The notes beneath the pieces are model-generated. The model worked only from the letters and a program-made list of their open reading frames with translations. It had not been told where the DNA came from and did not search any database. The position numbers were made by a program, and so were the translations under genes. This document shows positions 1 through 64,000 of a DNA stretch of 64,000 bases, one piece after another. Source of the stretch: Vulcanisaeta thermophila (GTDB taxonomy: Archaea; Thermoproteota; Thermoprotei; Thermoproteales; Thermocladiaceae). Position 1 is the stretch's first letter. Every line of letters begins with the position of its first letter. Location of the stretch: NCBI RefSeq assembly GCF_001748385.1, contig NZ_BCLI01000004.1, positions 372,001 through 436,000 on the forward strand. Reading direction: 5' to 3'.

Positions 1-682
<682 letters not shown>

Positions 683-722
683 AAGTGCAAGGTTTTTATA
701 TCCTAAATTTAACTTAATATAC

Positions 723-1433
723 GTGTCTAGGTTTATTAAAGACTTTTGGGGGAAACTGCTCTCACCACTTTATGTTGGTGAGAGGGAATTTATAACTAAA
801 TTAAATAACCACTTGAGATTAAGTAATGAGGCTCTCTCCATACTTGAGGGAATGATACTCAGCACAGCTGATAATGAGAATGGTAAGGTTAGGATTTCTG
901 AGGGGATGAGGGAAATATCGGCATTGGAGCGTGAGGGTGATGAGATAGTGAGGAGTATTAATAATGAGATACTAAGGGGCGCCGTGCCCATAACCACAGC
1001 GTCGGTGATGGACGCCATAGTTAATAAAGCCGATGACATACTAGATGGCATTCACATACTCGCTAGGGAGATTAGGAGGGCGTACCTACTATGTAATACG
1101 GAGCCTGTTAGGAGGTTCCTAAATGAGGAGCTCCTTGAGATGATTAGGATAGGCATGAACGCGATGGGTAAGCTTGTGGATATAGTGGAGAATATAGGTA
1201 AAAGGGACTTAGAGGATATAAGGATAGCCGTACTGGGCATTCAAAAACTCGAGGAGGAGGTGGATGATATAAAGGATTCAGCACTGGATAAACTCTACGC
1301 CAGTGCCAAGGAGCTCACGTACGTAGAATTTATGAGCATAATGAGCATAATATTCGGAATTGATGATGTGCTGGATTCCATAAAGGACATAGCCTACATG
1401 CTACTAACAATGTTAACGACATACACTGCGTGA
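723..1433 (+). CDS. DUF47 / PhoU-like phosphate transport accessory protein
   Basis: A 236-residue all-helical protein of the DUF47 (PF01865) type, which normally accompanies PiT phosphate carriers and is thought to regulate them. Visible features are long amphipathic helices rich in E, D, I and L, with repeated EREGDEI-like and DDILD segments typical of PhoU-like bundles. The GTG start at 723 is about 25 bases after a TTTTTATAT box (693-701), consistent with a leaderless mRNA. The stop is 6 bases before the PiT gene, so the two are surely co-transcribed. A role in gating Pi uptake is inferred from the pairing. Confidence 0.85.
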   Translation: MSRFIKDFWGKLLSPLYVGEREFITKLNNHLRLSNEALSILEGMILSTADNENGKVRISEGMREISALEREGDEIVRSINNEILRGAVPITTASVMDAIVNKADDILDGIHILAREIRRAYLLCNTEPVRRFLNEELLEMIRIGMNAMGKLVDIVENIGKRDLEDIRIAVLGIQKLEEEVDDIKDSALDKLYASAKELTYVEFMSIMSIIFGIDDVLDSIKDIAYMLLTMLTTYTA

Positions 1434-1439
1434 GGGCCC

Positions 1440-2333
1440 ATGATAAACCTGGAATTGGTAAACTACGTACTAGCCTTCATACTCTCCTTCCTAGTCTCGG
1501 GAAACAACCTATCTGCAAATGCCGGGGCTGCCGTGGGCTCGAGAACCATTGATTATAAGTACGCGGTTATCCTCGCGGCTTTGGGCTACGTGCTTGGGCT
1601 TTGGCTTCAGGGTATTTACATGAGGGCCAATGAGGTGGTTGGTGAGGTTGCCATGATAGCCATGGCGGTCTCCATAGTAATATTCATAATAGGCGAGTCC
1701 ATGAGGGTCCCAATATCATTAACCGGCTCATTATACGCAGGGCTTGTGGGTGCCTCGTTAGCCCTGGGGCATGTGCTCGCCAACGCATGGTTTGTACTGG
1801 CCTACTGGCTCTCCTTACCGGTGATGGTCATGATACTTTCCTACCTACTTTATAGGCTACTTAACATACTGGGCAGGGGGTCCTTCAGGTACGTGGGTAT
1901 TTACAGACTCCTAACCATAGTAACAGTATTCCTCCTCTCCTTCTCCTTCGGGGCAAATAACCTGGGGCTCCTCTGGGCCTTACTGGGCTTTAGTACTGAT
2001 GGTTTATTCGTAATAATCCTGAGCTCCGTACTGGGAATCCTACTAATTGGTTGGAGAACACTTTACCGGCTAAGCACTGGGCTCTTTACCCTGGGCCCCC
2101 TGACCTCATTCACAATCCAGTTATTCTCATTCATGGCCATGGAGGTGGGCACTTTATTCAGCGTCCCAATGCCCATAACAGTGACCACATCATTTGGCAT
2201 TGTGGGTGTTGGCGCGGCGCATAGGTTTAGGGCCATAAACATGGATTACTTCAGGGAGTTGATAATAGGCTTTATAGCATCAATAATAGTGGGCTTGGTC
2301 TTTGGTTTCATTTTACTCAGGATATTATACTAA
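1440..2333 (+). CDS. Inorganic phosphate transporter, PiT family
   Basis: A 297-residue polytopic membrane protein of the PiT family (PF01384), which imports phosphate with Na+ or H+. The two inverted family repeats are seen as SGNNLSANAGAAVGSRT near the N-terminus and SFGANNLG in the middle. In the classical signature the first motif reads GANDxAN; here both copies have NN instead of ND. It is shorter than bacterial PitA (about 500 residues) and lacks the large central loop, as in other archaeal forms. It follows the DUF47 gene by 6 bases. Confidence 0.88.
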   Translation: MINLELVNYVLAFILSFLVSGNNLSANAGAAVGSRTIDYKYAVILAALGYVLGLWLQGIYMRANEVVGEVAMIAMAVSIVIFIIGESMRVPISLTGSLYAGLVGASLALGHVLANAWFVLAYWLSLPVMVMILSYLLYRLLNILGRGSFRYVGIYRLLTIVTVFLLSFSFGANNLGLLWALLGFSTDGLFVIILSSVLGILLIGWRTLYRLSTGLFTLGPLTSFTIQLFSFMAMEVGTLFSVPMPITVTTSFGIVGVGAAHRFRAINMDYFRELIIGFIASIIVGLVFGFILLRILY

Positions 2334-2342
2334 TTCAGTGAA

Positions 2343-2801
2343 TCATGATGTGCCTGCCCTGGTTATGACGAGGTAGAACTTACCTATCTGCTTACATACG
2401 GAGGGTACCTGCCCCATGCTCAATACGGCCATGCACACCTCCCCACCAATCCTCGTGGCTGCATCCATTAGCTCGGCATCGTTAACCTTAGTCTTAATGA
2501 TTGCGCCTGTATCCACGGGGTATAGTGCCACGTAGTCCTTACCCATGTACTTAAAACTAACCTCTAGGCCGTAGACTTCGTAGTAATTACGGTCGCCCAT
2601 TTGAACCTGCCTAACCCTTAATTTAACGGTTACTGGATTTCTCTGGGTATCCGTGGTCCTGTACACGTAGTACCCATCCTCCCTATCTAGGGATGACCAA
2701 TCCCTACCGGTTAGGTAGATTATTGCGTGTATGTTAATGGGTACGGTAACCAACCTAGTAATTGCGAATACCGCCTGGGTTACGTCATTCATGCTCATCA
2801 T
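2343..2801 (-). CDS. Hypothetical protein, 152 aa
   Basis: I do not recognise this protein. It has a hydrophobic first helix, then a beta-rich centre with alternating charged and aromatic residues, and two cysteines in the C-terminal third. It is transcribed toward the PiT gene, ending 9 bases from its stop. A TTAAAAA box on the minus strand near 2833-2839 would place transcription start about 10 bases before the ATG. Codon use matches neighbouring genes, so it is probably real. Confidence 0.6.
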   Translation of the reverse strand: MMSMNDVTQAVFAITRLVTVPINIHAIIYLTGRDWSSLDREDGYYVYRTTDTQRNPVTVKLRVRQVQMGDRNYYEVYGLEVSFKYMGKDYVALYPVDTGAIIKTKVNDAELMDAATRIGGEVCMAVLSMGQVPSVCKQIGKFYLVITRAGTS

Positions 2802-2879
2802 ACGGGGTCGGGCTTAGTGAATAACGGCTCTTTTTAACTATTATTTTATTTACCAACGTTAGTATTATGTCCATTTAAT

Positions 2880-4241
2880 CTAACGTAGGAATAGATTTTC
2901 GTACTCATGCACGTACTGAACACTCTCCTTAACACTCATGAAGAGCTTACGCACGTACTCCACATCCTCCTTTCTTATCTCCTTATGACCAACCTCCTGA
3001 GCCCTCAACTGGGCCGGTGCTAGTAATTGAATGGCATATCTCAAGCTCTCCTCAGTGCCTATCTTGGTCAATATTTCCAGGGCGTCATCGGATAGGTTAA
3101 CCTTCTCCTCCCTAGCCCTGATCTTGATTATCTCCCTAACCTCATCAGCCGTGTACGGCTTAGTCCTTATTATCACCAACCTATCAAGCATGTCAAGGGG
3201 CACACCGTGCGGTGACTCTATATCCGTGCCCCTGATCTTCGTGATTCCACGGTTAGTGGCCATTATGATTATTGGGCTTAACTCGCTTTCCATGGCCCTG
3301 CTCAGGAACGCCCATGTCTCAATATCGAGCATGTGCACATCATCAATGAATAGGACACCGGGCACCAACTCGCCCTTACCGTCATTTATGAGTTTCATCA
3401 CGAACTCATCAACGGCCTTCCTAACCTCATTGGGTATCTCCCTCTCCTCTGTCACGAAGCCGAAGATCATGGCGCTGATTAAGCCCTGCTGCCTAGCCTG
3501 GTACATGTCGAGGTCATTGAGCGTGAAGAACCTGGTTATCTCCTTCTCCTTGTATACAGGGCCCTTGGGAACCTCCACCTTCCTCTTAACCCCTATATCA
3601 TACGCCTCGCCACCTTCACCCTCACCCCTTCCCTGTACGAATACCCTACCCGTCTCCTCATCGATCATTATCACATCACCCTCCTCAACACCCAACTCTA
3701 TTAATTGCTCAGCAATCTCCGCGGAGACCCTGAGCCTCTTCTCCTCATCCTTAGTCTTCAGGACTATCGTGGCCCCTCTGGGTATTTGCGCGTAGGGATT
3801 CAGTGGGTGCCTCCCGAATTGGTAATCCACGCTCTTAACAACACCCTCATAAACCCTCCTCCACTCACGGATCCTAACACCAATGGCGCTCCTCAGGGCT
3901 CTCGTTAGGAATTCCGTCTTCTTAATCTCCATGCTGTATATCTCGGCACCGCTTAGCTGGACAAAAGGCGTGTCCTGCCCCAACTCCCTGGCTATGCCAA
4001 TAGCCAGCGCCGTCTTGCCAGTGCCAGGTGGGCCCACTATCAGTACGGCCTTTCCCCCAAACTTACCAGCCTTTATCATCTTAACAACGTAGTAAGCGGC
4101 CTCCCTAGCCTCCACCTGGCCTACGAAGCCATCGGCCACGAACTGCACCTTACCATCCCTGATCCCAAGGCCCTTTATATGGCTGTGGAGCCCAATCCTC
4201 TCGAAGGATGGCTTAACCTCCTCAATCTTTATCTGCGACAT
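2880..4241 (-). CDS. TIP49/RuvB-like AAA+ ATPase
   Basis: 453 residues matching the TIP49 (RUVBL1/2) family, AAA+ ATPases that form hexamers and act in chromatin remodelling and box C/D RNP assembly in eukaryotes; the archaeal role is little known. Walker A GPPGTGKT is at residues 70-77, followed by an inserted OB-like domain (about 120-240) containing a low-complexity GEGEGGE stretch, then Walker B and sensor 1 ATNRG. The Walker B core reads LFIDDVHML, with Asp where the catalytic Glu is usual (LFIDEVHML). The ATG at 4241 is about 25 bases after a TATATAAAG box, so it is leaderless. Confidence 0.9.
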   Translation of the reverse strand: MSQIKIEEVKPSFERIGLHSHIKGLGIRDGKVQFVADGFVGQVEAREAAYYVVKMIKAGKFGGKAVLIVGPPGTGKTALAIGIARELGQDTPFVQLSGAEIYSMEIKKTEFLTRALRSAIGVRIREWRRVYEGVVKSVDYQFGRHPLNPYAQIPRGATIVLKTKDEEKRLRVSAEIAEQLIELGVEEGDVIMIDEETGRVFVQGRGEGEGGEAYDIGVKRKVEVPKGPVYKEKEITRFFTLNDLDMYQARQQGLISAMIFGFVTEEREIPNEVRKAVDEFVMKLINDGKGELVPGVLFIDDVHMLDIETWAFLSRAMESELSPIIIMATNRGITKIRGTDIESPHGVPLDMLDRLVIIRTKPYTADEVREIIKIRAREEKVNLSDDALEILTKIGTEESLRYAIQLLAPAQLRAQEVGHKEIRKEDVEYVRKLFMSVKESVQYVHEYENLFLR

Positions 4242-4309
4242 TGCGGTAACGATACTGAGGGGCTTTATATACCTTAATTCGTTTGCTATACGTAATAATA
4301 AACCTAAAC

Positions 4310-5608
4310 CTAGCGCCTCAAATCCAGTAGCACTACCTCCTCATTAATGGGTACACGTACATTATCCACACCATACTTATCCCTCAACCTGTCCATGAAC
4401 TGCATAGCCTTTATGGGCTCTGTATGCACTATGAATATCCTCGTATCAGGGCTGAAGTACCTTATGAACTCCTCAAGCTCAGCCTTACCACTATGTGCAC
4501 TGAAGTCGAACCAGTAAAGCTTGGCCTCAAGAAACAACTCACCCTTATCAATAAACGCCCTACCCCTAGTGAGCAATTCAAAGCCAGGTGTGTCGGGTGC
4601 CTGGTAGCTGGGTAGTATGATTGCGTTTTTCCTATCCCTACCAAGCCTCTTTAGGTAATAAACGGCGGCGCCCCCCTTGAGCATGCCCGCCGGCGATAGT
4701 ATTATAGATGGTTCCCTAAGCAATGATCGCCTCTGCTGGTCGGTCATTACCTCGAGACTGCCCTCCAGCGCCTTCATGTACATGCTGGGGTCCGCCAGGT
4801 AATGCGGGTACTTAGCCACCACCTGGTTTGCAACCCTGGCAAGGCCATCCACAATCACCGGGTAGTCAATTCCGTACTTATAAAGCGTGACCAGTATCTC
4901 CTGGGCCCTGCCTATCGTGAACACGGGTATTAAAACGGACCCACCACCCTCCAGGGTCTCCTTGACAGCGCTTATGAACTCACCCTCAACCTCCTCCCTG
5001 GGTGGGTGTGTGAAGTTTACGTAAGTGCCCTCCATTATGACCACATCAACGTCCCTGGGCACGTGGTAGAGATCAGCGCCCCTGAGTAGGTTTGTGGGTG
5101 CCAGGTTGAAGTCCCCAGTGAATAAAACCCTGGCACCATTAACCTCGAGTAGCGTGAGCATACTACCGGGTACGTGACCCGCATTGAGCACCTCAGCTCT
5201 GACATCACCGTTAACCTCCACGTCCTCACCATACGTTACGGGCACGGCATGCTCTAGAACGGCCTTTATCTCCTCATCCTCATAGGGCAGGTAGTAACCA
5301 CTGAGTTTAATGGCGTCCCTAAACATTATGTCAGCAAGCTCAAGCGTCAGTGGGGTCGCGTATAATGGTGGTGGAGCACTAACGTAGAGGCTGGGTAATG
5401 CCCCACAGTGATCCAGGTGCGCGTGGCTTAGGAATACAGCAATCAAATCCCTGGGCCTAACATGGCCAGGGAGCACGGGCCTATCGTTCTCATCAAAGTT
5501 CACACCATAGTCCAACAGAACCCCCTTATCCATGGAGGCATCCTTAATGAAAATAGCCATCCTACCAACCTCCCCACCCCCACCGAGGAACTTAATCATC
5601 AACCTCAT
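4310..5608 (-). CDS. Beta-CASP metallo-beta-lactamase RNase (aCPSF2-like)
   Basis: 432 residues. An MBL domain carries HAHLDH (residues 62-67), and a beta-CASP domain shows the later signature residues in EGTYVNF, SAHSGK and FIVHTE. The absence of N-terminal KH domains and the length near 420-430 fit the aCPSF2 subgroup rather than aCPSF1. The family cleaves RNA endo- or exonucleolytically using two zinc ions and takes part in RNA 3' processing or decay. It stands alone, 68 bases downstream of the TIP49-like gene on the same strand. Confidence 0.85.
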   Translation of the reverse strand: MRLMIKFLGGGGEVGRMAIFIKDASMDKGVLLDYGVNFDENDRPVLPGHVRPRDLIAVFLSHAHLDHCGALPSLYVSAPPPLYATPLTLELADIMFRDAIKLSGYYLPYEDEEIKAVLEHAVPVTYGEDVEVNGDVRAEVLNAGHVPGSMLTLLEVNGARVLFTGDFNLAPTNLLRGADLYHVPRDVDVVIMEGTYVNFTHPPREEVEGEFISAVKETLEGGGSVLIPVFTIGRAQEILVTLYKYGIDYPVIVDGLARVANQVVAKYPHYLADPSMYMKALEGSLEVMTDQQRRSLLREPSIILSPAGMLKGGAAVYYLKRLGRDRKNAIILPSYQAPDTPGFELLTRGRAFIDKGELFLEAKLYWFDFSAHSGKAELEEFIRYFSPDTRIFIVHTEPIKAMQFMDRLRDKYGVDNVRVPINEEVVLLDLRR

Positions 5609-5857
5609 TACTTAACATGACACAGCATTGGCAACACTTAATAAGCCTTAATATAAAATTAAATTAAACCAGACCATGTATATTGAGCCATGGTTTAGTA
5701 CCTTTCTACCTCTTTACACACAACACATGCATCACGTATAAATCAACCACTTATCATAAGGCCCATAAATCACACCCTCACTTATTCATAGAAAGAGTGA
5801 AAAGGAATTGTATGGTATAGGATAAAAATTTATTAAAATAACGCAGGATTAGTTATT

Positions 5858-6391
5858 ATGGGTTCTGAGGAGCAGCGTGTCATAGTGGGAATAGAGGGTA
5901 ATGTGGACGTAAGGGAGGTGGCTAGGTATATTTTACATATTATAACGACGGCACTAAGCGTAAAACCTAGTGATTGTGTGCTTAGGAATTACACGACAAT
6001 AACCATGGGCGCGTTAAACTCCATGCTGAGACTATTCCCCGAGCTCTCTAATGAATTACGTGCACTCGCTGGGAAATTTACGGAGATTCAGGAGGCCAGT
6101 AAGAAGCTTGTGGGTATTACGGACCCTGGGGAGTACGCGGATACCGTGATAAACATCTTCTCCGTCTACAACGTGGATGCGGGCATATACGCAGTTTTCG
6201 CAGCATTACAGGCGATGGAAACAGCCAAAGTCTGCGGTGAGTCCGATGCCAGGTTCTTCCTTGTAAGGACCTTGCTCGCAGGTTCATTGCCCATTAACAT
6301 GTATAGGTTATTACTTGATTATCTGAGCCTTGATCATAGATTCCCGACGAACTTATTAAAGGCGCTCCTTGAAACCATAAACAAGCAGTGA
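5858..6391 (+). CDS. Hypothetical helical protein, 177 aa
   Basis: Not recognised. The protein is predicted helical throughout, with two Cys and no membrane segment or signal peptide. The ATG at 5858 lies about 25-30 bases after an AAAAATTTATT box (5824-5834), so it has its own promoter. The stop abuts the end of the convergent radical SAM gene at 6392. The upstream 249 bases (5609-5857) are AT-rich and contain an imperfect inverted repeat (ACCATG...CATGGT near 5673-5694), but no other gene. Confidence 0.6.
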   Translation: MGSEEQRVIVGIEGNVDVREVARYILHIITTALSVKPSDCVLRNYTTITMGALNSMLRLFPELSNELRALAGKFTEIQEASKKLVGITDPGEYADTVINIFSVYNVDAGIYAVFAALQAMETAKVCGESDARFFLVRTLLAGSLPINMYRLLLDYLSLDHRFPTNLLKALLETINKQ

Positions 6392-7627
6392 TTATCCTTT
6401 TAAAACAGCTTCCTCGAATTCCCTCATTATCCTTACCTGCCAGGGCTTAAGCTCCACCTCCCCAGTTCTCCATAACCTGCGTAGTGCATCCAAGGTGCAG
6501 ATGGGGTCCATGGACCATGGGTCGTTATTGAAGGCGCCAGCCCTAACCCTACAACCACCGCAGTAGGGTAGGTATGGACACCTACCACAGGGTGATGACT
6601 CGCCGTACCTCCTCTCCCTAAGCCTTATCACAAGCTCGGTGTTCATCCTTGGCTTGAGCCATATTTCGGTTAGCCTATCCCTCCTCACATTACCCATGGG
6701 CTTATCATTGAAGAATTGGCACGGGTAAACATCACCATTCGGGTATATACTCATAACCTTCCTACCCGCACTGCAGGCGCCCATCCTAGCCACAAGCCTC
6801 AGTTTTTGCAGGAACTCACCCTCATCCTCACTAGTTAGTAGTGCAGCCACGACACCGTCGGATGGGTTGTCAACAGTGAGTATCTCAACATCCCTGTACT
6901 TAGCGGCTATGTTGATCAGCCTCATTAGGAAACGAAGAAGCTGGTCACCACTGGGTAGTAGGTTCATTATGGACTTGCCGCGTCCCGAGGGGACCAGGTG
7001 GTAGAATGCAACCCTGGAAACACCGATCTTGTGGGCCAGCTCCACTACCTCATGGGCATGGTCTATGTTTAGTTTGGTAACGGTGGTCCTGATACCCACG
7101 GGAATGCCCACCTTCATTACGTTCTTAATACCACGTAGAGCCAGGTCGAAGGCGCCCACAACACCCCTTATCTTATCATGAACCTCTGGTATTGGGGAGT
7201 CAATGCTAATGCCCACGTACCTCACACCCAGCTCCCCCAGCTTCTCAGACCACTTCTCGCTTATGAGCGTGCCGTTGGTGCTTAGGGAGATGGGTATACC
7301 GTGGTCATGGGCCCTCCTGGCCAGGACCTCGAAATCCTCCCTAATCAGCGGCTCACCACCACTGATTATCAATAATGGCACCCCCAACTCATGGGCATCA
7401 TCAATGACCCTAAGGGCCTCCTCCGTAGTCAACTCATCCCTGCTCAACCCCTGAATGGCGTTTATGTAGCAGTGCAGGCACTTTAGGTTGCACCTATAGG
7501 TTATGTTCCAGAATATCAAGGGCCTGCTTATGTCCGTGAATTCCCTATGGGCCTTCACGTAATCATGCCCCTTGATTGACAAGCTCACGGTGCCCATGCC
7601 CAGGGCTATATTGGATATATTAATCAT
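6392..7627 (-). CDS. Radical SAM/SPASM protein, AhbC/NirJ-like
   Basis: 411 residues. The radical SAM cluster motif CNLKCLHC is near residue 46, followed by SGGEP. The C-terminal SPASM region has CSAGRKVMSIYPNGDVYPC and then CGRCPYLPYCGGC, which would hold auxiliary Fe-S clusters. The RPLIFWNITYRCN opening and HLVPSGRG segment resemble AhbC/NirJ enzymes, which remove side chains from didecarboxysiroheme in the siroheme-dependent heme route. It is divergent from another SPASM gene starting 108 bases away, which suggests a shared pathway. Exact substrate assignment is inference; it could modify a peptide instead. Confidence 0.72.
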   Translation of the reverse strand: MINISNIALGMGTVSLSIKGHDYVKAHREFTDISRPLIFWNITYRCNLKCLHCYINAIQGLSRDELTTEEALRVIDDAHELGVPLLIISGGEPLIREDFEVLARRAHDHGIPISLSTNGTLISEKWSEKLGELGVRYVGISIDSPIPEVHDKIRGVVGAFDLALRGIKNVMKVGIPVGIRTTVTKLNIDHAHEVVELAHKIGVSRVAFYHLVPSGRGKSIMNLLPSGDQLLRFLMRLINIAAKYRDVEILTVDNPSDGVVAALLTSEDEGEFLQKLRLVARMGACSAGRKVMSIYPNGDVYPCQFFNDKPMGNVRRDRLTEIWLKPRMNTELVIRLRERRYGESSPCGRCPYLPYCGGCRVRAGAFNNDPWSMDPICTLDALRRLWRTGEVELKPWQVRIMREFEEAVLKG

Positions 7628-7735
7628 TCAATGGGCAGCACCAGGCCTGTAAATTTATACTTAATTACCTGGATACCGCTAAAATAACAAGTGAGGCTGG
7701 TTTAAAGGGGAGGGAAGTAACGGGGTGGGTGAGGT

Positions 7736-8869
7736 ATGAGTACATGGCCCCTTAATGAGAAGCCCGTGCTGATCTTCTACGAAACCACCAGGGCATGCCC
7801 CCTAGCCTGCAGGCACTGCAGGGCCAATGCAATACTGAAGCCACTACCCAATGAGTTAATGACCCAGGAGGCCATGAAACTCATCGATGACATAACCGGG
7901 TTTGGGAAGCCATACCCAGTACTCATACTCACGGGCGGGGACCCACTCATGAGGGAGGACATCTTCGAGATAATGGACTACGCCAAATCCCAGGGAATAC
8001 CCATAGCCCTATCGCCTGCCGTCTCCACGAAGCTGCTCAATGAGGATGTGCTCAGGGAGATAAAGGGTAGGGTTTCCTCAGTCTCCATAAGCCTCGATGG
8101 GGCCGAGGCCAGGACGCACAATGCCATTAGGAAGACAGCACTGGAGCCCATTGATGTTTTCAAGACCACATTAAGGGTGTTTGATGTATTTAGGGCCGTG
8201 GGTATACCGTTTCAGGTGAATACCGCTGTCATGAAGATGAACGTTAGAGAGTTACCAAGGATCTTCAAGATAGTTCATGACCACGGAGCCACGGCTTGGG
8301 AGGTGTTCTTCCTAATCAGAGTAGGAAGGGCTATGGAGCTGGAGCCCCTGGACCCGTGGGAGAGTGAGGATGTGGTGCAATTCCTGTACGAAGCCTCGAT
8401 GTACGGGGTCCAGGTGAGGACTGTGGAGGCGCCATTCTTCAGGAGGGTTATTATTCAGAGGAATAATGGCCTTAGTTACAGGGGTATGGGGCTCTATGAG
8501 GAATTAACCAGTGAGCTCAGGAAAATAATGGGTGAACCACCCAAAAATGCCAAGAGACCCACCTTCACACCCACCAGGGATGGTTACGGGATAATATTCA
8601 TATCCAGCGAGGGAAACATATACCCAAGTGGATTTCTACCACTATACCTGGGCAATGTGAGGAAGGACAACATAGTTAGGGTGTACAGGGAACACCCAGT
8701 ACTGATGAGAATACGCGAGGCCAACTTCAACGGCAGGTGCGGCATCTGCGAATTCAGAAGCATATGTGGTGGATCGAGGGCTAGGGCATACACAGAGCTC
8801 AATGACCCATTCGGTGAAGACCCAGCCTGCGTATACAAACCTACACCAAATCCCCAACCAACCCCATGA
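7736..8869 (+). CDS. Radical SAM/SPASM protein, TIGR04053/AhbD-like
   Basis: 377 residues with the cluster motif CPLACRHC near residue 20, LTGGDP, and a C-terminal SPASM segment CGICEFRSICGGSRARAY. The TRACPLACRHCRA opening and the middle FFLIRVGR and EAPFFRRVIIQRN stretches fit the TIGR04053 group, which is related to AhbD heme synthase (decarboxylation of iron-coproporphyrin III). A TTTAAA box at 7701-7706 and a purine-rich GGTGAGGT sequence precede the ATG. Together with the divergent AhbC-like gene it may form the end of the siroheme-dependent heme pathway. The 3' end overlaps the convergent gene at 8841 by 29 bases. Confidence 0.72.
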   Translation: MSTWPLNEKPVLIFYETTRACPLACRHCRANAILKPLPNELMTQEAMKLIDDITGFGKPYPVLILTGGDPLMREDIFEIMDYAKSQGIPIALSPAVSTKLLNEDVLREIKGRVSSVSISLDGAEARTHNAIRKTALEPIDVFKTTLRVFDVFRAVGIPFQVNTAVMKMNVRELPRIFKIVHDHGATAWEVFFLIRVGRAMELEPLDPWESEDVVQFLYEASMYGVQVRTVEAPFFRRVIIQRNNGLSYRGMGLYEELTSELRKIMGEPPKNAKRPTFTPTRDGYGIIFISSEGNIYPSGFLPLYLGNVRKDNIVRVYREHPVLMRIREANFNGRCGICEFRSICGGSRARAYTELNDPFGEDPACVYKPTPNPQPTP

Positions 8870-9287
8870 ACTCAGCCTTAGCGTTAAACCTATCAAGAAT
8901 CTCGTAAACCCACTCCCAATTAAGACTCTCCCTAACACCACCATTGCTGAGCAATTTCCTCACCAACCCCAGGTACCATGGGATACCGCGGTTAACGACA
9001 ACGGAGACCACCAAATCCTCAAGGGATGCGAAGGGTGCGCCACCCACGTAAACAGCCCTACCCTGAACATTGGGTACTAGGCTGAACTCAATGGTTACCC
9101 CAGGTATGCTGACCCTAGGGGCATCGCTCGGGTTTATCATGACATCAACAACATCGGGCAACTCCCCAACACCTAACCTACCACCAATAACCCTAAGAAG
9201 GCTGACCAACCCGCAGGCATGGTCAACCCCCAATTCCGTGAGTTCCCAATGGAGGTCCTCACAATCCCTCAGGTGGTCGCTGGGCAC
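8841..9287 (-). CDS. Hypothetical protein, 148 aa
   Basis: Not recognised. A mixed alpha/beta protein without membrane segments or clear motifs. Its beginning overlaps the end of the upstream histidine phosphatase gene by 29 bases and its end overlaps the convergent radical SAM gene by 29 bases, so it is probably translated from a bicistronic message with the phosphatase. Base composition matches the neighbours. Confidence 0.55.
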   Translation of the reverse strand: MPSDHLRDCEDLHWELTELGVDHACGLVSLLRVIGGRLGVGELPDVVDVMINPSDAPRVSIPGVTIEFSLVPNVQGRAVYVGGAPFASLEDLVVSVVVNRGIPWYLGLVRKLLSNGGVRESLNWEWVYEILDRFNAKAEFMGLVGDLV

Positions 9288-9915
9288 ATGCCCTCATTAT
9301 CTCGGCATCATTAAAACCCAAACCCCTCAAAACCCTGAGGGGGCTTAAATTAATGAATAGGACCTCATCCTCGCCCAGGTCCACGGCGGAGATGGAGCCA
9401 GTGCTTATGCGTATCCTGTAAATCCTGCTCAGGGGAAGCCCCATGACCAATGCCAGGGCAGTGGCTATTGGGTGCCAGTGAGACACTGCAATGACTGCCT
9501 TTGTGTTTAGGGACTTGGCGAAATCCATGAAATCCCTAACCCTCCGCACAACGGAGTCCATGGACTCACCACCCGGTGGGCCGTGACTAACCGGGTCAAG
9601 CCTATATTTATCAAAGGGGACCTCGTGTATACTCCTCAACTCCCACTCACCCATATCAACCTCCCTAAGCCTCTCATCAACCCTAGCCTCAGCACTAATG
9701 CACATGGCGGTCTCCCTAGCCCTCCTCAGGGGTGATGTAAACACGTAACCATCAACGCCAAGTCTCCTAAGTAAGAGGGTCGCCGCAGCAGCCTCAAGCC
9801 TGCCCCTGGGGGTTAGTGGATTTGTGTCATAATCCCTGGACTGAAGAATGCCCTTAACATTCAACTCCGCCTCCCCATGCCTAACAAAGTACAAAATCAC
9901 AGGGTGCCAGTGCAA
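9259..9915 (-). CDS. Histidine phosphatase (phosphoglycerate mutase-like)
   Basis: About 213-218 residues of the histidine phosphatase superfamily. The catalytic RHGE motif appears near the N-terminus (YFVRHGEAELN), with the second Arg in SPLRRARET and the second His in AVSHWHP. These enzymes transfer or hydrolyse phosphate through a phosphohistidine; candidate substrates include phosphoglycerate, alpha-ribazole phosphate or small phosphoesters, and the sequence does not decide. The furthest upstream start is a TTG at 9915; a GTG five codons further in (9900) is equally plausible. Confidence 0.82.
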   Translation of the reverse strand: MHWHPVILYFVRHGEAELNVKGILQSRDYDTNPLTPRGRLEAAAATLLLRRLGVDGYVFTSPLRRARETAMCISAEARVDERLREVDMGEWELRSIHEVPFDKYRLDPVSHGPPGGESMDSVVRRVRDFMDFAKSLNTKAVIAVSHWHPIATALALVMGLPLSRIYRIRISTGSISAVDLGEDEVLFINLSPLRVLRGLGFNDAEIMRACAQRPPEGL

Positions 9916-10026
9916 ATCACAATATTAACATTACCCCAACCCCGCAATGCCTCATGAGATTCGCTGGTATGAAACCACGATTTAAGCCCTCAATATCAAT
10001 GCAGTATACTGTGTCCCACCGTGGCT

Positions 10027-11106
10027 TTAGTATGGGTATTTGTCCAGTACCAATACGGATCCGTCCCGGTTAATGACCACGTTACTCTCTATCCTCACCC
10101 CGAACCTCCCCGGTATGTATATTCCAGGCTCTATGGTGAATACAGAGCCCCTGGGCAGGGGCTTATCATAGTCCTGGCTTATGAATGGTTCCTCATGAAC
10201 CTCAAGCCCAATCCCATGCCCAGTACGGTGTATGAAGTACTCCCCAAAGCCCCCGCGGGTTATTACACCGCGGGCTATGGAGTCCAGGTAGGAGCCCGTA
10301 ACACCATCCCTAACATTGCCTATCGCCTCATCATGAGCCCGCTTAACCAAGTCATACACCACCCTGAACCCACTGGGTTCATTGTCCCCAACCGTGAATG
10401 TTCTCGTTAGGTCCCCATAGTAGTCATTGTGTGTTGCTGTTATGTCCACAACAACCACATCCCCACGCTCAATACGCCTATTGCCAGGTAACCAGTGCGG
10501 TATTGCTGAGTTGGGCCCGCTCTGTATTAGTATGTCCCTGGGCTCGGCGCCATGGGCCTCAATCTCACTAGCCACGATCCTGGCCAGCTCCCTCTCAGTA
10601 ATGCCAGGCCTCAACTCCTCCTCCACAGCCCTAAACCCACGCTCCAAAGCCCTCACCGCACCCTCTATGTTGCGTATCTCCTCCTCATCCTTACTAATCC
10701 TCATGCCCATAACCACCCCATCAATGGGCACATCAACGAAGTCACCAACGGCCCTCCTCAAAACCCATAACTGGCTCACCCTCATGCCACCCTCAACACC
10801 AACCCTCCTCACAGGACCACAACCACTTAGGAACCCCCTAACAACCATCGCCGGGTCCTCCCCATCCCCATAGGTCACGTAGGGTAACCCCGTGGACCTG
10901 GCCTTACCCTCATCAAGCCTAGGAAGCACTAATGCGTAGTCATTGGTCTTTACGCATATTATCAGCGCGCCGAACCTCTCGAAGGTCTCTATGTACATAC
11001 CCACTAAGTACCTGAAATTAGCGCCGGGGACTACGACCACGGCGTCCACATCCAAGTCCTTCAACGCCTCCATAAGCCCCTTAATTTTACCTCCCATGGG
11101 GACCAC
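10027..11106 (-). CDS. pepQ: Xaa-Pro aminopeptidase/dipeptidase, peptidase family M24
   Basis: 359 residues with an N-terminal creatinase-like domain and a C-terminal pita-bread metalloprotease domain. The five metal ligands are visible: D in VVVDITATH and D in YYGDLTR, H in HRTGHGIGLEVHEEP, E in FTIEPGIY and E in GVRIESNVV. The enzyme removes residues adjacent to proline during peptide turnover in the cytoplasm. The GTG at 11106 is the furthest start; an ATG three codons later (11097) fits the family N-terminus better. A candidate C/D RNA lies just upstream on the same strand. Confidence 0.9.
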   Translation of the reverse strand: MVPMGGKIKGLMEALKDLDVDAVVVVPGANFRYLVGMYIETFERFGALIICVKTNDYALVLPRLDEGKARSTGLPYVTYGDGEDPAMVVRGFLSGCGPVRRVGVEGGMRVSQLWVLRRAVGDFVDVPIDGVVMGMRISKDEEEIRNIEGAVRALERGFRAVEEELRPGITERELARIVASEIEAHGAEPRDILIQSGPNSAIPHWLPGNRRIERGDVVVVDITATHNDYYGDLTRTFTVGDNEPSGFRVVYDLVKRAHDEAIGNVRDGVTGSYLDSIARGVITRGGFGEYFIHRTGHGIGLEVHEEPFISQDYDKPLPRGSVFTIEPGIYIPGRFGVRIESNVVINRDGSVLVLDKYPY

Positions 11107-11135
11107 GACATGGTATTGATAGGAATTAATGTACC

Positions 11136-11191
11136 TTACTCAGTAGAGGCCGCTGTCCTCACTTCTCGGTACCCGTAGACTCATCACGTTA
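11136..11191 (-). ncRNA. Candidate C/D box guide sRNA 2
   Basis: In the gap between pepQ and the MptE-like gene the minus strand reads C GTGATGA (11187-11181), an 11-base guide (11180-11170), D'-like CCGA (11169-11166), a 3-base gap, C'-like GTGAGGA (11162-11156), a 12-base guide (11155-11144) and D CTGA (11143-11140). Terminal boxes are perfect, internal ones degenerate, as is common in archaea. A TTAAATAG box on the minus strand near 11211-11218 would start transcription at about 11190, a few bases before box C. Targets are not identified. Confidence 0.65.
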
Positions 11192-11230
11192 CTGCATTAA
11201 TTATATGCTTAACTATTTAAGCATAGGCTC

Positions 11231-11887
11231 GTGAGTGGTTTGGTGATCACTGGTAGGGCCGTGGTTTTGGACCCCATGGAGTGGGTGTTGACTAGGAGTG
11301 TTTACACCAGGGCGTTGCCCCAATTGAACTTTGAGGGTGATGAGGTAGCGGCTAAGGTGGCCTCTGGATTCTGTGATCACGTGGATTTGGAGGGCCTTGA
11401 TTGGGGTACGGTGCACGTGGTCATGCCGCCAGCCCAGACAAGACCCTTGGGCAATGGCTTGGTGATTGCCGTGGAGGGCTACACCGTTAGGAAGCTCCTG
11501 GACTGGGGTATCAGGCCCAGGGTTGTGGTTACTGACTTTGACTTTCAACCGGAGCACATACTTAACTGTGACTGCTTGGTCTTTGGTCACGCACACGGTG
11601 ATAATATAGGCAGGTTCATCGAATTCGCAGGTAAGCTTAGGGGTAGGTTAGTACCCACGGTCCAGGTATGGCCCAGGAACTGCGGCTTATTATTGCCCGG
11701 CTTCACTGATGGTGATAGGGCTGTTTACCTCGCCTACTACATGGGTGCCAGGGTTATTAATGTCTATGGTTTTAATAAGTACGTTGTGGTTAAGAGGATG
11801 GATGAGGTTAAGAGGATTAAGCTTGACCTTGCCGAGGCCTTCATTGGGAGGGTTTTGAGGAAGGTGCGAATTAATTTCTACCCGTGA
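11231..11887 (+). CDS. mptE: 6-hydroxymethylpterin diphosphokinase, MptE-like
   Basis: 218 residues of the DUF115/MptE family. Archaeal MptE transfers pyrophosphate from ATP to 6-hydroxymethyl-7,8-dihydropterin in pterin cofactor synthesis. Family signs are the VVTDFDFQ segment (usually VTDLDG), FGHAHGDNIGR, VWPRNCGLLLPGFTDGDRAVYLAYYMGA and a C-terminal KRIKLDLA segment. GTG at 11231 is about 25 bases after a TTATATGCT box, so it is leaderless. The change from DLDG to DFDF in the nucleotide-site motif is worth noting but does not obscure the family. Confidence 0.78.
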   Translation: MSGLVITGRAVVLDPMEWVLTRSVYTRALPQLNFEGDEVAAKVASGFCDHVDLEGLDWGTVHVVMPPAQTRPLGNGLVIAVEGYTVRKLLDWGIRPRVVVTDFDFQPEHILNCDCLVFGHAHGDNIGRFIEFAGKLRGRLVPTVQVWPRNCGLLLPGFTDGDRAVYLAYYMGARVINVYGFNKYVVVKRMDEVKRIKLDLAEAFIGRVLRKVRINFYP

Positions 11888-11889
11888 CT

Positions 11890-12552
11890 TTACCTGCTTT
11901 GTTGAGTTATTAGGGGCATTCTCCTGAGCTTCTCGAGTATGTTGAGTAGGGGTGCTGTCTTCTCCCTCTCAACGATTATGTACACGTCATTGTCGTACCT
12001 GAGGACGTGCTGTGCGGTTATTTGGTTGGCCTTCATTACCTGCACCAGGAAGGTTACTATGCCCACGGGTGCCTTGTTGGCGAATATTATCCTAACCATC
12101 CCATACTCAGGAACATTGGCATTGGGCATCACATTGGCTATGTACATTAATGGCGCTATGATCCTAAGCCTGGAGCCATCACTGAGTATTATGAAGTGAG
12201 TATTCTTCGCTGTCACCATATCCCTAAGCTTCTTCAGGCTTTCGAGATTCTCGTCAGTAAGTGCAATCTCTATCTCCCCCATGCCACTGTACGTTATTAT
12301 CTCCGCATTACTTAATCCCCTCATTATGTCTGGATATTCATTGATTAACTTGTAATTCAGTGATAACCGCTCCAGGGCCTTCACTATGGTGAAGACCTTG
12401 GTATCCTTCTCCACGATGGAATCCACCAGGGGCTTTATACTCCTGGCCAGTGCCGACATGTTCACTAAACCGCTGGAGAGTAGGGTAACGTACAATGGGT
12501 TCTCCTCAATGACTATCCTAACCGCCTGCTGTATACTCATTGCCCTTGACAT
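11890..12552 (-). CDS. Hypothetical protein with possible C-terminal ACT-like domain
   Basis: 220 residues. The N-terminal half is helical (about residues 1-75). The second half alternates strands and helices, and the last 70 residues (from about EYGMVRIIF to the end) have the beta-alpha-beta pattern and hydrophobic spacing of an ACT regulatory domain. No catalytic domain is visible. The ATG at 12552 follows a TATATAAAT box about 25 bases upstream, so it is leaderless. It ends two bases from the convergent MptE-like gene. The function is unknown; a ligand-binding regulator is a guess. Confidence 0.55.
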   Translation of the reverse strand: MSRAMSIQQAVRIVIEENPLYVTLLSSGLVNMSALARSIKPLVDSIVEKDTKVFTIVKALERLSLNYKLINEYPDIMRGLSNAEIITYSGMGEIEIALTDENLESLKKLRDMVTAKNTHFIILSDGSRLRIIAPLMYIANVMPNANVPEYGMVRIIFANKAPVGIVTFLVQVMKANQITAQHVLRYDNDVYIIVEREKTAPLLNILEKLRRMPLITQQSR

Positions 12553-12705
12553 ACAGTACTTAATTTGGAGAGTTATTTATATATGTTTCTCAATTTAAGT
12601 AATAAGTACCTAGTCATGTCATGGTATCCCCAATCCCCGCGTTATGGTTAGCATAGCCATGACGTGCGTAACCTTTGTGTGGCGGTATGTTTTAGTGAGG
12701 TAATA

Positions 12706-12715
12706 AAGCTTATAA
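12706..12715 (+). promoter_or_regulatory. TATA box of the membrane pyrophosphatase gene
   Basis: AAGCTTATAA at this position is about 25 bases upstream of 12735-12738, where a GTG and an ATG lie in frame. This spacing supports a leaderless transcript and a start at one of these codons rather than at the upstream GTG at 12720. Confidence 0.6.
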
Positions 12716-12737
12716 GGGCGTGCATCATGGTTTGGTG

Positions 12738-14939
12738 ATGATACCCTTAACACTGGCCCTGGCAGTAGTAATACCTATAATAGGTATTATTTTAGCAGCC
12801 TACAACGCATCCTCCGTCCTCAGGATAGTACCGGGTAAGAGGGAGCTGACTGAGATTAACATGCTCATAGCCGAGGGGGGCAAGACTTTCCTAATGAGGG
12901 AGTACAAGACTATACTCCCAACTGGCGTTGTCCTAACAATACTCATATGGGCTGCTTACTACCTGGTATTCCATAACCCACTTTATGGGAACCTAGCTGC
13001 ATTATCCTTTGCCCTGGGCGCCATTGGTAGTGCTGTGGCTGGTTACCTGGGTATGTACGTAACCACGAGGAGCGCCGCCAAAACCGCCTGGATGGCTAGG
13101 AATGGGATGGGCCCAGCGCTGAGCACGTCCTTCAGGGCAGGTACGGTAATGGGGCTATCACTAGCCAGCATTGCTTTGCTAATAGTCACCATACTATACT
13201 GGGCATACTCATCAATATTACCAACGCCTGAATGGGCCGAGGTTCTGGCCCCCGTGGCCTTTGGCGCCAGTTTGATATCATTATTCATAAGGGTTGCGGG
13301 CGGTATTTACACAAAGGCTGCGGATTGGGGCGCAGACATAGTGGGTAAGGTGGAGGCTGGGATACCGGAGGATGACCCAAGGAACCCAGGTGTCATTGCT
13401 GATAATGTGGGCGATAATGTGGGTGATTGTGCGGGCATGGCTAGTGACGTTTACGAGAGCTTCGTTGTGGTGCTCACGGGAGCCTTACTCCTAGCCGCGG
13501 TTTTTAACCTGGCACCATCACTCATTAGGCTATCCATAGTGATAGCCACATTGACACTTATAGCCACGTTAATAGGGATACAGGTGGTTAGGGGTGAGGT
13601 TAGGGGTAGAGACCTAGCGGCCGCCGCAATGGGTAAGCTGAACCTAGCCCTCTACACAACGATAATAGTGGCCGCAATATTAGTGGCCGCCTTCTCATAC
13701 TATGAGGCATTCAGGGGTGTTTTCACAGTGATGGAGGCCACGGCCATTTTCATAGCGGATCTCCTGGGTATGATAACAGCATTGGTGGCCCTCTTCGTAA
13801 CCGAGTACTTTACCCACTACACGTTCCCACCCGTTAGGAACATTGCCAGGCAGGCGGTGCTCTCTGCATCGAACGTAATCGTGGCTGGCTACTCCTATGG
13901 GTTGTTGAGTGCTGTGCCCACGATACTCATGGTTGTGGCCGCCCTGGGAATCTCATATGTACTAGGTTCCATGTTCATACCACCAGGGGGTATTGAGGGT
14001 GGTATTTTCGGAACAGCAGTGGCCTCTGTGGGGTTGCTGAGCTTAGCAGGTATTGTCATATCCCTTGACTCCTACGGGCCCGTCAGTGATAATGCAAATG
14101 GCCTAGTGGAGATGACGGGTATGGATGAGGTTAGGAATGTCACAGATGCCCTGGACGCGATAGGTAACACATTCAAGGCCACCACGAAGGGTTACGCAAT
14201 AGCCAGTGCCGGGTTGGCGGCCTTGGTATTATTCATAGGCTTCATATACGAGGTCGTGGAGAGAATGGGTATGACCCTAACCCAGGCCTTTAGCTACATG
14301 AGCGCAGTGAACCCAAGCATAATAATAGGGGCCCTAATAGGCGTTGCCCTAGTTTACTTCTTCTCAAGCACCACACTGGCAAGCGTGGGTAGGGCGGCTG
14401 GCGAGCTTGTGGAGGAGATAAGGAGGCAGTTCAGGGAGAAGAGGATACTGGAACTCTGGCCACAGGAGAAGCCGGATTATAACAGGGCCATAGACATAGT
14501 CACCAGGCACGCCCTGAAAAACTTCCTAGTACCTGGACTCGCCGCGGTCATAGTCCCAGTTATTGTGGGGCTAGCCCTAGGCTGGGTGGCACTGGTGGGT
14601 TTAATATTCGGCACAATACTCGCAGGCTTCCCGAGGGCATTACTCATGGCCAATGCAGGTGGTGCGTGGGATAATGCTAAGAAGTACATCGAGATAGAGG
14701 GGATAGAGATTGGTGGTGTTAGGTATGGCAAGAAGAGCGAACCTCACAAGAACGCGGTAGTCGGTGATGTCGTTGGTGATCCGTTCAAAGATACCACAGG
14801 TCCCTCTCTCAATCCGTTAATTAAGGTTGTCAATACTGTGTCTATTGTTTTTGCACCAGCTATTGCCGTGATGAGTATGATTAATCCGGCGGTGGCCGCA
14901 TTAATGTTCATACTGCCCATTGTGGCACTTGCTCTGTAA
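12738..14939 (+). CDS. hppA: H+-translocating membrane pyrophosphatase (K+-independent type)
   Basis: About 733 residues and some 16 membrane segments. The enzyme hydrolyses PPi and pumps protons. The substrate-binding loop GADIVGKVEAGIPEDDPRNPG is at about residue 197, followed by DNVGDNVGDCAGMASD, and the C-terminal GGAWDNAKKYIE and GDVVGDPFKDTTGP motifs are present. Residue 480, in GNTFKATTKG, is Lys; K+-requiring forms have Ala there, so this should be the K+-independent class. The next gene, PPDK, also handles PPi. Confidence 0.95.
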   Translation: MIPLTLALAVVIPIIGIILAAYNASSVLRIVPGKRELTEINMLIAEGGKTFLMREYKTILPTGVVLTILIWAAYYLVFHNPLYGNLAALSFALGAIGSAVAGYLGMYVTTRSAAKTAWMARNGMGPALSTSFRAGTVMGLSLASIALLIVTILYWAYSSILPTPEWAEVLAPVAFGASLISLFIRVAGGIYTKAADWGADIVGKVEAGIPEDDPRNPGVIADNVGDNVGDCAGMASDVYESFVVVLTGALLLAAVFNLAPSLIRLSIVIATLTLIATLIGIQVVRGEVRGRDLAAAAMGKLNLALYTTIIVAAILVAAFSYYEAFRGVFTVMEATAIFIADLLGMITALVALFVTEYFTHYTFPPVRNIARQAVLSASNVIVAGYSYGLLSAVPTILMVVAALGISYVLGSMFIPPGGIEGGIFGTAVASVGLLSLAGIVISLDSYGPVSDNANGLVEMTGMDEVRNVTDALDAIGNTFKATTKGYAIASAGLAALVLFIGFIYEVVERMGMTLTQAFSYMSAVNPSIIIGALIGVALVYFFSSTTLASVGRAAGELVEEIRRQFREKRILELWPQEKPDYNRAIDIVTRHALKNFLVPGLAAVIVPVIVGLALGWVALVGLIFGTILAGFPRALLMANAGGAWDNAKKYIEIEGIEIGGVRYGKKSEPHKNAVVGDVVGDPFKDTTGPSLNPLIKVVNTVSIVFAPAIAVMSMINPAVAALMFILPIVALAL

Positions 14940-15130
14940 GTTGAAATCAGCAATCAACATTATTAAAATTATACTTATATACTATAGATTTAAAAGATTT
15001 AAAATTGAAAGATAAATCCTCGAGACTAATTACTGACGAACCCATACTTTAAAGAATGATACGTTTTGTGTTTTTATCATTATTTATAATTATTAATCAA
15101 TAGAAGTAATATTAATAATTATGAATAGGG

Positions 15131-15142
15131 AAAAATTTAAAA
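15131..15142 (+). promoter_or_regulatory. TATA box of pyruvate phosphate dikinase gene
   Basis: AAAAATTTAAAA lies about 25-28 bases before the ATG at 15165. The whole 225-base gap from 14940 to 15164 is very AT-rich and contains no other gene that I can see. Confidence 0.55.
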
Positions 15143-15164
15143 AATAAATAAATACCAATACCCG

Positions 15165-17846
15165 ATGGGTAGTTTAGGTAAGTACGTGCTAACCTTTGAG
15201 GAGGCGGATCCTGATGATGTTAAGCTAATAGGTGGTAAGGCCTCGAGCCTCGTCCTAATGACGAGGCTTGGGCTCCCGGTACCTCCCGGTATAATAATAA
15301 CCACCAAGGCGTGTAGGGAGTATTACGACGGTGGTGAGAGGCTTCCCGAGGGCTTGATGGATGAGGTTGCCAGGGGTATTAAGTACCTTGAGGAGAAGAC
15401 TGGGCTTAAGCTTGGCGATCCGGAGAATCCCCTCCTGGTCAGCGTTAGGTCAGGCGCCGCGGTCTCAATGCCGGGCATGATGGATACCGTATTGAACGTG
15501 GGATTGAACGATAAGACGGTGCACGGCCTTGCCAGGAGGATTAACAATGAGCATGGCGCCTATGATGCCTATAGGAGGTTCCTGGCAATGTTTGGTAGGA
15601 TTGTGCTGGGTATACCAGAGGAGGAGTTTAACAAGCCCCTTGAGGAGATTAAGCGGAAGTACGGTGTTAAGGAGGATCCCGAAATACCACTCGAGGGGCT
15701 CAAGGAGTTGGTGGAGGTTTATAAGCAAATATACATTAAGCGGTTTGGTAAGGTGTTTGATGACCCATGGGAGCAGTTGAGGCTGTCCATAGAGGCTGTG
15801 TTCAAGTCATGGAACTCACCAAGGGCTAGGTTCTATAGGGAGGCCAATAAGATAACCCCCGACATAGCGGATTGTACGGCGGCCACGATTGTGACCATGG
15901 TATTTGGCAATGCCGATTGGCGCTCAGCGACTGGCGTGGTCTTTAGTAGGGACCCAGCCACTGGGGAGAATGTTCTCTATGGTGAGTACCTACCCTACGC
16001 CCAGGGTGAGGACGTGGTGGCTGGCATTAGGACCCCAAAGCCCGTGGAGAAGCTTAAGGAGGAGATGCCCGAGGTCTATGAGCAGTTGTACAGGGGTGTT
16101 AAGTTGATCGAGAGGACTAAGAAGGAGGTTCAGGATGTTGAGTTCACAATAGAGAAGGGTAAGCTATGGTTCCTCCAGACCAGGAATGCCAAGATGAACC
16201 CACTGGCGGTTCTGAAGACCAGGGTTGATATGTACAAGGAGGGTTTGATAACGAAGGAGGAGGCCATAATGGGTGTAAAGCCCGAGTACATACTACAAAT
16301 GCTCTACCCAAGGATTGACGAGAGTAAGGCAGGAAAGCCCCTAACCAAGGGAATACCCGCGTCCCCAGGCGCCGTTAGTGGGCAAGCGGTCTTTGACCCG
16401 GACAGGGCTGTGGAGTGGGCCAAGGCGGGTAGGAGGGTTATACTGGTTAGGGAGGAGACCAAACCAGACGATGTTCATGGCTTCTACGCATCAGTGGGCG
16501 TGCTAACAAGCCGCGGTGGCGCCACGAGCCATGCCGCTGTGGTGGCCAGGGCCATAGGTAGACCCGCCGTGGTTGGTGCTGAGGCTCTGCAGATTGATTA
16601 CTCCGCGAGGACCGCCAGGGTTGGTGATGTGGTTATTAAGGAGGGTGATTGGATAACCATTGATGGGTTCACGGGCAATGTCTACGTGGGTCAGGTACCC
16701 ACGATAGAGCCCAAGCTACCTCCTGAGTTCTTCGAGTTCCTGGACATGGCGGACTCCGTATCGGTGTTTGAGGTTAGGGCCAACGCTGACACGCCGGATG
16801 ACGCAAGCATAGCCAGGAGGTTCGGCGCCAAGGGGATTGGGCTACTGAGGACCGAGAGGATGTTCAGGGCACCTGGTAGGCTTGAGCTCTTTAGGAGGGT
16901 GATACTCTCGGATAACCCAAGTGAAAGGAGGGAGTTGCTGGATCAGTTGGCTGAGATGATGAAGAGGGACTTCCTGGAGATCTTCGAGATAATGGAGGGG
17001 TACCCAATAACCGTTAGGCTCTTTGATCCACCACTCCATGAATTCCTACCCAACCTGGAGGAGTTGGTTGCGGAGGTTACCAGGGCGAGGACGCTGGGTA
17101 AGCCGGACCCTGAGAAGGAGAGGTTACTGGCTAGGGTTAAGGCATTGGTTGAGGCCAACCCAATGATGGGGCACAGGGGCGTTAGGGTTGGGGTAACATA
17201 CCCAGAGATATACGCCGCGCAGGTAAAGGCAATCCTCTCGGCGGCACTTGAGCTAAGGAGGAAGGGTAAGCACGTGGAGCTTCAAATAATGATCCCGCAA
17301 GTGGCTGAGGTTAGGGAGTTGGAGTTCATAATCAATAATGTGGTTAAGCCCACAGCCGAGGAGGTATTCAGGGAGTATGGTGACCGCATTGAGTATAAGA
17401 TTGGCACGATGATGGAGACCGTAAGGTCATGCCTAACAGCGGATAAGATAGCCAAGGTCGTGGACTTCATGAGCTTCGGAACCAACGACCTAACACAGGC
17501 TGTATTTAGCTTCAGCCGTGATGATGTGGAGAATAAGTTCATGAGCAAATACCTAGAACTAGGCATACTACCCTACGACCCATTCATAACAATTGATGAG
17601 GATGGGGTGGCGAAGCTCATGAAGCTAGCCATAGACTTAGCAAGGAGTGTTAAGCCCAATATAGAGATTGGAATATGCGGTGAGCACGGCGGCGATGTAG
17701 ACTCCATAAAGATACTAGCTAGGGTGGTGGGCAGGGGACTTAATTACTTCAGTGCATCGCCATACAGAGTGCCCGTGGCACGACTAGTCGCTGCTCAGGA
17801 ATCCCTAAGAATAACCGGTAGGGCACCCAAGATATCAATATACTAA
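15165..17846 (+). CDS. ppdK: Pyruvate, phosphate dikinase
   Basis: 893 residues, the usual size. It interconverts pyruvate, ATP and Pi with PEP, AMP and PPi; in Thermoproteales it serves glycolysis and gluconeogenesis. The ATP-grasp domain occupies the N-terminus (GGKASSL, SVRSGAAVSMPGMMDT), the swivelling phosphohistidine domain has SRGGATSHAAV with the catalytic His at residue 456, and the PEP/pyruvate barrel carries GLLRTERMF and GICGEHGGD before the conserved YFSASPYRVPVARL end. It has its own promoter, downstream of the membrane pyrophosphatase, which could use the PPi. Confidence 0.96.
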   Translation: MGSLGKYVLTFEEADPDDVKLIGGKASSLVLMTRLGLPVPPGIIITTKACREYYDGGERLPEGLMDEVARGIKYLEEKTGLKLGDPENPLLVSVRSGAAVSMPGMMDTVLNVGLNDKTVHGLARRINNEHGAYDAYRRFLAMFGRIVLGIPEEEFNKPLEEIKRKYGVKEDPEIPLEGLKELVEVYKQIYIKRFGKVFDDPWEQLRLSIEAVFKSWNSPRARFYREANKITPDIADCTAATIVTMVFGNADWRSATGVVFSRDPATGENVLYGEYLPYAQGEDVVAGIRTPKPVEKLKEEMPEVYEQLYRGVKLIERTKKEVQDVEFTIEKGKLWFLQTRNAKMNPLAVLKTRVDMYKEGLITKEEAIMGVKPEYILQMLYPRIDESKAGKPLTKGIPASPGAVSGQAVFDPDRAVEWAKAGRRVILVREETKPDDVHGFYASVGVLTSRGGATSHAAVVARAIGRPAVVGAEALQIDYSARTARVGDVVIKEGDWITIDGFTGNVYVGQVPTIEPKLPPEFFEFLDMADSVSVFEVRANADTPDDASIARRFGAKGIGLLRTERMFRAPGRLELFRRVILSDNPSERRELLDQLAEMMKRDFLEIFEIMEGYPITVRLFDPPLHEFLPNLEELVAEVTRARTLGKPDPEKERLLARVKALVEANPMMGHRGVRVGVTYPEIYAAQVKAILSAALELRRKGKHVELQIMIPQVAEVRELEFIINNVVKPTAEEVFREYGDRIEYKIGTMMETVRSCLTADKIAKVVDFMSFGTNDLTQAVFSFSRDDVENKFMSKYLELGILPYDPFITIDEDGVAKLMKLAIDLARSVKPNIEIGICGEHGGDVDSIKILARVVGRGLNYFSASPYRVPVARLVAAQESLRITGRAPKISIY

Positions 17847-17861
17847 GCCCAGTCAAAAGGT

Positions 17862-17896
17862 TGGTTATATTTCAAATTTTTTACTTTATATTTTAC
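17862..17896 (+). terminator. T-rich termination region after ppdK
   Basis: Repeated runs of T follow the ppdK stop codon (TTATATTTCAAATTTTTTAC and on), the usual form of archaeal intrinsic termination. No stable hairpin is apparent. The remaining bases to 18025 are AT-rich with no gene. Confidence 0.4.
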
Positions 17897-18076
17897 GGTT
17901 CATGTAATTTTCCAGGGTTGCGTAATTCACCAGTGATCATTCACATTATCAATACATACTCTATATTTATTTACGGTATTTGATATATATTTATCATACT
18001 ATTATATGTCGTTATTTCTATATTTATGACATATGAACATTTAAAAAAGGGAGCGCTTTATGGTGAGTTGACCAAT

Positions 18077-18913
18077 ATGGTGACAATAACGGTACTTCAG
18101 TATGTTCTTTCGGTAATATCTGGAGTGCTTGTGGGTTTCTCACTGGGCTTAATCGGTGGTGGTGGTTCAATACTTGCTGTGCCCCTCTTCCTATACTTCG
18201 TGGGCCTTGACACCCTACCCAATGCGGCGCACATAGCCATTGGTACCACGGCGTTGGCGGTGGGTTTGAATGCCTACATAAATTCATACATGCATCTTAG
18301 GAGGCGGAATGTGGCGCCTAGGGTTGGTGGTTTATTTGCTGGTGTTGGTCTTGTGGGTTCATTAATTGGGGCTTATCTAGGCCATGTAACACCGGGTACT
18401 GACTTGCTGACTTACTTCGCCATAGTCATGATAGTACTGGGCGTGTACATGGCCATTAGGAGGGAGGCCTCGCGGGCGGGTACCCAGGATGAGATTAATC
18501 ATATGCTTGAGGCAATTAGGAGGTGCCCAAGATTGACACCATACACGTTGGCTAAGGTGTCCCTATTCGGCTTCATTGTGGGTTTGGTGAGTGGTTACTT
18601 CGGTATTGGTGGTGGCTTTCTCATAGTGCCCAGTCTCATGTTCTCGGCTGGATTATGCATAACCAGGGCCATTGGAACCTCACTCATTAGTGTGGGTACC
18701 TTTGGGGTGGCCAGCGGCGCTGAGTACTGGTTCTACGGTGATGTCCTAATACCAATAGCCCTACTATACGTGGCTGGTGGCGTGGCTGGTGGTTACGCCG
18801 GCACGAGTATTGCGGTTAGGGCTCCAAGGAGAACCCTTAGGATTGCGTATGGCATAATAATAGTGCTCGTGGGCGTCTACATGTTACTAAGGATTTACCA
18901 CTTAACGCCATAA
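18077..18913 (+). CDS. TauE/SafE family anion permease
   Basis: About 278 residues, eight hydrophobic segments, in two repeats each beginning with a glycine-rich G-x-G-G-G motif (SLGLIGGGGSILAVPL and SGYFGIGGGFLIVPSL). The family (PF01925) exports sulfite, sulfonates or other anions. I chose the ATG at 18077 because the TTTAAAAAA box at about 18040-18048 precedes it by the leaderless distance and the membrane domain starts there; an in-frame ATG at 18026 would add 17 polar residues. The substrate cannot be read from the sequence. Confidence 0.85.
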   Translation: MVTITVLQYVLSVISGVLVGFSLGLIGGGGSILAVPLFLYFVGLDTLPNAAHIAIGTTALAVGLNAYINSYMHLRRRNVAPRVGGLFAGVGLVGSLIGAYLGHVTPGTDLLTYFAIVMIVLGVYMAIRREASRAGTQDEINHMLEAIRRCPRLTPYTLAKVSLFGFIVGLVSGYFGIGGGFLIVPSLMFSAGLCITRAIGTSLISVGTFGVASGAEYWFYGDVLIPIALLYVAGGVAGGYAGTSIAVRAPRRTLRIAYGIIIVLVGVYMLLRIYHLTP

Positions 18914-18942
18914 AAAACTTAAATTAAAGGGCTTGGTGATTA

Positions 18943-19242
18943 GTGGTGATGAGGGTCATAGGTTATGAGAAGTTCATGAGGTTTGTATCCTCAAACCCGT
19001 CCTACGAAGTCCACGAGACAGGCGATTTCGTTGAGGTCACCTTCCACACGCCCAGTATTGAGGAGGCATCGAGTTCCATGTCTGATGAGGAGGGCTCTAG
19101 GGCAGTGATTAAATTGCTCCTTAAGAAGGTGGGCGATGAGTTAGTGCTGAGTGAGGCTTGGGTGGAGAGGGAGGGTGTTAGGCATCCCTTGAGTCTTGAT
19201 TCATTTGATACGTGGCTTGAATTCATTGATATGTACTCATAG
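18943..19242 (+). CDS. Hypothetical protein, 99 aa
   Basis: Small acidic protein, not recognised; soluble alpha/beta with a pattern of short strands and helices. Starts GTG 18943 or ATG 18946, about 25 bases after a CTTAAATTAA box (18917-18926), so it has a separate leaderless promoter. It has typical codon use for the region and no motifs that I can name. Confidence 0.55.
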   Translation: MVMRVIGYEKFMRFVSSNPSYEVHETGDFVEVTFHTPSIEEASSSMSDEEGSRAVIKLLLKKVGDELVLSEAWVEREGVRHPLSLDSFDTWLEFIDMYS

Positions 19243-19279
19243 GGAGTTAAGAATTTATTAGGTAATCCCCTAATTTAAT

Positions 19280-19792
19280 GTGATGAACCTGGTCAGGATT
19301 GGCATTTTATTATTGATTATCGGTATAGCCCTAACCATGTTACCTAATTTAATAATTATGAAGGTATATGATTCATTAATTAACTCATTGGTTGATCACG
19401 TGAATTATACGCTCATGCATGTTAACTCATCCATGTACCTAGTACCTCTTTATGTTAATAACCCCAGTTACTTAGTAATAATGCTTAGGTACTCAGAGGC
19501 TCTCAATGCCAGTTTGGTGGATTCCTTTGGTCACGTGTTAAAGCCCCTCCTGATGCTTAATGAGAATGATACAGTCCTTAGCATGTATATTCTCCATGGA
19601 GTGAGTAATTACTCACTGCTTATTAATGTTAATGGCAGTGATTCAGAGCTTCTGTTATCAATGGCCTCATTACCATCCTACCTACTAAATTACCTTCTCT
19701 TCCTAACCGGTGTTATGGGCCTCGGAGTTGTGTCGACATTGGTTGGTACGGTGATTGTGCTATGGAGTATGTTGAGGAGGTTCCTTCGTTAG
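19280..19792 (+). CDS. Hypothetical membrane protein with extracellular loop
   Basis: 170 residues: one hydrophobic segment at residues 6-25 and a second at about 138-160, with a loop of roughly 110 residues rich in N, S, Y and L and many N-x-S/T sequons between them. This suggests a bitopic surface protein whose glycosylated loop faces outside. It starts GTG 19280 or ATG 19283, 37 bases after the preceding gene. No family is recognised. Confidence 0.6.
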   Translation: MMNLVRIGILLLIIGIALTMLPNLIIMKVYDSLINSLVDHVNYTLMHVNSSMYLVPLYVNNPSYLVIMLRYSEALNASLVDSFGHVLKPLLMLNENDTVLSMYILHGVSNYSLLINVNGSDSELLLSMASLPSYLLNYLLFLTGVMGLGVVSTLVGTVIVLWSMLRRFLR

Positions 19793-19857
19793 GTGTTGTG
19801 GTCCTTCTTTTAGAAATAAAAATTTAAAAGTGTGTGGCCATGTAATTAACGATTGGG

Positions 19858-21102
19858 ATGAGCACGGCATACGTGGTTCTGGATACCCTGGGCATCGTGG
19901 CGCTGAGTGAGAATGGTGATGTGATTGATAAGGTTATTTACTCGGGTGATGTGGACTCCATAGCCGAGAAACTGAATAAGCTCGAGGTGGGGCAACCTGT
20001 AGATGAGCTTATTAACCTAGTAAATAAGCTTAAGTCAGCGGGCTTCGTAAGGGTTGTCATTGAGAATAAGGAGTTGGCCAGGAACTTATCGAATGTTATG
20101 AGTGGTATTGAAATTAGGTCGGAGTTACCCTCAAAACCTGGTTTAATGTACCGTGAGAACTTTGGCAGTAGGTATGTTAGGGAGGTCTTTGGGATGGATG
20201 AGGGACAGTACATGGCTAGGGTCTACGAGATAACCGTGGCGCAGACAAGGCATAAGTTGAAGCAGGTGGCTGAGAAGAGGGACTTATTCATTGCACAGGC
20301 CATATCATCGGTTGATGATATCGATAAGATCCTCAACCTAATAAGCTCCAGGGTTAGGGAGTGGTACGGGCTCCACTTCCCAGAGCTTGATGACTTGGTT
20401 AAAGATCATAGGGATTACATGACGTTGGTCAGCGAGCTTGGTCATAGGAGGAACTTCACCGTGGAGAACATAACAAAGCTGGGTATTTCCCAGGACAGGG
20501 CCAGGAGGATTTACGAGTCCTCTGTTAAGAGTGTGGGTGCTGAAATGGCTGATTGGGATCTGGAGCCCATTAGGGCCTACGCTAGGATTTACTTGCAGCT
20601 TTATAATATTAGGAATCAATTAACCCAGTACATAGATGAGGCCATGAGCGAGGTCGCACCCAACATTAAGGAGTTAGTGGGTCCCCTCCTCGGGGCCCGG
20701 TTGATAATGCTTGGTGGCGGCTTAATGAGGCTTGCCTTACTACCAGCCTCCACAATACAAGTGCTCGGTGCAGAAAAGGCCCTCTTCAGGGCGCTCAGGA
20801 CTGGCAGTAAGCCGCCTAAGCACGGCATAATATTCCAATACCCAGAGATCTTTAGGTCACCCAGGTGGCAGAGGGGTAAGATTGCCAGGGCCCTGGCAGC
20901 AAAGTTGGCGATAGCCGCCAAGGCAGATGCATTCACGGGCAACTTCATAGCGCCGAGGCTTAAGGAGGAACTCCTCAAGAGGATCCAGGAGATTAAGACC
21001 CTCTATGCCAAGCCCCCAGCCAGGAAGCCCGAGGTTAAGGCTAAGGCAAAGCCCCAGGGAGCCCCTGAGAAGAAGGGTGGTCGTAAACCACGGCATAAAT
21101 AA
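19858..21102 (+). CDS. nop5: Nop5 (Nop56/58), C/D RNP scaffold
   Basis: 414 residues. An N-terminal fibrillarin-binding domain, a central coiled coil (about 120-250) and a Nop domain with the GARLIMLGGGLMRLALLPASTIQVLGAEKALF signature region, ending in a Lys/Arg-rich tail. It bridges L7Ae-bound guide RNA and fibrillarin in 2'-O-methylation complexes. ATG at 19858 is about 25 bases after an AAATTTAAAAG box. It is followed after 32 bases by the fibrillarin gene, the standard archaeal pair. Confidence 0.95.
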   Translation: MSTAYVVLDTLGIVALSENGDVIDKVIYSGDVDSIAEKLNKLEVGQPVDELINLVNKLKSAGFVRVVIENKELARNLSNVMSGIEIRSELPSKPGLMYRENFGSRYVREVFGMDEGQYMARVYEITVAQTRHKLKQVAEKRDLFIAQAISSVDDIDKILNLISSRVREWYGLHFPELDDLVKDHRDYMTLVSELGHRRNFTVENITKLGISQDRARRIYESSVKSVGAEMADWDLEPIRAYARIYLQLYNIRNQLTQYIDEAMSEVAPNIKELVGPLLGARLIMLGGGLMRLALLPASTIQVLGAEKALFRALRTGSKPPKHGIIFQYPEIFRSPRWQRGKIARALAAKLAIAAKADAFTGNFIAPRLKEELLKRIQEIKTLYAKPPARKPEVKAKAKPQGAPEKKGGRKPRHK

Positions 21103-21134
21103 GGTTTTAAAGGCAATAATACATTAATAACTCG

Positions 21135-21851
21135 ATGTCATCGTTAATAAAACCCACGGGTGTCAAGGCACATGAGAGGTTCAAGGGCGTTTACTGGGTC
21201 TCCTTTGAGGATGGTAGTGAGAAGTTGGCAACCATAAACCTAACCCCAGGCAGGAGGGTTTATGGGGAGCAGTTGGTGCAGTGGGAGGGTAATGAGTACA
21301 GGATTTGGAACCCCTTCAGGTCCAAGCTCGCGGCTGCCATAATGAATGGGTTGAAGGTCATGCCCATTGGGGAGGGGACCAGGGTGTTATACCTAGGCGC
21401 CGCCAGCGGTACCACGGTGAGCCACGTGAGCGACATAGTAGGGCCGGGGGGTTTGGTATATTCCGTGGAGTTCTCCCCAAGGGTCTTCAGGGAGTTCATG
21501 GAGAAGATAATAGACCAGGGTAGGAGGAATGTAATACCAATACTGGCCGATGCCAGGTATCCAGAGCAGTACCTCTCCATTGTTAAGACTGTGGACGTGG
21601 CCTACATAGACGTGGCACAGCCATTCCAGGCAAAGATACTGGCTGACAACGCCGACGTCTACGTCAGGGGTAATGGCTACGTGATGCTGGTTATAAAGGC
21701 CATGAGCATAGACGTCACCAAGGAACCCAGCGAGACATTCAAGAGGGAAATAGACCACCTTAAGGAGAGGGGTTACGAGATTCTGGACATGGTCCACCTG
21801 GAACCCTACGACACGGCGCACGCCATCGTTGTGGCTAGGAAGTCAAGGTAG
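21135..21851 (+). CDS. flpA: Fibrillarin-like rRNA/tRNA 2'-O-methyltransferase
   Basis: 238 residues, the usual archaeal size. The SAM-binding Rossmann fold shows [43 protein letters not shown] and [10 protein letters not shown], with the KDKE-type catalytic residues expected in these strands. It methylates ribose 2'-OH at sites chosen by C/D guide RNAs. A GTTTTAAAGG box inside the gap from nop5 lies about 25 bases before the ATG, so it also has its own leaderless promoter. Confidence 0.96.
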
Positions 21852-21908
21852 TACGGTCGAAATAGTACGAAAGCTTTAAATAAATTAGAACATAGTAATA
21901 AAGGGTAG

Positions 21909-22754
21909 ATGATAAGTGGTGAGGTAATAAGCCACATACTGGCCCCTGTGGCTTCAAGGAGGGGCAAGGCACTTGTTGTGGGGGATTCGTCACTATCCTA
22001 TGACATGATCATAAGGATTCCCGACAAGGATGGGGATAGGAAGTTCATTATTAAGGTTAAGGAGGATGTCCACAAGGTGGATAAGGACACGGTACTCGAC
22101 CTAGCAATACTGGCGGGGATTTCGGAGTCAACACCATTAATAGTGGGTCTTAGGTATAATAATGAGGAGATGCTCGATGGAGTTGCCTATAAGGTCCACG
22201 GTATATACGCCGTTAATATGAGGACCATGAAGAGGGTCCTGAACAATGACAGTGTTAAGTACGTTAAGGATAAGGGCATGATAAAGGCCAGGGTTAAGGG
22301 CTCATTACTGAAGGAGTTAAGGGAAAGGAATAACATGAGCCTTGGTGACCTGGCAAGCATACTGGGGGTTTCCAGGAGGACGGTTTATGAGTACGAGAGG
22401 GACTCCTTCGAGGCCTCCGAGAGGACTGCCAGGATACTGGAGGACTTATTTGGCGAGGAGGTGCTCAGCGACGTTGATCTAAGGGCATCAACAAGCGAGA
22501 TCATGAGTAAGATAACGAGCAGGGAGGTTGGAGTTAATGACAGGATTAAGGTATTACTAAGGAGCTTCAAGATTTACTCATTGCTCAGGGCACACACAAA
22601 GTTAGCGGCGCAGTCAACAAAGAGGGCGTACCTGGTGGAGAGTAGGGAGAACATCAATGGGGAAGTCATTAAGGTGGCCTCTGTACTTGATGTGGGGCTT
22701 GCCGTAATAAGTGGTGAGGATGATGTGGAGTTCATTGATGAGGTAAACCAATAA
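21909..22754 (+). CDS. Archaeal HTH (XRE-type) transcriptional regulator
   Basis: 281 residues. The N-terminal 110 residues form an alpha/beta domain that looks like a nuclease-related or ligand fold; an HTH_3 helix-turn-helix follows at about 135-175 (ELRERNNMSLGDLASILGVS then RRTVYEYERD). This matches the widespread archaeal family annotated as putative HTH-type transcriptional regulatory protein. ATG 21909 is about 25-30 bases after GCTTTAAATAAA. Targets are unknown. trm1 follows after 25 bases. Confidence 0.78.
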   Translation: MISGEVISHILAPVASRRGKALVVGDSSLSYDMIIRIPDKDGDRKFIIKVKEDVHKVDKDTVLDLAILAGISESTPLIVGLRYNNEEMLDGVAYKVHGIYAVNMRTMKRVLNNDSVKYVKDKGMIKARVKGSLLKELRERNNMSLGDLASILGVSRRTVYEYERDSFEASERTARILEDLFGEEVLSDVDLRASTSEIMSKITSREVGVNDRIKVLLRSFKIYSLLRAHTKLAAQSTKRAYLVESRENINGEVIKVASVLDVGLAVISGEDDVEFIDEVNQ

Positions 22755-22779
22755 ACCCACAGGTTGGAATTTAAGGGAA

Positions 22780-23940
22780 ATGGGTGAGTACCCCAAGGTC
22801 GAGGTTAGGGAGGGCAGGGCGCTGGTGCTTATACCTGACCTGAGTAGGTACATGGTAAGCGGTAGGCCTGAGCCTGCACACGCACCTGTTTTTTACAATC
22901 CAAGGATGGAGGTGAATAGGTCGGTGTCCGTGGCCATCCTAAATGCGTACATGGACTACGTGGGTGGTGGAAATGCGGTGGTTTGTGAGCCTTTATCGGG
23001 TACGGGTGTTAGGTCCATTAGGTATGCGCTTGAGGTTAGGGGTATATCCAGGGTTGTGGCTAATGACATATCCAGCGAGGCCGTTAATCTGATGAGGACT
23101 AATGTGGAACTGAATGGACTCAATAACGTGGTATCCGTGAATCATGACGATGCTAACCACCTACTACTTGAACTTGCCAGGTCCGGTGGTTGTGATGTGA
23201 TCGACATAGACCCCTTTGGCTCTCCACAACCTTTTATTGAGAATTCCCTGAGGGCCATTAAGAATAATGGCCTACTATGCGTGACGGCGACCGACGTGGG
23301 GGTCCTCTCGGGTAAGTATCCACTTAAGTGCGTGAGGAGGTATGGCGCATTACCGCGTAAGTTCCCCTTTAGGTTTGAGGTGGGTATTAGGATACTCATA
23401 GGCTCGTTAGTGAGATACGCCCTGTCCATGGACTACGGGGTAAAGCCCCTGGTCTCCTACATGGATGGTCACTACTACAGGGTATGCGCCCTAATCGTTA
23501 AGGACAGATCCGCAGCCCTAGAGTCCCTGGGTAACATGGGCTTTGCCTATTACTCACCATCGACGCTGGACAGGGGCTTCATACAGGGCTTCCCCATGCC
23601 AGGAAGCACCAAGCGCCAATTAGCGGGTCCCCTTTGGATAGGGCCCCTCTGGGATTACGAATTCCTAATAAAGCACCTGGGCAACTACGTAATGGATTAC
23701 TTCAGCGATAGGGCCAGGGAGTTAATAACGGCCTTGATTAATGAATCTAGCGCACCCAACGTGCCCTATGCATTAACCACTGAATTAACCAGGGAACTTG
23801 GGCGTGAACTACCCATAAATGACCTGCTGGGCATGATAAGGGGCCTGGGGTACCACGCCGTGAGGACCCACTTCCACGTTAAGGGCTTCAGGACGGACAT
23901 GAACCTTGAGAGGCTTAGGGACCTGCTTGTTGGGAAATAA
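22780..23940 (+). CDS. trm1: tRNA (guanine26-N2)-dimethyltransferase
   Basis: 386 residues, class I SAM methyltransferase that makes m2,2G at position 26 of many tRNAs. Visible motifs: CEPLSGTGVRSIRYA (SAM binding), VVANDISSEAV, and the Trm1-specific catalytic DIDPFGSPQPFI. Cysteines seen in bacterial and eukaryotic zinc regions are not obvious. It lies 25 bases after the HTH gene and 29 bases before the kinase-like gene, consistent with a loose operon. Confidence 0.95.
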   Translation: MGEYPKVEVREGRALVLIPDLSRYMVSGRPEPAHAPVFYNPRMEVNRSVSVAILNAYMDYVGGGNAVVCEPLSGTGVRSIRYALEVRGISRVVANDISSEAVNLMRTNVELNGLNNVVSVNHDDANHLLLELARSGGCDVIDIDPFGSPQPFIENSLRAIKNNGLLCVTATDVGVLSGKYPLKCVRRYGALPRKFPFRFEVGIRILIGSLVRYALSMDYGVKPLVSYMDGHYYRVCALIVKDRSAALESLGNMGFAYYSPSTLDRGFIQGFPMPGSTKRQLAGPLWIGPLWDYEFLIKHLGNYVMDYFSDRARELITALINESSAPNVPYALTTELTRELGRELPINDLLGMIRGLGYHAVRTHFHVKGFRTDMNLERLRDLLVGK

Positions 23941-23969
23941 TTAAAGGGGCGCCCTGGGTTTAGGGGTTT

Positions 23970-24500
23970 GTGAGGGTTATCGTAATAACGGGACTACCTG
24001 GCTCTGGGAAGACTGTGGCCACGGAGGTAGCCAGGGAGTTGGGCCTGCCAGTGGTTACCATGGGGGATGTGATTAGGGACGAGGCATTAAGGATGGGCAT
24101 TCCCGAGGGTAGGGCGTCCGTGGTGCTTAGACTGAGGGGTGGTACCAGGTACATAGCCCATAGAGTACTTGAAAAGATACCCCGTGGAGCTGAGGCGGTG
24201 GTTGTGGATGGGGCCAGGAGTATTAGGGAGTTGGAGGCCATTGAGGATGCCCTATCCACAAGTGCTATCTTAATATACATAACGGCGCCGTGGAGGGTTA
24301 GGTACGAGAGGTTGAGGAGTAGGGGAAGACCCGATGATCCAAAGTCCCTCGAGGACTTCCTAATGAGGGATCTCAGGGAGTTGAGGTACGGGCTTGGGGA
24401 TTTAATGGCTAGGGCCGATTATATACTAGTTAATGATGCAGGCCTTGAGGAGTTTAGGAGCAGGGTTAGGGATTTATTAATTAGGATAACGAGGCAGTGA
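23970..24500 (+). CDS. UPF0200 adenylate/dephospho-CoA kinase-like P-loop protein
   Basis: 176 residues, P-loop GLPGSGKT at residues 8-15, TMGDVIRDEA, a lid-like RLRGGTRYIAHR and an Arg-rich segment SRGRPDDPKSLEDF. This matches the archaeal UPF0200 group related to nucleoside monophosphate and dephospho-CoA kinases. The substrate is unproven. GTG 23970 is about 25 bases after a TAATTAAAGG box. It ends next to the convergent regulator gene (24501). Confidence 0.8.
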   Translation: MRVIVITGLPGSGKTVATEVARELGLPVVTMGDVIRDEALRMGIPEGRASVVLRLRGGTRYIAHRVLEKIPRGAEAVVVDGARSIRELEAIEDALSTSAILIYITAPWRVRYERLRSRGRPDDPKSLEDFLMRDLRELRYGLGDLMARADYILVNDAGLEEFRSRVRDLLIRITRQ

Positions 24501-25244
24501 TCACTTAGACTGGTACTTAGCTACCAGGTCCCTTAGGGCGTTCAGAACCTCCTCAATGGGCTTATTAACAACGGCCAGTGGTATCCTCTCCCTCCTGGCA
24601 ATCTCCACACCCAGGTAATCGGGTCTCTCCACACCATGCATAACCACAATGGCTGGCCTCAGGCTTGTGAATGCCAACATGGACTTTATGGCTATGAGGG
24701 GTGACCTACCATACTTCACATTAGCGAAGATGGCAGCCCTCTGGGTTGTGGTCCCATAGAGCTTCAGGTACTCATGCGAGGGTACTTCCAGGACCAGTTT
24801 TAGGCTGTCCACCACGGTATAGCCGTGTATGTCTATGAAGGGGCTCTCAGGCTTAACAACCATGGTAGCTCCAATTGCATTCACGAATTCCACAATGTCC
24901 ACGGGCTTATCAAACTCCCTCATGTCTATTATTGCCTCCCAAAACCTCTCACCACCCAATTGCTTACTCAGTATGTAGAGCTTCTGCCCACCCCTCTCCA
25001 GTTCGTAATCCACCAATGCCTTAACAATTCTCTTAATGAATTGTGAACCAGGGGACTTCCTCCTACCAGACTCATAATCACTAATCACACTGGGTGAGGT
25101 ACCAAGCCTAGCTGCCAAATCCGCCTGGCTCACCTCAAAGAACTCCCTCCACTTCCTAATACTCTTACCTGGGTTTTCGGAAAGTACTATGTCTCCGGCA
25201 ATCCTTATCATTATGTCCGTTATAAAGCCCTCACGCTCGCTCAT
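24501..25244 (-). CDS. Archaeal HTH (XRE-type) regulator with C-terminal sensor domain
   Basis: 247 residues. A helix-turn-helix at about 28-75 (WREFFEVSQADLAARLGTSP then SVISDYESGRR) is followed by an alpha/beta domain of about 150 residues beginning near VDYELERG. It matches a conserved archaeal regulator family in which the C-terminal half probably binds a ligand. The gene has no operon partner; the upstream 46 bases are shared with the end of the next minus-strand gene. Target genes are unknown. Confidence 0.72.
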   Translation of the reverse strand: MSEREGFITDIMIRIAGDIVLSENPGKSIRKWREFFEVSQADLAARLGTSPSVISDYESGRRKSPGSQFIKRIVKALVDYELERGGQKLYILSKQLGGERFWEAIIDMREFDKPVDIVEFVNAIGATMVVKPESPFIDIHGYTVVDSLKLVLEVPSHEYLKLYGTTTQRAAIFANVKYGRSPLIAIKSMLAFTSLRPAIVVMHGVERPDYLGVEIARRERIPLAVVNKPIEEVLNALRDLVAKYQSK

Positions 25245-25290
25245 TAACTACTAGTACATGTGTGTAGTAATAAATCTTTGTACTGTGAAA

Positions 25291-26502
25291 CTACTCATCA
25301 ACTGAGAATGAGGGTGGTTCCCAGTAGTTAAGTACCTCCCTGAGCACATCACCATTAAACACCTGAGTAACGCCCAGCGCGGCCATGGAGCCCAGGATTG
25401 CGGAGACCAGGGTTAATGTGTCCCTCCTTATTAGGTAGCCCATGTTACCAATCCTGAAGGCTCTCCCCCTGGCCTCGTCCATGGCGTCTGAAATGGCCAC
25501 GCCAAGCCTGTAAGTGGTCTTCCTAAACTTAACAGGGTCCACACCCTGTGGATAGCTGAAGGATAGCACGGTGGTTGATCTGTAATAATCATTCTTTATG
25601 AAGGGCTCTAGACCAGCCTTGCTCAGTGCGTTGAGTATTGCCCTGCCCCTCTCAATATGCCACTTAATCCAGTTCTCAAGCCCCACTTCCCTAATTAGGT
25701 TTAGTGCCTCCCTAATGGCAAATAGGTAATTTACGGCGGGCGTGAATGGCGTCTCAGACTTCTTACCAAACTCCCTCATTAACTTAACATCGAAGTAAAT
25801 GCTTGGGTGGTTAACAGTTTCGAGTTTCCTATAAGCCTCCTCACTGGCCACGGCTATGAAGGACATCACCGGGGGCGCCGCCATACACTTTTGGCTGCTG
25901 GAGACCGCCACGTCTATACCCCAGGAGTCAACCTCAAAGTAATCACCACCCAATGCTGATACATTGTCCACGAGGACCAGGTCAGCGATGGATTTAATCC
26001 ACTGGGAAACCCTGGGTAGGTCCCTAAAGACCACCCCTGGGCTTGTATCATTGTAGACTGTGGCGAATACGTCCACGTGCTTTATCCCCATGGACTCAAC
26101 CCTAGCCCTTAAATCCTCGTAGGTCGGCGCCTCACCGAGTTTGTAATTCACTTCAATGACCTCGGCACCAACCCTCCTCAGGTGGTTAACTAACCTCCTG
26201 CTAAAACTACCAAAGACCGGCACGAGAACGGTATCGTGAGGCTTTACGAAGTTTAGGACCATGGTCTCCACGGCGCCCGTACCACTTGCCGTTATTGGGT
26301 AAACATCACCATTGGTCCTGAAGAGGTATTTCAAACCATCCACAACATCGTTATAGAGCTTATGGAAGTGCGGTGACCTATGATCCACAACCCTGCCCAG
26401 CGCCCTTAAAACCCTCGGTGGTATTGTTGAGGGTCCAGGCACGGCAAGTAATGGGTCCCACGCCAGGTCTAAATTCACGTTTGGTGGAGGGATATAATTC
26501 AT
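25291..26502 (-). CDS. Class V aminotransferase, serine/alanine-glyoxylate type
   Basis: 403 residues, PLP-dependent fold type I. The cofactor Lys is in SSQKCMAAPP, preceded by LVDNVSALGGDYFEVD where the Asp contacts the pyridine nitrogen. The PGPSTIPPRVLRALG opening is characteristic of serine-pyruvate, alanine-glyoxylate and serine-glyoxylate aminotransferases. It probably links serine, alanine and glyoxylate; the exact pair cannot be told. It has a divergent promoter region of 28 bases shared with the ATPase gene at 26531. Confidence 0.85.
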   Translation of the reverse strand: MNYIPPPNVNLDLAWDPLLAVPGPSTIPPRVLRALGRVVDHRSPHFHKLYNDVVDGLKYLFRTNGDVYPITASGTGAVETMVLNFVKPHDTVLVPVFGSFSRRLVNHLRRVGAEVIEVNYKLGEAPTYEDLRARVESMGIKHVDVFATVYNDTSPGVVFRDLPRVSQWIKSIADLVLVDNVSALGGDYFEVDSWGIDVAVSSSQKCMAAPPVMSFIAVASEEAYRKLETVNHPSIYFDVKLMREFGKKSETPFTPAVNYLFAIREALNLIREVGLENWIKWHIERGRAILNALSKAGLEPFIKNDYYRSTTVLSFSYPQGVDPVKFRKTTYRLGVAISDAMDEARGRAFRIGNMGYLIRRDTLTLVSAILGSMAALGVTQVFNGDVLREVLNYWEPPSFSVDE

Positions 26503-26530
26503 TTATAAGCTTTACGACCATATATAGATA

Positions 26531-27646
26531 ATGTGGGCATATAATTATTCAATTGTGGCTACCTTACGGCTCATTAACCTTAATAAGGAGGATTATGCGG
26601 CTTTGATTGTGTTAATAACGAAATTCAGGGTTAAGGGGTTTTACGGGCTAAACGTTAGTATGGATCTGGGCCCACTAACCATAGTCACGGGACCCCCAGG
26701 CTCGGGTAAGTCCCTAATCATAGAATTGATTAGGAGGTTCATCAACGGGTTTAAAGACAAGGTGGTGCTTGACGACTTAGCAGGCCTTGAGGGTGGAAGC
26801 ATGGAATTAACAATATCCTTAAACGAACAGGTCAAGCAGAAACTTGAGGATATGGGCCACGGGGCGAATTACCTAGTGATTTCCCTGGATGTGGATGGGA
26901 CGGGCTACACATACGCCGTTAAGCTTGATGATAAGGAGGTGCTAGTTGTGGAGGGGAGGCAGGGCAGGGGTAGGGTTAAGTACCCAGTCAATGTTGACGT
27001 CAAGGACGCCTCAACACTCCTGGACCCAGGGGGACTCACACCAATAAGCAGCGCTGCAACCCTAGTTGAGAGTGAGTCCCTGGATTACGAGTCACTATTA
27101 TCGCTGGTCAATGTGCTTAGGGGGTTCGTAACCACCATGGGCATTTACAAACTGGGCCCATACATAAACTTCAGGGGTTATAGTAAGGGTGCCGAGACCG
27201 TTGGTGACTACGTGGGTGAGCATGGTGAGTACACCCTGGAGCTCCTCTCCACATTCTTCACGGACCCAAGGAGGGATGGTGATGTGAGGCTCATGAGGAA
27301 GGTGCTTGGGGAGTTGGGGTTTAGGAATTTCAGGGTTGGTTGGTATGGCGGTAAGATAGTGGTTTCATACATTGACAAGAGGGGTGTGGTACACATTGGT
27401 GATGAGTTACCCTGCTATGCAAAGACAATACTAGCCATAACAACCCAATTAATAATGTCCAGGAAGCCCTCGTTAATACTAATTGACAACGCAGACTACT
27501 GCCTAAGTGAGGAGCTTGGGCCATTCATTGCTAAGTTACTGGGTAATTACATCACGGGGGATAGGCAGGTGATCATGGAGGTGAGGAGTAAGTGGCTCAT
27601 TAATAGTCTCAAGATGCCCCACATAGTGGTTCATAACCTTACCTGA
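26531..27646 (+). CDS. P-loop ATPase, SMC/RecF-like AAA
   Basis: 371 residues. Walker A GPPGSGKS near residue 55 and a Walker B-like SLILIDNADYCLSEELGPFIAKLL near 320, with the two separated by a long variable middle, as in ABC/SMC-type AAA_15/AAA_21 ATPases. The Walker B acidic position reads DN rather than DE. The family N-terminus would fit a GTG at 26609 (residue 27 here) better than the ATG at 26531; a GGAGG lies upstream of both choices' boundary. The function is unknown. It converges on the PadR gene. Confidence 0.65.
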   Translation: MWAYNYSIVATLRLINLNKEDYAALIVLITKFRVKGFYGLNVSMDLGPLTIVTGPPGSGKSLIIELIRRFINGFKDKVVLDDLAGLEGGSMELTISLNEQVKQKLEDMGHGANYLVISLDVDGTGYTYAVKLDDKEVLVVEGRQGRGRVKYPVNVDVKDASTLLDPGGLTPISSAATLVESESLDYESLLSLVNVLRGFVTTMGIYKLGPYINFRGYSKGAETVGDYVGEHGEYTLELLSTFFTDPRRDGDVRLMRKVLGELGFRNFRVGWYGGKIVVSYIDKRGVVHIGDELPCYAKTILAITTQLIMSRKPSLILIDNADYCLSEELGPFIAKLLGNYITGDRQVIMEVRSKWLINSLKMPHIVVHNLT

Positions 27647-28069
27647 TCAACCCATGACCTTCATCATCTCCCTAATAACCTCGCGAACCCTCACCTTATC
27701 CTCCTCACTCAATGAGTCCCAGTTATCCATTATGTACTTGGCCAGGGATATGAAATCATTAACCGCGCTGGTTCCCTTATCAATGGATGGGATGCCTATG
27801 AACTGTTTACCACTCTCGGTTATTTCATAGTACTTCTTCGTACCCTCAACCCTGGCCACCTTAATAAGGCCCTCGCTCTCAAGCTCCTCAAGCGCTGGAT
27901 ACACCGAGCCTGGGCTTGGCCTCCAGAAGCCCATGGTTAATCTCTCAATCTCATCAATAATCTGAGCCCCAGTCATTGGTCCATGATTGCTGAGTAGGTA
28001 AAGTATTATGTACTTCAGCCCCCTCCTCCTCACGAACCACCTGTACGGGTGCGGAGGCCCGTGCATCAT
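27647..28069 (-). CDS. PadR family transcriptional regulator
   Basis: 140 residues, winged helix: RGLKYIILYLLSNHGPMTGAQIIDEIER, GFWRPSPGSVYPALEELESEGLI and the wing KKYYEITESG are the PadR signatures. The C-terminal helix would form the dimer. PadR proteins usually repress a neighbouring transporter or stress gene, but neither neighbour is an obvious target. The gene starts 60 bases from the divergent aminotransferase at 28130, and the shared region holds TATA-like AT stretches for both. Confidence 0.85.
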   Translation of the reverse strand: MMHGPPHPYRWFVRRRGLKYIILYLLSNHGPMTGAQIIDEIERLTMGFWRPSPGSVYPALEELESEGLIKVARVEGTKKYYEITESGKQFIGIPSIDKGTSAVNDFISLAKYIMDNWDSLSEEDKVRVREVIREMMKVMG

Positions 28070-28129
28070 AACAACAATAAACTACTCACTGAATTCCTTA
28101 ATAAATTTATATTTATAATTCCCTGGTGA

Positions 28130-29164
28130 GTGATGATTAGGGCCAGGGGGCATGGTGGTTACGGCTGGAGGGAGGGGCTGCTGGATTTCAGTACGAACAT
28201 AAACCCACTGGGCACCCCAGGGGATTTGGTTTTGCTGATAAAGGAGGCTGTGGATAAGGGTGCTTACTCGCACCACCCCACGGAGTTAGGTGATGAGTTG
28301 AGGAGTGCCGTGGCTAGGTATGAGGGTGTTGATGAGGACCTGGTCTACGTGTTCAATGGGGCCACCGAGGCCCTCCAATTAATCATAATGCACCTGAGAC
28401 CCAGGGCCCTGTGTACGTTAATCCCCAACTACACGGACTACCTAAGGATAGCGAGGCTCCTTGGGATACCCACGAAGTTAATAGAGTACTGGGGCTCATC
28501 AAGCCTAAGACCTGGCATCGCCAGGGATTGCGGTGAGGGCTCCGTGCTCGTGCTATCAAACCCCAACACACCACTGGGCTACTTAATAGGTGCCGGGGAA
28601 TTAATGGAGTTAATTAATGAGGCCGAGGGCGCCGGCGTTAATGTTATTATTGATGAGTCATTCATGGATTTCACAAGCCCAGGGAGCTCATTGATAGGTA
28701 GGGTTTGGGAGTTCAGGAACCTAGTGGTGGTTAAATCATACACGAAGTTCCTAGCAATACCCGGGCTCAGGGTTGGGGCGGCATTCACACGCATGGGCAT
28801 TGAGGATTTGGTCCCCACGTGGCCCGTGAACTCCATAGCGGAGTACGCGGTGTCCAGGTACCTACCCAGGGCTCATGAATTCAGGGAGGAAACTGTCAAT
28901 TTCGTTTTGAGGGAGGGCCGTAGACTCCTGGAATCATTAATGAACCTAGGGCTTGAGGTTATTAAATCAAAAACCCACTACCTCACCTTCAGGGGAGCGC
29001 CAGGACTATGGGCTGAGCTTAGGAAGCACGGCATTCTAATTAGGGACCTATCCAACGTACCACCCCTGGGGCCCGGCTACTTCAGGGTATCCCTAAGGAG
29101 CCCCTCACAGAATGACCTATTGATTAAGGCATTGAGCGATGCATTGGGGTCAAAAATTAAATAG
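28130..29164 (+). CDS. Class I/II aminotransferase, CobD/HisC-like
   Basis: 344 residues. The HGGYGW...LDFSTNINPLG opening is that of CobD-type L-threonine-phosphate decarboxylases and close histidinol-phosphate aminotransferase relatives. The PLP Lys is in VVVKSYTKFLAIPGLRVG, with NPNTPLG upstream. CobD supplies aminopropanol phosphate for cobamide; without other cobalamin genes nearby the assignment between CobD and HisC activity is open. It starts GTG 28130 or ATG 28133. Confidence 0.75.
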   Translation: MMIRARGHGGYGWREGLLDFSTNINPLGTPGDLVLLIKEAVDKGAYSHHPTELGDELRSAVARYEGVDEDLVYVFNGATEALQLIIMHLRPRALCTLIPNYTDYLRIARLLGIPTKLIEYWGSSSLRPGIARDCGEGSVLVLSNPNTPLGYLIGAGELMELINEAEGAGVNVIIDESFMDFTSPGSSLIGRVWEFRNLVVVKSYTKFLAIPGLRVGAAFTRMGIEDLVPTWPVNSIAEYAVSRYLPRAHEFREETVNFVLREGRRLLESLMNLGLEVIKSKTHYLTFRGAPGLWAELRKHGILIRDLSNVPPLGPGYFRVSLRSPSQNDLLIKALSDALGSKIK

Positions 29165-29183
29165 TGCAGTTCCTTAGTAACAT

Positions 29184-30416
29184 GTGTGCGCCGAGGTTAG
29201 GGACTCCCTGGTGGAACTAACCTCCAAACTAATCCAACTACCCAGTGTAAACCCGCCAGGTTTTACTGTGAACATCATAGGCTTCATTAAGGATTGGCTC
29301 ACCTCAAGGGGTTTCTCTGTGGAAATTAGGGAGTACGTTAAGGATAAACCCAACGCGATAGTGAGGATTGGTAAGGGTAAACCAGTATTAATACTGAATG
29401 GGCACGTGGACGTTGTGCCACCGGGTGATGAGACCAGGTGGAGCTACCCACCCTTCTCTGGGAAGGTGGTTGAGGGTAAAATATTCGGTAGGGGATCCTC
29501 GGATATGAAGGGAGGCGTCGCTGTCCTAATGATGGTCTTCTCGAAATTAGCGGAGAAGATTGAGAAGAGCGGTGCGGGAACGCTAATACTAGCCGCAACC
29601 TCAGACGAAGAGACTGGGGGGCACCCTGGCGTTGAGGCACTGGTTAAGGACGGAATCCTTAGGGGTGATGCTGCCATTATCGCCGAGCCCTCGGGGAGCT
29701 TTAGGTACTACGTGGGTGAGAAGGGGCTTTGCCAGGTGAAGCTGGTTGCGAGGGGTAGGCCAGCCCATGGTAGCCTGCCCATCCTCGGTGATAATGCAAT
29801 AATGAGGCTCGTCAACTCATTAATAAAGGCTAGGGAGTTGGTGGATGACTTCAATTCCAGGATAAAAATACCCAGCGAGTTGGTTGGGGTCATTAGGAAC
29901 TCCGCCGAGGCGTACTACGAAGCCGTGGGTAAATCCCTCGGCTTGAGGATTGAGGATTTCGAGAGGGTTGTGGGTACGGTATCCTTCAACCCAGGGGTCA
30001 TTAGGGGTGGCTCCAAGATAAACATGGTGCCCGACCACGCAGAGTTGGAGCTGGACATGAGGGTACCCCCTGGTGTTAACCCTAATGACGTGGTCAACAC
30101 ATTGAGGAGTGGACTTAAGGATGTGGATCTTGAGGTCCTCGACGTGAGCCAGCCCAATTACACACCGCCCAGTGAGAGGATTGTTTCATTGGTTCATGAG
30201 GGGATAAGCAGGGTGTTGGGTAGGGAGCCAAAACCAATAATAGTCACGGGGGCCACGGACGGTAGGTACCTAAGGTACTCGGGCATACCCACGGTAGTGT
30301 ACGGGCCAGGCGAGCTGGGGCTTGCCCATGCGTATGATGAGTACGTCACCATAGAGGACCTGGTGAATACGTACAATGTGCTATCCTACGTAATCACTAA
30401 ATTCTTCAACCTATAG
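29184..30416 (+). CDS. M20 family metallopeptidase (ArgE/DapE-type)
   Basis: 410 residues. Zinc ligands appear in order: LNGHVDVVP (His and catalytic Asp), FGRGSSDMKGG (bridging Asp), SDEETGG (Glu pair), AEPSG and the C-terminal His in LGLAHAYDEYV. A dimerisation lid lies between. These deacylate or cleave amino-acid derivatives such as acetylornithine, succinyldiaminopimelate or carboxypeptide substrates; the sequence alone does not choose. It starts GTG 29184, 20 bases after the previous gene. Confidence 0.88.
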   Translation: MCAEVRDSLVELTSKLIQLPSVNPPGFTVNIIGFIKDWLTSRGFSVEIREYVKDKPNAIVRIGKGKPVLILNGHVDVVPPGDETRWSYPPFSGKVVEGKIFGRGSSDMKGGVAVLMMVFSKLAEKIEKSGAGTLILAATSDEETGGHPGVEALVKDGILRGDAAIIAEPSGSFRYYVGEKGLCQVKLVARGRPAHGSLPILGDNAIMRLVNSLIKARELVDDFNSRIKIPSELVGVIRNSAEAYYEAVGKSLGLRIEDFERVVGTVSFNPGVIRGGSKINMVPDHAELELDMRVPPGVNPNDVVNTLRSGLKDVDLEVLDVSQPNYTPPSERIVSLVHEGISRVLGREPKPIIVTGATDGRYLRYSGIPTVVYGPGELGLAHAYDEYVTIEDLVNTYNVLSYVITKFFNL

Positions 30417-30443
30417 CGCAATTGTATTAAAACCCAAACAGCA

Positions 30444-31175
30444 ATGTTAGGCGTGCCCACTAAATTCCTCTATTGGTACGATTCATACCAGAGGGAGTTT
30501 GATGCAAGGGTCGTTAAGGTCGAGGGTAATAGGGTATGGCTTGACCAAACCCTATTCCACCCAAGATCCGGGGGTGTGGCTAATGACACAGGTAAGTTAA
30601 TATGGGGTGGTGAGGAGTATAGGGTTAACGAGGTGGTTAAGGAGGGTGAGGATGCAATCCACATACTTGACAGGGAGCCCCGTTTTAAGCCGGGTGATTT
30701 AATTCACGGCATTATTGATTGGGATAGGAGGTACAGGTTAATGAGGCTCCACACGGCAACGCACATACTGGCCGCCCTGGCGTATAAAAAATACAACGCC
30801 ATGGTCACCGGGGGCGACATAACACCCGAGTACGCGAGGGACGACTACAACCTAAACCTAAGTGGCGAAGCCCTTAGAAAGGCCTTCCAGGAATTAATCG
30901 CGGAGGCCAACGAGGTGGTTAAGAGGAACATACCGGTCAAGATATACTTCCTCAAGAGGGAGGAGGCACTAAAAATACCAGGGATAGTGAAGCTAGCAGA
31001 GAGGGAGCCACCACCGGGTGAGGAGTGGCGTATAGTGGAGATAGAGGGAGTTGACGTGCAGGCTGACGGTGGCCCTCACGTCAGGAATACCGGGGAGATT
31101 GGCGAGATTGTGTTCATAAAGGCTGAGAGCAGGGGTAAGGATAAGAAGAGGGTTTACTACACGGTCAAGCCTTAA
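30444..31175 (+). CDS. alaX: Alanyl-tRNA editing protein AlaX
   Basis: 243 residues, the size of AlaX-M. An N-terminal beta-barrel like that of AlaRS (FHPRSGGVANDTG) precedes the editing domain with the zinc motif HTATH, and the later GGPHVRNTGEIG. It hydrolyses Ser or Gly mischarged on tRNA-Ala in trans. It follows the M20 gene by 27 bases, with a short AT-rich box TATTAAAA in the gap. Confidence 0.9.
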   Translation: MLGVPTKFLYWYDSYQREFDARVVKVEGNRVWLDQTLFHPRSGGVANDTGKLIWGGEEYRVNEVVKEGEDAIHILDREPRFKPGDLIHGIIDWDRRYRLMRLHTATHILAALAYKKYNAMVTGGDITPEYARDDYNLNLSGEALRKAFQELIAEANEVVKRNIPVKIYFLKREEALKIPGIVKLAEREPPPGEEWRIVEIEGVDVQADGGPHVRNTGEIGEIVFIKAESRGKDKKRVYYTVKP

Positions 31176-31230
31176 ACGACGCTTTAAATCTGCAGCAACC
31201 TTAAACACCTCGTGAATCCTCACCCTAATG

Positions 31231-31851
31231 CTATGAATGATATGGTATGGCTAGCCATATTAACAGCGCTATTAAGGATGCTACGAATGCCCTGACAAAG
31301 CTTAATTGATAGACCTTGTTGAGTATGTAGGCCAGTAGTAATGAGCTTATCACCATAGTTACTACGTTAATGGCCAAAATCGGTGGTTGTGTTAGTGGGC
31401 TTACGTGCGTTATTACGGAGTTTATTATGTATGTAAGGAGTGGTGGTAAGGTTATGATTACCTGGTAAACGGTGATTATGTAGAAATAGTTACCTACTGT
31501 GAGCCAAGTATCCGTGAAGCCTATTTTAAGTTTAAAGGCCCTGAGAAGCCCTAAGAGTACGGCGGAAATTATCAACCAACCAATGAAAATCGCTATGGGC
31601 AGTAACACCATGATGTCTGTTCTGATCATACCCGCGATGCTTGATATCTCAGATTGCGATACCGCAATACCCTCACTGGCTAATGTGCTCTCTACGTTCT
31701 TAATAATTATTGGTATGACTATGGGCAAAACCACGTAGTAATAAACCAACACAAGGGTCACGTTGTAAGTCACGAAGCCCAGGGCACCAAGGAGCTTAAC
31801 GAGGGATTTCACATCCAACAGCCACACCCCAGGGGATTCAAGGAAATACAT
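31231..31851 (-). CDS. Yip1-like five-helix membrane protein
   Basis: 206 residues with about five hydrophobic segments (roughly 15-45, 70-95, 105-130, 140-165, 175-200). The helical arrangement and polar N-terminus resemble the Yip1/YIPF superfamily, whose archaeal members have no known role. It is 6 bases from the end of the NTPase gene upstream on the same strand, so it may be translated from the same message. Confidence 0.6.
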   Translation of the reverse strand: MYFLESPGVWLLDVKSLVKLLGALGFVTYNVTLVLVYYYVVLPIVIPIIIKNVESTLASEGIAVSQSEISSIAGMIRTDIMVLLPIAIFIGWLIISAVLLGLLRAFKLKIGFTDTWLTVGNYFYIITVYQVIITLPPLLTYIINSVITHVSPLTQPPILAINVVTMVISSLLLAYILNKVYQLSFVRAFVASLIALLIWLAIPYHS

Positions 31852-31857
31852 TTTCTT

Positions 31858-32415
31858 TTAATTTTTATCCCTGAGGTTATACAGCCTGGCGTTCCAGGGC
31901 ATTCTCGGTAGTAACGCCATGTAAACAGCCTCCGCATTCAACCACTCCCTATCCACGAAGCCCCTACTGACCATGCTAACGAATCCCCACCTCCTACCCA
32001 CATCCCTAACGCCGTAGTACCTCTCCACAACCTCATTAAGCTCCACCCCACGCCTTATCTCTTCCATGAACTTGCTCGGTATCATGAACCCAGGGCTTAA
32101 ACCCACGGTTATAATGCCGTATTGGTCTAGAACCACTGCCATGGTCACATCCAGGTGCGTGTTCATGGACTCTATGGTTAGGACCCCAGCCTCAATACCA
32201 ATACCAAACACTGAGTCTGGGACTGCATTGATTGCGTGCTGGGCCCTCCTAAGGGCTCCCTTGGCTATCTCATTGATTCCCAGGGGCTCCCTGGGCGTGT
32301 CCTCAGGGGGTTCCACTGGTATTACCAGGGCCCTTAAACCCAGTAATGAGAGGGCGCGCTTGACTCCCCTAACCTTATTGGGGTTCCTGGAGCCCACGGC
32401 GATCCTGAGCGTCAT
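31858..32415 (-). CDS. Non-canonical purine NTP phosphatase (ITP/XTP, DUF84)
   Basis: About 185 residues. The VGSRNPNKVRGVKRAL opening and the middle GIGIEAGV segment define the YjjX/DUF84 family that hydrolyses inosine and xanthosine triphosphates to clean the nucleotide pool. I start at the ATG at 32415 because the conserved beta strand begins three residues later; an in-frame ATG at 32469 adds 18 hydrophobic residues not expected in the family. It overlaps on the other strand with the putative promoter of the noncoding region at 32466. Confidence 0.85.
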   Translation of the reverse strand: MTLRIAVGSRNPNKVRGVKRALSLLGLRALVIPVEPPEDTPREPLGINEIAKGALRRAQHAINAVPDSVFGIGIEAGVLTIESMNTHLDVTMAVVLDQYGIITVGLSPGFMIPSKFMEEIRRGVELNEVVERYYGVRDVGRRWGFVSMVSRGFVDREWLNAEAVYMALLPRMPWNARLYNLRDKN

Positions 32416-32465
32416 TAACTTAATTAAGGCCCTCGTTAATATAAGGATTAAGTGATGAGGCTTTA

Positions 32466-32612
32466 CCACACGGACCCGTGAAGAATGACTCCAATGCTGA
32501 AACCCTAGTGGTGCGGTCAGGATAAGGCATGCCTATGGGGTGCACTTAGGCCGTGGTACCGCTCCCAGGGTTTACGTGCCTTGCCAGGGAGCAGGTGCGG
32601 TGGTGAGTGAGG
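32466..32612 (+). other. Structured noncoding interval, possible small RNA
   Basis: There is no open frame of note between the NTPase and VOC genes. A TAATATAAGG box at about 32435-32445 would start plus-strand transcription near 32466. The region folds locally: GCCTA...TAGGC (about 32531-32552) and a nested hairpin ACCGC-CTCCC...GGGAG-GCGGT (about 32558-32602). Near the 5' end GTGAAGA is followed after exactly 12 bases by CTGA, resembling half of a C/D RNA, but the second half is not convincing. The class of RNA is unknown. Confidence 0.35.
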
Positions 32613-32646
32613 CTGGGTTTATTAGGTGAGACCATGCATTGTACCT

Positions 32647-33396
32647 GTGGGTATTGGTTACGTTAGGTTCCTTATGAGTGATGTTGTCTATGCCGTGGAG
32701 TTCTTTGAGGGTCTAGGGCTTGTTAGTGAGGATGAGGGAGGCTCCATATGCATGAGGCCTAGGGGTGGTGATTGCATAATTTACATTGAAAGTAAGGGTG
32801 AACTGCCTAGGGAGGGTAATTACGTGTACCATGTGGCCATAACCCTAAGCTCTAGGAGTCACTTGGCCACCCTGGCCAGGTTGGTGGATATTGAGGGCGT
32901 TGCGGACCACCTGGTCTCCGAGTCAATATACGTGGAGGGGCCCGGTGGTGTTGGGCTTGAGTTCTACGTGGATAAACTCAGGGATCAATGGGTGGTTAAT
33001 GATGACGGTACCATAGCCATGGACGTTGCGCCCCTCGACCTCGCGGGATTATTGAGGAAGCCCATGGTGGGTAATCCAATGGATGGTGCCAGGATAGGCC
33101 ATGTGCACCTGAGGGTAAGCAATGTGGATGTGGGTAAGGAATTCTACAGCTCCCTGGGGCTCAGGATAACCAGTAAGTATATGGGGGCCATCTTCATGGC
33201 CCTGGGCGACTACCATCACCACCTGACATCGAATAACTGGCCCGTACCAGCCCCAAGGAGGGGTAATGGCTTACTGGGCTTCTCGATAGACTACCCAGAT
33301 AGGGAGACCATAAATAAGGTCATGCGTAGCGCGGGGCTCACCAATAACGTGGTTAGGGATCCCTACGGCTTCACCGTGGAGCTACGTGCACCTTAA
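32647..33396 (+). CDS. Two-domain VOC (glyoxalase/dioxygenase-like) protein
   Basis: About 249 residues with two vicinal oxygen chelate modules: YVRFLMSDVVYAVEFFEGLGL at the start and GHVHLRVSNVDVGKEFYSSLGL at about residue 150. The arrangement and GDYHHHLTSNNW resemble bacterial CatE-type catechol 2,3-dioxygenases; metal ligands would include the second-domain His of GHVHL and Glu of FTVELRAP. The substrate is unknown. I prefer GTG 32647 since a GTTTATTA box lies about 26 bases before it; GTG 32626 would add seven residues. Confidence 0.72.
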   Translation: MGIGYVRFLMSDVVYAVEFFEGLGLVSEDEGGSICMRPRGGDCIIYIESKGELPREGNYVYHVAITLSSRSHLATLARLVDIEGVADHLVSESIYVEGPGGVGLEFYVDKLRDQWVVNDDGTIAMDVAPLDLAGLLRKPMVGNPMDGARIGHVHLRVSNVDVGKEFYSSLGLRITSKYMGAIFMALGDYHHHLTSNNWPVPAPRRGNGLLGFSIDYPDRETINKVMRSAGLTNNVVRDPYGFTVELRAP

Positions 33397-33423
33397 CATC
33401 ACCTTCTTAAGACGACAATGCAC

Positions 33424-33915
33424 TCATTCAGGCCTCATCACCGCCTGGAGGCACCTCCTATCCACCGTGATTTTCCTCGTGACCCAAGCCCTCTCACTTA
33501 CCTTGATTGGCTGTAGTTCCTCGTTTATTATGGTTAGTGGGTCGTAGTCCCTACTCAACACGATGCACCTGCCCTTGCTTAGGCAGTCCCTGGCCGCCTT
33601 TACCTCAGCCGGCTCGTTACTGGATAGGATGTAGTCGAGTCCCAATTCCCTGAGCCACCTCACCCTCCTCTCGCTCACGGTTTTCTGACCCTCGCTTGCG
33701 TAGTCCAGGTAGAAGATCACGTGTGGTTTCAGGTACCCGTAGTCAATGGCAAGCCTAATGTTTACTAAGAAGCTCCTTGGATCCCTGACGGCGTAGGTAA
33801 TACTCGCCAGATCAATGTGCAGGTAGTCATAGGAGTCATTAACCAGGTCAGGAAGTAAACCCCTACCCACCTCAACCACGCACTTGGCAAAGACCCTCCT
33901 GAGTCTCGGGTTCAT
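33424..33915 (-). CDS. Hypothetical alpha/beta protein, possibly PIN-like
   Basis: 163 residues, not firmly recognised. Alternating strands and helices with acidic residues at strand ends (HIDLAS, FYLDYAS, SRDYDPLTI) recall a PIN-like nuclease fold, but spacing is loose and I would not claim activity. It sits upstream of nothing on its strand and 39 bases downstream of the acetoacetyl-CoA synthetase start-to-end gap, in the opposite order to the VOC gene, with which it converges. Confidence 0.5.
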   Translation of the reverse strand: MNPRLRRVFAKCVVEVGRGLLPDLVNDSYDYLHIDLASITYAVRDPRSFLVNIRLAIDYGYLKPHVIFYLDYASEGQKTVSERRVRWLRELGLDYILSSNEPAEVKAARDCLSKGRCIVLSRDYDPLTIINEELQPIKVSERAWVTRKITVDRRCLQAVMRPE

Positions 33916-33954
33916 TTGTGGTTGTTTTTAGTGGCTCCCTAAAATGCCTATTGA

Positions 33955-35955
33955 TTACTCCTTCATTATCTCCTCTAAGTACGGCTTAAGGGCCTCTAAT
34001 ACTGCGTAGAAGGCCTCTGGGTTTAGTACTGCGTTTATGTTCACTGCCTTATCCACGGGCCACCCCATCAGCACCTTCCTTATGGGTACCTCAAGCTTCT
34101 TATAATTCCTCGTCATTGGTATATCGGGCACCTGTATGATGTAATCTGCTATGTAGTACGGGCCCAGTTGACTCCTCAATGCGTCGTTTATCTTCCTCTT
34201 CAACTCCTCAGTGAGTTGAAGCCCTGGCTTAAGGGCCACCAGTAGTATGAGTTTATTCTTAACCTCTATTGCTAGGCTGCCCGTGACCTCGGGTAGGGAC
34301 TCCACGACCTTGTATATGTCGAGTGTCCCAATCCTAATGCCCCTCCTCTTTATTGTTGAGTCCGAGCGCCCCGTTATTATTACGGTGCCCCTGTCCGTGA
34401 TCATGGTCCAGTCACCGTGCCTCCAAACCCCGGGGAACATGCTGAAGTAGGACTCCCTGTACCACGTGTAGTCCTTATCGCCCCAGAAGTAGATGGGCAT
34501 TGAGGGCATGGGCTTCTCAAGGACCAACTCACCCACTTCATTAGTCACGGGCTTCCCCTCCTCATTGTAAACATTCACGGCCGCACCCAACCACCTACAC
34601 TGCATCTCGCCCTCCCACACAGGGAGTACTGGGCATCCACCCACGAATGCGGATACCACATCCGTACCACCACTTATGGGCGCAAGCCACACATCCTCCT
34701 TAACCTTGGCGTAAACCCACTCAAAGCCCTGGGGTGAGAGCGGAGCTGCTGTGGACCCAATCTCCCTGAGGGTTTTCAGGTTGAATTGCCTTCCAGGCTC
34801 TATCGTGGACTTCATGGCAGCGTGTATGTAGGGGGCCGAGAGCCCCAGTATTGTTAGTCCCTCCTTCTCGGTTATCTCCCAGAATGGCTCGAAGTTCCTG
34901 GCCGTGGGGTCGCCATCGTAGAAGAGCACCGTGGTTCCGTAGAGCAGGGCATCCACTGTGAAGTTCCACATCATCCAAGAGGGCGTTGTGTACCACGTGA
35001 ACTTGTCCGTGGGTTTATAATCCATGTGCAGACCCACCTTGTAGGCCTCTAGCAGTACACCACCGTGGCTGTGGACCACGGGCTTGGGTATCCCAGTGGT
35101 TCCCGAGGTGAAGAGTACCCATAGTGGGTCGTTGGTCTCCATGGGCTCGTAAGTGAGCCTAAGCCCCCTTTGTTTCGTTACCTCATTCCAATCATGGACT
35201 GGCTTGTTCAGTTTCAACTCCACGGAACCCCTCATGTTAGGTATGACCACGACCCTCTCGATACTCGGCACAGAGTTCACAATCTGCTCCACATCACCGT
35301 ACTTATCAAACACCCTGCCCCTGTATGGGTACGCGTCCACGGCAATAAGCACCTTAGGCTGCAGGGCGCTGAATCTATCAATAACGGCCCTCGGGGCCAG
35401 CTCAGCACCAACACCAACCCATATTGCGCCAATACTCGCCGTGGCCAGCAGGGCCACTATGGCCTCTGGGACCTGGCTCACGTAAGCCCCAACCCTATCA
35501 CCCTTACCCACACCCACACTCCTAAGCCAATGCGCCAGTGAGGAGACCTGCCTATATAGTTGGTCCCAGGTCAGGGACCTCCTAACGCCATCCTCCCTAA
35601 CATAGACCACGGCCTCCTCACCCCAACGGGCAGCCCTGAAAACATGCTCCGCATAATTCAACCTGGCCCCTATGAACCAACGGGCGCCAGGCATTGTCTT
35701 GGGCTCGAGAACCTTATCGTAAGGTGAATGACTGATTATACCAAAGAATTGCCAAATGGTTTCCCAAAATAACTCAAGATTATCCACAGACCATCTCCAA
35801 AGCCTGTCATAAATACTCACGTTCTTAAGGGGGTCCTCCGTGAACTCAATGCATACGTTATGAACCTCGCATAACCACCTGGAGTACTTAACCAGGTTTG
35901 AGTTTTTTATTACGTCCTCGCTGGGTCTCCATAGTATCTTGGGTTGTGTAGACAT
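33955..35955 (-). CDS. Acetoacetyl-CoA synthetase (ANL superfamily)
   Basis: 666 residues, matching the roughly 650-residue acetoacetate-CoA ligase subfamily including its characteristic N-terminus (ILWRPSEDVIKNSNLVKYSRWL). The adenylation motif LFTSGTTGIPKPVVHSHGG, GGTDVVSAF, the hinge GRSDSTIKRRGIRIG and a C-terminal Lys in TRNYKKLEVP are present. It activates acetoacetate, or a related short acid, to its CoA ester with ATP. ATG 35955 is about 27 bases after ACTTATTAAG, so the gene is leaderless. Confidence 0.88.
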   Translation of the reverse strand: MSTQPKILWRPSEDVIKNSNLVKYSRWLCEVHNVCIEFTEDPLKNVSIYDRLWRWSVDNLELFWETIWQFFGIISHSPYDKVLEPKTMPGARWFIGARLNYAEHVFRAARWGEEAVVYVREDGVRRSLTWDQLYRQVSSLAHWLRSVGVGKGDRVGAYVSQVPEAIVALLATASIGAIWVGVGAELAPRAVIDRFSALQPKVLIAVDAYPYRGRVFDKYGDVEQIVNSVPSIERVVVIPNMRGSVELKLNKPVHDWNEVTKQRGLRLTYEPMETNDPLWVLFTSGTTGIPKPVVHSHGGVLLEAYKVGLHMDYKPTDKFTWYTTPSWMMWNFTVDALLYGTTVLFYDGDPTARNFEPFWEITEKEGLTILGLSAPYIHAAMKSTIEPGRQFNLKTLREIGSTAAPLSPQGFEWVYAKVKEDVWLAPISGGTDVVSAFVGGCPVLPVWEGEMQCRWLGAAVNVYNEEGKPVTNEVGELVLEKPMPSMPIYFWGDKDYTWYRESYFSMFPGVWRHGDWTMITDRGTVIITGRSDSTIKRRGIRIGTLDIYKVVESLPEVTGSLAIEVKNKLILLVALKPGLQLTEELKRKINDALRSQLGPYYIADYIIQVPDIPMTRNYKKLEVPIRKVLMGWPVDKAVNINAVLNPEAFYAVLEALKPYLEEIMKE

Positions 35956-36052
35956 AGTAATGATTAATGAGTGGGAACTTAATAAGTATTAAATCCCTGC
36001 CTAGCGCACTGCCATAATTACTAATGTCAAATGGCATGGACACCCCACGCAT

Positions 36053-36067
36053 GAAAAAATTAATAAA
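36053..36067 (+). promoter_or_regulatory. TATA region of rps19
   Basis: AAAAAATTAATAAAA ends about 25 bases before TTGATG at 36087-36092. This supports initiation at ATG 36090 rather than the in-frame ATG at 36024, which lies upstream of the box. Confidence 0.55.
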
Positions 36068-36089
36068 ACCACGCCCCAAGGTTTGGTTG

Positions 36090-36671
36090 ATGTCCAAGAA
36101 GCCCGAGTCTAAGGGTGAGGAGAAGACCGAGGCCAAGGCAGCCACTAAAGCCGCTGGTAAGGCCGCCGAGAAGCCCGCGGCAGCACCCGCGGCTGCTGTT
36201 AGGGAAGAAGAGGGTGCGGAGGCTGGTAGGAAGGGTTGGATAACAGCTGCTGTGATACCCCAGGAGGAGTGGAAATCATTTAGGTATAGGGGTTACACCT
36301 TTGAGGAGATTAGTAAGATGTCCATGGAGGAATTCATAAAGTTATTACCAGCGAGGCAGAGGAGGACCTTAATGAGGGGCCTGAGGCCTGAGCATAGGAA
36401 GCTTCTTGAGAAGATCAGGAGGGCCAGGAAGCTCATGGCCGAGGGTAAGAAGGTCACCATAAAGACCCACTCCAGGGACATGATAATACTGCCGGAGATG
36501 GTGGGCCTAACAATAGCCGTGTACAACGGCATTACTTACCTACCTGTGACCATAAGCCCCTGGCACATTGGGCATTACCTGGGTGAGTTTGCACTGACCA
36601 CTAAGGTTGTGCAGCACGGCGAGCCTGGGCTAAAGGCCACTAGGAGTACGTTGCATATAGCCTCGAAGTAA
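36090..36671 (+). CDS. rps19: 30S ribosomal protein S19
   Basis: About 193 residues. The conserved S19 body starts near [11 protein letters not shown] and includes [45 protein letters not shown] and the C-terminal [11 protein letters not shown]. It binds the small-subunit head near S13. An N-terminal extension of about 60 residues rich in Ala, Lys and Glu precedes the body; archaeal S19 usually has about 130-150 residues. The gene is alone, not beside L2 and L22 as in most archaea. Confidence 0.95.
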
Positions 36672-36725
36672 TCCCGTTGACGTAAAAGTTTATAAATGCT
36701 TAATTTACGACTGTTCTGAGTCCAT

Positions 36726-37262
36726 ATGGGCGCCGTGTCCGTGAACCCAAAGACCTTCTATGCCAACCCACCGCCTGGGAAGCCATTCTACGTTAGATTC
36801 GCGGTGCCCCAGGAACTCGCTGAGAAGGCCTATGAGGTACTCTCGGCTGCTAGGGAGACTGGTAGGATTAGGAAGGGGACTAATGAGGTTACCAAGGCCG
36901 TTGAGAGGGGACTGGCTAAGTTAGTGTTGATTGCTGAGGATGTGGACCCACCCGAAATAGTGGCTCACTTACCAATACTATGTGAGGAGAAGGGCGTCCC
37001 ATACATATACGTACCCAGTAAGGAGAGGCTTGGCAAGGCCGCTGGGCTTCAGAACACATCGGCAGCCTCCGCAGTCATCATAGACCCAGGGCAGGCCGCC
37101 GCTGAGTTGGAGAATTTGGTTAAGCAATTGAATGATATAAGGGTAAACGCAGGCCTAAACCCAATACAGATACCAGCAACACAACAGGCACCACCCGCTG
37201 AGAAAGCCCCTGCAAAGAAGCCCCACGCCAAGAGGGGGGAGGCCAAGGGTGAGTCCAAGTGA
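36726..37262 (+). CDS. rpl7ae: Ribosomal protein L7Ae / K-turn binding protein
   Basis: 178 residues. The RNA-binding core [27 protein letters not shown] and [12 protein letters not shown] are standard; the protein binds kink-turns in 23S rRNA, C/D and H/ACA RNAs and RNase P. Both ends are longer than the usual 120-130 residues, with a Pro/Lys/Ala-rich C-terminal tail. A GTTTATAAATG box lies 30 bases before the ATG. The stop overlaps the GTG of S28e, as in the conserved archaeal L7Ae-S28e operon. Confidence 0.95.
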
Positions 37263-37504
37263 GTAGTGAGGCCCAGGGCGAGGTGAGGTTCAGCCCCTAT
37301 GAGGATGCGGTGGCGGCCCTAGTGGTTCAGATACTGGGTAGGACTGGGATTGCGGGTGAGGTTAGTATTGTGAGGGTTAGGATACTGGAGGGTAGGGATA
37401 AGGGTAGGGTCATAACGAGGAACATAAAGGGCCCCGTGAGGGTTGGGGACATAGTGATGCTCAGAGAGACCGAGCGTGAGGCCAAGAAGCTCACGGTCAA
37501 ATAA
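37259..37504 (+). CDS. rps28e: 30S ribosomal protein S28e
   Basis: 81 residues with the family core [34 protein letters not shown] and the near invariant LRETEREA end. It is part of the small subunit near the mRNA exit. The GTG start at 37259 overlaps the L7Ae stop (GTGA), so translation is coupled. The L24e and ndk genes that often follow in other archaea are missing; an MFS gene comes next. Confidence 0.93.
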
Positions 37505-37584
37505 CATACTTAAAAGTCACCACTAAATTAAAAGGGGCAACGGGGTTAATACTTTAAAGCGAGGAGCCCGCGGTTTAAATCCGC

Positions 37585-38736
37585 ATGGGTGTTAGGAGTT
37601 CGTTGCTCCTTCTTGGTGTCTTTATACCATTCCTAATGAGCGCATACTGCGTCTTCTCAATAGTGTACCTCTTCCCAGAAATGGCGCAGGCCATGCACGT
37701 GAGCATCGGCATACTAACCTTCGCAGTGACACTATCCTTCATAGGGGGAGCGATAGGGGGTGTCGTCCTGGGGATGGTTGCGGATGCGTACGGACGTAGG
37801 ATGGGCCTGGGCATATCCATAGTCTTATTCTCACTGATGACGTTAATAACGGGCTTCGTAAGGACTCCCTGGGAGCTCTACATAACATGGTTCCTGGTGG
37901 GTTTTGGTGTGAATCCTGAGAATGGCATAACCTACGCAGTGATAGCCGAGAACTGGAGGGGTGGTAGGGGATTGATAGGCGGCTTCACACAGGGTCTCTA
38001 TTTCATTGGTCTCATGCTGGACGCGCTGGTTTATGGGTTAATACGCACGTGGAACCTAGTCCTAATAGTGGTTGGTGCCTCTAGCCTCGTACTATCAATA
38101 CCCTGGCTCGCCATTATACCCGAGACCGCGTCCAGGGTGGGAATAACGAGGGTCGGTTACGGGGAGATATTTAGGGGTAAGTTCCTATTGATTACGGTAC
38201 TGGGTACGTTGGTTGTGGCCTCGGCATTCCTATTCACAGTGCCCCTGGTGAGTATAGCACCTACTTACCTGGAGCAGTTGAGGATTGCAAACCTGGGCCT
38301 ATGGCTACTGGCCTTGCCGGCAATAGGGGCCATAGCCTACACCCTGGCTGGGTACCTATCCGATGTCTATGGTAGGGCCAGGGTATTAATAGCGCTGAGC
38401 GTCATTGCCTTATTATCCTCAGCCCTTTTGATTGTGGTCTCCACATTGAGGTTGATTAATTACTTGGTAATACCCATAGCCCTATCCTACTTCTCATCCT
38501 CAATATTCTCATACCTGGGAGTATTCCTAAGTGAACTCTACCCAGCCAGGGTGAGGGCCACCGCCTCGAACTTCGTATTCCTCCTGGGCAGGGTACTGGG
38601 TGGTGTTGGGCCACCATTGATAGCCCTCGCATTTGCGGAGAACCTTGGGTTTGGGCTTGGGCTGGTAATGATTATATGTGCCGCAGTATCACTAACGTCG
38701 GCTTTAATACTGGGCATTAAACTCCGCATTAGGTAG
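37585..38736 (+). CDS. MFS transporter, metabolite:H+ type
   Basis: 383 residues and twelve hydrophobic segments. The loop 2-3 signature appears as GMVADAYGRRMGLGI and the equivalent in the second half as GYLSDVYGRARVLI; PETASRVG follows helix 6. It is closest in style to sugar and organic-acid carriers of the MFS. The substrate is unknown. A CTTTAAAG box at about 37551-37558 lies 27 bases before the ATG. Confidence 0.85.
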   Translation: MGVRSSLLLLGVFIPFLMSAYCVFSIVYLFPEMAQAMHVSIGILTFAVTLSFIGGAIGGVVLGMVADAYGRRMGLGISIVLFSLMTLITGFVRTPWELYITWFLVGFGVNPENGITYAVIAENWRGGRGLIGGFTQGLYFIGLMLDALVYGLIRTWNLVLIVVGASSLVLSIPWLAIIPETASRVGITRVGYGEIFRGKFLLITVLGTLVVASAFLFTVPLVSIAPTYLEQLRIANLGLWLLALPAIGAIAYTLAGYLSDVYGRARVLIALSVIALLSSALLIVVSTLRLINYLVIPIALSYFSSSIFSYLGVFLSELYPARVRATASNFVFLLGRVLGGVGPPLIALAFAENLGFGLGLVMIICAAVSLTSALILGIKLRIR

Positions 38737-38739
38737 GGC

Positions 38740-39924
38740 CTAACCCCACTCCTCGTAGTTATTGGGCCCCACTGTTAACTCGGCAGTTCCAGGACCCATG
38801 GGCGTTACGTGGACATTCACGGCATACTCCGCGGTGCTTATTGCGAATGAGTAGGTCCTTGGGAATGGCACCAGTGATGTTCCATTCCAGTAGTACAGGG
38901 CTAGGGTGGCATTTAATGATTCAAACTCCACACCACCCCCATTACCAGGCCCTGCAATCACAAACTCAGCATCCAGGGGCCAACCGTAGGGGCCAATCTC
39001 AGGGGACACCACAATCTCCGCCTGTGCATTGGGTATTGGGTACTGTGCGAACCAGTTAATCCCTGGGTTATTGAATGTTATGTTGCCGAGCCTTGTGATG
39101 GAGTAACCGAACATGACCACGGCACCATTACCGGTGTTCCTTACGGTTATGATTAGGTAGCCCGCCATTGGTGTTTCGAAGCATCCTGAGGTGCAAACCC
39201 CATTAACGTAATTGATGCTTTGGCTAGAGCCTATGTAATGTGTAACGTCAACCTCCCCCTGGAACCAGTAGTAATTACCACTGACCACCAGGGCATTTTG
39301 GAACCAGTGATAGGTTACCTGCCCATCACTATTAACGGCTATGTACACATTGAGTTGCAGTGAGAAGCCATTGGGTATCCCGCTGGAGTTGAGTATGGAT
39401 GCATTGGTTATGTTGAAGAAACCCACCACGGTGTTCGTGGCAATGGCCGTGTTATTATAACCATGAACCGCGGAGACCCCCATCCCATCGTACCTAAGCA
39501 CCCTGTAGCTCACGCTATTAGCAATAGATTGCCCGCAGAGCACTAGGTCATAATTGCCCGTGCTTAATTGCCAAATAACGACACCACTACCGTTAAGCGA
39601 ATAAACGTAGTTCAGGGGGGCGCTGGGTGGGGACCAGGCACTATACTCATCGCTAGTTAGTAGGTAAGATCTTAATGAGTTGCTAACGGAGTCCAGGAAC
39701 AACGCCTCACCGGACTTGGCATTTATTGGTATTACTAAGTATGTCATGCAGGGGCCCGTAATTACCACACTGCTCAAGTTACTGGGAATCCCCGTGTAAT
39801 TAATGGATTTGATGATACCGTTGATGCCCTGGATCACGTACTGAAGAATCCCTGGGTTAAGTACCAAGTAACCAAGTATGAACACTAACACCAGAGATAA
39901 TACTATTAAATCAATGCCCCGCAT
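38740..39924 (-). CDS. Thermopsin-like secreted acid protease
   Basis: About 394 residues. A single N-terminal hydrophobic anchor (first 22 residues) is followed by a large Asn/Tyr/Ser-rich extracellular part with many N-x-S/T sites. Segments such as TYHWFQNALVV, WFQGEVDVT, FVIAGPGNGGG, ESLNATLALYYWNG and FAISTAEYAVNV fit the thermopsin family (peptidase A5, PF05317), acid proteases active outside the cell at high temperature. ATG 39924 is about 25 bases after CTTTAATTTA; ATG 39936 would sit too close. Two Cys pairs may form disulfides. Confidence 0.65.
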   Translation of the reverse strand: MRGIDLIVLSLVLVFILGYLVLNPGILQYVIQGINGIIKSINYTGIPSNLSSVVITGPCMTYLVIPINAKSGEALFLDSVSNSLRSYLLTSDEYSAWSPPSAPLNYVYSLNGSGVVIWQLSTGNYDLVLCGQSIANSVSYRVLRYDGMGVSAVHGYNNTAIATNTVVGFFNITNASILNSSGIPNGFSLQLNVYIAVNSDGQVTYHWFQNALVVSGNYYWFQGEVDVTHYIGSSQSINYVNGVCTSGCFETPMAGYLIITVRNTGNGAVVMFGYSITRLGNITFNNPGINWFAQYPIPNAQAEIVVSPEIGPYGWPLDAEFVIAGPGNGGGVEFESLNATLALYYWNGTSLVPFPRTYSFAISTAEYAVNVHVTPMGPGTAELTVGPNNYEEWG

Positions 39925-40164
39925 TGAAGAACACATACACCGCCTAAATTAAAGGGTAACTCACATTGTCTGTTAAGTCAATTTAGAATTGGGTAATAAA
40001 AAGGCTTCTTTCTACACGTGATACCGTGAAATACGGGGTAACTTGAGCAATTGAATTAATATATACTAATGATACTTTATTAATAAAAAAGCGTTTCAAT
40101 TTAGTAAGCATATGGATGAAAGTGTTTTCGTAAATTTTTATGTAAGTTTATCAAGTAGTTATCA

Positions 40165-40302
40165 ATGATTGAACAAGTATCCCAAGCCCTGTACATGGAG
40201 GCCATGAATACATGCCTCAAACCCTGGTACACGGATACCTGCAGGAAGTGCAGGGTTGAATTCATGAGGTGCCTTCATGAGTATTTAGCAAGGCTAAATT
40301 AA
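40165..40302 (+). CDS. Small four-cysteine protein, 45 aa
   Basis: ATG 40165 to TAA 40302 encodes 45 residues with cysteines at 17, 26, 29 and 36 (spacing C-x8-C-x2-C-x6-C), rich in aromatic and charged residues. A TTTTTATGTAAGTTTA stretch at about 40134-40149 is at a suitable distance for leaderless expression. Codon use resembles real genes. It may bind a metal or form a disulfide hairpin. I do not recognise it; the preceding 228 bases (39937-40164) are AT-rich and otherwise empty. Confidence 0.5.
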   Translation: MIEQVSQALYMEAMNTCLKPWYTDTCRKCRVEFMRCLHEYLARLN

Positions 40303-40322
40303 GAGGAGGTATTGGGAAGGTA

Positions 40323-41063
40323 TTACAGTAAAATGGGTGTGCAGGGCAGTGGTATTATTAAACCAAGGCCCTCCTGCATCAGTATTATGGGGGACTCCAC
40401 GTAGTAATGGGCTGGTATTAAGTACTTAACGCCAGCTTCACGGGCCACCTTAACCGCATCGAGTGTTGTGGAGTGGCCATGTTCATGGGTAACACCCTCC
40501 AGGCCCGGGTTACCGGAGACCTCGTGTATCAGGGCCTTACAACCTCTGGCCAACCTGGCGATGTTTCCCGAGGGCCTCGTATCACCACTATAGGTGAGAC
40601 AGTCATCATTAGCCTCTATCCTATAAGCCAACGCCTTGACCGTATGATCCGCAGACACCGAGAAAACCCTGATACCCTGCTCATCAAGTACCAGGGAAGC
40701 CTCATTAGATGGCGCCACTGGCCTATAGTCAATCGCTGGGAGGTAATTCGTAATACCCAGTATGTTAAAGAGTGCGTTTAGGTCGAGGTCGTCAGGTCCA
40801 TAAACCCTTAAAACCTTACCCCTCAATTTAGAGAAGAGCGCCAGCGTGGGTAAGCCTAGGATGTGGTCTCCGTGTCTATGGGTTATTAATACTAGGTCTA
40901 TGTCCGTGACCTCGAAGCCACATCTCCTCAAGGCCCTGTACGTACCCTCACCAGCATCCAGCAGTATTCTTTTCCCATTAATCTCCACCAGGAATGATGT
41001 ATGCCCAAGGAGTGGGTGTGAAACCCAACCACCCAATCCCAGGGGTATCACAATCACAACCAC
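40323..41063 (-). CDS. RNase Z-like metallo-beta-lactamase fold hydrolase
   Basis: About 246 residues. PLGLGGWVSHPLLGHTSFLVE at the start, HRHGDH zinc motif near residue 62, YSGDTRPSGN, HEVSGNPG and a final IPAHYYVES match the RNase Z/ElaC family, which trims tRNA 3' trailers. The canonical exosite arm is not obvious, so it may be a paralogue. The longest frame begins at 41141 inside the preceding gene; GTG 41063 suits the conserved first strand and follows a TACTTAAG box. Confidence 0.75.
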   Translation of the reverse strand: MVVIVIPLGLGGWVSHPLLGHTSFLVEINGKRILLDAGEGTYRALRRCGFEVTDIDLVLITHRHGDHILGLPTLALFSKLRGKVLRVYGPDDLDLNALFNILGITNYLPAIDYRPVAPSNEASLVLDEQGIRVFSVSADHTVKALAYRIEANDDCLTYSGDTRPSGNIARLARGCKALIHEVSGNPGLEGVTHEHGHSTTLDAVKVAREAGVKYLIPAHYYVESPIILMQEGLGLIIPLPCTPILL

Positions 41064-41100
41064 ATTACTTACCCAGTCGCTTAAGTACTTATTGCCCAGG

Positions 41101-41421
41101 TTAAACCAGAAAGGCCAACTCCAGCGCCGCAAACAATGCACCCACGATAGTCCACCAAGTCAAGGCTAGATTAAGCACAGCAACCACAATACCCAGGGTC
41201 CTCACCTCAGCCTCACCACCCCTACCAATTAGTAGGAAGCCCGTGACCAGGTTCAGGACGGCGAGGACTATGACCACCACGGTCAGGGCCCAGACTATGG
41301 TTGAGGGTAAAGTGGGTATTGGGATTAGGATTATTGACGCAATCCCCAGGAGCACCGCGGGTATTATGAGGAAGGCCCCCGTGATCACCATCAAGATGCC
41401 GGCAACCCTGGGCTCGCTCAT
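41101..41421 (-). CDS. Small membrane protein, 106 aa
   Basis: Three hydrophobic segments (about residues 8-30, 40-65, 75-103) with short charged loops; not recognised beyond a resemblance to DUF4064-type small membrane proteins. It ends 38 bases upstream of the RNase Z-like start on the same strand. Confidence 0.6.
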   Translation of the reverse strand: MSEPRVAGILMVITGAFLIIPAVLLGIASIILIPIPTLPSTIVWALTVVVIVLAVLNLVTGFLLIGRGGEAEVRTLGIVVAVLNLALTWWTIVGALFAALELAFLV

Positions 41422-41464
41422 TTGCTCTAAGGAATGCCTTGTTAAATTAAAAGGGTTTGGTTCA

Positions 41465-42430
41465 TTAGAAGCCGTAAGCCCTCTTAATCCAGTCTATTAT
41501 TTCCTCAATGCCCCTGTCGAGGCCGGGCTCTAGGTTGCCAAGCACCTTAACGGTGTTGCTGCAGTCGTACTGAACATTAACATACCTAAGCAAAGCCCTG
41601 GCGCCACTGGGTAGTGCCAGGCCCGCGAGCACCGTGGGTATCGGTATCGATAAGCCCCTGACACCCATGTGCATGGCCATGGTCCTGGTTAAATCGCCTA
41701 AGTCATACTGTTGACACTCAGTTGCGTAAAGGAATGAGTTATTGAATTCATCACTGACTGCAAGCCTCTCAAGGAGCCTAACCAGGTAGCCCACGTAGAT
41801 CATGCTGACCCTAACCCTCACAATGGGTATTAAGCCCCTCCTGATTACCCTATAGAGCATTAGGAACTCCTCGTGGTCGTTGTAGTAGCCGTAGACCAAG
41901 GTGGGCCTCACAATAACGTACCTAAGGCCTTCAGAACCCAACTCCCTCAGTGTCCTCTCACCATCACACTTACTCCTCTCATAATTACTTCTGGGCCTCA
42001 CATAGGCATAATCACAGTGCACTGGTTCCTCCCTAATGAAGTTGCCAATGGGTCCCGAGGCCGCCGAGGCACTTATGTGTACCAGCTTTATCCTCCTATC
42101 CACATCGAGTATGGCCCTCGCTATGTTCCTAGGAACCTCAACATGGGCACTCCATAAGTCCCTCCAGGAACCGCTTATTCTACCCACGGTGTTAAACACG
42201 TAATCTGGCCCGACCTCCTCCATGGTTTTTCTCAATTCCCCATAATCATTGGGATCAACTCTACGAAGTTTAACGCCTAGCTCCATTAAATCCTTAGCCA
42301 TTAATGACCTGGTACCCTTAATGCTTCTGTACGTAACATGGACCTCATACCCCAGGGAGACCAGGTACCTGGCTAGGTTCGTTGCTATGAAGCCAAGCCC
42401 CACGATAATTGCTTTCTTCATTAAGTCCAA
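41465..42430 (-). CDS. NAD(P)-dependent epimerase/dehydratase, extended SDR
   Basis: 321 residues with the Rossmann motif GLGFIATNLARYL (G-x-x-G-x-x-A form), the active-site Y-x-x-x-K in NYERSKCDGE and RPTLVYGYY. The family converts nucleotide sugars or other hydroxy/keto compounds. The first Gly motif GLGFIA is slightly unusual (GxxGFIG is usual). No sugar-pathway genes are adjacent, so the substrate is unknown. Confidence 0.8.
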   Translation of the reverse strand: MDLMKKAIIVGLGFIATNLARYLVSLGYEVHVTYRSIKGTRSLMAKDLMELGVKLRRVDPNDYGELRKTMEEVGPDYVFNTVGRISGSWRDLWSAHVEVPRNIARAILDVDRRIKLVHISASAASGPIGNFIREEPVHCDYAYVRPRSNYERSKCDGERTLRELGSEGLRYVIVRPTLVYGYYNDHEEFLMLYRVIRRGLIPIVRVRVSMIYVGYLVRLLERLAVSDEFNNSFLYATECQQYDLGDLTRTMAMHMGVRGLSIPIPTVLAGLALPSGARALLRYVNVQYDCSNTVKVLGNLEPGLDRGIEEIIDWIKRAYGF

Positions 42431-42531
42431 ATTAGGACATAGCTAATAAGCATTTTCGCCATAAATAATCAATATAGACATAACTGTAGCCTAAGGAAGG
42501 TTTATAAGTACAGCACCCACGGGTCAAGCGT

Positions 42532-44589
42532 ATGAGGACGGAGTTATGGCACACAATTAGCGAAGGTCAAAGAAAATCCGTATTAATAAATGCCTTCCTT
42601 GGGGCCCTATTGGGATCAATGAACATGTCATCAATTGTTATAGCCCTACCAGCAATACTGAGGGGTATAGGGCTTAGTATAAACACTACGTTAGGGTTCA
42701 TGATAATGACCTGGATAATGTTCGCATACCCACTGGTCATGGCAATAACCGTGGCATTGATCGGCCGCCTCTCGGACATGTACGGTAGGGGCAGGGTATT
42801 TACCATAGGCGACATAATATTCACCACAGCCTCGGTACTACTCGGCCTAACACCAGGCTATGGAGTAATCGCCGGCATCCAAATGGTGATTTACAGGTTC
42901 GTGCAGGGCCTCGGGGGTGCCATGATGTTTGGAAACAGCGCCGCCTTAATCACAGATACCTTCCCACCAGAACGTAGAGGTGTGGCCCAGGGAATCGTGG
43001 GTATAGCCTTTAGTGCAGGGAGCGTCACTGGCCTTTTAATCGGTGGCTTACTGGCTACAATTGATTGGCGCTGGGTCTTCCTATTCAACGCACCCATTGG
43101 TGCTGTGAGTATTGCCTGGGCCTTCAGAAGTGTTTACAGATTACCCACGGGCTTTACCAAGGCCAGGATTGACTGGGTCGGCGCCTTGCTTCTCACGGCA
43201 TCCTTAGTTTTAATGCTAATGGGCTTAATGCTTTCCATGATGCCGTACGGCGCCTCATCACTTGGCTGGGGAAACCCAATGGTGTGGATACTACTCAGCA
43301 GCGGTGTTGTATTGTTCGTAGTGTTGTTTATTGTTGAGTCGAGGATTCAAGAGCCCATGCTCAGGGTTAAGTTGTTCAGGATCAAGCAGTTCACGTACGG
43401 TGTCTTAAGCAGCTTATTTCTGTTCCTTGCACAGGGTGCGAATGTGTTCGTTCTATCATTACTACTCCAGGCAATATACCTACCACTCCATGGAATACCC
43501 TACGAAGACACGCCGTTATGGGCAGGAATATACCTAATACCAAGCAGCATAGCCAGCGCCCTCTTCGCACCCATAGGAGGCAAGCTACTGAATAAGTTTG
43601 GCGCCAGAGTGGTCTCCACACTTGGTGCGGTACTGCTTAGCATAAGCTTTGAGTTATTAACCCTACTGCCCGTGACGAACTTCAACTACATATTCTTTGC
43701 AGCAATACTCCTCATTATGGGCGCCGGCACTGGATTATTCCAATCACCAAACCTAGTATCAATACTCAGTGCGGTGCCGCCCACGGAAAGGTCAGCGGCA
43801 TCGGGATTAAGGGCTGCCATGCAAAATATAGGCCTATTAATGAGCTTTGCCATATTCCTAACGTTAATACTTACGGGTGCCTCGATAGAACTAACGCGTT
43901 CACTATACAATGCACTGATCAGTGCGGGGGTTCCGGCCAGCGACGCCATGAGGCTAATCTCAATACCGCCAGTCCATGCTTTATTCGCTGCGTTCCTGGG
44001 TTATGACCCAATAAAGACCTTAGTAGCCCAAGCAGGCATTTCACTACCCGCATCGGTAATGAGCAACATTGACAAACTCTCCTTCTTCCCCAGCGCCATA
44101 GCCCCCGCAATGGCGTTAGGCTTCTACTACGCATACCACGCAGCCGCGGTACTCGCCATAGTGGCCGCCGTGTTCTCATACATGAGAGGTAGGGAGGCGT
44201 TCCAACCACAGGTATTAACCACCGTGAAGGTAGAGACCAAGACCACGCCCACAAACCCGGTGGTGGAGCTAAACGGCGGACCGGACAACCCACAGTACAG
44301 CCTTAAGTCTGACCCTGTGCTGAGGAAGGTGTATGCGGCGTATTTACTACTGGGTACTGAATTGGCGGATCAAGTGCTGAGTTCAATAACGACCAGGGAC
44401 CTCGTATACGTAGCCATTAGAATGTCAAACGCACCCCAATGGTTAGCTGAGATAATTACGAAGTTGGGCGATTGTGATGTTAAGAGTGATGTGGTGAAAA
44501 TAGTTAGGAAATATACTGAGTTACCGGGTTGGTTTAATGAGTTAGTGGATGCGTGGATGAGTAGGAATCAAAAGACGGTGCCCTCCTAA
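42532..44589 (+). CDS. DHA2-type MFS multidrug exporter with long cytoplasmic tail
   Basis: 685 residues. About 14 membrane segments end near residue 560; loop 2-3 reads GRLSDMYGRGRVFT and the helix 5 antiporter motif is GIAFSAGSVTGLLIGG. This fits drug:H+ antiporters of the DHA2 group. The last 120 residues after FSYMRGREAFQP form a soluble region: a Thr/Pro linker, then helices containing LLLGTELADQVLSSI. Such a tail is not usual. ATG 42532 lies about 28 bases after GGTTTATAAG, so it is leaderless. Confidence 0.88.
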   Translation: MRTELWHTISEGQRKSVLINAFLGALLGSMNMSSIVIALPAILRGIGLSINTTLGFMIMTWIMFAYPLVMAITVALIGRLSDMYGRGRVFTIGDIIFTTASVLLGLTPGYGVIAGIQMVIYRFVQGLGGAMMFGNSAALITDTFPPERRGVAQGIVGIAFSAGSVTGLLIGGLLATIDWRWVFLFNAPIGAVSIAWAFRSVYRLPTGFTKARIDWVGALLLTASLVLMLMGLMLSMMPYGASSLGWGNPMVWILLSSGVVLFVVLFIVESRIQEPMLRVKLFRIKQFTYGVLSSLFLFLAQGANVFVLSLLLQAIYLPLHGIPYEDTPLWAGIYLIPSSIASALFAPIGGKLLNKFGARVVSTLGAVLLSISFELLTLLPVTNFNYIFFAAILLIMGAGTGLFQSPNLVSILSAVPPTERSAASGLRAAMQNIGLLMSFAIFLTLILTGASIELTRSLYNALISAGVPASDAMRLISIPPVHALFAAFLGYDPIKTLVAQAGISLPASVMSNIDKLSFFPSAIAPAMALGFYYAYHAAAVLAIVAAVFSYMRGREAFQPQVLTTVKVETKTTPTNPVVELNGGPDNPQYSLKSDPVLRKVYAAYLLLGTELADQVLSSITTRDLVYVAIRMSNAPQWLAEIITKLGDCDVKSDVVKIVRKYTELPGWFNELVDAWMSRNQKTVPS

Positions 44590-44616
44590 TTCTTATTTTT
44601 AATTTTTATTTTAACT
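44590..44616 (+). terminator. T-rich terminator after the DHA2 exporter
   Basis: Directly after the stop codon come three T runs (TTCTTATTTTTAATTTTTAT and on) typical of archaeal intrinsic termination. Confidence 0.5.
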
Positions 44617-44626
44617 AAATACTTAA

Positions 44627-44803
44627 TCATAGTGTGTATATTCTATTCCCCGACCAAACCACTAGATGTCCATTCTTAAGGTATTCATAGTATGTGAATC
44701 CACTATACCTTATACTCAACCTCCCCTTGGTGCAATCCTCCCTTACCTCATTGTTACCGTTCTTCCCTGGTCTGATGGACATTTTCCTATCACCTCGGTT
44801 CAC
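44627..44803 (-). CDS. Candidate small protein, 58 aa
   Basis: A GTG at 44803 opens a 58-codon frame on the minus strand ending with TGA at 44627; an internal ATG at 44782 would give 51 residues. The product is basic with many Tyr and Gly (for example GRLSIRYSGFTYYEYLKNGH). A CTATAAAG box on the minus strand at about 44833-44840 lies roughly 30 bases before the GTG. Codons favour purines in the first position like real genes. It overlaps a plus-strand frame (44666-44872) that has weaker features. No family is known. Confidence 0.4.
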   Translation of the reverse strand: MNRGDRKMSIRPGKNGNNEVREDCTKGRLSIRYSGFTYYEYLKNGHLVVWSGNRIYTL

Positions 44804-44938
44804 GATGAGGTAGTTTATTTAATAAATCTTTATAGTGAAGTGGGTGTAATCAATATATTGATTGTGTATTAATAAATAGAGTATATATTCGTGGGTGTAT
44901 AGATAACCCTTAATAATTTGTCTGCTTTGTCATCATTA

Positions 44939-46003
44939 ATGATTGAGAGTAGGAAGAATGACCATATTAGGATAGCCTCAACACAGGATGTTGAGGAGGG
45001 TAACACGCTATTTGATGAGGTTAAGCTCATACACATGGCACTCCCCGAGATAGACTTCGAGGACACGGATCCATCAGTAGTAGTATTCAACAAGAGGTTG
45101 AGTTTCCCATTCATAATAGGGGCCATGACTGGTGGGACGGAAACCGCTGGGAAGATCAACACGACGTTGGCGAAGTGCGCTGAGGAGTTTGGTATTGGTA
45201 TGTACGTTGGGTCTCAGAGGATTGGTATTGTTAAGCCCGAGACGGCATGGACCTTTAGGGTCGTCGCTGAGAACGCGCCCACGGCCCTTAAGATAGCGAA
45301 TTTGGGGGCTCCCCAAATATCGAGGTTAAGTGAGAAGGAGTTGATTGATTGGGTGAATGAGGCCATTGACATGATAAATGCGGATGCCATAGCCATACAC
45401 CTAAACCCAGCCCAGGAGGTATTCCAACCGGAGGGCGAGCCCTGGTTCAGGGGGGTGCTGGAGAAGCTTAGGGTAATTAAGAAGGCGGTTAACAAGCCCC
45501 TGATAGTTAAGGAGGTGGGTAATGGAATATCCAGGGAGGTTGCCAAGGCACTGAGCGTGGTAAAGCCCGACGCTATAGACGTGGGTGGGCTTGGCGGGAC
45601 CTCATTCATAAAGATTGAGTCCATAAGGAGCGGAAACCTGGACGAAGCCTCGGTATTCAGGGATTGGGGAATACCCACCGCAATATCCATATGCGAGGTC
45701 AGGAGTGTCTATGATGGTGTGGTCATAGCCTCGGGAGGGCTTAGGAACGGGCTTGACGGTGCCAAGGCCGTGGCCCTAGGCGCCAACGCCTTCACAATGT
45801 CGAGACCACTATTAATAGCCGCATTAAATGGAATCGATGAGGTTAGGAGGGTCATTGGGAGGTTAATGAGGGAGTTCAGGATAGCCATGTTCCTCACGGG
45901 CTCTAGAACTGTGAGTGACCTGGCTAGGGCGCCCGTGGTCCTGGGGCTCACAATAACCTCATGGCTGTCCCAGCGGGGCATCAAATGCGGTAGAGGGTAC
46001 TAG
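44939..46003 (+). CDS. fni: Type 2 isopentenyl-diphosphate delta-isomerase
   Basis: About 354 residues; FMN- and NADPH-dependent enzyme that interconverts IPP and DMAPP for archaeal isoprenoid lipids. Signatures: the KNDHIRIA start, [34 protein letters not shown] with the catalytic Gln and Glu, [21 protein letters not shown] and the phosphate loop [10 protein letters not shown] start at ATG 44939 because a CTTAATAATTT box (about 44907-44917) is at leaderless distance and the family begins there. Confidence 0.94.
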
Positions 46004-46057
46004 GTATTACCCTGCAATCCACGGTAAGCAATTTAAGGGGATACTCACCGATATCAT

Positions 46058-46474
46058 GTGCTCCAGGGACTAACATGCCCCAGGTGTGGTTCCAGAAACA
46101 TAGCCATAGTGGCCTCGGGATCACTCACGTACAAATGCCTAAACTGCGGACATACCTGGACACCCACGGTACAGGGGCTTGGTTACGTGAGCACGAAGGC
46201 CGGCGAGATCCACTGGACCGAGCTAAAGAAGCTTGCTGAGGAGGCACAGGTAAATGCTCATAAGGCCCTTAACGAAGGGGTTAGGGACTGCGATGCCCTG
46301 ATCAAGAGGCTCCAGGAACAATATGGGAGTTACCTGGACACACGCGAAATCATAAAAATAGCACTACTGAGTGTTAAGAGATACATGGAGGAGGTTAGGT
46401 ATAGGGATCCCCAATTATTCAATGAGTTGGTTAGAGAGTTAGAGAGGTGTAGGAAGCTCTACCACGGTAGTTAA
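46058..46474 (+). CDS. Zinc-ribbon protein of unknown function
   Basis: 138 residues. An N-terminal zinc ribbon with CPRC at residues 6-9 and CLNC near 29-32, then a helical region of about 100 residues ending in basic and acidic helices. It could be a DNA- or RNA-binding factor. GTG 46058 follows CAATTTAAGG by about 25 bases. It ends three bases before the convergent L2 gene. Confidence 0.6.
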   Translation: MLQGLTCPRCGSRNIAIVASGSLTYKCLNCGHTWTPTVQGLGYVSTKAGEIHWTELKKLAEEAQVNAHKALNEGVRDCDALIKRLQEQYGSYLDTREIIKIALLSVKRYMEEVRYRDPQLFNELVRELERCRKLYHGS

Positions 46475-46477
46475 TGA

Positions 46478-47293
46478 TTACTCAGGGGGTATGGCACCAC
46501 TACGCTTCTTACTAAGCCTGGTCTTCTTGGAGTAACCAGAGGCCCAGACCCTGGACGCCCTGGGGACAATCTGTGGGCACCTCCTACCAGTGCACCTGGG
46601 CGCTATGATACCCACCTTCTGACCAGGTGGTGCGTTCCTAGCCACGGGCGTCTCACCCTTCTGGTGACTACCACCGCCGTGCGGGTGCGCGTAGGCGTTC
46701 ATTGCCTTACCCCTAACCGTTGGGTACTTCCATGACTTAACCCTAGCCCTGTAGTACTTGGCGCCGGCCTTTACGAAGGGCTTCTCAATCCTACCACCGC
46801 CAGCCACAATGCCTATGGTTGCCCTGGACCTGGAGTCAATCTCCATAATCTTACCACTGGGTAGTTGAACAACCGTGGTACTATCCTTATGACTAAGCAC
46901 TATAGCGTAAGTACCGCCGGATCTGGCGAACTTACCACCATCACCCGGCCTCTTCTCAATGTTATACACCATGGTTCCATCGGGCACCTTAGCCAGGGGG
47001 AGCACATTACCAACGCTGACTTTGGCCATGGCGCCAACCTCAATAACCTGGCCCACACTCATACCCTCAGCGGCGTAGTTGAGGAATTCCCTACCATCCT
47101 CAAGCACTATCCTGGCCACTGGGGCGTTCAATCCAGGTACATGAATCAACTCCCTAACAATGCCCCTAATGACGCCATTAACCTCAGCCTCGCTAATGGG
47201 CATGTACCTAACAGGGCCCTCCCTCAACCAACCAGGGTTCCTAAACTGGGAACCACCCCTCCCACGCCTCTGAACCAGTATTCGCTTACCCAT
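46478..47293 (-). CDS. rpl2: 50S ribosomal protein L2
   Basis: 271 residues, slightly longer than the usual 235-245. Core motifs AYAHPHGGGSHQKGETPVARNAPPGQKVG and the final basic KKTRLSKKR are present; the conserved His of HPHGGG lies at the peptidyl-transferase side. The N-terminus has about 25 extra basic residues (QRRGRGGSQFRNPG). The gene stands alone, about 10 kb from rps19, its usual downstream partner. It is divergent from the endonuclease-like gene. Confidence 0.96.
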   Translation of the reverse strand: MGKRILVQRRGRGGSQFRNPGWLREGPVRYMPISEAEVNGVIRGIVRELIHVPGLNAPVARIVLEDGREFLNYAAEGMSVGQVIEVGAMAKVSVGNVLPLAKVPDGTMVYNIEKRPGDGGKFARSGGTYAIVLSHKDSTTVVQLPSGKIMEIDSRSRATIGIVAGGGRIEKPFVKAGAKYYRARVKSWKYPTVRGKAMNAYAHPHGGGSHQKGETPVARNAPPGQKVGIIAPRCTGRRCPQIVPRASRVWASGYSKKTRLSKKRSGAIPPE

Positions 47294-47307
47294 CCCTAAT
47301 CCTCAAC

Positions 47308-47325
47308 ACCCACGTACATGTGGGT
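47308..47325. promoter_or_regulatory. Inverted repeat between rpl2 and the endA-like gene
   Basis: ACCCAC and GTGGGT arms separated by GTACAT lie between the minus-strand TATA region (TTTTTAAATATTTC, 47325-47338) and the rpl2 start. It could be an operator or a hairpin at the 5' end of the L2 mRNA. This is only a structural observation. Confidence 0.35.
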
Positions 47326-47355
47326 TTTTAAATATTTCACTAAGCCATTACCACA

Positions 47356-47931
47356 ATGACCAAAACCACAAACAAGGAAGGAAGGGGGATGCGCAGGTTC
47401 GTGGTTGTGGAGGGTGAGGAGCCACCTTATAGGTTGGTGAGGATCGAGCCCATGAGCACCGAGGAGCTGGCTGAGAGGGGTATTGGGGAGGGAGGTGATA
47501 ATGGTTATTACCTAAACCCCATGGAACTCATATACCTGGCGCTCAACGATTACGAGGTAATACTCAATGGAAACCACGTGGGCATTGACGAATTAATGAA
47601 GCACGTGGGCAATACCCAGGCCCTGACGGTGTACCTGGACATGAGGGGTAGGGGTTACTTCATAAAGCCCATTAGGGGGCCCGTGGACTTCCTGGTGTGG
47701 GATAAGGGTAAGGATGCCCTGAGGACGTATCCAAAGTACGCCATTAAGTTGGTTACTGAGGGTTCTGGGATACAGGTAAGTGAATTATTACAGGTGCTAA
47801 GGTACAGCGAGTCCATGGGGCTACAATTGGTACTGGCCCTAATAAGTACAGAGGGCGTGATAACGTACTACAAAGCCTTCACATTCAAGCCCGAGAAAAC
47901 AACAGCGGGTACTCAAACCACAATACTTTAA
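47356..47931 (+). CDS. tRNA-splicing endonuclease, probable structural (beta) subunit
   Basis: 191 residues. The N-terminal YYLNPMELIYLAL helix and the C-terminal domain (FLVWDKGKDALRTYPKYAIKLV, SELLQVLRYSESMGLQLVLALIS, ITYYKAF) match archaeal EndA. The catalytic His normally in the HSKY-like segment is replaced (TYPKY), and the usual Lys of the VRK segment reads Y-S-E, so the catalytic triad is incomplete. That fits the non-catalytic subunit of the crenarchaeal alpha2-beta2 enzyme. Start ATG 47356 or, perhaps better, ATG 47389. The two tRNA genes nearby need this enzyme. Confidence 0.7.
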   Translation: MTKTTNKEGRGMRRFVVVEGEEPPYRLVRIEPMSTEELAERGIGEGGDNGYYLNPMELIYLALNDYEVILNGNHVGIDELMKHVGNTQALTVYLDMRGRGYFIKPIRGPVDFLVWDKGKDALRTYPKYAIKLVTEGSGIQVSELLQVLRYSESMGLQLVLALISTEGVITYYKAFTFKPEKTTAGTQTTIL

Positions 47932-47947
47932 GACCCAGAGTCAATGG

Positions 47948-48262
47948 GTGGCTTGGATGGTGAGTATTAAGGATATTGAGAATGCATTGTCTAAGGTGAG
48001 GAGTAAGGGATTGAGGGTGATAATAAGGCTTAGGGGGACCAGGAACTCCATAGTCATGGAGAGGGAAATAAGGGCGTTGAGCCCAGAGGGGAATTACATA
48101 TCCTGGGCCACCGCATTCCCAGCACCACCAAACCAAGTAATAGATGCGTACGGCATAAGCACCATAGAGATTTACTGCGGAAACCAACTAATCAAGCAAG
48201 TAAACAACTGGCGCGACTTCATGAAGGAGTTGGAGGCCATGGGGTACTGCAGGGAGGCTTGA
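47948..48262 (+). CDS. Hypothetical protein, 104 aa
   Basis: Not recognised. Mixed alpha/beta with two Cys. It starts GTG 47948 (or ATG 47957), 16 bases after the endA-like gene, so it is probably co-transcribed with it. It ends next to the convergent radical SAM gene. Confidence 0.55.
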   Translation: MAWMVSIKDIENALSKVRSKGLRVIIRLRGTRNSIVMEREIRALSPEGNYISWATAFPAPPNQVIDAYGISTIEIYCGNQLIKQVNNWRDFMKELEAMGYCREA

Positions 48263-49174
48263 TTAACGGTCCTCGACCACGTAATCCCTACCACCAATCC
48301 TAAGCCTAATCCTACCACTCAATCTCTCCTCCACGGTGCCATCATCAAGCACGTACTCACCACCCCCACTAATCCTCATGTTATACCTAAAGAGCCTGGA
48401 ACCAATCTGAGCAATGTCCTTGGACTTGGAGGTGCAGACGTTAACGTTGAGCCAGGGCCACCTACGCCTAATCTCACCGGCCAGCTTAACCCCAACCTCA
48501 AAACTACCCTCCACAAAACCCCCAGGGTTAACCCTATAACCCATACCCACAAGTTTATCAATATTGGCGGGGCTAACGTCCAACTCATTAATATTCACAA
48601 AGCCAATGAGCCCCTCACCAGCCAGAACCTCCACAACACCGAGGATGTTATCCTCAAAACCGGGTAGTGCGGGGACCTCAAGGCCCAAATCCACGGACTT
48701 AGAAAGGGCCCTAACAAGGTCCAACCTACCCATTAACTGGCCCTTATTAATTGCGTGGATCCTGATTTCATCAATACCACTGGAACCCAGTAAGTCCACG
48801 GCCCTCTTATTCAGGTTGAGCACGTGAGTGTACATGTGTATGTGGAAGCCCTCGCCATAAATACCCTTCAACAACCTAACCACCTCCACAACCCTATCCA
48901 CAACCATAACTGGGTCACCACCCGTGATGGCGAGGCCGTGGCCGCCAACCCTATCGATCTCATCAATTATGTCACCCGGGTAATTAACCACGGGCCTATC
49001 ATTAATGAACATGACATCCCTACCAAACCTCTCCCTACTCACAGGGCAGTAGAAGCAATTCAGGGGGCAAACACCCGTAATGAACAACACACTCTTAACA
49101 CCAAGGAGGCACTCCCTACATCCCCTACCCAATCGACCAAAGACCACATTAAAGGGCACGCAAGGCTCAATCAA
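48263..49174 (-). CDS. Radical SAM protein (COG2108-like)
   Basis: 303 residues. A CRECLLG segment at the N-terminus precedes the radical SAM motif CPLNCFYC near residue 36; AITGGDPVMV follows. The MIEPCVPFNVV opening and C-terminal RLFRYNMRISGGGEYVLDDGTVEERL are in keeping with the archaeal COG2108 family, related to pyruvate-formate-lyase activating enzymes but with unknown substrate. No SPASM cluster is seen. It is divergent from the rhomboid gene. Confidence 0.75.
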   Translation of the reverse strand: MIEPCVPFNVVFGRLGRGCRECLLGVKSVLFITGVCPLNCFYCPVSRERFGRDVMFINDRPVVNYPGDIIDEIDRVGGHGLAITGGDPVMVVDRVVEVVRLLKGIYGEGFHIHMYTHVLNLNKRAVDLLGSSGIDEIRIHAINKGQLMGRLDLVRALSKSVDLGLEVPALPGFEDNILGVVEVLAGEGLIGFVNINELDVSPANIDKLVGMGYRVNPGGFVEGSFEVGVKLAGEIRRRWPWLNVNVCTSKSKDIAQIGSRLFRYNMRISGGGEYVLDDGTVEERLSGRIRLRIGGRDYVVEDR

Positions 49175-49204
49175 ACCCCCTTTTAAAAACCATGCACCGT
49201 GCGT

Positions 49205-49216
49205 AAATTATTTAAA
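49205..49216 (+). promoter_or_regulatory. TATA box of the rhomboid gene
   Basis: AATTATTTAAAC lies about 25-27 bases before ATG 49238, indicating a leaderless mRNA and excluding the in-frame upstream start at 49199, which precedes the box. Confidence 0.6.
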
Positions 49217-49237
49217 CCACAGGGTGCGGGGCTGGGT

Positions 49238-49795
49238 ATGTACAGCTTCAAAAACACACTGACAACATTCATAGTATGCACAGCACTCACAGCACCAGTG
49301 CTAACCGCGGAACTCACAAACCTAAGACTATACCAATTACTAATCATACTCCTAGGCGCCACATGGCCACCAACGACACCCTGGGGATTCATAACCGCAG
49401 TATTCATGCACCCCACAGTGACCGATTACGTATTTGACATGCTAACCCTATGGCTATTAGGCCCCTTCTTCGAGACAACCTTTGGGGCACGGCTCTACTG
49501 GATCACGTTCATGACCAGCGGCATCGCATCCTCACTCTCAACAGCACTCTTCTACCTAATGGGCACACCAGTGGTACTAGGGGGTTCATCAGGGGCTCTC
49601 TTCGGACTAGTGGGCTTCCTACTAATGACCCCCGAGCGTGGGGTCATAATATCAAACCCAATAAACATATTAATAATCGCATTCCTACTCTCACCACTGG
49701 CACTGGAATTCGGAATAGCCTACCTAGGGCACCTCCTAGGCTTCATAACAGGAATAATAATAGGCACAGCATACATGAAACAAACAAACCCATAA
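49238..49795 (+). CDS. Rhomboid intramembrane serine protease
   Basis: About 185 residues, six hydrophobic segments. The catalytic Ser is in GGSSGALFG (GxSG motif) and the partner His in YLGHLLGFITG. The expected PWGFITAVFMHP region replaces the classical PWRLLTYMFLH loop 1 area. It cleaves transmembrane substrates within the membrane. The start was chosen from the TATA box position and the family N-terminus. Confidence 0.85.
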   Translation: MYSFKNTLTTFIVCTALTAPVLTAELTNLRLYQLLIILLGATWPPTTPWGFITAVFMHPTVTDYVFDMLTLWLLGPFFETTFGARLYWITFMTSGIASSLSTALFYLMGTPVVLGGSSGALFGLVGFLLMTPERGVIISNPINILIIAFLLSPLALEFGIAYLGHLLGFITGIIIGTAYMKQTNP

Positions 49796-49822
49796 GAATA
49801 AAAGTAAACAACAACCAGGGAA

Positions 49823-49882
49823 GCATGGTGATGAGAAATTCGCGCACAGAACAAATGAAGAATTCCCGCATTACTGATCCCA
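49823..49882 (+). ncRNA. Candidate C/D box guide sRNA 3
   Basis: After the rhomboid gene the plus strand shows C GTGATGA (49828-49834), a 12-base guide (49835-49846), D'-like CAGA (49847-49850), a 4-base gap, C'-like ATGAAGA (49855-49861), a 12-base guide (49862-49873) and D CTGA (49874-49877). Spacing is ideal for an archaeal C/D sRNA. Targets are not identified. Confidence 0.7.
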
Positions 49883-50239
49883 CAAACCCACACATCCAAT
49901 CCTCACCAAGTCCAAAACAATCCTCACGAAAATCCCCACACCGGGTCTATGAGGTGAAATCCACACGATTTTTATAACCACCGTAAGCCCCATGTCCCCA
50001 CGGGTATGGTTAAAAGGCAAGCGTAGAAGGTACAATGCATTTTGAGTGAGCATGTAATGGCTATCCCCACCCCCACATCAAGGCTGCATGTTTTCGCGAA
50101 AACCTAAATTTCACGGCACCAATACTAAGTTAATCACTGCTCAGCGATGAAGTTAAGAAACACCAAGATTCACAGAAGCACGTGGACAAAACCAACATAA
50201 CATGTTAAAAATATTAGAGTGTTTTATGAATAAGAATTT
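49883..50239. other. Intergenic region without a convincing gene
   Basis: Between candidate sRNA 3 and tRNA-Pro I see no long frame. A TTTTTATAAC box at about 49969-49978 precedes ATG 49992, which opens only 17 codons of a basic peptide, too short to call. The remainder is A/C-rich. Confidence 0.5.
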
Positions 50240-50346
50240 TGGTGGGGCCGCCGGGATTTGAACCCGGGTTCACCGGCGCTCCGTGCATCCCTTTCTGCGG
50301 GGCTGCGCCCCAGGCCGGCATCCTAGCCAGGCTAGACTACGGCCCC
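50240..50346 (-). tRNA. tRNA-Pro (anticodon GGG) with one intron
   Basis: The minus strand reads a complete cloverleaf: acceptor GGGGCCG (50346-50340) paired with CGGCCCC (50250-50244), T arm CCGGG-TTCAAAT-CCCGG, anticodon stem CCGGC/GCCGG (50318-50314 and 50277-50273), discriminator A at 50243 and encoded CCA at 50242-50240. The anticodon GGG is at 50311-50309. A 29-base insertion follows base 37 at the canonical site. A GTGTTTTTAAG sequence (plus strand 50383-50393) is the TATA box, about 40 bases upstream. Confidence 0.92.
50279..50307 (-). other. tRNA-Pro intron, 29 nt, position 37/38
   Basis: Removing these bases restores a seven-base anticodon loop CTGGGGC. The intron contains AGCCCCG that can pair with the anticodon-loop GGGG, consistent with a bulge-helix-bulge substrate for the splicing endonuclease. 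Confidence 0.8.
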
Positions 50347-50483
50347 GTTTTGAGCGTGGTTTATGCATTGATTTTTGCTTTCGTGTTTTTAAGGTTTTCT
50401 TAGGGGTGGGTCTGCACGGTGGTGCTGGGCTTGGCGTTTCCTGGCCTTTTAATGCTGTGTGGTGTATTGGGGTGTGGAGGCAC

Positions 50484-50666
50484 TTAGCCTACGTGAATTA
50501 CTGGGAGTATTAGCCCTACTATGAATGTGAGTATTGCTATTATGAGTGCCGCTAGGAACGCCCTGCCCAAGCCGTCGCGTGCATCCATTAGGTGTGTGGC
50601 CACGTAAATTATCAATGTGGTTATCACAAGCCCCACTATGAAGTAAAGGGCGCTGGTGATCAGCAT
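50484..50666 (-). CDS. Small membrane protein, 60 aa
   Basis: Two hydrophobic segments (about 3-24 and 35-58) separated by a short polar loop (MDARDGLGR). ATG 50666 lies about 25-30 bases after an AGTTTAAATTA box on the minus strand (around 50691-50701), supporting a leaderless real gene. No family is recognised. Confidence 0.55.
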   Translation of the reverse strand: MLITSALYFIVGLVITTLIIYVATHLMDARDGLGRAFLAALIIAILTFIVGLILPVIHVG

Positions 50667-50770
50667 AACTGACGAGTCGCTTGAACCATTAATTTAAACT
50701 TTATCAGCACCTGCGGTGATTACTACGTGAATTCTTAACAGTCCCTGCCTGACTTAGGATGAGGATTCTT

Positions 50771-50870
50771 ATGGGGTTGCTGGGGGTTTGTTTTTTGTTT
50801 TTGTGTTTGGTTCTTTGTGTTCTTTGGATGGTTTTTGGGGTTTGGTGTTGCTTTCTTGGTTAATCATTAC
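50771..50870. repeat. G/T-rich low-complexity strand
   Basis: The plus strand here is almost only G and T (for example TTTGTTTTTTGTTTTTGTG), with AC-rich complement. Similar GT-rich stretches lie at 50380-50480 and 52920-52980. The apparent minus-strand frame through it is a composition artefact of Thr, His, Asn, Lys and Gln codons. Confidence 0.6.
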
Positions 50871-50906
50871 AATGGAGATAAAAAGATAAAGATTATATAG
50901 TGGATT

Positions 50907-52575
50907 ATGATGGGTGGTGGTGTGCTTGGTAAAGTGTTGGGAATAGTGGGTCTGGTGTTGTTGTTCGTGACTGTTTTTCTGATTCTCACCGGTCATGGGT
51001 TAAGTGGTGGTTTGGTGCGTGGTGGTCGATTAAGTGCTCCCGATGAGTCGTTGAGTGCTTTGTCCGTTGTTTCCATGCCCATTAACGTCTCGGTCTTCGC
51101 TGTTGGTCCCAGCCCCCTACTAAATTAGGGGTTTGTTGCCCAATGCCTCTGTCACGCCCGTAACACTGAGCCAATTAGCGGAGACGCCTAATGGTAGTAT
51201 CATAATCATTGATTGAAGTTACATAAAGCCACTGCTGGTTAGTGATTATGTTGAATCTCTCAAGCCCTGCCCTTTGTATACTGTCTAGGTTGCTCTCCAG
51301 GGGCGATTTCGTGGCTCTCTACGGTAATGCCAGTGATGAGGACTTAATGGGACTTGCCCCGGCTCTAGCATGGGACTAGGGGTGTGAATAACGAGTTAAT
51401 CTTCTCCACGGGCAGTTCCTACGCGTTTAGGATGTTGCTAACGGCTGTTCCAGTGATACTAATGGGGGTGAGATCATGGAGATAGCCTATGGGGATAGGG
51501 ATTGGCTAGCCATAGCACCAATACACACAAACCAACTAATAAACTACATAATACCATACACGATGATGAGAAACGGGCAAATAAACGCATTAGCAATGAT
51601 ACAGAATACAGACCCACCACCGACCCATGCTGGGAACTATGGTATAATCAATTCTACCCACAATCATCAAACGGAGCCTATGAGAATAGCAAGGTAACAC
51701 TAATATGGTTAGCACCACAGTGGGATGGGCCATACCCCTCCGCGTATGGAAATGGTTTGGAGGCGTATAGTGATGGTAATGGTACATTCTACATTGACTC
51801 ATGCCTAGAGTTCGCAAACATTGACGATGTTGGTTACGATACCGCGTACATAATAGCATCAGTTAATAACTACATAGATTATGCACTCACCTCCACTGCG
51901 GTTAGTAATGGTGGTTTTGAGTATTGGCAGCTCGGGGTTATGGACTACTACACGGGCTATGAGGATTACGTTAACGGACAATCAAGCGCCTTCTTCGGGA
52001 GTTATAATGGACTTAGTGGGGTTGAGCCTCAATCAACACCATTAACGATGCATTACATTGTGGGAGTGGGTACAGGGCCTGTGGGTCCAGTGCTTAAATT
52101 CGCAGTAACCTCCAGTGGCAGTGAGGGTATAAGCCTAACGGCACCACAGAACACAATGACTTCACTACCGCTTGCGACACCTTATGAGGATAACTTCACC
52201 TGGGTCTTCAAAATAAACAATGGCTATACAGCGGCGGGTTACTATAATTCCTTTGTGGACCCAATTGGCGATGCAGTATTATTCATACCCAGCTTTAATC
52301 CGAGTGATACCTACTTGGCGATTCTGCCCGTGGACTTTGAGAACCTAGTGGTGACTTCTACGCATTACTTTGGGCTATTCTGCACCTACGAACTCATGTG
52401 GACCGATGCAGAGTGGATCGTCATCATAACACCCGTCACCCAAACATCATCGGGTTACCTATTCAGCTTTAATGACACCGGTGTAACCTATTTCCCAGGA
52501 AATATACCAAACAGTTACCTAACAGGGCTAACCACCGCAACAACACTATGCAACTCCCTACCAACACCACCGTAA
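50907..52575 (+). pseudogene. Decayed gene for a membrane-anchored secreted protein
   Basis: A TATA-like box near 50880 precedes a start at 50907 or 50910 encoding a hydrophobic anchor (VLGIVGLVLLFVTVFLIL). Coding sense continues through all three frames: frame shifts near 51121, 51262, 51370, 51465 and 51600, and an in-frame TGA at 51214 where Trp would fit. Recovered pieces include LPNASVTPVTLSQLAETPNG, RLLSRGDFVALYGNASDEDL, VNNELIFSTGSSYAFRM, IAYGDRDWLAIAPIHTNQL and, from about 51620 to 52575, an open 320-residue Tyr/Ser/Gly-rich tail. It once coded for an extracellular protein of roughly 550 residues. Family unknown. Confidence 0.75.
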
Positions 52576-52844
52576 AGGGGGCGTGCTGGTTATCATCAAG
52601 AGGTTGTTAAAAAATACGTCTTTTAAAATCGCTTGGTATCAGCATTCCTTCATTATTCACTCACGGTACACACAAAATGAACATTAGAGAATTAGGTTGG
52701 GGATACGGAACCAATAAACCAGCACACAACAATGCAGACTAGAATTGAGGAAACACCATAGGTTTTCTCTCACTCAGTAAATAAAGAGCAAAGACGGTCA
52801 AAGCTTGGTGGGCCCGCCGGGATTTGAACCCGGGACCTCCCGGT

Positions 52845-52857
52845 CTCTGACATGGGT
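52845..52857 (-). other. tRNA-Ile intron 2, 13 nt, position 37/38
   Basis: This short insertion lies at the canonical site after base 37. Its removal leaves A38 and the CCGGG stem strand. The exact edge is shiftable by a base because A occurs at both sides. Confidence 0.75.
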
Positions 52858-52865
52858 TATCAGCC

Positions 52866-52886
52866 TTACGCGGGGCTTTGGCCCCA
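52866..52886 (-). other. tRNA-Ile intron 1, 21 nt, position 29/30
   Basis: It interrupts the 5' strand of the anticodon stem between bases 29 and 30. Its boundaries are unambiguous because no base at either edge repeats. Internally GGGGC can pair with GCCCC. Non-canonical sites like this are known in Thermoproteales and need the broad-specificity crenarchaeal endonuclease. Confidence 0.8.
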
Positions 52887-53040
52887 GGGCGCTCCGACCT
52901 GGCTGAGCTACGGGCCCTCTGGTGTGGTGTATGTGGTGTGGTTGTTTCTGTGTTTTTAAGTTCTTTGTTTCGTGTTCTCGATCCAGTGTGCCCCCTCTGC
53001 TGGGCTAAATTTTTATAAGGTTTATTTATTCCCGTCTTTG

Positions 53041-54192
53041 ATGCCGGAGTTAACGTTTACAACATCCGTGGTGGGTAGTTTCCCAAGGCCCAGGTGGCTT
53101 ATTGAGGCCTTTGAGAAGTTCAACAGGGGTGAGATTGGTAGGGAGGATTTTGAGGAGTTGCTTGATGATGCTGTGAAGTTGACGGTTAAGGAGGAGGAGT
53201 TGGCTGGGCTTGATGTGATCACTGATGGTGAGCAGAGGAGGACTAGCTTCGTGGCCTTTGTGGGCCAGAAAATCCCAGGCTTCAAGCTTATCTACGTCAC
53301 TGACATAAACCCGAGGGCGCTGGAGATTATGAAGCAGTACAAGGCTCAATTGACTTACTGGAGGGCCGTGGCCGTGGGTGAGATTAGGGACTCCATTATA
53401 GCCCTAGATGAGTTCAGGTTCACCAGGTCCGTGACCGACAGGAGGATTAAGGTCACACTACCCAGTCCATACCTCATAATGTGGGAGACCTGGGACGCGA
53501 AGTACTCTAGGGATGTTTATAAGGATCCGGAGGCCCTTGCTGAGGCCTACTCCAGGGTTCTTAGGCAGGAGATCATTAGGCTTAGGGATGCGGGTGTTGA
53601 CTTTATACAACTTGATGAGCCCATGCTCGGTGACCTCACGGAGGCTAAGGAGGATGAGCCCGATAGGTATAGGAAGGTCATTGAGGCAATTCACGGGCAG
53701 AAGTACAGGGGTTTTAGGAATGAGCTTTACCTGGCCAGGGACTTGATTAATGAGACCATTAAGGGCATTGATGGTGTTAGGATTGGCATGCACATGGACA
53801 GGTGGCCCAACCCAGACTCCCCATTCTACGGTGTGGGTTTTGAGAGGTTGGCGCCCGTGGTTTACGACATTAAGGTGAAGCAGTACGTGCTTGAGTACGC
53901 TAGCCCAGGGAGTGGTGATCCAGCCGTGTTTGCTAGGGATTTACCCAGTGATAAGGAGTTGGGCCTTGGTGTTATTGATGTTAGGAACCCGCAGGTTGAG
54001 GATCCCAAGGTTGTGGTTCAGAGGGTTGAGCGTGTAATTGGGGTTCTTGACCCAAAGAGGATTTGGCTTAACCCTGATTGTGGCTTCGCCCCCGGTATGT
54101 ACCGTAAGTTTGAGCGTAGGATCGCCTTCGCCAAGGTCAGGGCTATGGTTGAGGCCGCCAGGATGCTGAGGAGTAAGTATGGTGAGAAGTGA
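53041..54192 (+). CDS. MetE-like cobalamin-independent methionine synthase homologue
   Basis: 383 residues, a single barrel equal to the C-terminal half of bacterial MetE. TTSVVGSFPRP opens the domain; DVITDGEQRR, FIQLDEPMLG and LNPDCGFAP follow. Of the zinc ligands (His, Cys, Glu, Cys in E. coli) His is present in GMHMDRW, but the next ligand Cys is Asp (H-x-D), while Glu (VLEYAS) and the last Cys are kept. Methyl transfer to homocysteine is likely but the altered site leaves doubt. ATG 53041 follows AATTTTTATAAGG by 25 bases; an earlier in-frame start at 52972 is not supported. Confidence 0.78.
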   Translation: MPELTFTTSVVGSFPRPRWLIEAFEKFNRGEIGREDFEELLDDAVKLTVKEEELAGLDVITDGEQRRTSFVAFVGQKIPGFKLIYVTDINPRALEIMKQYKAQLTYWRAVAVGEIRDSIIALDEFRFTRSVTDRRIKVTLPSPYLIMWETWDAKYSRDVYKDPEALAEAYSRVLRQEIIRLRDAGVDFIQLDEPMLGDLTEAKEDEPDRYRKVIEAIHGQKYRGFRNELYLARDLINETIKGIDGVRIGMHMDRWPNPDSPFYGVGFERLAPVVYDIKVKQYVLEYASPGSGDPAVFARDLPSDKELGLGVIDVRNPQVEDPKVVVQRVERVIGVLDPKRIWLNPDCGFAPGMYRKFERRIAFAKVRAMVEAARMLRSKYGEK

Positions 54193-56007
54193 TTAGGGTT
54201 GCTGGGCCTCCTCAATCTTAACCTTCTTCTGGCTCTTGTACATCTCCAGTATCTCCTTAACCGTGGTCGCCTGCTCGGGTGATTTATCAGTCCTATACCT
54301 GCCGGTGAACCTGGGGAACCTTATGGCTAGGCCCACGTCGGGCCTTATTGCGCCCATGCAGCACGTGTGCAGTGGGCTTAGGGTTATCTCGGCGCCTATT
54401 ATCTCCAGGACCACGGCGGGCACGAACCACACATCGGGCTCCATCTTGGAGACCACCCTAGGGTGCCTATGGGGTATCCTGTATGGGTCAAGCATTTGCT
54501 TGAGCTTCACTAGGTCCTCATCTGTGAATCCACTGCCCACCTTGCTCACTGTGTAGAATTGGTCCGTGTCTGGGTCGTAAGCCGCTATTAACAGTGCTCC
54601 GTAGGTCCCAGCCCTCTTCCCACGCCCCCAGAAGGCGCCCACCACCACCAGGTCCAGCGTGTCCGTTAGCTCGCTCTTGTAGTCCCTCTTGTACTTTATC
54701 CATAACCACCCCCTGGCGCCCATTTCGTAGATCGAGTCCGCCTTTATGGACTTGCACATAACCCCCTCGCACCCATCACTTATGGCTTCGTTGAAGAATT
54801 TCTCGAGTTCGTTTGGATCGTTTATTAATCTCCAGGTGGCTAGGTGAACGTAGTCGCTGGGTTTGAGTACCTCCAGTAGCTTCCTCCTCCTATCCAGTAG
54901 CGGTAGTTCTGTTAGGTCCTGCCCGTCTATGTATATGGCGTCGAATAGGAATATGTTCACTGGGTACTCCTTCATTGCCTCCTTCACGTCGTGCTTCCTC
55001 TTCCTATGCATTAACTCCTGGAAGGGCTTGAACTCGCCCGTGTCAGGGTCTATGGCCACTATCTCGCCCTCCACTATGAACTCCCTGGCGTCTATGGCCT
55101 CGCTCACGTACTGGGCCACGTCTGGGTATGCGTGGGTTATGTCCTCAAGCCTCCTACTGAATATCTTTATCGTTCCATCCCTAGTCTTATGGACCTGGGC
55201 CCTCTCACCATCGTACTTATACTCCACCATTGCAACACCGCCTAGCTTCCCTAGGATCTCATTGGGTGTGCTCAGCCTCTCTGCAAGCATGGGTTGTATG
55301 GGGACGCCTGGTGTTACGTGGATCTTCTTAAGGGCCTCCGCACCCTCCATGGCCACCAACTTGGCTATGTAGCCCAGGTCTGGGTATACGTGGTAGGCTC
55401 TCTCTAGCTCCTCCCTGGGTACCTTGTAGGCGTCGGCCAAGGCATCAAGTATTGTCATGTCCGCAATACCCAGCCTGAGCCTACCAACTACGAACCTGGC
55501 TATGTACTTAGCCTCCTCGGGCTTTGCCTGGGAGAATAATGAGGTGAGTAGCTTTGTCTTTAGGTCCTGGGCGCCCTCGCCTGATGCCCTGGCTATGGAC
55601 ATGAGTGTGTCGTAAACCTTACCCATGGTTAACTCACCACCACCCCCACCACCCAGGAACTCCAGTATTGACTTACCACCCTGCTGTTGCTTCCCGCTCA
55701 ATACCCTCCTCGCCGTCTCCCCAACATCACCCAGTCTCTTGTATAGATCCTCAACCTGTTTCACGCTCACGCCAGACGCAATTGACAAAGCCCTGAATGT
55801 GAGCTTCTCCGCAACCCCAAGCTCTACAGCCTCCCAATCAGGCCTTAGCTGGCCCAGTATGAAGTATATGACCTTATCTATGACGTTGGGTGGGGTCTTC
55901 TTAAGGAGTGATGAGAGTAGCTTGGCCATGACGGTCCTCTGGGTGGTGGCCTCTATGCTCTCAAGCACCCTCACTACATCAACGAACTTAATGTCACCAC
56001 TAGACAT
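54193..56007 (-). CDS. lig: ATP-dependent DNA ligase
   Basis: 604 residues, the usual archaeal replicative ligase. N-terminal DNA-binding domain (1-230), nucleotidyltransferase domain with the adenylated Lys at about 264 in EYKYDGER, and motifs III (FIVEGEIVA), IV (EGVMCKS), V (WIKYKRDY), then an OB domain. It seals nicks with ATP, working with PCNA. The start codon ATG 56007 lies downstream of a GCTTTATTAAGC box. The gene converges with the MetE-like gene, leaving no gap. Confidence 0.96.
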
Positions 56008-56058
56008 GAAACTACCCCAAGTGATGATGGTTTTTAGCTTAATAAAGCCTTTGTCGAG

Positions 56059-56075
56059 GGATGGGCTTCATCCCC
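56059..56075. other. Short hairpin upstream of DNA ligase gene
   Basis: GGGATG-GGCTT-CATCCC forms a perfect six-pair stem in the 102-base gap upstream of the ligase gene and downstream of the next minus-strand gene's end. It may be part of that gene's terminator. Function not known. Confidence 0.35.
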
Positions 56076-56109
56076 TGTGGGGATTACGTGGGTAATATAG
56101 ATGGCTTGT

Positions 56110-56493
56110 TTAATCTGTTACCACGTCGAATTGGAAGCCACCAATGGGTAGTAATCCATTGATTATCATCTTAACTCTGAAGTAATCTAAATCCTCACTC
56201 AACCTCTCATCAATGTAGTACTCCACATCGAAGTCGAGGCACTCACTCGGCCCTAGCTTAAGGTATTGGCTCTCGGTGTGGTCGCTACCTACTATCACCT
56301 CGTTATTCCTTACAAGCCTTATGTACTTAACATAGCCCTCAAGCCCAGTCTTTGTGAAGGGCCCGTTGAACCTAATCCTGAACTTAAGGGTCTCGTTGTG
56401 GTTATTGCAGAAGTGCAGTGTGTTTGGGTATTTTGCGGGGCCCTTTACATCCCTCGTCACGTAGACCAGGAACCTGTGAATTACCCTGGTCAT
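56110..56493 (-). CDS. Hypothetical beta-rich protein, 127 aa
   Basis: Not recognised. Predicted mostly strands with two Cys, a pattern that looks like an Ig-like or C2-type sandwich; no signal peptide. It has its own promoter (TTAATTTAAAG on the plus strand at about 56515-56525). Codon use fits the region. Confidence 0.55.
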   Translation of the reverse strand: MTRVIHRFLVYVTRDVKGPAKYPNTLHFCNNHNETLKFRIRFNGPFTKTGLEGYVKYIRLVRNNEVIVGSDHTESQYLKLGPSECLDFDVEYYIDERLSEDLDYFRVKMIINGLLPIGGFQFDVVTD

Positions 56494-56617
56494 GAAATCA
56501 CCCTATGCCTAGGTTAATTTAAAGCTATAATCATTACCCACCTATGCATGGACTTGGCGTATGCATAACAGTTCCAATGTGTCACCATATGCCCATATAG
56601 TATTGATTTTGATTTAA

Positions 56618-57394
56618 TTAATTCCTATACCTGGAGACGCACTTCATGCGCATGTTCCTCAGTATTTTTATGAATTCGCTGCGTTTATCATTATCGAGCA
56701 TGACCGAGAGCAGGGAGTTCATGAATAAGCCATTGATGTTTCCAATGTCCCTCCTCATATCCTCAGTGAGTTGTTGCCTTACGTACTGCGACACTGCTAT
56801 GCTCTTTATAATTGCCTTAGCGTCACCAAAGAGGTTTTTCCTCTCGATACCGTGTACCACACCGTACCTCACCAACTCCGTAACATCAACCCTAGCCCCG
56901 GTCAATGCCTGGAGCGCCTCGTACCTAGGCATCCTATTGAGTAGTACCCTGTGCCCCATTATCATGGGTATGCCCATTAAACCCTCTGGGTAGCATAGGT
57001 AAACATCTGGTGGTGCTATGGTTAGGTCGCTCACTAATGCTAACTCCATGCCCAGGCCCAGGGCTGAGCCGTTGAGTATTGTTATCAGGGGCTTGGTTAG
57101 TACAGTGATCATTGAGAGTAGCGCCTTGACAGTGTTGACTAAGTCCCTAATGGCTTGGTACGTGGGCTCCACCACCTCCCACGGAACCCCCACTGTGAAG
57201 AATGAGGAGCCTGTGCCCGTGAGCACCACCCACTTAATGTTATCGTCATTATTCGCTATCGTGAGTGCCGTCATTACCTGAGTAATCGTGTCCAGGTCCA
57301 GGCGGTTCTCCGAGCCGTTGTTTATAGCAATGACTCCAATACCCTCCTCATTCCATATCATTACCCTATCAAACTTAACACCCTCATTAACCAT
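56618..57394 (-). CDS. Enoyl-CoA hydratase/isomerase family protein
   Basis: 258 residues with the crotonase fold. The oxyanion-hole segments (SSFFTVGVPWE and SALGLGMELALVSDL) and both catalytic-type Glu positions (GMELA and YPEGLMG) are present, so hydratase or isomerase activity on an acyl-CoA is plausible. No other beta-oxidation gene is adjacent. The following 242 bases (57395-57636) contain no gene that I can support. Confidence 0.78.
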   Translation of the reverse strand: MVNEGVKFDRVMIWNEEGIGVIAINNGSENRLDLDTITQVMTALTIANNDDNIKWVVLTGTGSSFFTVGVPWEVVEPTYQAIRDLVNTVKALLSMITVLTKPLITILNGSALGLGMELALVSDLTIAPPDVYLCYPEGLMGIPMIMGHRVLLNRMPRYEALQALTGARVDVTELVRYGVVHGIERKNLFGDAKAIIKSIAVSQYVRQQLTEDMRRDIGNINGLFMNSLLSVMLDNDKRSEFIKILRNMRMKCVSRYRN

Positions 57395-57636
57395 TACAGC
57401 GGTGGTGCAGGTCTTGGTTTTAACCTTTGCCCAGTGCCTCCAGCCATTTACCTTAAAGGTTATTCCGTGCTGGGATTTGCAGCGGTGGTCTTAACCCCTT
57501 AGAGAGCTTCGTGATCATTTCAATTCCTCATTAAACTACCCACACACGGTCCTCCGTAGTGGGTAAGCCATGTCACTTGGAATTAACACCCTCTATACGC
57601 GGGGGTTTGCACGGACATTGATTAATAATTGATTGC

Positions 57637-58533
57637 CTAGAGCCATATGGCATTTATTATCAATGCCGAGGCCAGCATGGCCGTGACATCGTTAACATCG
57701 TAGGGTGGTGTGTACTCAACGATGTCGAAGACCCTGGGCCTCAGGGCCCTGGTTAACCTCTTAATTATCCTGATTATCTCCCTCGGTGTGAATCCCCCTG
57801 GTGATGGGCTGTTAACGCCTGGCGCGTATGCGGGGTCCACTACGTCCATGTTAACGCTAAGGTGAACCTCCCTGTTGCTGCTTTGATTAATGACTTCATT
57901 CAGTACATTGTCTATTCCCACCTCATCCACCTGCTCCATGGTGTACACCTTAACATTCAATTTCTCAGCCTCCCTAAACAGGTACGGTGCATTTGAATGG
58001 GTCCTAACACCGATTATGAAAATCCCAGCTCCGGGATCCACCTCCCTAACCCACCTAACAACCTGCCCGGAGGTCAACCCCTCAGTCACAACCCTAACGT
58101 CAGGGTGCGCATCAAGGAGTATGTACGAGACGTCACCACCAACGGCTCTCCTAAAGCCCCTGAAGGCTGCGTATGACGTGGTGCTGTCACCGCCAATCAC
58201 CACCAACTCCCTAACAAGGCCCAGGGCCTCGGAAACCGTGGCCTCCACCCTACGCCAAGTCTCATTGTGATCACCCACGACTACATCCACATCACCAAGA
58301 TCCACAATACTTAGGTTATTACTGAATACGTATGGTGATGAGTAAAGCCAGGACCTAACCCTAGAAGGGGCCTGCCTAGAGCCGGGCCTGGTACCCACGG
58401 CACCATCCCATGGAACGCCCAGGATCCCCACATCCCCCTTAACCCAGCCCCTCCTGATGATCTCGCCTACCCTTACATCCCCTGGATCTTTAATGAACTT
58501 ATACATGGATTCCCTAATAAACGGCACACTCAC
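57637..58533 (-). CDS. Ureohydrolase-family protein with degenerate metal site
   Basis: 298 residues of the arginase/agmatinase fold. Of the six Mn ligands, DAHPD keeps its three, but GGDHS reads GGDST (His lost) and S-x-D-x-D reads SVNMD (first Asp changed to Asn). It may thus bind one metal only, use another ion, or be non-enzymatic. The C-terminal PGVNSPSPGGFT is standard. A canonical paralogue is encoded at 61280. A divergent partner at 58678 is a membrane permease. Confidence 0.78.
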   Translation of the reverse strand: MSVPFIRESMYKFIKDPGDVRVGEIIRRGWVKGDVGILGVPWDGAVGTRPGSRQAPSRVRSWLYSSPYVFSNNLSIVDLGDVDVVVGDHNETWRRVEATVSEALGLVRELVVIGGDSTTSYAAFRGFRRAVGGDVSYILLDAHPDVRVVTEGLTSGQVVRWVREVDPGAGIFIIGVRTHSNAPYLFREAEKLNVKVYTMEQVDEVGIDNVLNEVINQSSNREVHLSVNMDVVDPAYAPGVNSPSPGGFTPREIIRIIKRLTRALRPRVFDIVEYTPPYDVNDVTAMLASALIINAIWL

Positions 58534-58677
58534 GTTATGAGGCCTTAAATTTAAAAGTTTACTAAAGCCAATTGATCAAGAGAGATTGAAATATATTTAA
58601 AAGTTACTTCATATAGCTAACGGTTACGGCGGATAATAAGTCTTATTTTTGACACATAGGGAGAAGCCACGATATAT

Positions 58678-60159
58678 ATGAGACCGGAGGAGCAGGTAAA
58701 GATTGATTGGTCGTCGTTGTGGAGGAAGGAGGATTGGTGGGCCCTTTGGATAGGGCTATTGATCTTCTTCCTAGCCCTACCTGGCTACTACGGAGTGTAC
58801 CTACTGGGTTGGGTTCCCAGGGTTGCTGCGCCCTGGCTTGATCCATCGCAAAGCATAATAGTTGTTGCCCAAAGGCTAACAATGACTAAGGCTTACCTGG
58901 GGCTTAACCCTGTACTTAGCGTATTTTTCCTTTACTTATTTCTACTGGCAATACTAACCTTTGCCGCCTGGTTAATGAAGTACAACGTGAAGAGATTTGT
59001 GGCCGGCTTCACGATAATCTTCATCTTAACATTCGGCTTCTGGTGGCTCTTTGGCTATGCCTACTTCAACGCGACCCCCGATCAATACGCAAAACTTCAC
59101 ATTACCTGGTCCATACCCGTGGGTGCTGATGGTATATTGATATACCTACTCCTAATCGGTTTGTTTATATCAAACGTTATCTTTTACAAGAAGTTACCCG
59201 CTGTTCTCGAGGCAGGTGCTAGGACTGAGTGGTATATAAAAACGGCCATCGTCCTCCTTGGCGCATTGGTTGGCGCATCATCACTTAGGTACATGACGAT
59301 AGCCGTTACTTTGGTTGAGAGGTCATTAATCGCTATAGTGGCCGCATACCTAATCTACTGGCCAATATCGTACTTCCTCTCTTATAAATTATTCAAACTC
59401 GAACAGAAGTGGGCAGCCACGCTGGCCTCGGGCGTGAGTATATGTGGTGTTTCCGCAGCCATAGCAACGGCAGCCGCAATAGGTGCTCCATCTATTGTTC
59501 CAGCTACTATTGCGTCTATAATAGTTCTCTTCGCAGCAGTGGAGTTGGTAATACTACCTTTTGTTGCATCCTCAATACTTAAGTGGGCTCCCTACGCAGC
59601 TGGTGCCTGGATGGGGTTGAGCGTTAAGACTGATGGTGCTGCTGCCGCAAGCGGTGCCTTGACCGATGCCTTAATTAGTGCTCAACCTGGCCTCGCGGTT
59701 TATAAGACATGGGTTTTAAGTACTGCAGTCATGACTAAGGTGTTCATTGATATATGGATTGGTCTGTGGGCTTTCATACTAGCTGTGATATGGCTCACCG
59801 TTGTTGAGAAGAAGCCGGGGCAGAAGGTGCCGGCGATAATGATTTGGTTTAGGTTCCCGAAGTTCGTGCTGGGCTATTTAGCTACGTGGTTGATACTATG
59901 GGGAATAGGCTTCACGGTGGGTGCCGTGGCAGCCTCTAAGTTAATGGTGGGTGGTATAACGCCACAGACCGAGTTATTTAGGTACTTCTTCTTCGCACTG
60001 ACCTTCATGTCCATAGGACTAACCACTAGGTTTAAGACCCTCGCTGAGATAAAGGCAGGGCGTATAATAGCGGCTTACGTAGTATCGTTAATCATAATCA
60101 TCTTCATAGCCCTTGGACTCTCAATAGCCTTCTTCGCTGGACTACCACCACCTGCGTGA
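58678..60159 (+). CDS. YeiH-type (UPF0324) integral membrane permease
   Basis: 493 residues with about 13 hydrophobic segments. The central TLASGVSICGVSAAIATAAAIGA motif and the later TKVFIDIWIG region identify the conserved hypothetical family PF03601, labelled putative sulfate exporter. The two extra N-terminal segments and a soluble loop make it longer than the usual 330-350 residues. The TGA stop overlaps the next gene's GTG, so they are translationally coupled. Confidence 0.75.
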   Translation: MRPEEQVKIDWSSLWRKEDWWALWIGLLIFFLALPGYYGVYLLGWVPRVAAPWLDPSQSIIVVAQRLTMTKAYLGLNPVLSVFFLYLFLLAILTFAAWLMKYNVKRFVAGFTIIFILTFGFWWLFGYAYFNATPDQYAKLHITWSIPVGADGILIYLLLIGLFISNVIFYKKLPAVLEAGARTEWYIKTAIVLLGALVGASSLRYMTIAVTLVERSLIAIVAAYLIYWPISYFLSYKLFKLEQKWAATLASGVSICGVSAAIATAAAIGAPSIVPATIASIIVLFAAVELVILPFVASSILKWAPYAAGAWMGLSVKTDGAAAASGALTDALISAQPGLAVYKTWVLSTAVMTKVFIDIWIGLWAFILAVIWLTVVEKKPGQKVPAIMIWFRFPKFVLGYLATWLILWGIGFTVGAVAASKLMVGGITPQTELFRYFFFALTFMSIGLTTRFKTLAEIKAGRIIAAYVVSLIIIIFIALGLSIAFFAGLPPPA

Positions 60160-61241
60160 TGAGGTGTTTATCATTAATTTTAAAAATTAATAATAATTTC
60201 AATTTTTATCCACGAATAGCTCAGGTGGAAATTTCCACATCATGCAACGCATCATGCGTTTACTGTCCACGTACGGTATTGAGGAGTGAGTGGGTTTCTA
60301 GGTTCATGGACCTTAAGTTATACAGTCACGTGATAAAGGAGTTACTAAGCATGGGGTCGGTGAGGTACGTGCACTTACAGGGATGGGGCGAACCCCTCTT
60401 ACACCCCAATCTTTCAAGCATTATCAATGAGGTTCGTAATAAGGTTAATTTCGGTCTCACAACAAATGGGATGCTACTAAATGAGCATTATGCACGTATG
60501 TTGTTAGAGTCAGGGATTGACGTAATTGCAGTGACTTTCGCAGGGGCCTTCCCATCAACACATAATGCCATAAGGAGGGGTTGCGACTTCAATATTCTCA
60601 TTAATAATGTAAGAGGGCTCATTAAAATTAAGGAAATGTTAAAGAGCGATTCCAGAGTAATAGCTAGTTATATCATGATGTCAGTAAATATCCACGAATT
60701 ACCCGACTTCATAGAGCTGGTTAGTAACCTAGGAATTGAGGAAGTAGTGCTTGACAATCTATCGTACATATTGAATAAGGGTATGATTATATTAAGGGCA
60801 TTCTCAGACCCCATAGAGAGGAAATTTAAGGTCTATGAACGTATAATTAATTTAGCACTAAAAAGGGCTAGGGAATTAGGCATTAAATTATTCACATACT
60901 CACTAAATTGCTGGGAACTCACTGAATGCCCCGAGAGGCCCACTGAAACCATATTCATAAATATTAATGGCCACGTCTCACCATGCGTCTTCCTAAATCT
61001 ACCAACAAGAAGTAATCATATACCACGTTGCTTCATGGGTAAATGTTTTAAGATGGAGAAGATAATATTCGGTAATTTAAATAACAATAAAATTATAAAC
61101 ATATGGAATGATAAAGCTTATAGGGAATTCAGGTTTAGATTTATAAGGAGGCATCAAAGTCTTACCTCGATTAATGAATTTAACATAGACCTAATGCCGC
61201 CCGACCCATGCATTACCTGTTATAGACTATATGGAATTTAA
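60156..61241 (+). CDS. Radical SAM protein with SPASM-like C-terminus
   Basis: 361 residues. The cluster motif CNASCVYC is near residue 31 (VEISTSCNASCVYCPRT). The C-terminal part has CPERPTETIFININGHVSPC, CFMGKC and CITC, probable ligands of auxiliary Fe-S clusters as in SPASM/Twitch proteins. The gene is noticeably richer in A and T than its neighbours (many ATA, AAT and TTA codons), which may mean recent transfer. Overlap with the permease (GTGA) implies joint function. The substrate is not known. Confidence 0.75.
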   Translation: MMRCLSLILKINNNFNFYPRIAQVEISTSCNASCVYCPRTVLRSEWVSRFMDLKLYSHVIKELLSMGSVRYVHLQGWGEPLLHPNLSSIINEVRNKVNFGLTTNGMLLNEHYARMLLESGIDVIAVTFAGAFPSTHNAIRRGCDFNILINNVRGLIKIKEMLKSDSRVIASYIMMSVNIHELPDFIELVSNLGIEEVVLDNLSYILNKGMIILRAFSDPIERKFKVYERIINLALKRARELGIKLFTYSLNCWELTECPERPTETIFININGHVSPCVFLNLPTRSNHIPRCFMGKCFKMEKIIFGNLNNNKIINIWNDKAYREFRFRFIRRHQSLTSINEFNIDLMPPDPCITCYRLYGI

Positions 61242-61279
61242 CATAAACATACCTCAAGGATTTAATTGATGATAATGAT

Positions 61280-62254
61280 TTAGTAGTTTTTGAGCATTAG
61301 TTTTGATTTTACAGACATTGCCTGGTATAGTATGTTTGCCGCTAATAAACTTGTTATGTTTGCTACATCCAATGGTGGCGCTACTTCAACAACATCAAAG
61401 CCCACTAGGTTTATTTTAGCATCGGCTAAGCTCCTTATTATCCTGAGAACTTCATTACTCGTAAATCCCCCTGGCTCCCTGGTCCCAGTACCCGGCGCAT
61501 AGGCTGGGTCTACTACGTCTATATCAAATGAGACATACACATTCCCCTCGAGGCTCCTTAATTCGCTTATTAACCACTCAATTCCCCTCTCTTCGACCTC
61601 ACGCATCATTATTACTCTAATGGGTACTGGAGATTCCCTGGGATAGTTAAAGTCGGACTTATCGTATTGAGTGCCCCTTATACCTACCTGCACAACCTGG
61701 GCTATCAATCCCTCCTCAATAGCCCTCCTAACCCATGTACCATGGGTATACTTCTCACCCCAATACTCATCCCAATAGTCAAGGTGTGAGTCAAAGTGTA
61801 GAAGTATGGGTTTAAACATTTTACCTATAGCCCTTAATACACCCAATGTTATGCTATGATCACCACCCGCTATGAATAGTGTGGCTCCCTGATTAATTAC
61901 GTCCTTTACTACTTCCTCAATCCCATCCAGAGTTTTGGTTATGCTTACGGGTATAACATCAACATCACCGTAATCCACAGCCCTAAGGACCTTGAATGGG
62001 TATACGTCTAATTCAGCATTATAGGGCCTTAGGATTCTCGACTCGGATCTAATGTATTGAGGCCCAAACCTAGCACCCACATAAAACGTTGCGCCACCAT
62101 CAAATGGAACACCAAGAAATACCCCTAGAACATTATTATCCCTCAGATTCCTAGTGAATGGGAGCCTCGCGAATGTTATTATTTGAGTAAAACGTGGGGA
62201 TTTGAGTGCATCTATGGGCCGGCCTGGTTCCCAGGATGCCATGTTTTCACTCAC
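61280..62254 (-). CDS. Ureohydrolase, agmatinase/formiminoglutamase-like
   Basis: 324 residues with all metal ligands of the family: GGDHS, DSHLD and SFDIDVVDP. It could hydrolyse agmatine, arginine or N-formiminoglutamate. The last option fits the context: the upstream MFS gene and the divergent urocanate hydratase gene suggest histidine breakdown (HutG role). Its ATG at 62254 overlaps the MFS stop by 8 bases, so the genes are co-translated. Confidence 0.85.
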   Translation of the reverse strand: MSENMASWEPGRPIDALKSPRFTQIITFARLPFTRNLRDNNVLGVFLGVPFDGGATFYVGARFGPQYIRSESRILRPYNAELDVYPFKVLRAVDYGDVDVIPVSITKTLDGIEEVVKDVINQGATLFIAGGDHSITLGVLRAIGKMFKPILLHFDSHLDYWDEYWGEKYTHGTWVRRAIEEGLIAQVVQVGIRGTQYDKSDFNYPRESPVPIRVIMMREVEERGIEWLISELRSLEGNVYVSFDIDVVDPAYAPGTGTREPGGFTSNEVLRIIRSLADAKINLVGFDVVEVAPPLDVANITSLLAANILYQAMSVKSKLMLKNY

Positions 62255-63495
62255 GTCTCCTTAGTACGAGGTACACGGCCATTAGATAACTTATGATCAT
62301 TAGTACGGATCCAATCACCATGTTTATGGTAATGGCGGGTAGCCAAGGACCTGGCTCTGTGGATGCCCCAGCCATGAGTGTGGTTATTATTGCTGCCCAG
62401 GCCGCTAACCAGGTACCACCATTGTAACCTAGACCAGTTCCAGTGGATCTAACATTGGCTGGTAGAAGATCCCTAATGTAGACCTGCATAACCCCGACTG
62501 GTAATACGGCTATGAAATCCCAGAGTAGTACGAGCCAACCATTATAGCCAATTAATATCCCGTACATTGTTGGGTATATTAGTATTAGGAGTATCAGTGC
62601 CGTTACCAGTAGGGCTTTCCTGGAACCTCCCAGTAAATCCACAAGTACACCACCAAACACACTACCCGCCGCATCACTGGCTGAAAGCACGGTTAGTATT
62701 AACCCAGCTAGTGCGGCTGAGTAGCCTAGAACATCCTGTAGTATGAAGGGTGATGGTTCAAGCATAACGTAGTACTCATAGAGGAATCCCATTGTTGCAA
62801 GGAGGATGGTTATCATTGGTAGCCAGTAATTCCTGAATAGAACCTTATATGGACTCTTAACCCTCTCCGCTCTCTCCCATTCTGGGGATTCGGTTAAGAA
62901 TCTTCCTCTAAATATAAAGGCTACTACAGTTGTTATTATGCCGCTCCAGAACACTATTCTCCAACCTATGGTAGTCATCGCACTACTGGGTAAGTATGTT
63001 GCAACTATGGTGTACGTAAAGGTGACACCGAAGACACCCAAATCAAAACCAGCCTGCATAATGCCACTGGCAAGTCCCCTCCACTTAGTGACACTCTCCA
63101 CACTCATAATACCACTTGCTGAGTACTCCCCACCAAGGAAGAAGCCCACCGCAAACCTTAATAAGAGAAGGAGTATTATAGCGGCTATCCCAGCCTGGGC
63201 ATAGGTTGGTAAAAAGCCCGTTAGGAAACTAGCCATTCCAGCGCCTAACATGGTTATGTAAAGTACGTAACGCCTGCCCAATTTATCGGCTAAATCACCA
63301 AAATATACCACCAAGTGGCCTAACAGCTAAAGATAAACTGAATGCTGCCAGCGTTGCCAACATTGATCCCAGGGCACCTAGTTCACTAAAGAATACCTCC
63401 CTTATGACCGGTGCTACAAAGCTATATGCTATAAAGTCATAGGCGTCCAATCCCCAACCAAGCATGGAGCCAACCGCATTACGCCAATTAAACAT
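62247..63495 (-). pseudogene. MFS transporter gene with a frameshift
   Basis: Two frames make one MFS protein of about 415 residues. The first, from ATG 63495, encodes 66 residues ending in RPLGGIFW; the second continues with GDLADKLGRRYVLY. Joined they give the family loop 2-3 signature RPLGGIFGDLADKLGRR. One extra T in a TTTT run near 63300 (minus strand) explains the break. The remainder, with helices 3-12 and FLTESPEWERA after helix 6, is intact and resembles metabolite:H+ carriers. It may be a true mutation, a sequencing error or a slippage site. Confidence 0.8.
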
Positions 63496-63565
63496 TACCT
63501 GTACATTATTATGTTCCTATTTCACTTGTAAAATTATACTAATCTATTTTTAAGCCTTACATTAT

Positions 63566-63580
63566 GATAATACTTATAAG
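63566..63580 (+). promoter_or_regulatory. TATA box of hutU
   Basis: ACTTATAAGC lies about 26 bases before ATG 63603 in the 107-base divergent region shared with the MFS gene, giving a leaderless hutU mRNA. Confidence 0.55.
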
Positions 63581-63602
63581 CTTAGGATCAAAAGGCAATG
63601 TA

Positions 63603-64000
63603 ATGTCGGTACCCCAGAGGTACAGGGGTAGGCCTATTGAGGAGCTTATATCCTCGGGTTATTATGATCCCGAAACCAGGACTGTGCGTGCTATTAAGGG
63701 TCATGAGCTCCATGTACATAGCCGTGACTGGCAGTTGGAGGGTCCCCTACGGATGTTGTTTCATGTTCTTGATCCCGAGGTGGCCAAGGATCCTAAGAAC
63801 CTGGTTGTCTATGGTGGTACTGGCAAGGCTGCCAGGTCTTGGGAGGATTTTGAGGCCATTGTTGATGCGTTACTCACCATGGATAGTGAGGATACGTTGG
63901 TTATACAAAGTGGGCAGCCCGTGGCTATTTTCAAGACTGATAAGAGGGCCCCTAGGATTGTCATGAGCAATGCCATGCTTGTCCCCAAGTGGGCTGATTG
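63603..64000 (+). CDS. hutU: Urocanate hydratase, N-terminal part (continues past window)
   Basis: An open frame from ATG 63603 to the window edge, about 132 residues. The sequence follows HutU closely: WQLEGPLRMLFHVLDPEVA, VVYGGTGKAARSWEDFEAI, TLVIQSGQPVAIFKTD and MSNAMLVPKWAD. The enzyme converts urocanate to imidazolone propionate with a tightly bound NAD+. It is divergent from the MFS-ureohydrolase pair, which together suggest histidine catabolism. Confidence 0.92.
   Translation, partial: MSVPQRYRGRPIEELISSGYYDPETRTVRAIKGHELHVHSRDWQLEGPLRMLFHVLDPEVAKDPKNLVVYGGTGKAARSWEDFEAIVDALLTMDSEDTLVIQSGQPVAIFKTDKRAPRIVMSNAMLVPKWAD

Follow-up and report, generated by a model that had tools for sequence, protein, structure and literature searches.

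In arginase, the metal A site is formed by His101 and Asp128 and the B site by His126 and Asp234, with Asp124 and Asp232 bridging both. An arginase-like protein of Trypanosoma brucei is reportedly a natural ureohydrolase devoid of the binuclear manganese cluster; we take it to belong to the arginase lineage and to have no histidine-utilization (hut) context, unlike the altered HutG described here. In the HutG of Trypanosoma cruzi, residue 114 is presumably the first-ligand position. One of its structures (4myn) is titled as an N114H variant, which implies a natural Asn, and the title of another (4mxr) mentions two Mn. In Bacillus subtilis HutG (3m1r) the first ligand is also different from His (GGDNS), which sets a precedent in this family, and the Asp of SxDxD is retained (SVDMD). 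Both enzymes differ from the altered protein, which has Ser as the first ligand and Asn in place of that Asp. The functions of ureohydrolase-like proteins of the T. brucei kind are termed elusive in an excerpt of one paper (PMC11271267). Excerpts of two papers (PMC11271267, PMC11399263) describe the beta subunit of metformin hydrolase (MefH-beta or MetCb), a ureohydrolase with replaced ligands that is nevertheless required; in contrast to the altered protein, it has lost four or five ligands, is encoded in tandem with an active alpha subunit and works in another pathway. Histone deacetylases (HDACs), which are only distant fold relatives and are compared here by their metal-site ligands alone, hold a single Zn at the arginase MnB position, an equivalence taken from an excerpt of a paper on HDAC10 (PMC5454378).

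The window, that is, the whole stretch of 64,000 nucleotides of Vulcanisaeta thermophila that was analyzed, contains a 298-codon open frame that starts with GTG (Table 1). The translation (298 amino acids) matches the Pfam Arginase domain (PF00491) with 216.5 bits (cut-off 22) and belongs to the ureohydrolase (arginase/agmatinase) superfamily by both domain and fold. Its motifs are GGDST (residues 114-118), DAHPD (141-145) and SVNMD (226-230), and the translation bears out an earlier note on this DNA, according to which GGDST and SVNMD replace GGDHS and SxDxD while DAHPD is intact. The "missing metal ligands" of that note amount to two of the six expected in a binuclear site, the His of GGDH (Ser117) and the first Asp of SxDxD (Asn228), whereas the other four (three in DAHPD, namely its two Asp and its His, and one in SxDxD, its second Asp) are retained. 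In rat arginase numbering, we take Ser117 and Asn228 to occupy the positions of His101 and Asp232, and Asp141, His143, Asp145 and Asp230 those of Asp124, His126, Asp128 and Asp234. The B site keeps its Asp, His and Asp (Asp141, His143 and Asp230, all three invariant), the A-site ligand Asp145 is also retained, and the three ligands of DAHPD are identical across 34 of 34 aligned ureohydrolases. No new Asp, Glu, His or Cys that might act as a replacement ligand was found in the alignment at the 12 positions that set the altered clade apart. Ser155 (TSG) stands at the position of the catalytic His141, where the canonical paralogue has THG, and because it is common to all 26 aligned HutG-like rows, including the 13 with all six ligands, it lies outside the degeneration.

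Table 1. Features of the window and the evidence for each
Feature	Position	Strand	Evidence
Altered HutG-lineage ureohydrolase, 298 aa	57637..58533	-	open frame, PF00491, NCBIfam, AF2 model
Codon of Ser117, replacing the first His metal ligand (GGDH)	58183..58185	-	translation and alignment
DAHPD, with kept ligands Asp141, His143 and Asp145	58099..58113	-	translation and alignment
Codon of Asn228, replacing the first Asp of SxDxD	57850..57852	-	translation and alignment
Codon of Asp230, kept ligand	57844..57846	-	translation and alignment
Canonical ureohydrolase paralogue, agmatinase-type	61280..62254	-	TIGR01230 agmatinase, 204.3 bits (cut-off 174.3)
MFS transporter gene, frame broken near 63298-63308	62247..63513	-	two tblastn pieces in different frames; PF07690 on the longer piece
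Start of hutU (urocanate hydratase, 630 aa)	63564..64000, continues to G000:C4:437456	+	L080:15564-17456; TIGR01228, 769.5 bits (cut-off 375)

The subfamily was found in 19 of the 45 genomes of the order, namely 11 of Vulcanisaeta, three of a second genus that includes Caldivirga, three of a third genus and two Pyrobaculum-like genomes (genus labels other than Vulcanisaeta and Caldivirga were inferred). Ser takes the place of the first ligand throughout the Vulcanisaeta and Caldivirga genera (13 of 13 readable orthologues) and Asn that of the first Asp of SxDxD (14 of 14), so that an alignment of the subgroup, suggested beforehand as a check, finds the changes conserved, and their confinement to a single strain, which would have pointed to gene decay, did not occur. 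In the alignment, all 10 full-length altered proteins have Ser as the first ligand, the three proteins of the third genus have Asn (GGDNS with SLDMD) and 13 other HutG-like relatives have His, among them the Pyrobaculum-like ones (GGDHS with SIDMD or SIDID), and the first position of SxDxD is Asp in the 16 HutG-like relatives outside the altered clade. The 10-row counts and the tree omit duplicate contigs and four of the 14 altered-clade genes, three of them broken (G002, G003 and G007) and one at a contig end (G009); the readable motifs of these four were checked separately. The tree, which was rooted by midpoint only and drew a program warning about long branches, places the 10 full-length altered proteins in one group (support 100/100), joined by the third genus with modest support (81/67) and next by the Pyrobaculum-like pair (99/99) in a 15-row HutG clade with both paralogue groups outside, so that the altered protein groups with other hut-linked HutG proteins and apart from the paralogues. 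The relatives, which share lineage and hut neighborhood with the altered protein and have either six ligands (Pyrobaculum-like) or one change (third genus), form a graded series (His/Asp, Asn/Asp, Ser/Asn), which suggests that one position passed from His through Asn to Ser and that Asp became Asn at the second position on the stem leading to the altered group; this order of the two changes is a reading and not a proof, because the sister position of the third genus has modest support.

Estimates of dN/dS were 0.068, 0.147 and 0.096 for the three pairs with the lowest dS and ranged from 0.068 to 0.243 over the 15 listed pairs (dS was saturated in 5 of 45 pairs), indicating that the altered gene is under purifying selection. 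At the 12 positions mentioned above, all 10 altered members share a residue that none of the 16 relatives has, and six of these positions are no more than three residues away from a ligand or a pocket residue (p 0.02); with the two ligand positions set aside, 4 of 10 are near the active site (p 0.13), and the clustering of these substitutions is suggestive only. The search for relatives in the phylum covered 398 genomes sampled from a larger group, with a cut-off of 1e-58, and since the wider contig scan used short peptide patterns, altered relatives outside the order may exist.

The altered gene is the hutG of a histidine-utilization gene set, a context that the earlier note had missed. In V. 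thermophila (G000), hutU begins five kb from hutG and runs past the edge of the window, and hutH and hutI lie 6.6 kb apart on another contig (C6). In the Caldivirga-type genome G013, hutU, a transporter gene, the altered hutG, hutH and hutI are found inside 7.4 kb, and in the third-genus genome G025 the order is hutU-hutG-hutH-hutI, on one strand and with overlapping ends. Of the 19 genomes of the order that carry the subfamily, 17 have hutU, each time at 8 kb or less from hutG, as against none of the 26 others (Fisher p 1.6e-10, without correction for relatedness); the two in which hutU was not found are the drafts G009 and G010, in both of which hutG is near a contig end. Matches to hutH occur in all 19 genomes and, as pieces, in 2 of the 26 others, and each of the 19 also has a strong match to hutI, which is split in two in G003, G023 and G028. 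A whole hutI in G008 and hutI pieces in G015 and G017 (completeness 54%, 98% and 67%, respectively) represent hutI or hut fragments without a HutG match of this subfamily and argue against perfect co-occurrence, and weak hutI-model matches in genomes without hutH or hutU (G012, G018-G022 and G040) were taken as other amidohydrolases. The assignments rest on scores of 762.8 bits for hutU of G013 (cut-off 375) and of 368.6, 310.8 and 350.8 bits for hutI of G013, G025 and G048 (cut-off 298.15); the best matches of hutH are histidine ammonia-lyase models, but they fall under the NCBIfam equivalog cut-off in all 45 genomes. Outside the order, 10 loci for relatives with the full ligand set were inspected, and in flanks of about 1.5 kb 8 of them have a neighboring hutU, hutH or hutI and two do not; hutG of G048 is likewise next to hut genes. 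As a separate observation, hutI of the Pyrobaculum-like genome G028, whose hutG keeps six ligands, is in two pieces (L091:7141-8330), one match having internal stop codons.

Formimidoylglutamate can also be removed by glutamate formiminotransferase or by a deiminase followed by a deformylase. Neither the N-domain of glutamate formiminotransferase (FTCD_N) nor the N-formylglutamate deformylase family was found in any of the 45 genomes of the order, and no hutF (formimidoylglutamate deiminase) scored above the cut-off in them, with weaker matches in 22 genomes with and without hut genes. This leaves the altered protein as the sole candidate found for the last step.

The best NCBIfam model for the altered protein is that of hutG (TIGR01227), with 160.2 bits, under the cut-off of 229.15, as are several hut-linked proteins with six ligands (L048, 177.2; L049, 162.9; L078, 158.8; L094, 186.3), and for the altered member of G013 the agmatinase model scores 159.0 bits versus 156.6 for hutG. 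Seven pocket residues (Arg147, Glu151, Ser155, Asn181, Tyr184, Asn241 and Glu273) are shared by all 10 altered and all five less altered HutG proteins of the order. The AF2 model, built with a 25-row alignment (pLDDT 91.4, pTM 0.90), has as its nearest PDB fold B. subtilis formimidoylglutamase 3m1r (Foldseek E 4.2e-23; Z 37.8, rmsd 1.9 over 287 residues), with which it shares the Arg after DAHxD and the Asn of the "SN" loop, and T. cruzi HutG also has this fold (Z 35.1). The best 50 PDB matches listed in each of two fold searches are all ureohydrolases, and since agmatinases and metformin hydrolase come close behind 3m1r, the substrate cannot be read from the fold by itself. Because the protein lacks two features by which the family is often defined, a complete set of ligands and a score above the curated cut-off, it is best named a HutG-lineage protein in the HutG slot rather than a proven formimidoylglutamase.

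The place of the altered protein in the gene set, its conservation, the purifying selection and the predicted fold are results of the analysis, whereas its activity and substrate and the number and identity of its metals are inferred. With a probability of roughly 0.6, it hydrolyzes formimidoylglutamate by means of a reduced metal site. This reading is favored because the gene is under purifying selection, the pocket is intact and no other enzyme was found for the step; moreover, the same replacements recur in relatives, next to other hut genes, so the protein is probably functional, with an unusual metal site, and not the product of a broken gene. It would occupy the last step of the route from histidine through urocanate, imidazolonepropionate and formimidoylglutamate to glutamate. 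In the stem lineage of the Vulcanisaeta and Caldivirga proteins, the metal A site would have exchanged His for Ser and the bridging Asp for Asn, the first ligand perhaps having already passed through Asn, while the four other ligands and the HutG-type pocket residues were kept. The protein may still bind formimidoylglutamate and hydrolyze it to glutamate and formamide with one metal in the position of the arginase B site, bound by Asp141, His143 and Asp230 (presumably the counterparts of the HDAC Zn ligands); Asn228 might act as a neutral further ligand, and a second metal would be weakly bound or absent. Among the ideas put forward in the earlier note (a regulatory partner, a new metal usage or a different reaction), new metal usage appears to be the best.

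Several observations count against a reduced-site hydrolase. Among them are the score under the hutG cut-off, the slightly better agmatinase score of the G013 member, the hutH matches under their cut-off, the three genomes with hutI or hut fragments but no HutG match, the absence of a paper showing the pathway by experiment in these archaea among those seen, and the beta subunits of metformin hydrolase, which demonstrate that a degenerate ureohydrolase may be inactive and free of metal. The hut genes of V. thermophila are split over two places, and the transporter gene next to hutU has a broken frame, due either to decay or to a sequence error. The altered HutG is slightly further from canonical HutG than that of the less altered genus (41% versus 43% identity to G031 and 33% versus 35% to G048), and the title of a rat arginase structure (PDB 2rla) associates an altered binuclear manganese cluster with less thermostability and catalytic function.

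A first, unlikely alternative is that the altered protein is a pseudoenzyme without metal that an active ureohydrolase needs as a partner subunit, in the manner of the beta subunit of metformin hydrolase. Such heterohexamers with an inactive subunit have a precedent in MetCaCb and MefH (excerpts of PMC11271267 and PMC11399263), but in those the inactive subunits have lost four or five of the six ligands, and here two are changed and the rest are invariant. Two other ureohydrolases of V. thermophila come into question. The canonical paralogue (GGDHS, DSHLD and SFDID), said to lie 3 kb away and located at 2.7 kb, has orthologues in 5 of the 45 genomes of the order; they accompany the altered protein in four of 14 genomes and were not found in the other 10, among them the 99%-complete G001, G005 and G013, so it is not an obligate partner, contrary to the regulatory role once suggested. 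The third one (GGEHT, with all six ligands; L003:1435-2331, near 602.8 kb of G000:C4) was read in all 14 genomes with the altered protein and is thus the only general partner candidate. However, its gene is about 173 kb from the altered hutG in V. thermophila, unlike the tandem genes of metformin hydrolase, and GGEHT proteins occur in the order both with and without hut genes, including genomes that lack hutH or hutU, such as G027 and G029.

The canonical paralogue is itself probably outside the hut pathway. It adjoins the transporter and hutU in G000 and in the Caldivirga genome G014, and no hut gene or transporter was found in the 7-13 kb read around it in G004, G008 and G009. An agmatinase function was also considered for the altered protein and rejected, as its pocket differs from that of this agmatinase-type paralogue at five of the seven residues checked (Arg147/Trp, Ser155/His, Asn181/Lys, Tyr184/Phe and Asn241/Gly); it scores 142.2 bits against TIGR01230 (cut-off 174.3) and has Ser155 at the His position of the THG loop.

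A second and similarly unlikely explanation is that the substrate has been kept and the reaction has changed, with formimidoylglutamate giving, for instance, formylglutamate and ammonia, or that another product of the pathway is the substrate. Six of the 12 clade-fixed positions are near ligands or the pocket, and S117, T118, Q157, V158, A182 and N228 may form one remodeled site; against this, the clustering is weak once the ligand positions are removed, the seven checked pocket residues are unchanged and none of the 45 genomes has a member of the deformylase family to take formylglutamate further. Retention of the pocket beside a changed metal site would also suit a sensor or storage protein that binds formimidoylglutamate without catalysis and regulates the pathway, another enzyme removing the compound, but this is improbable, given that no other known route for formimidoylglutamate was found in the 45 genomes and that the 298 amino acids contain no second Pfam domain. 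Gene decay is very improbable, for although hutG has stop codons or frame breaks in the low-completeness drafts G002, G003 and G007, other hut genes are also split there (hutH and hutU in G002 and G007, hutI in G003), which fits sequence errors, and ten full-length open genes carry the same two changes, the Ser and Asn conserved in orthologues and the dN/dS well under 1 ruling out a strain-specific event.

If the altered HutG is indeed a hydrolase with a reduced site, it is possible, and is proposed here tentatively, that a two-metal hydrolase became a one-metal hydrolase through steps that are still extant (His/Asp, Asn/Asp and Ser/Asn) while keeping its role in histidine breakdown at high temperature, which would represent an independent arrival, from the arginase branch, at the single-metal chemistry of histone deacetylases. 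In the open-access library that was searched, no description was found of a ureohydrolase that combines Ser as first ligand with a lost bridging Asp, and no hut-linked ureohydrolase without metal ligands by title or start of abstract. Likewise, no paper dedicated to histidine breakdown in Vulcanisaeta or Caldivirga was found there by title or start of abstract, the combination of Vulcanisaeta and histidine ammonia-lyase gave zero matches, and no experimental demonstration of the hut pathway in these archaea was found. The need of ureohydrolases for both metals is usually probed with mutants, whereas here evolution has made the experiment and preserved both the pathway and the intermediate states; the series of three proteins could show how many metals the hydrolysis of formimidoylglutamate needs, and a likely function is offered for a gene left under the cut-offs of curated models.

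Two further features of the neighborhood are worth describing. The pieces of the transporter are 83% and 74% identical to the protein of G013, which sits between hutU and the altered hutG, and the gene is whole in G013 and G014. The agmatinase-type paralogue follows this same transporter beside hutU in V. thermophila and in G014 (L129:15274-16218), forming a patchy two-gene unit; in three other genomes the paralogue lies away from both the transporter and hutU. Finally, a gene for a Cons_hypoth698 protein (PF03601; 58678-60159, forward strand) lies divergent to the altered hutG, and six other Vulcanisaeta genomes have a homologue of it near hutG; it possibly encodes a membrane protein linked to the hut pathway.
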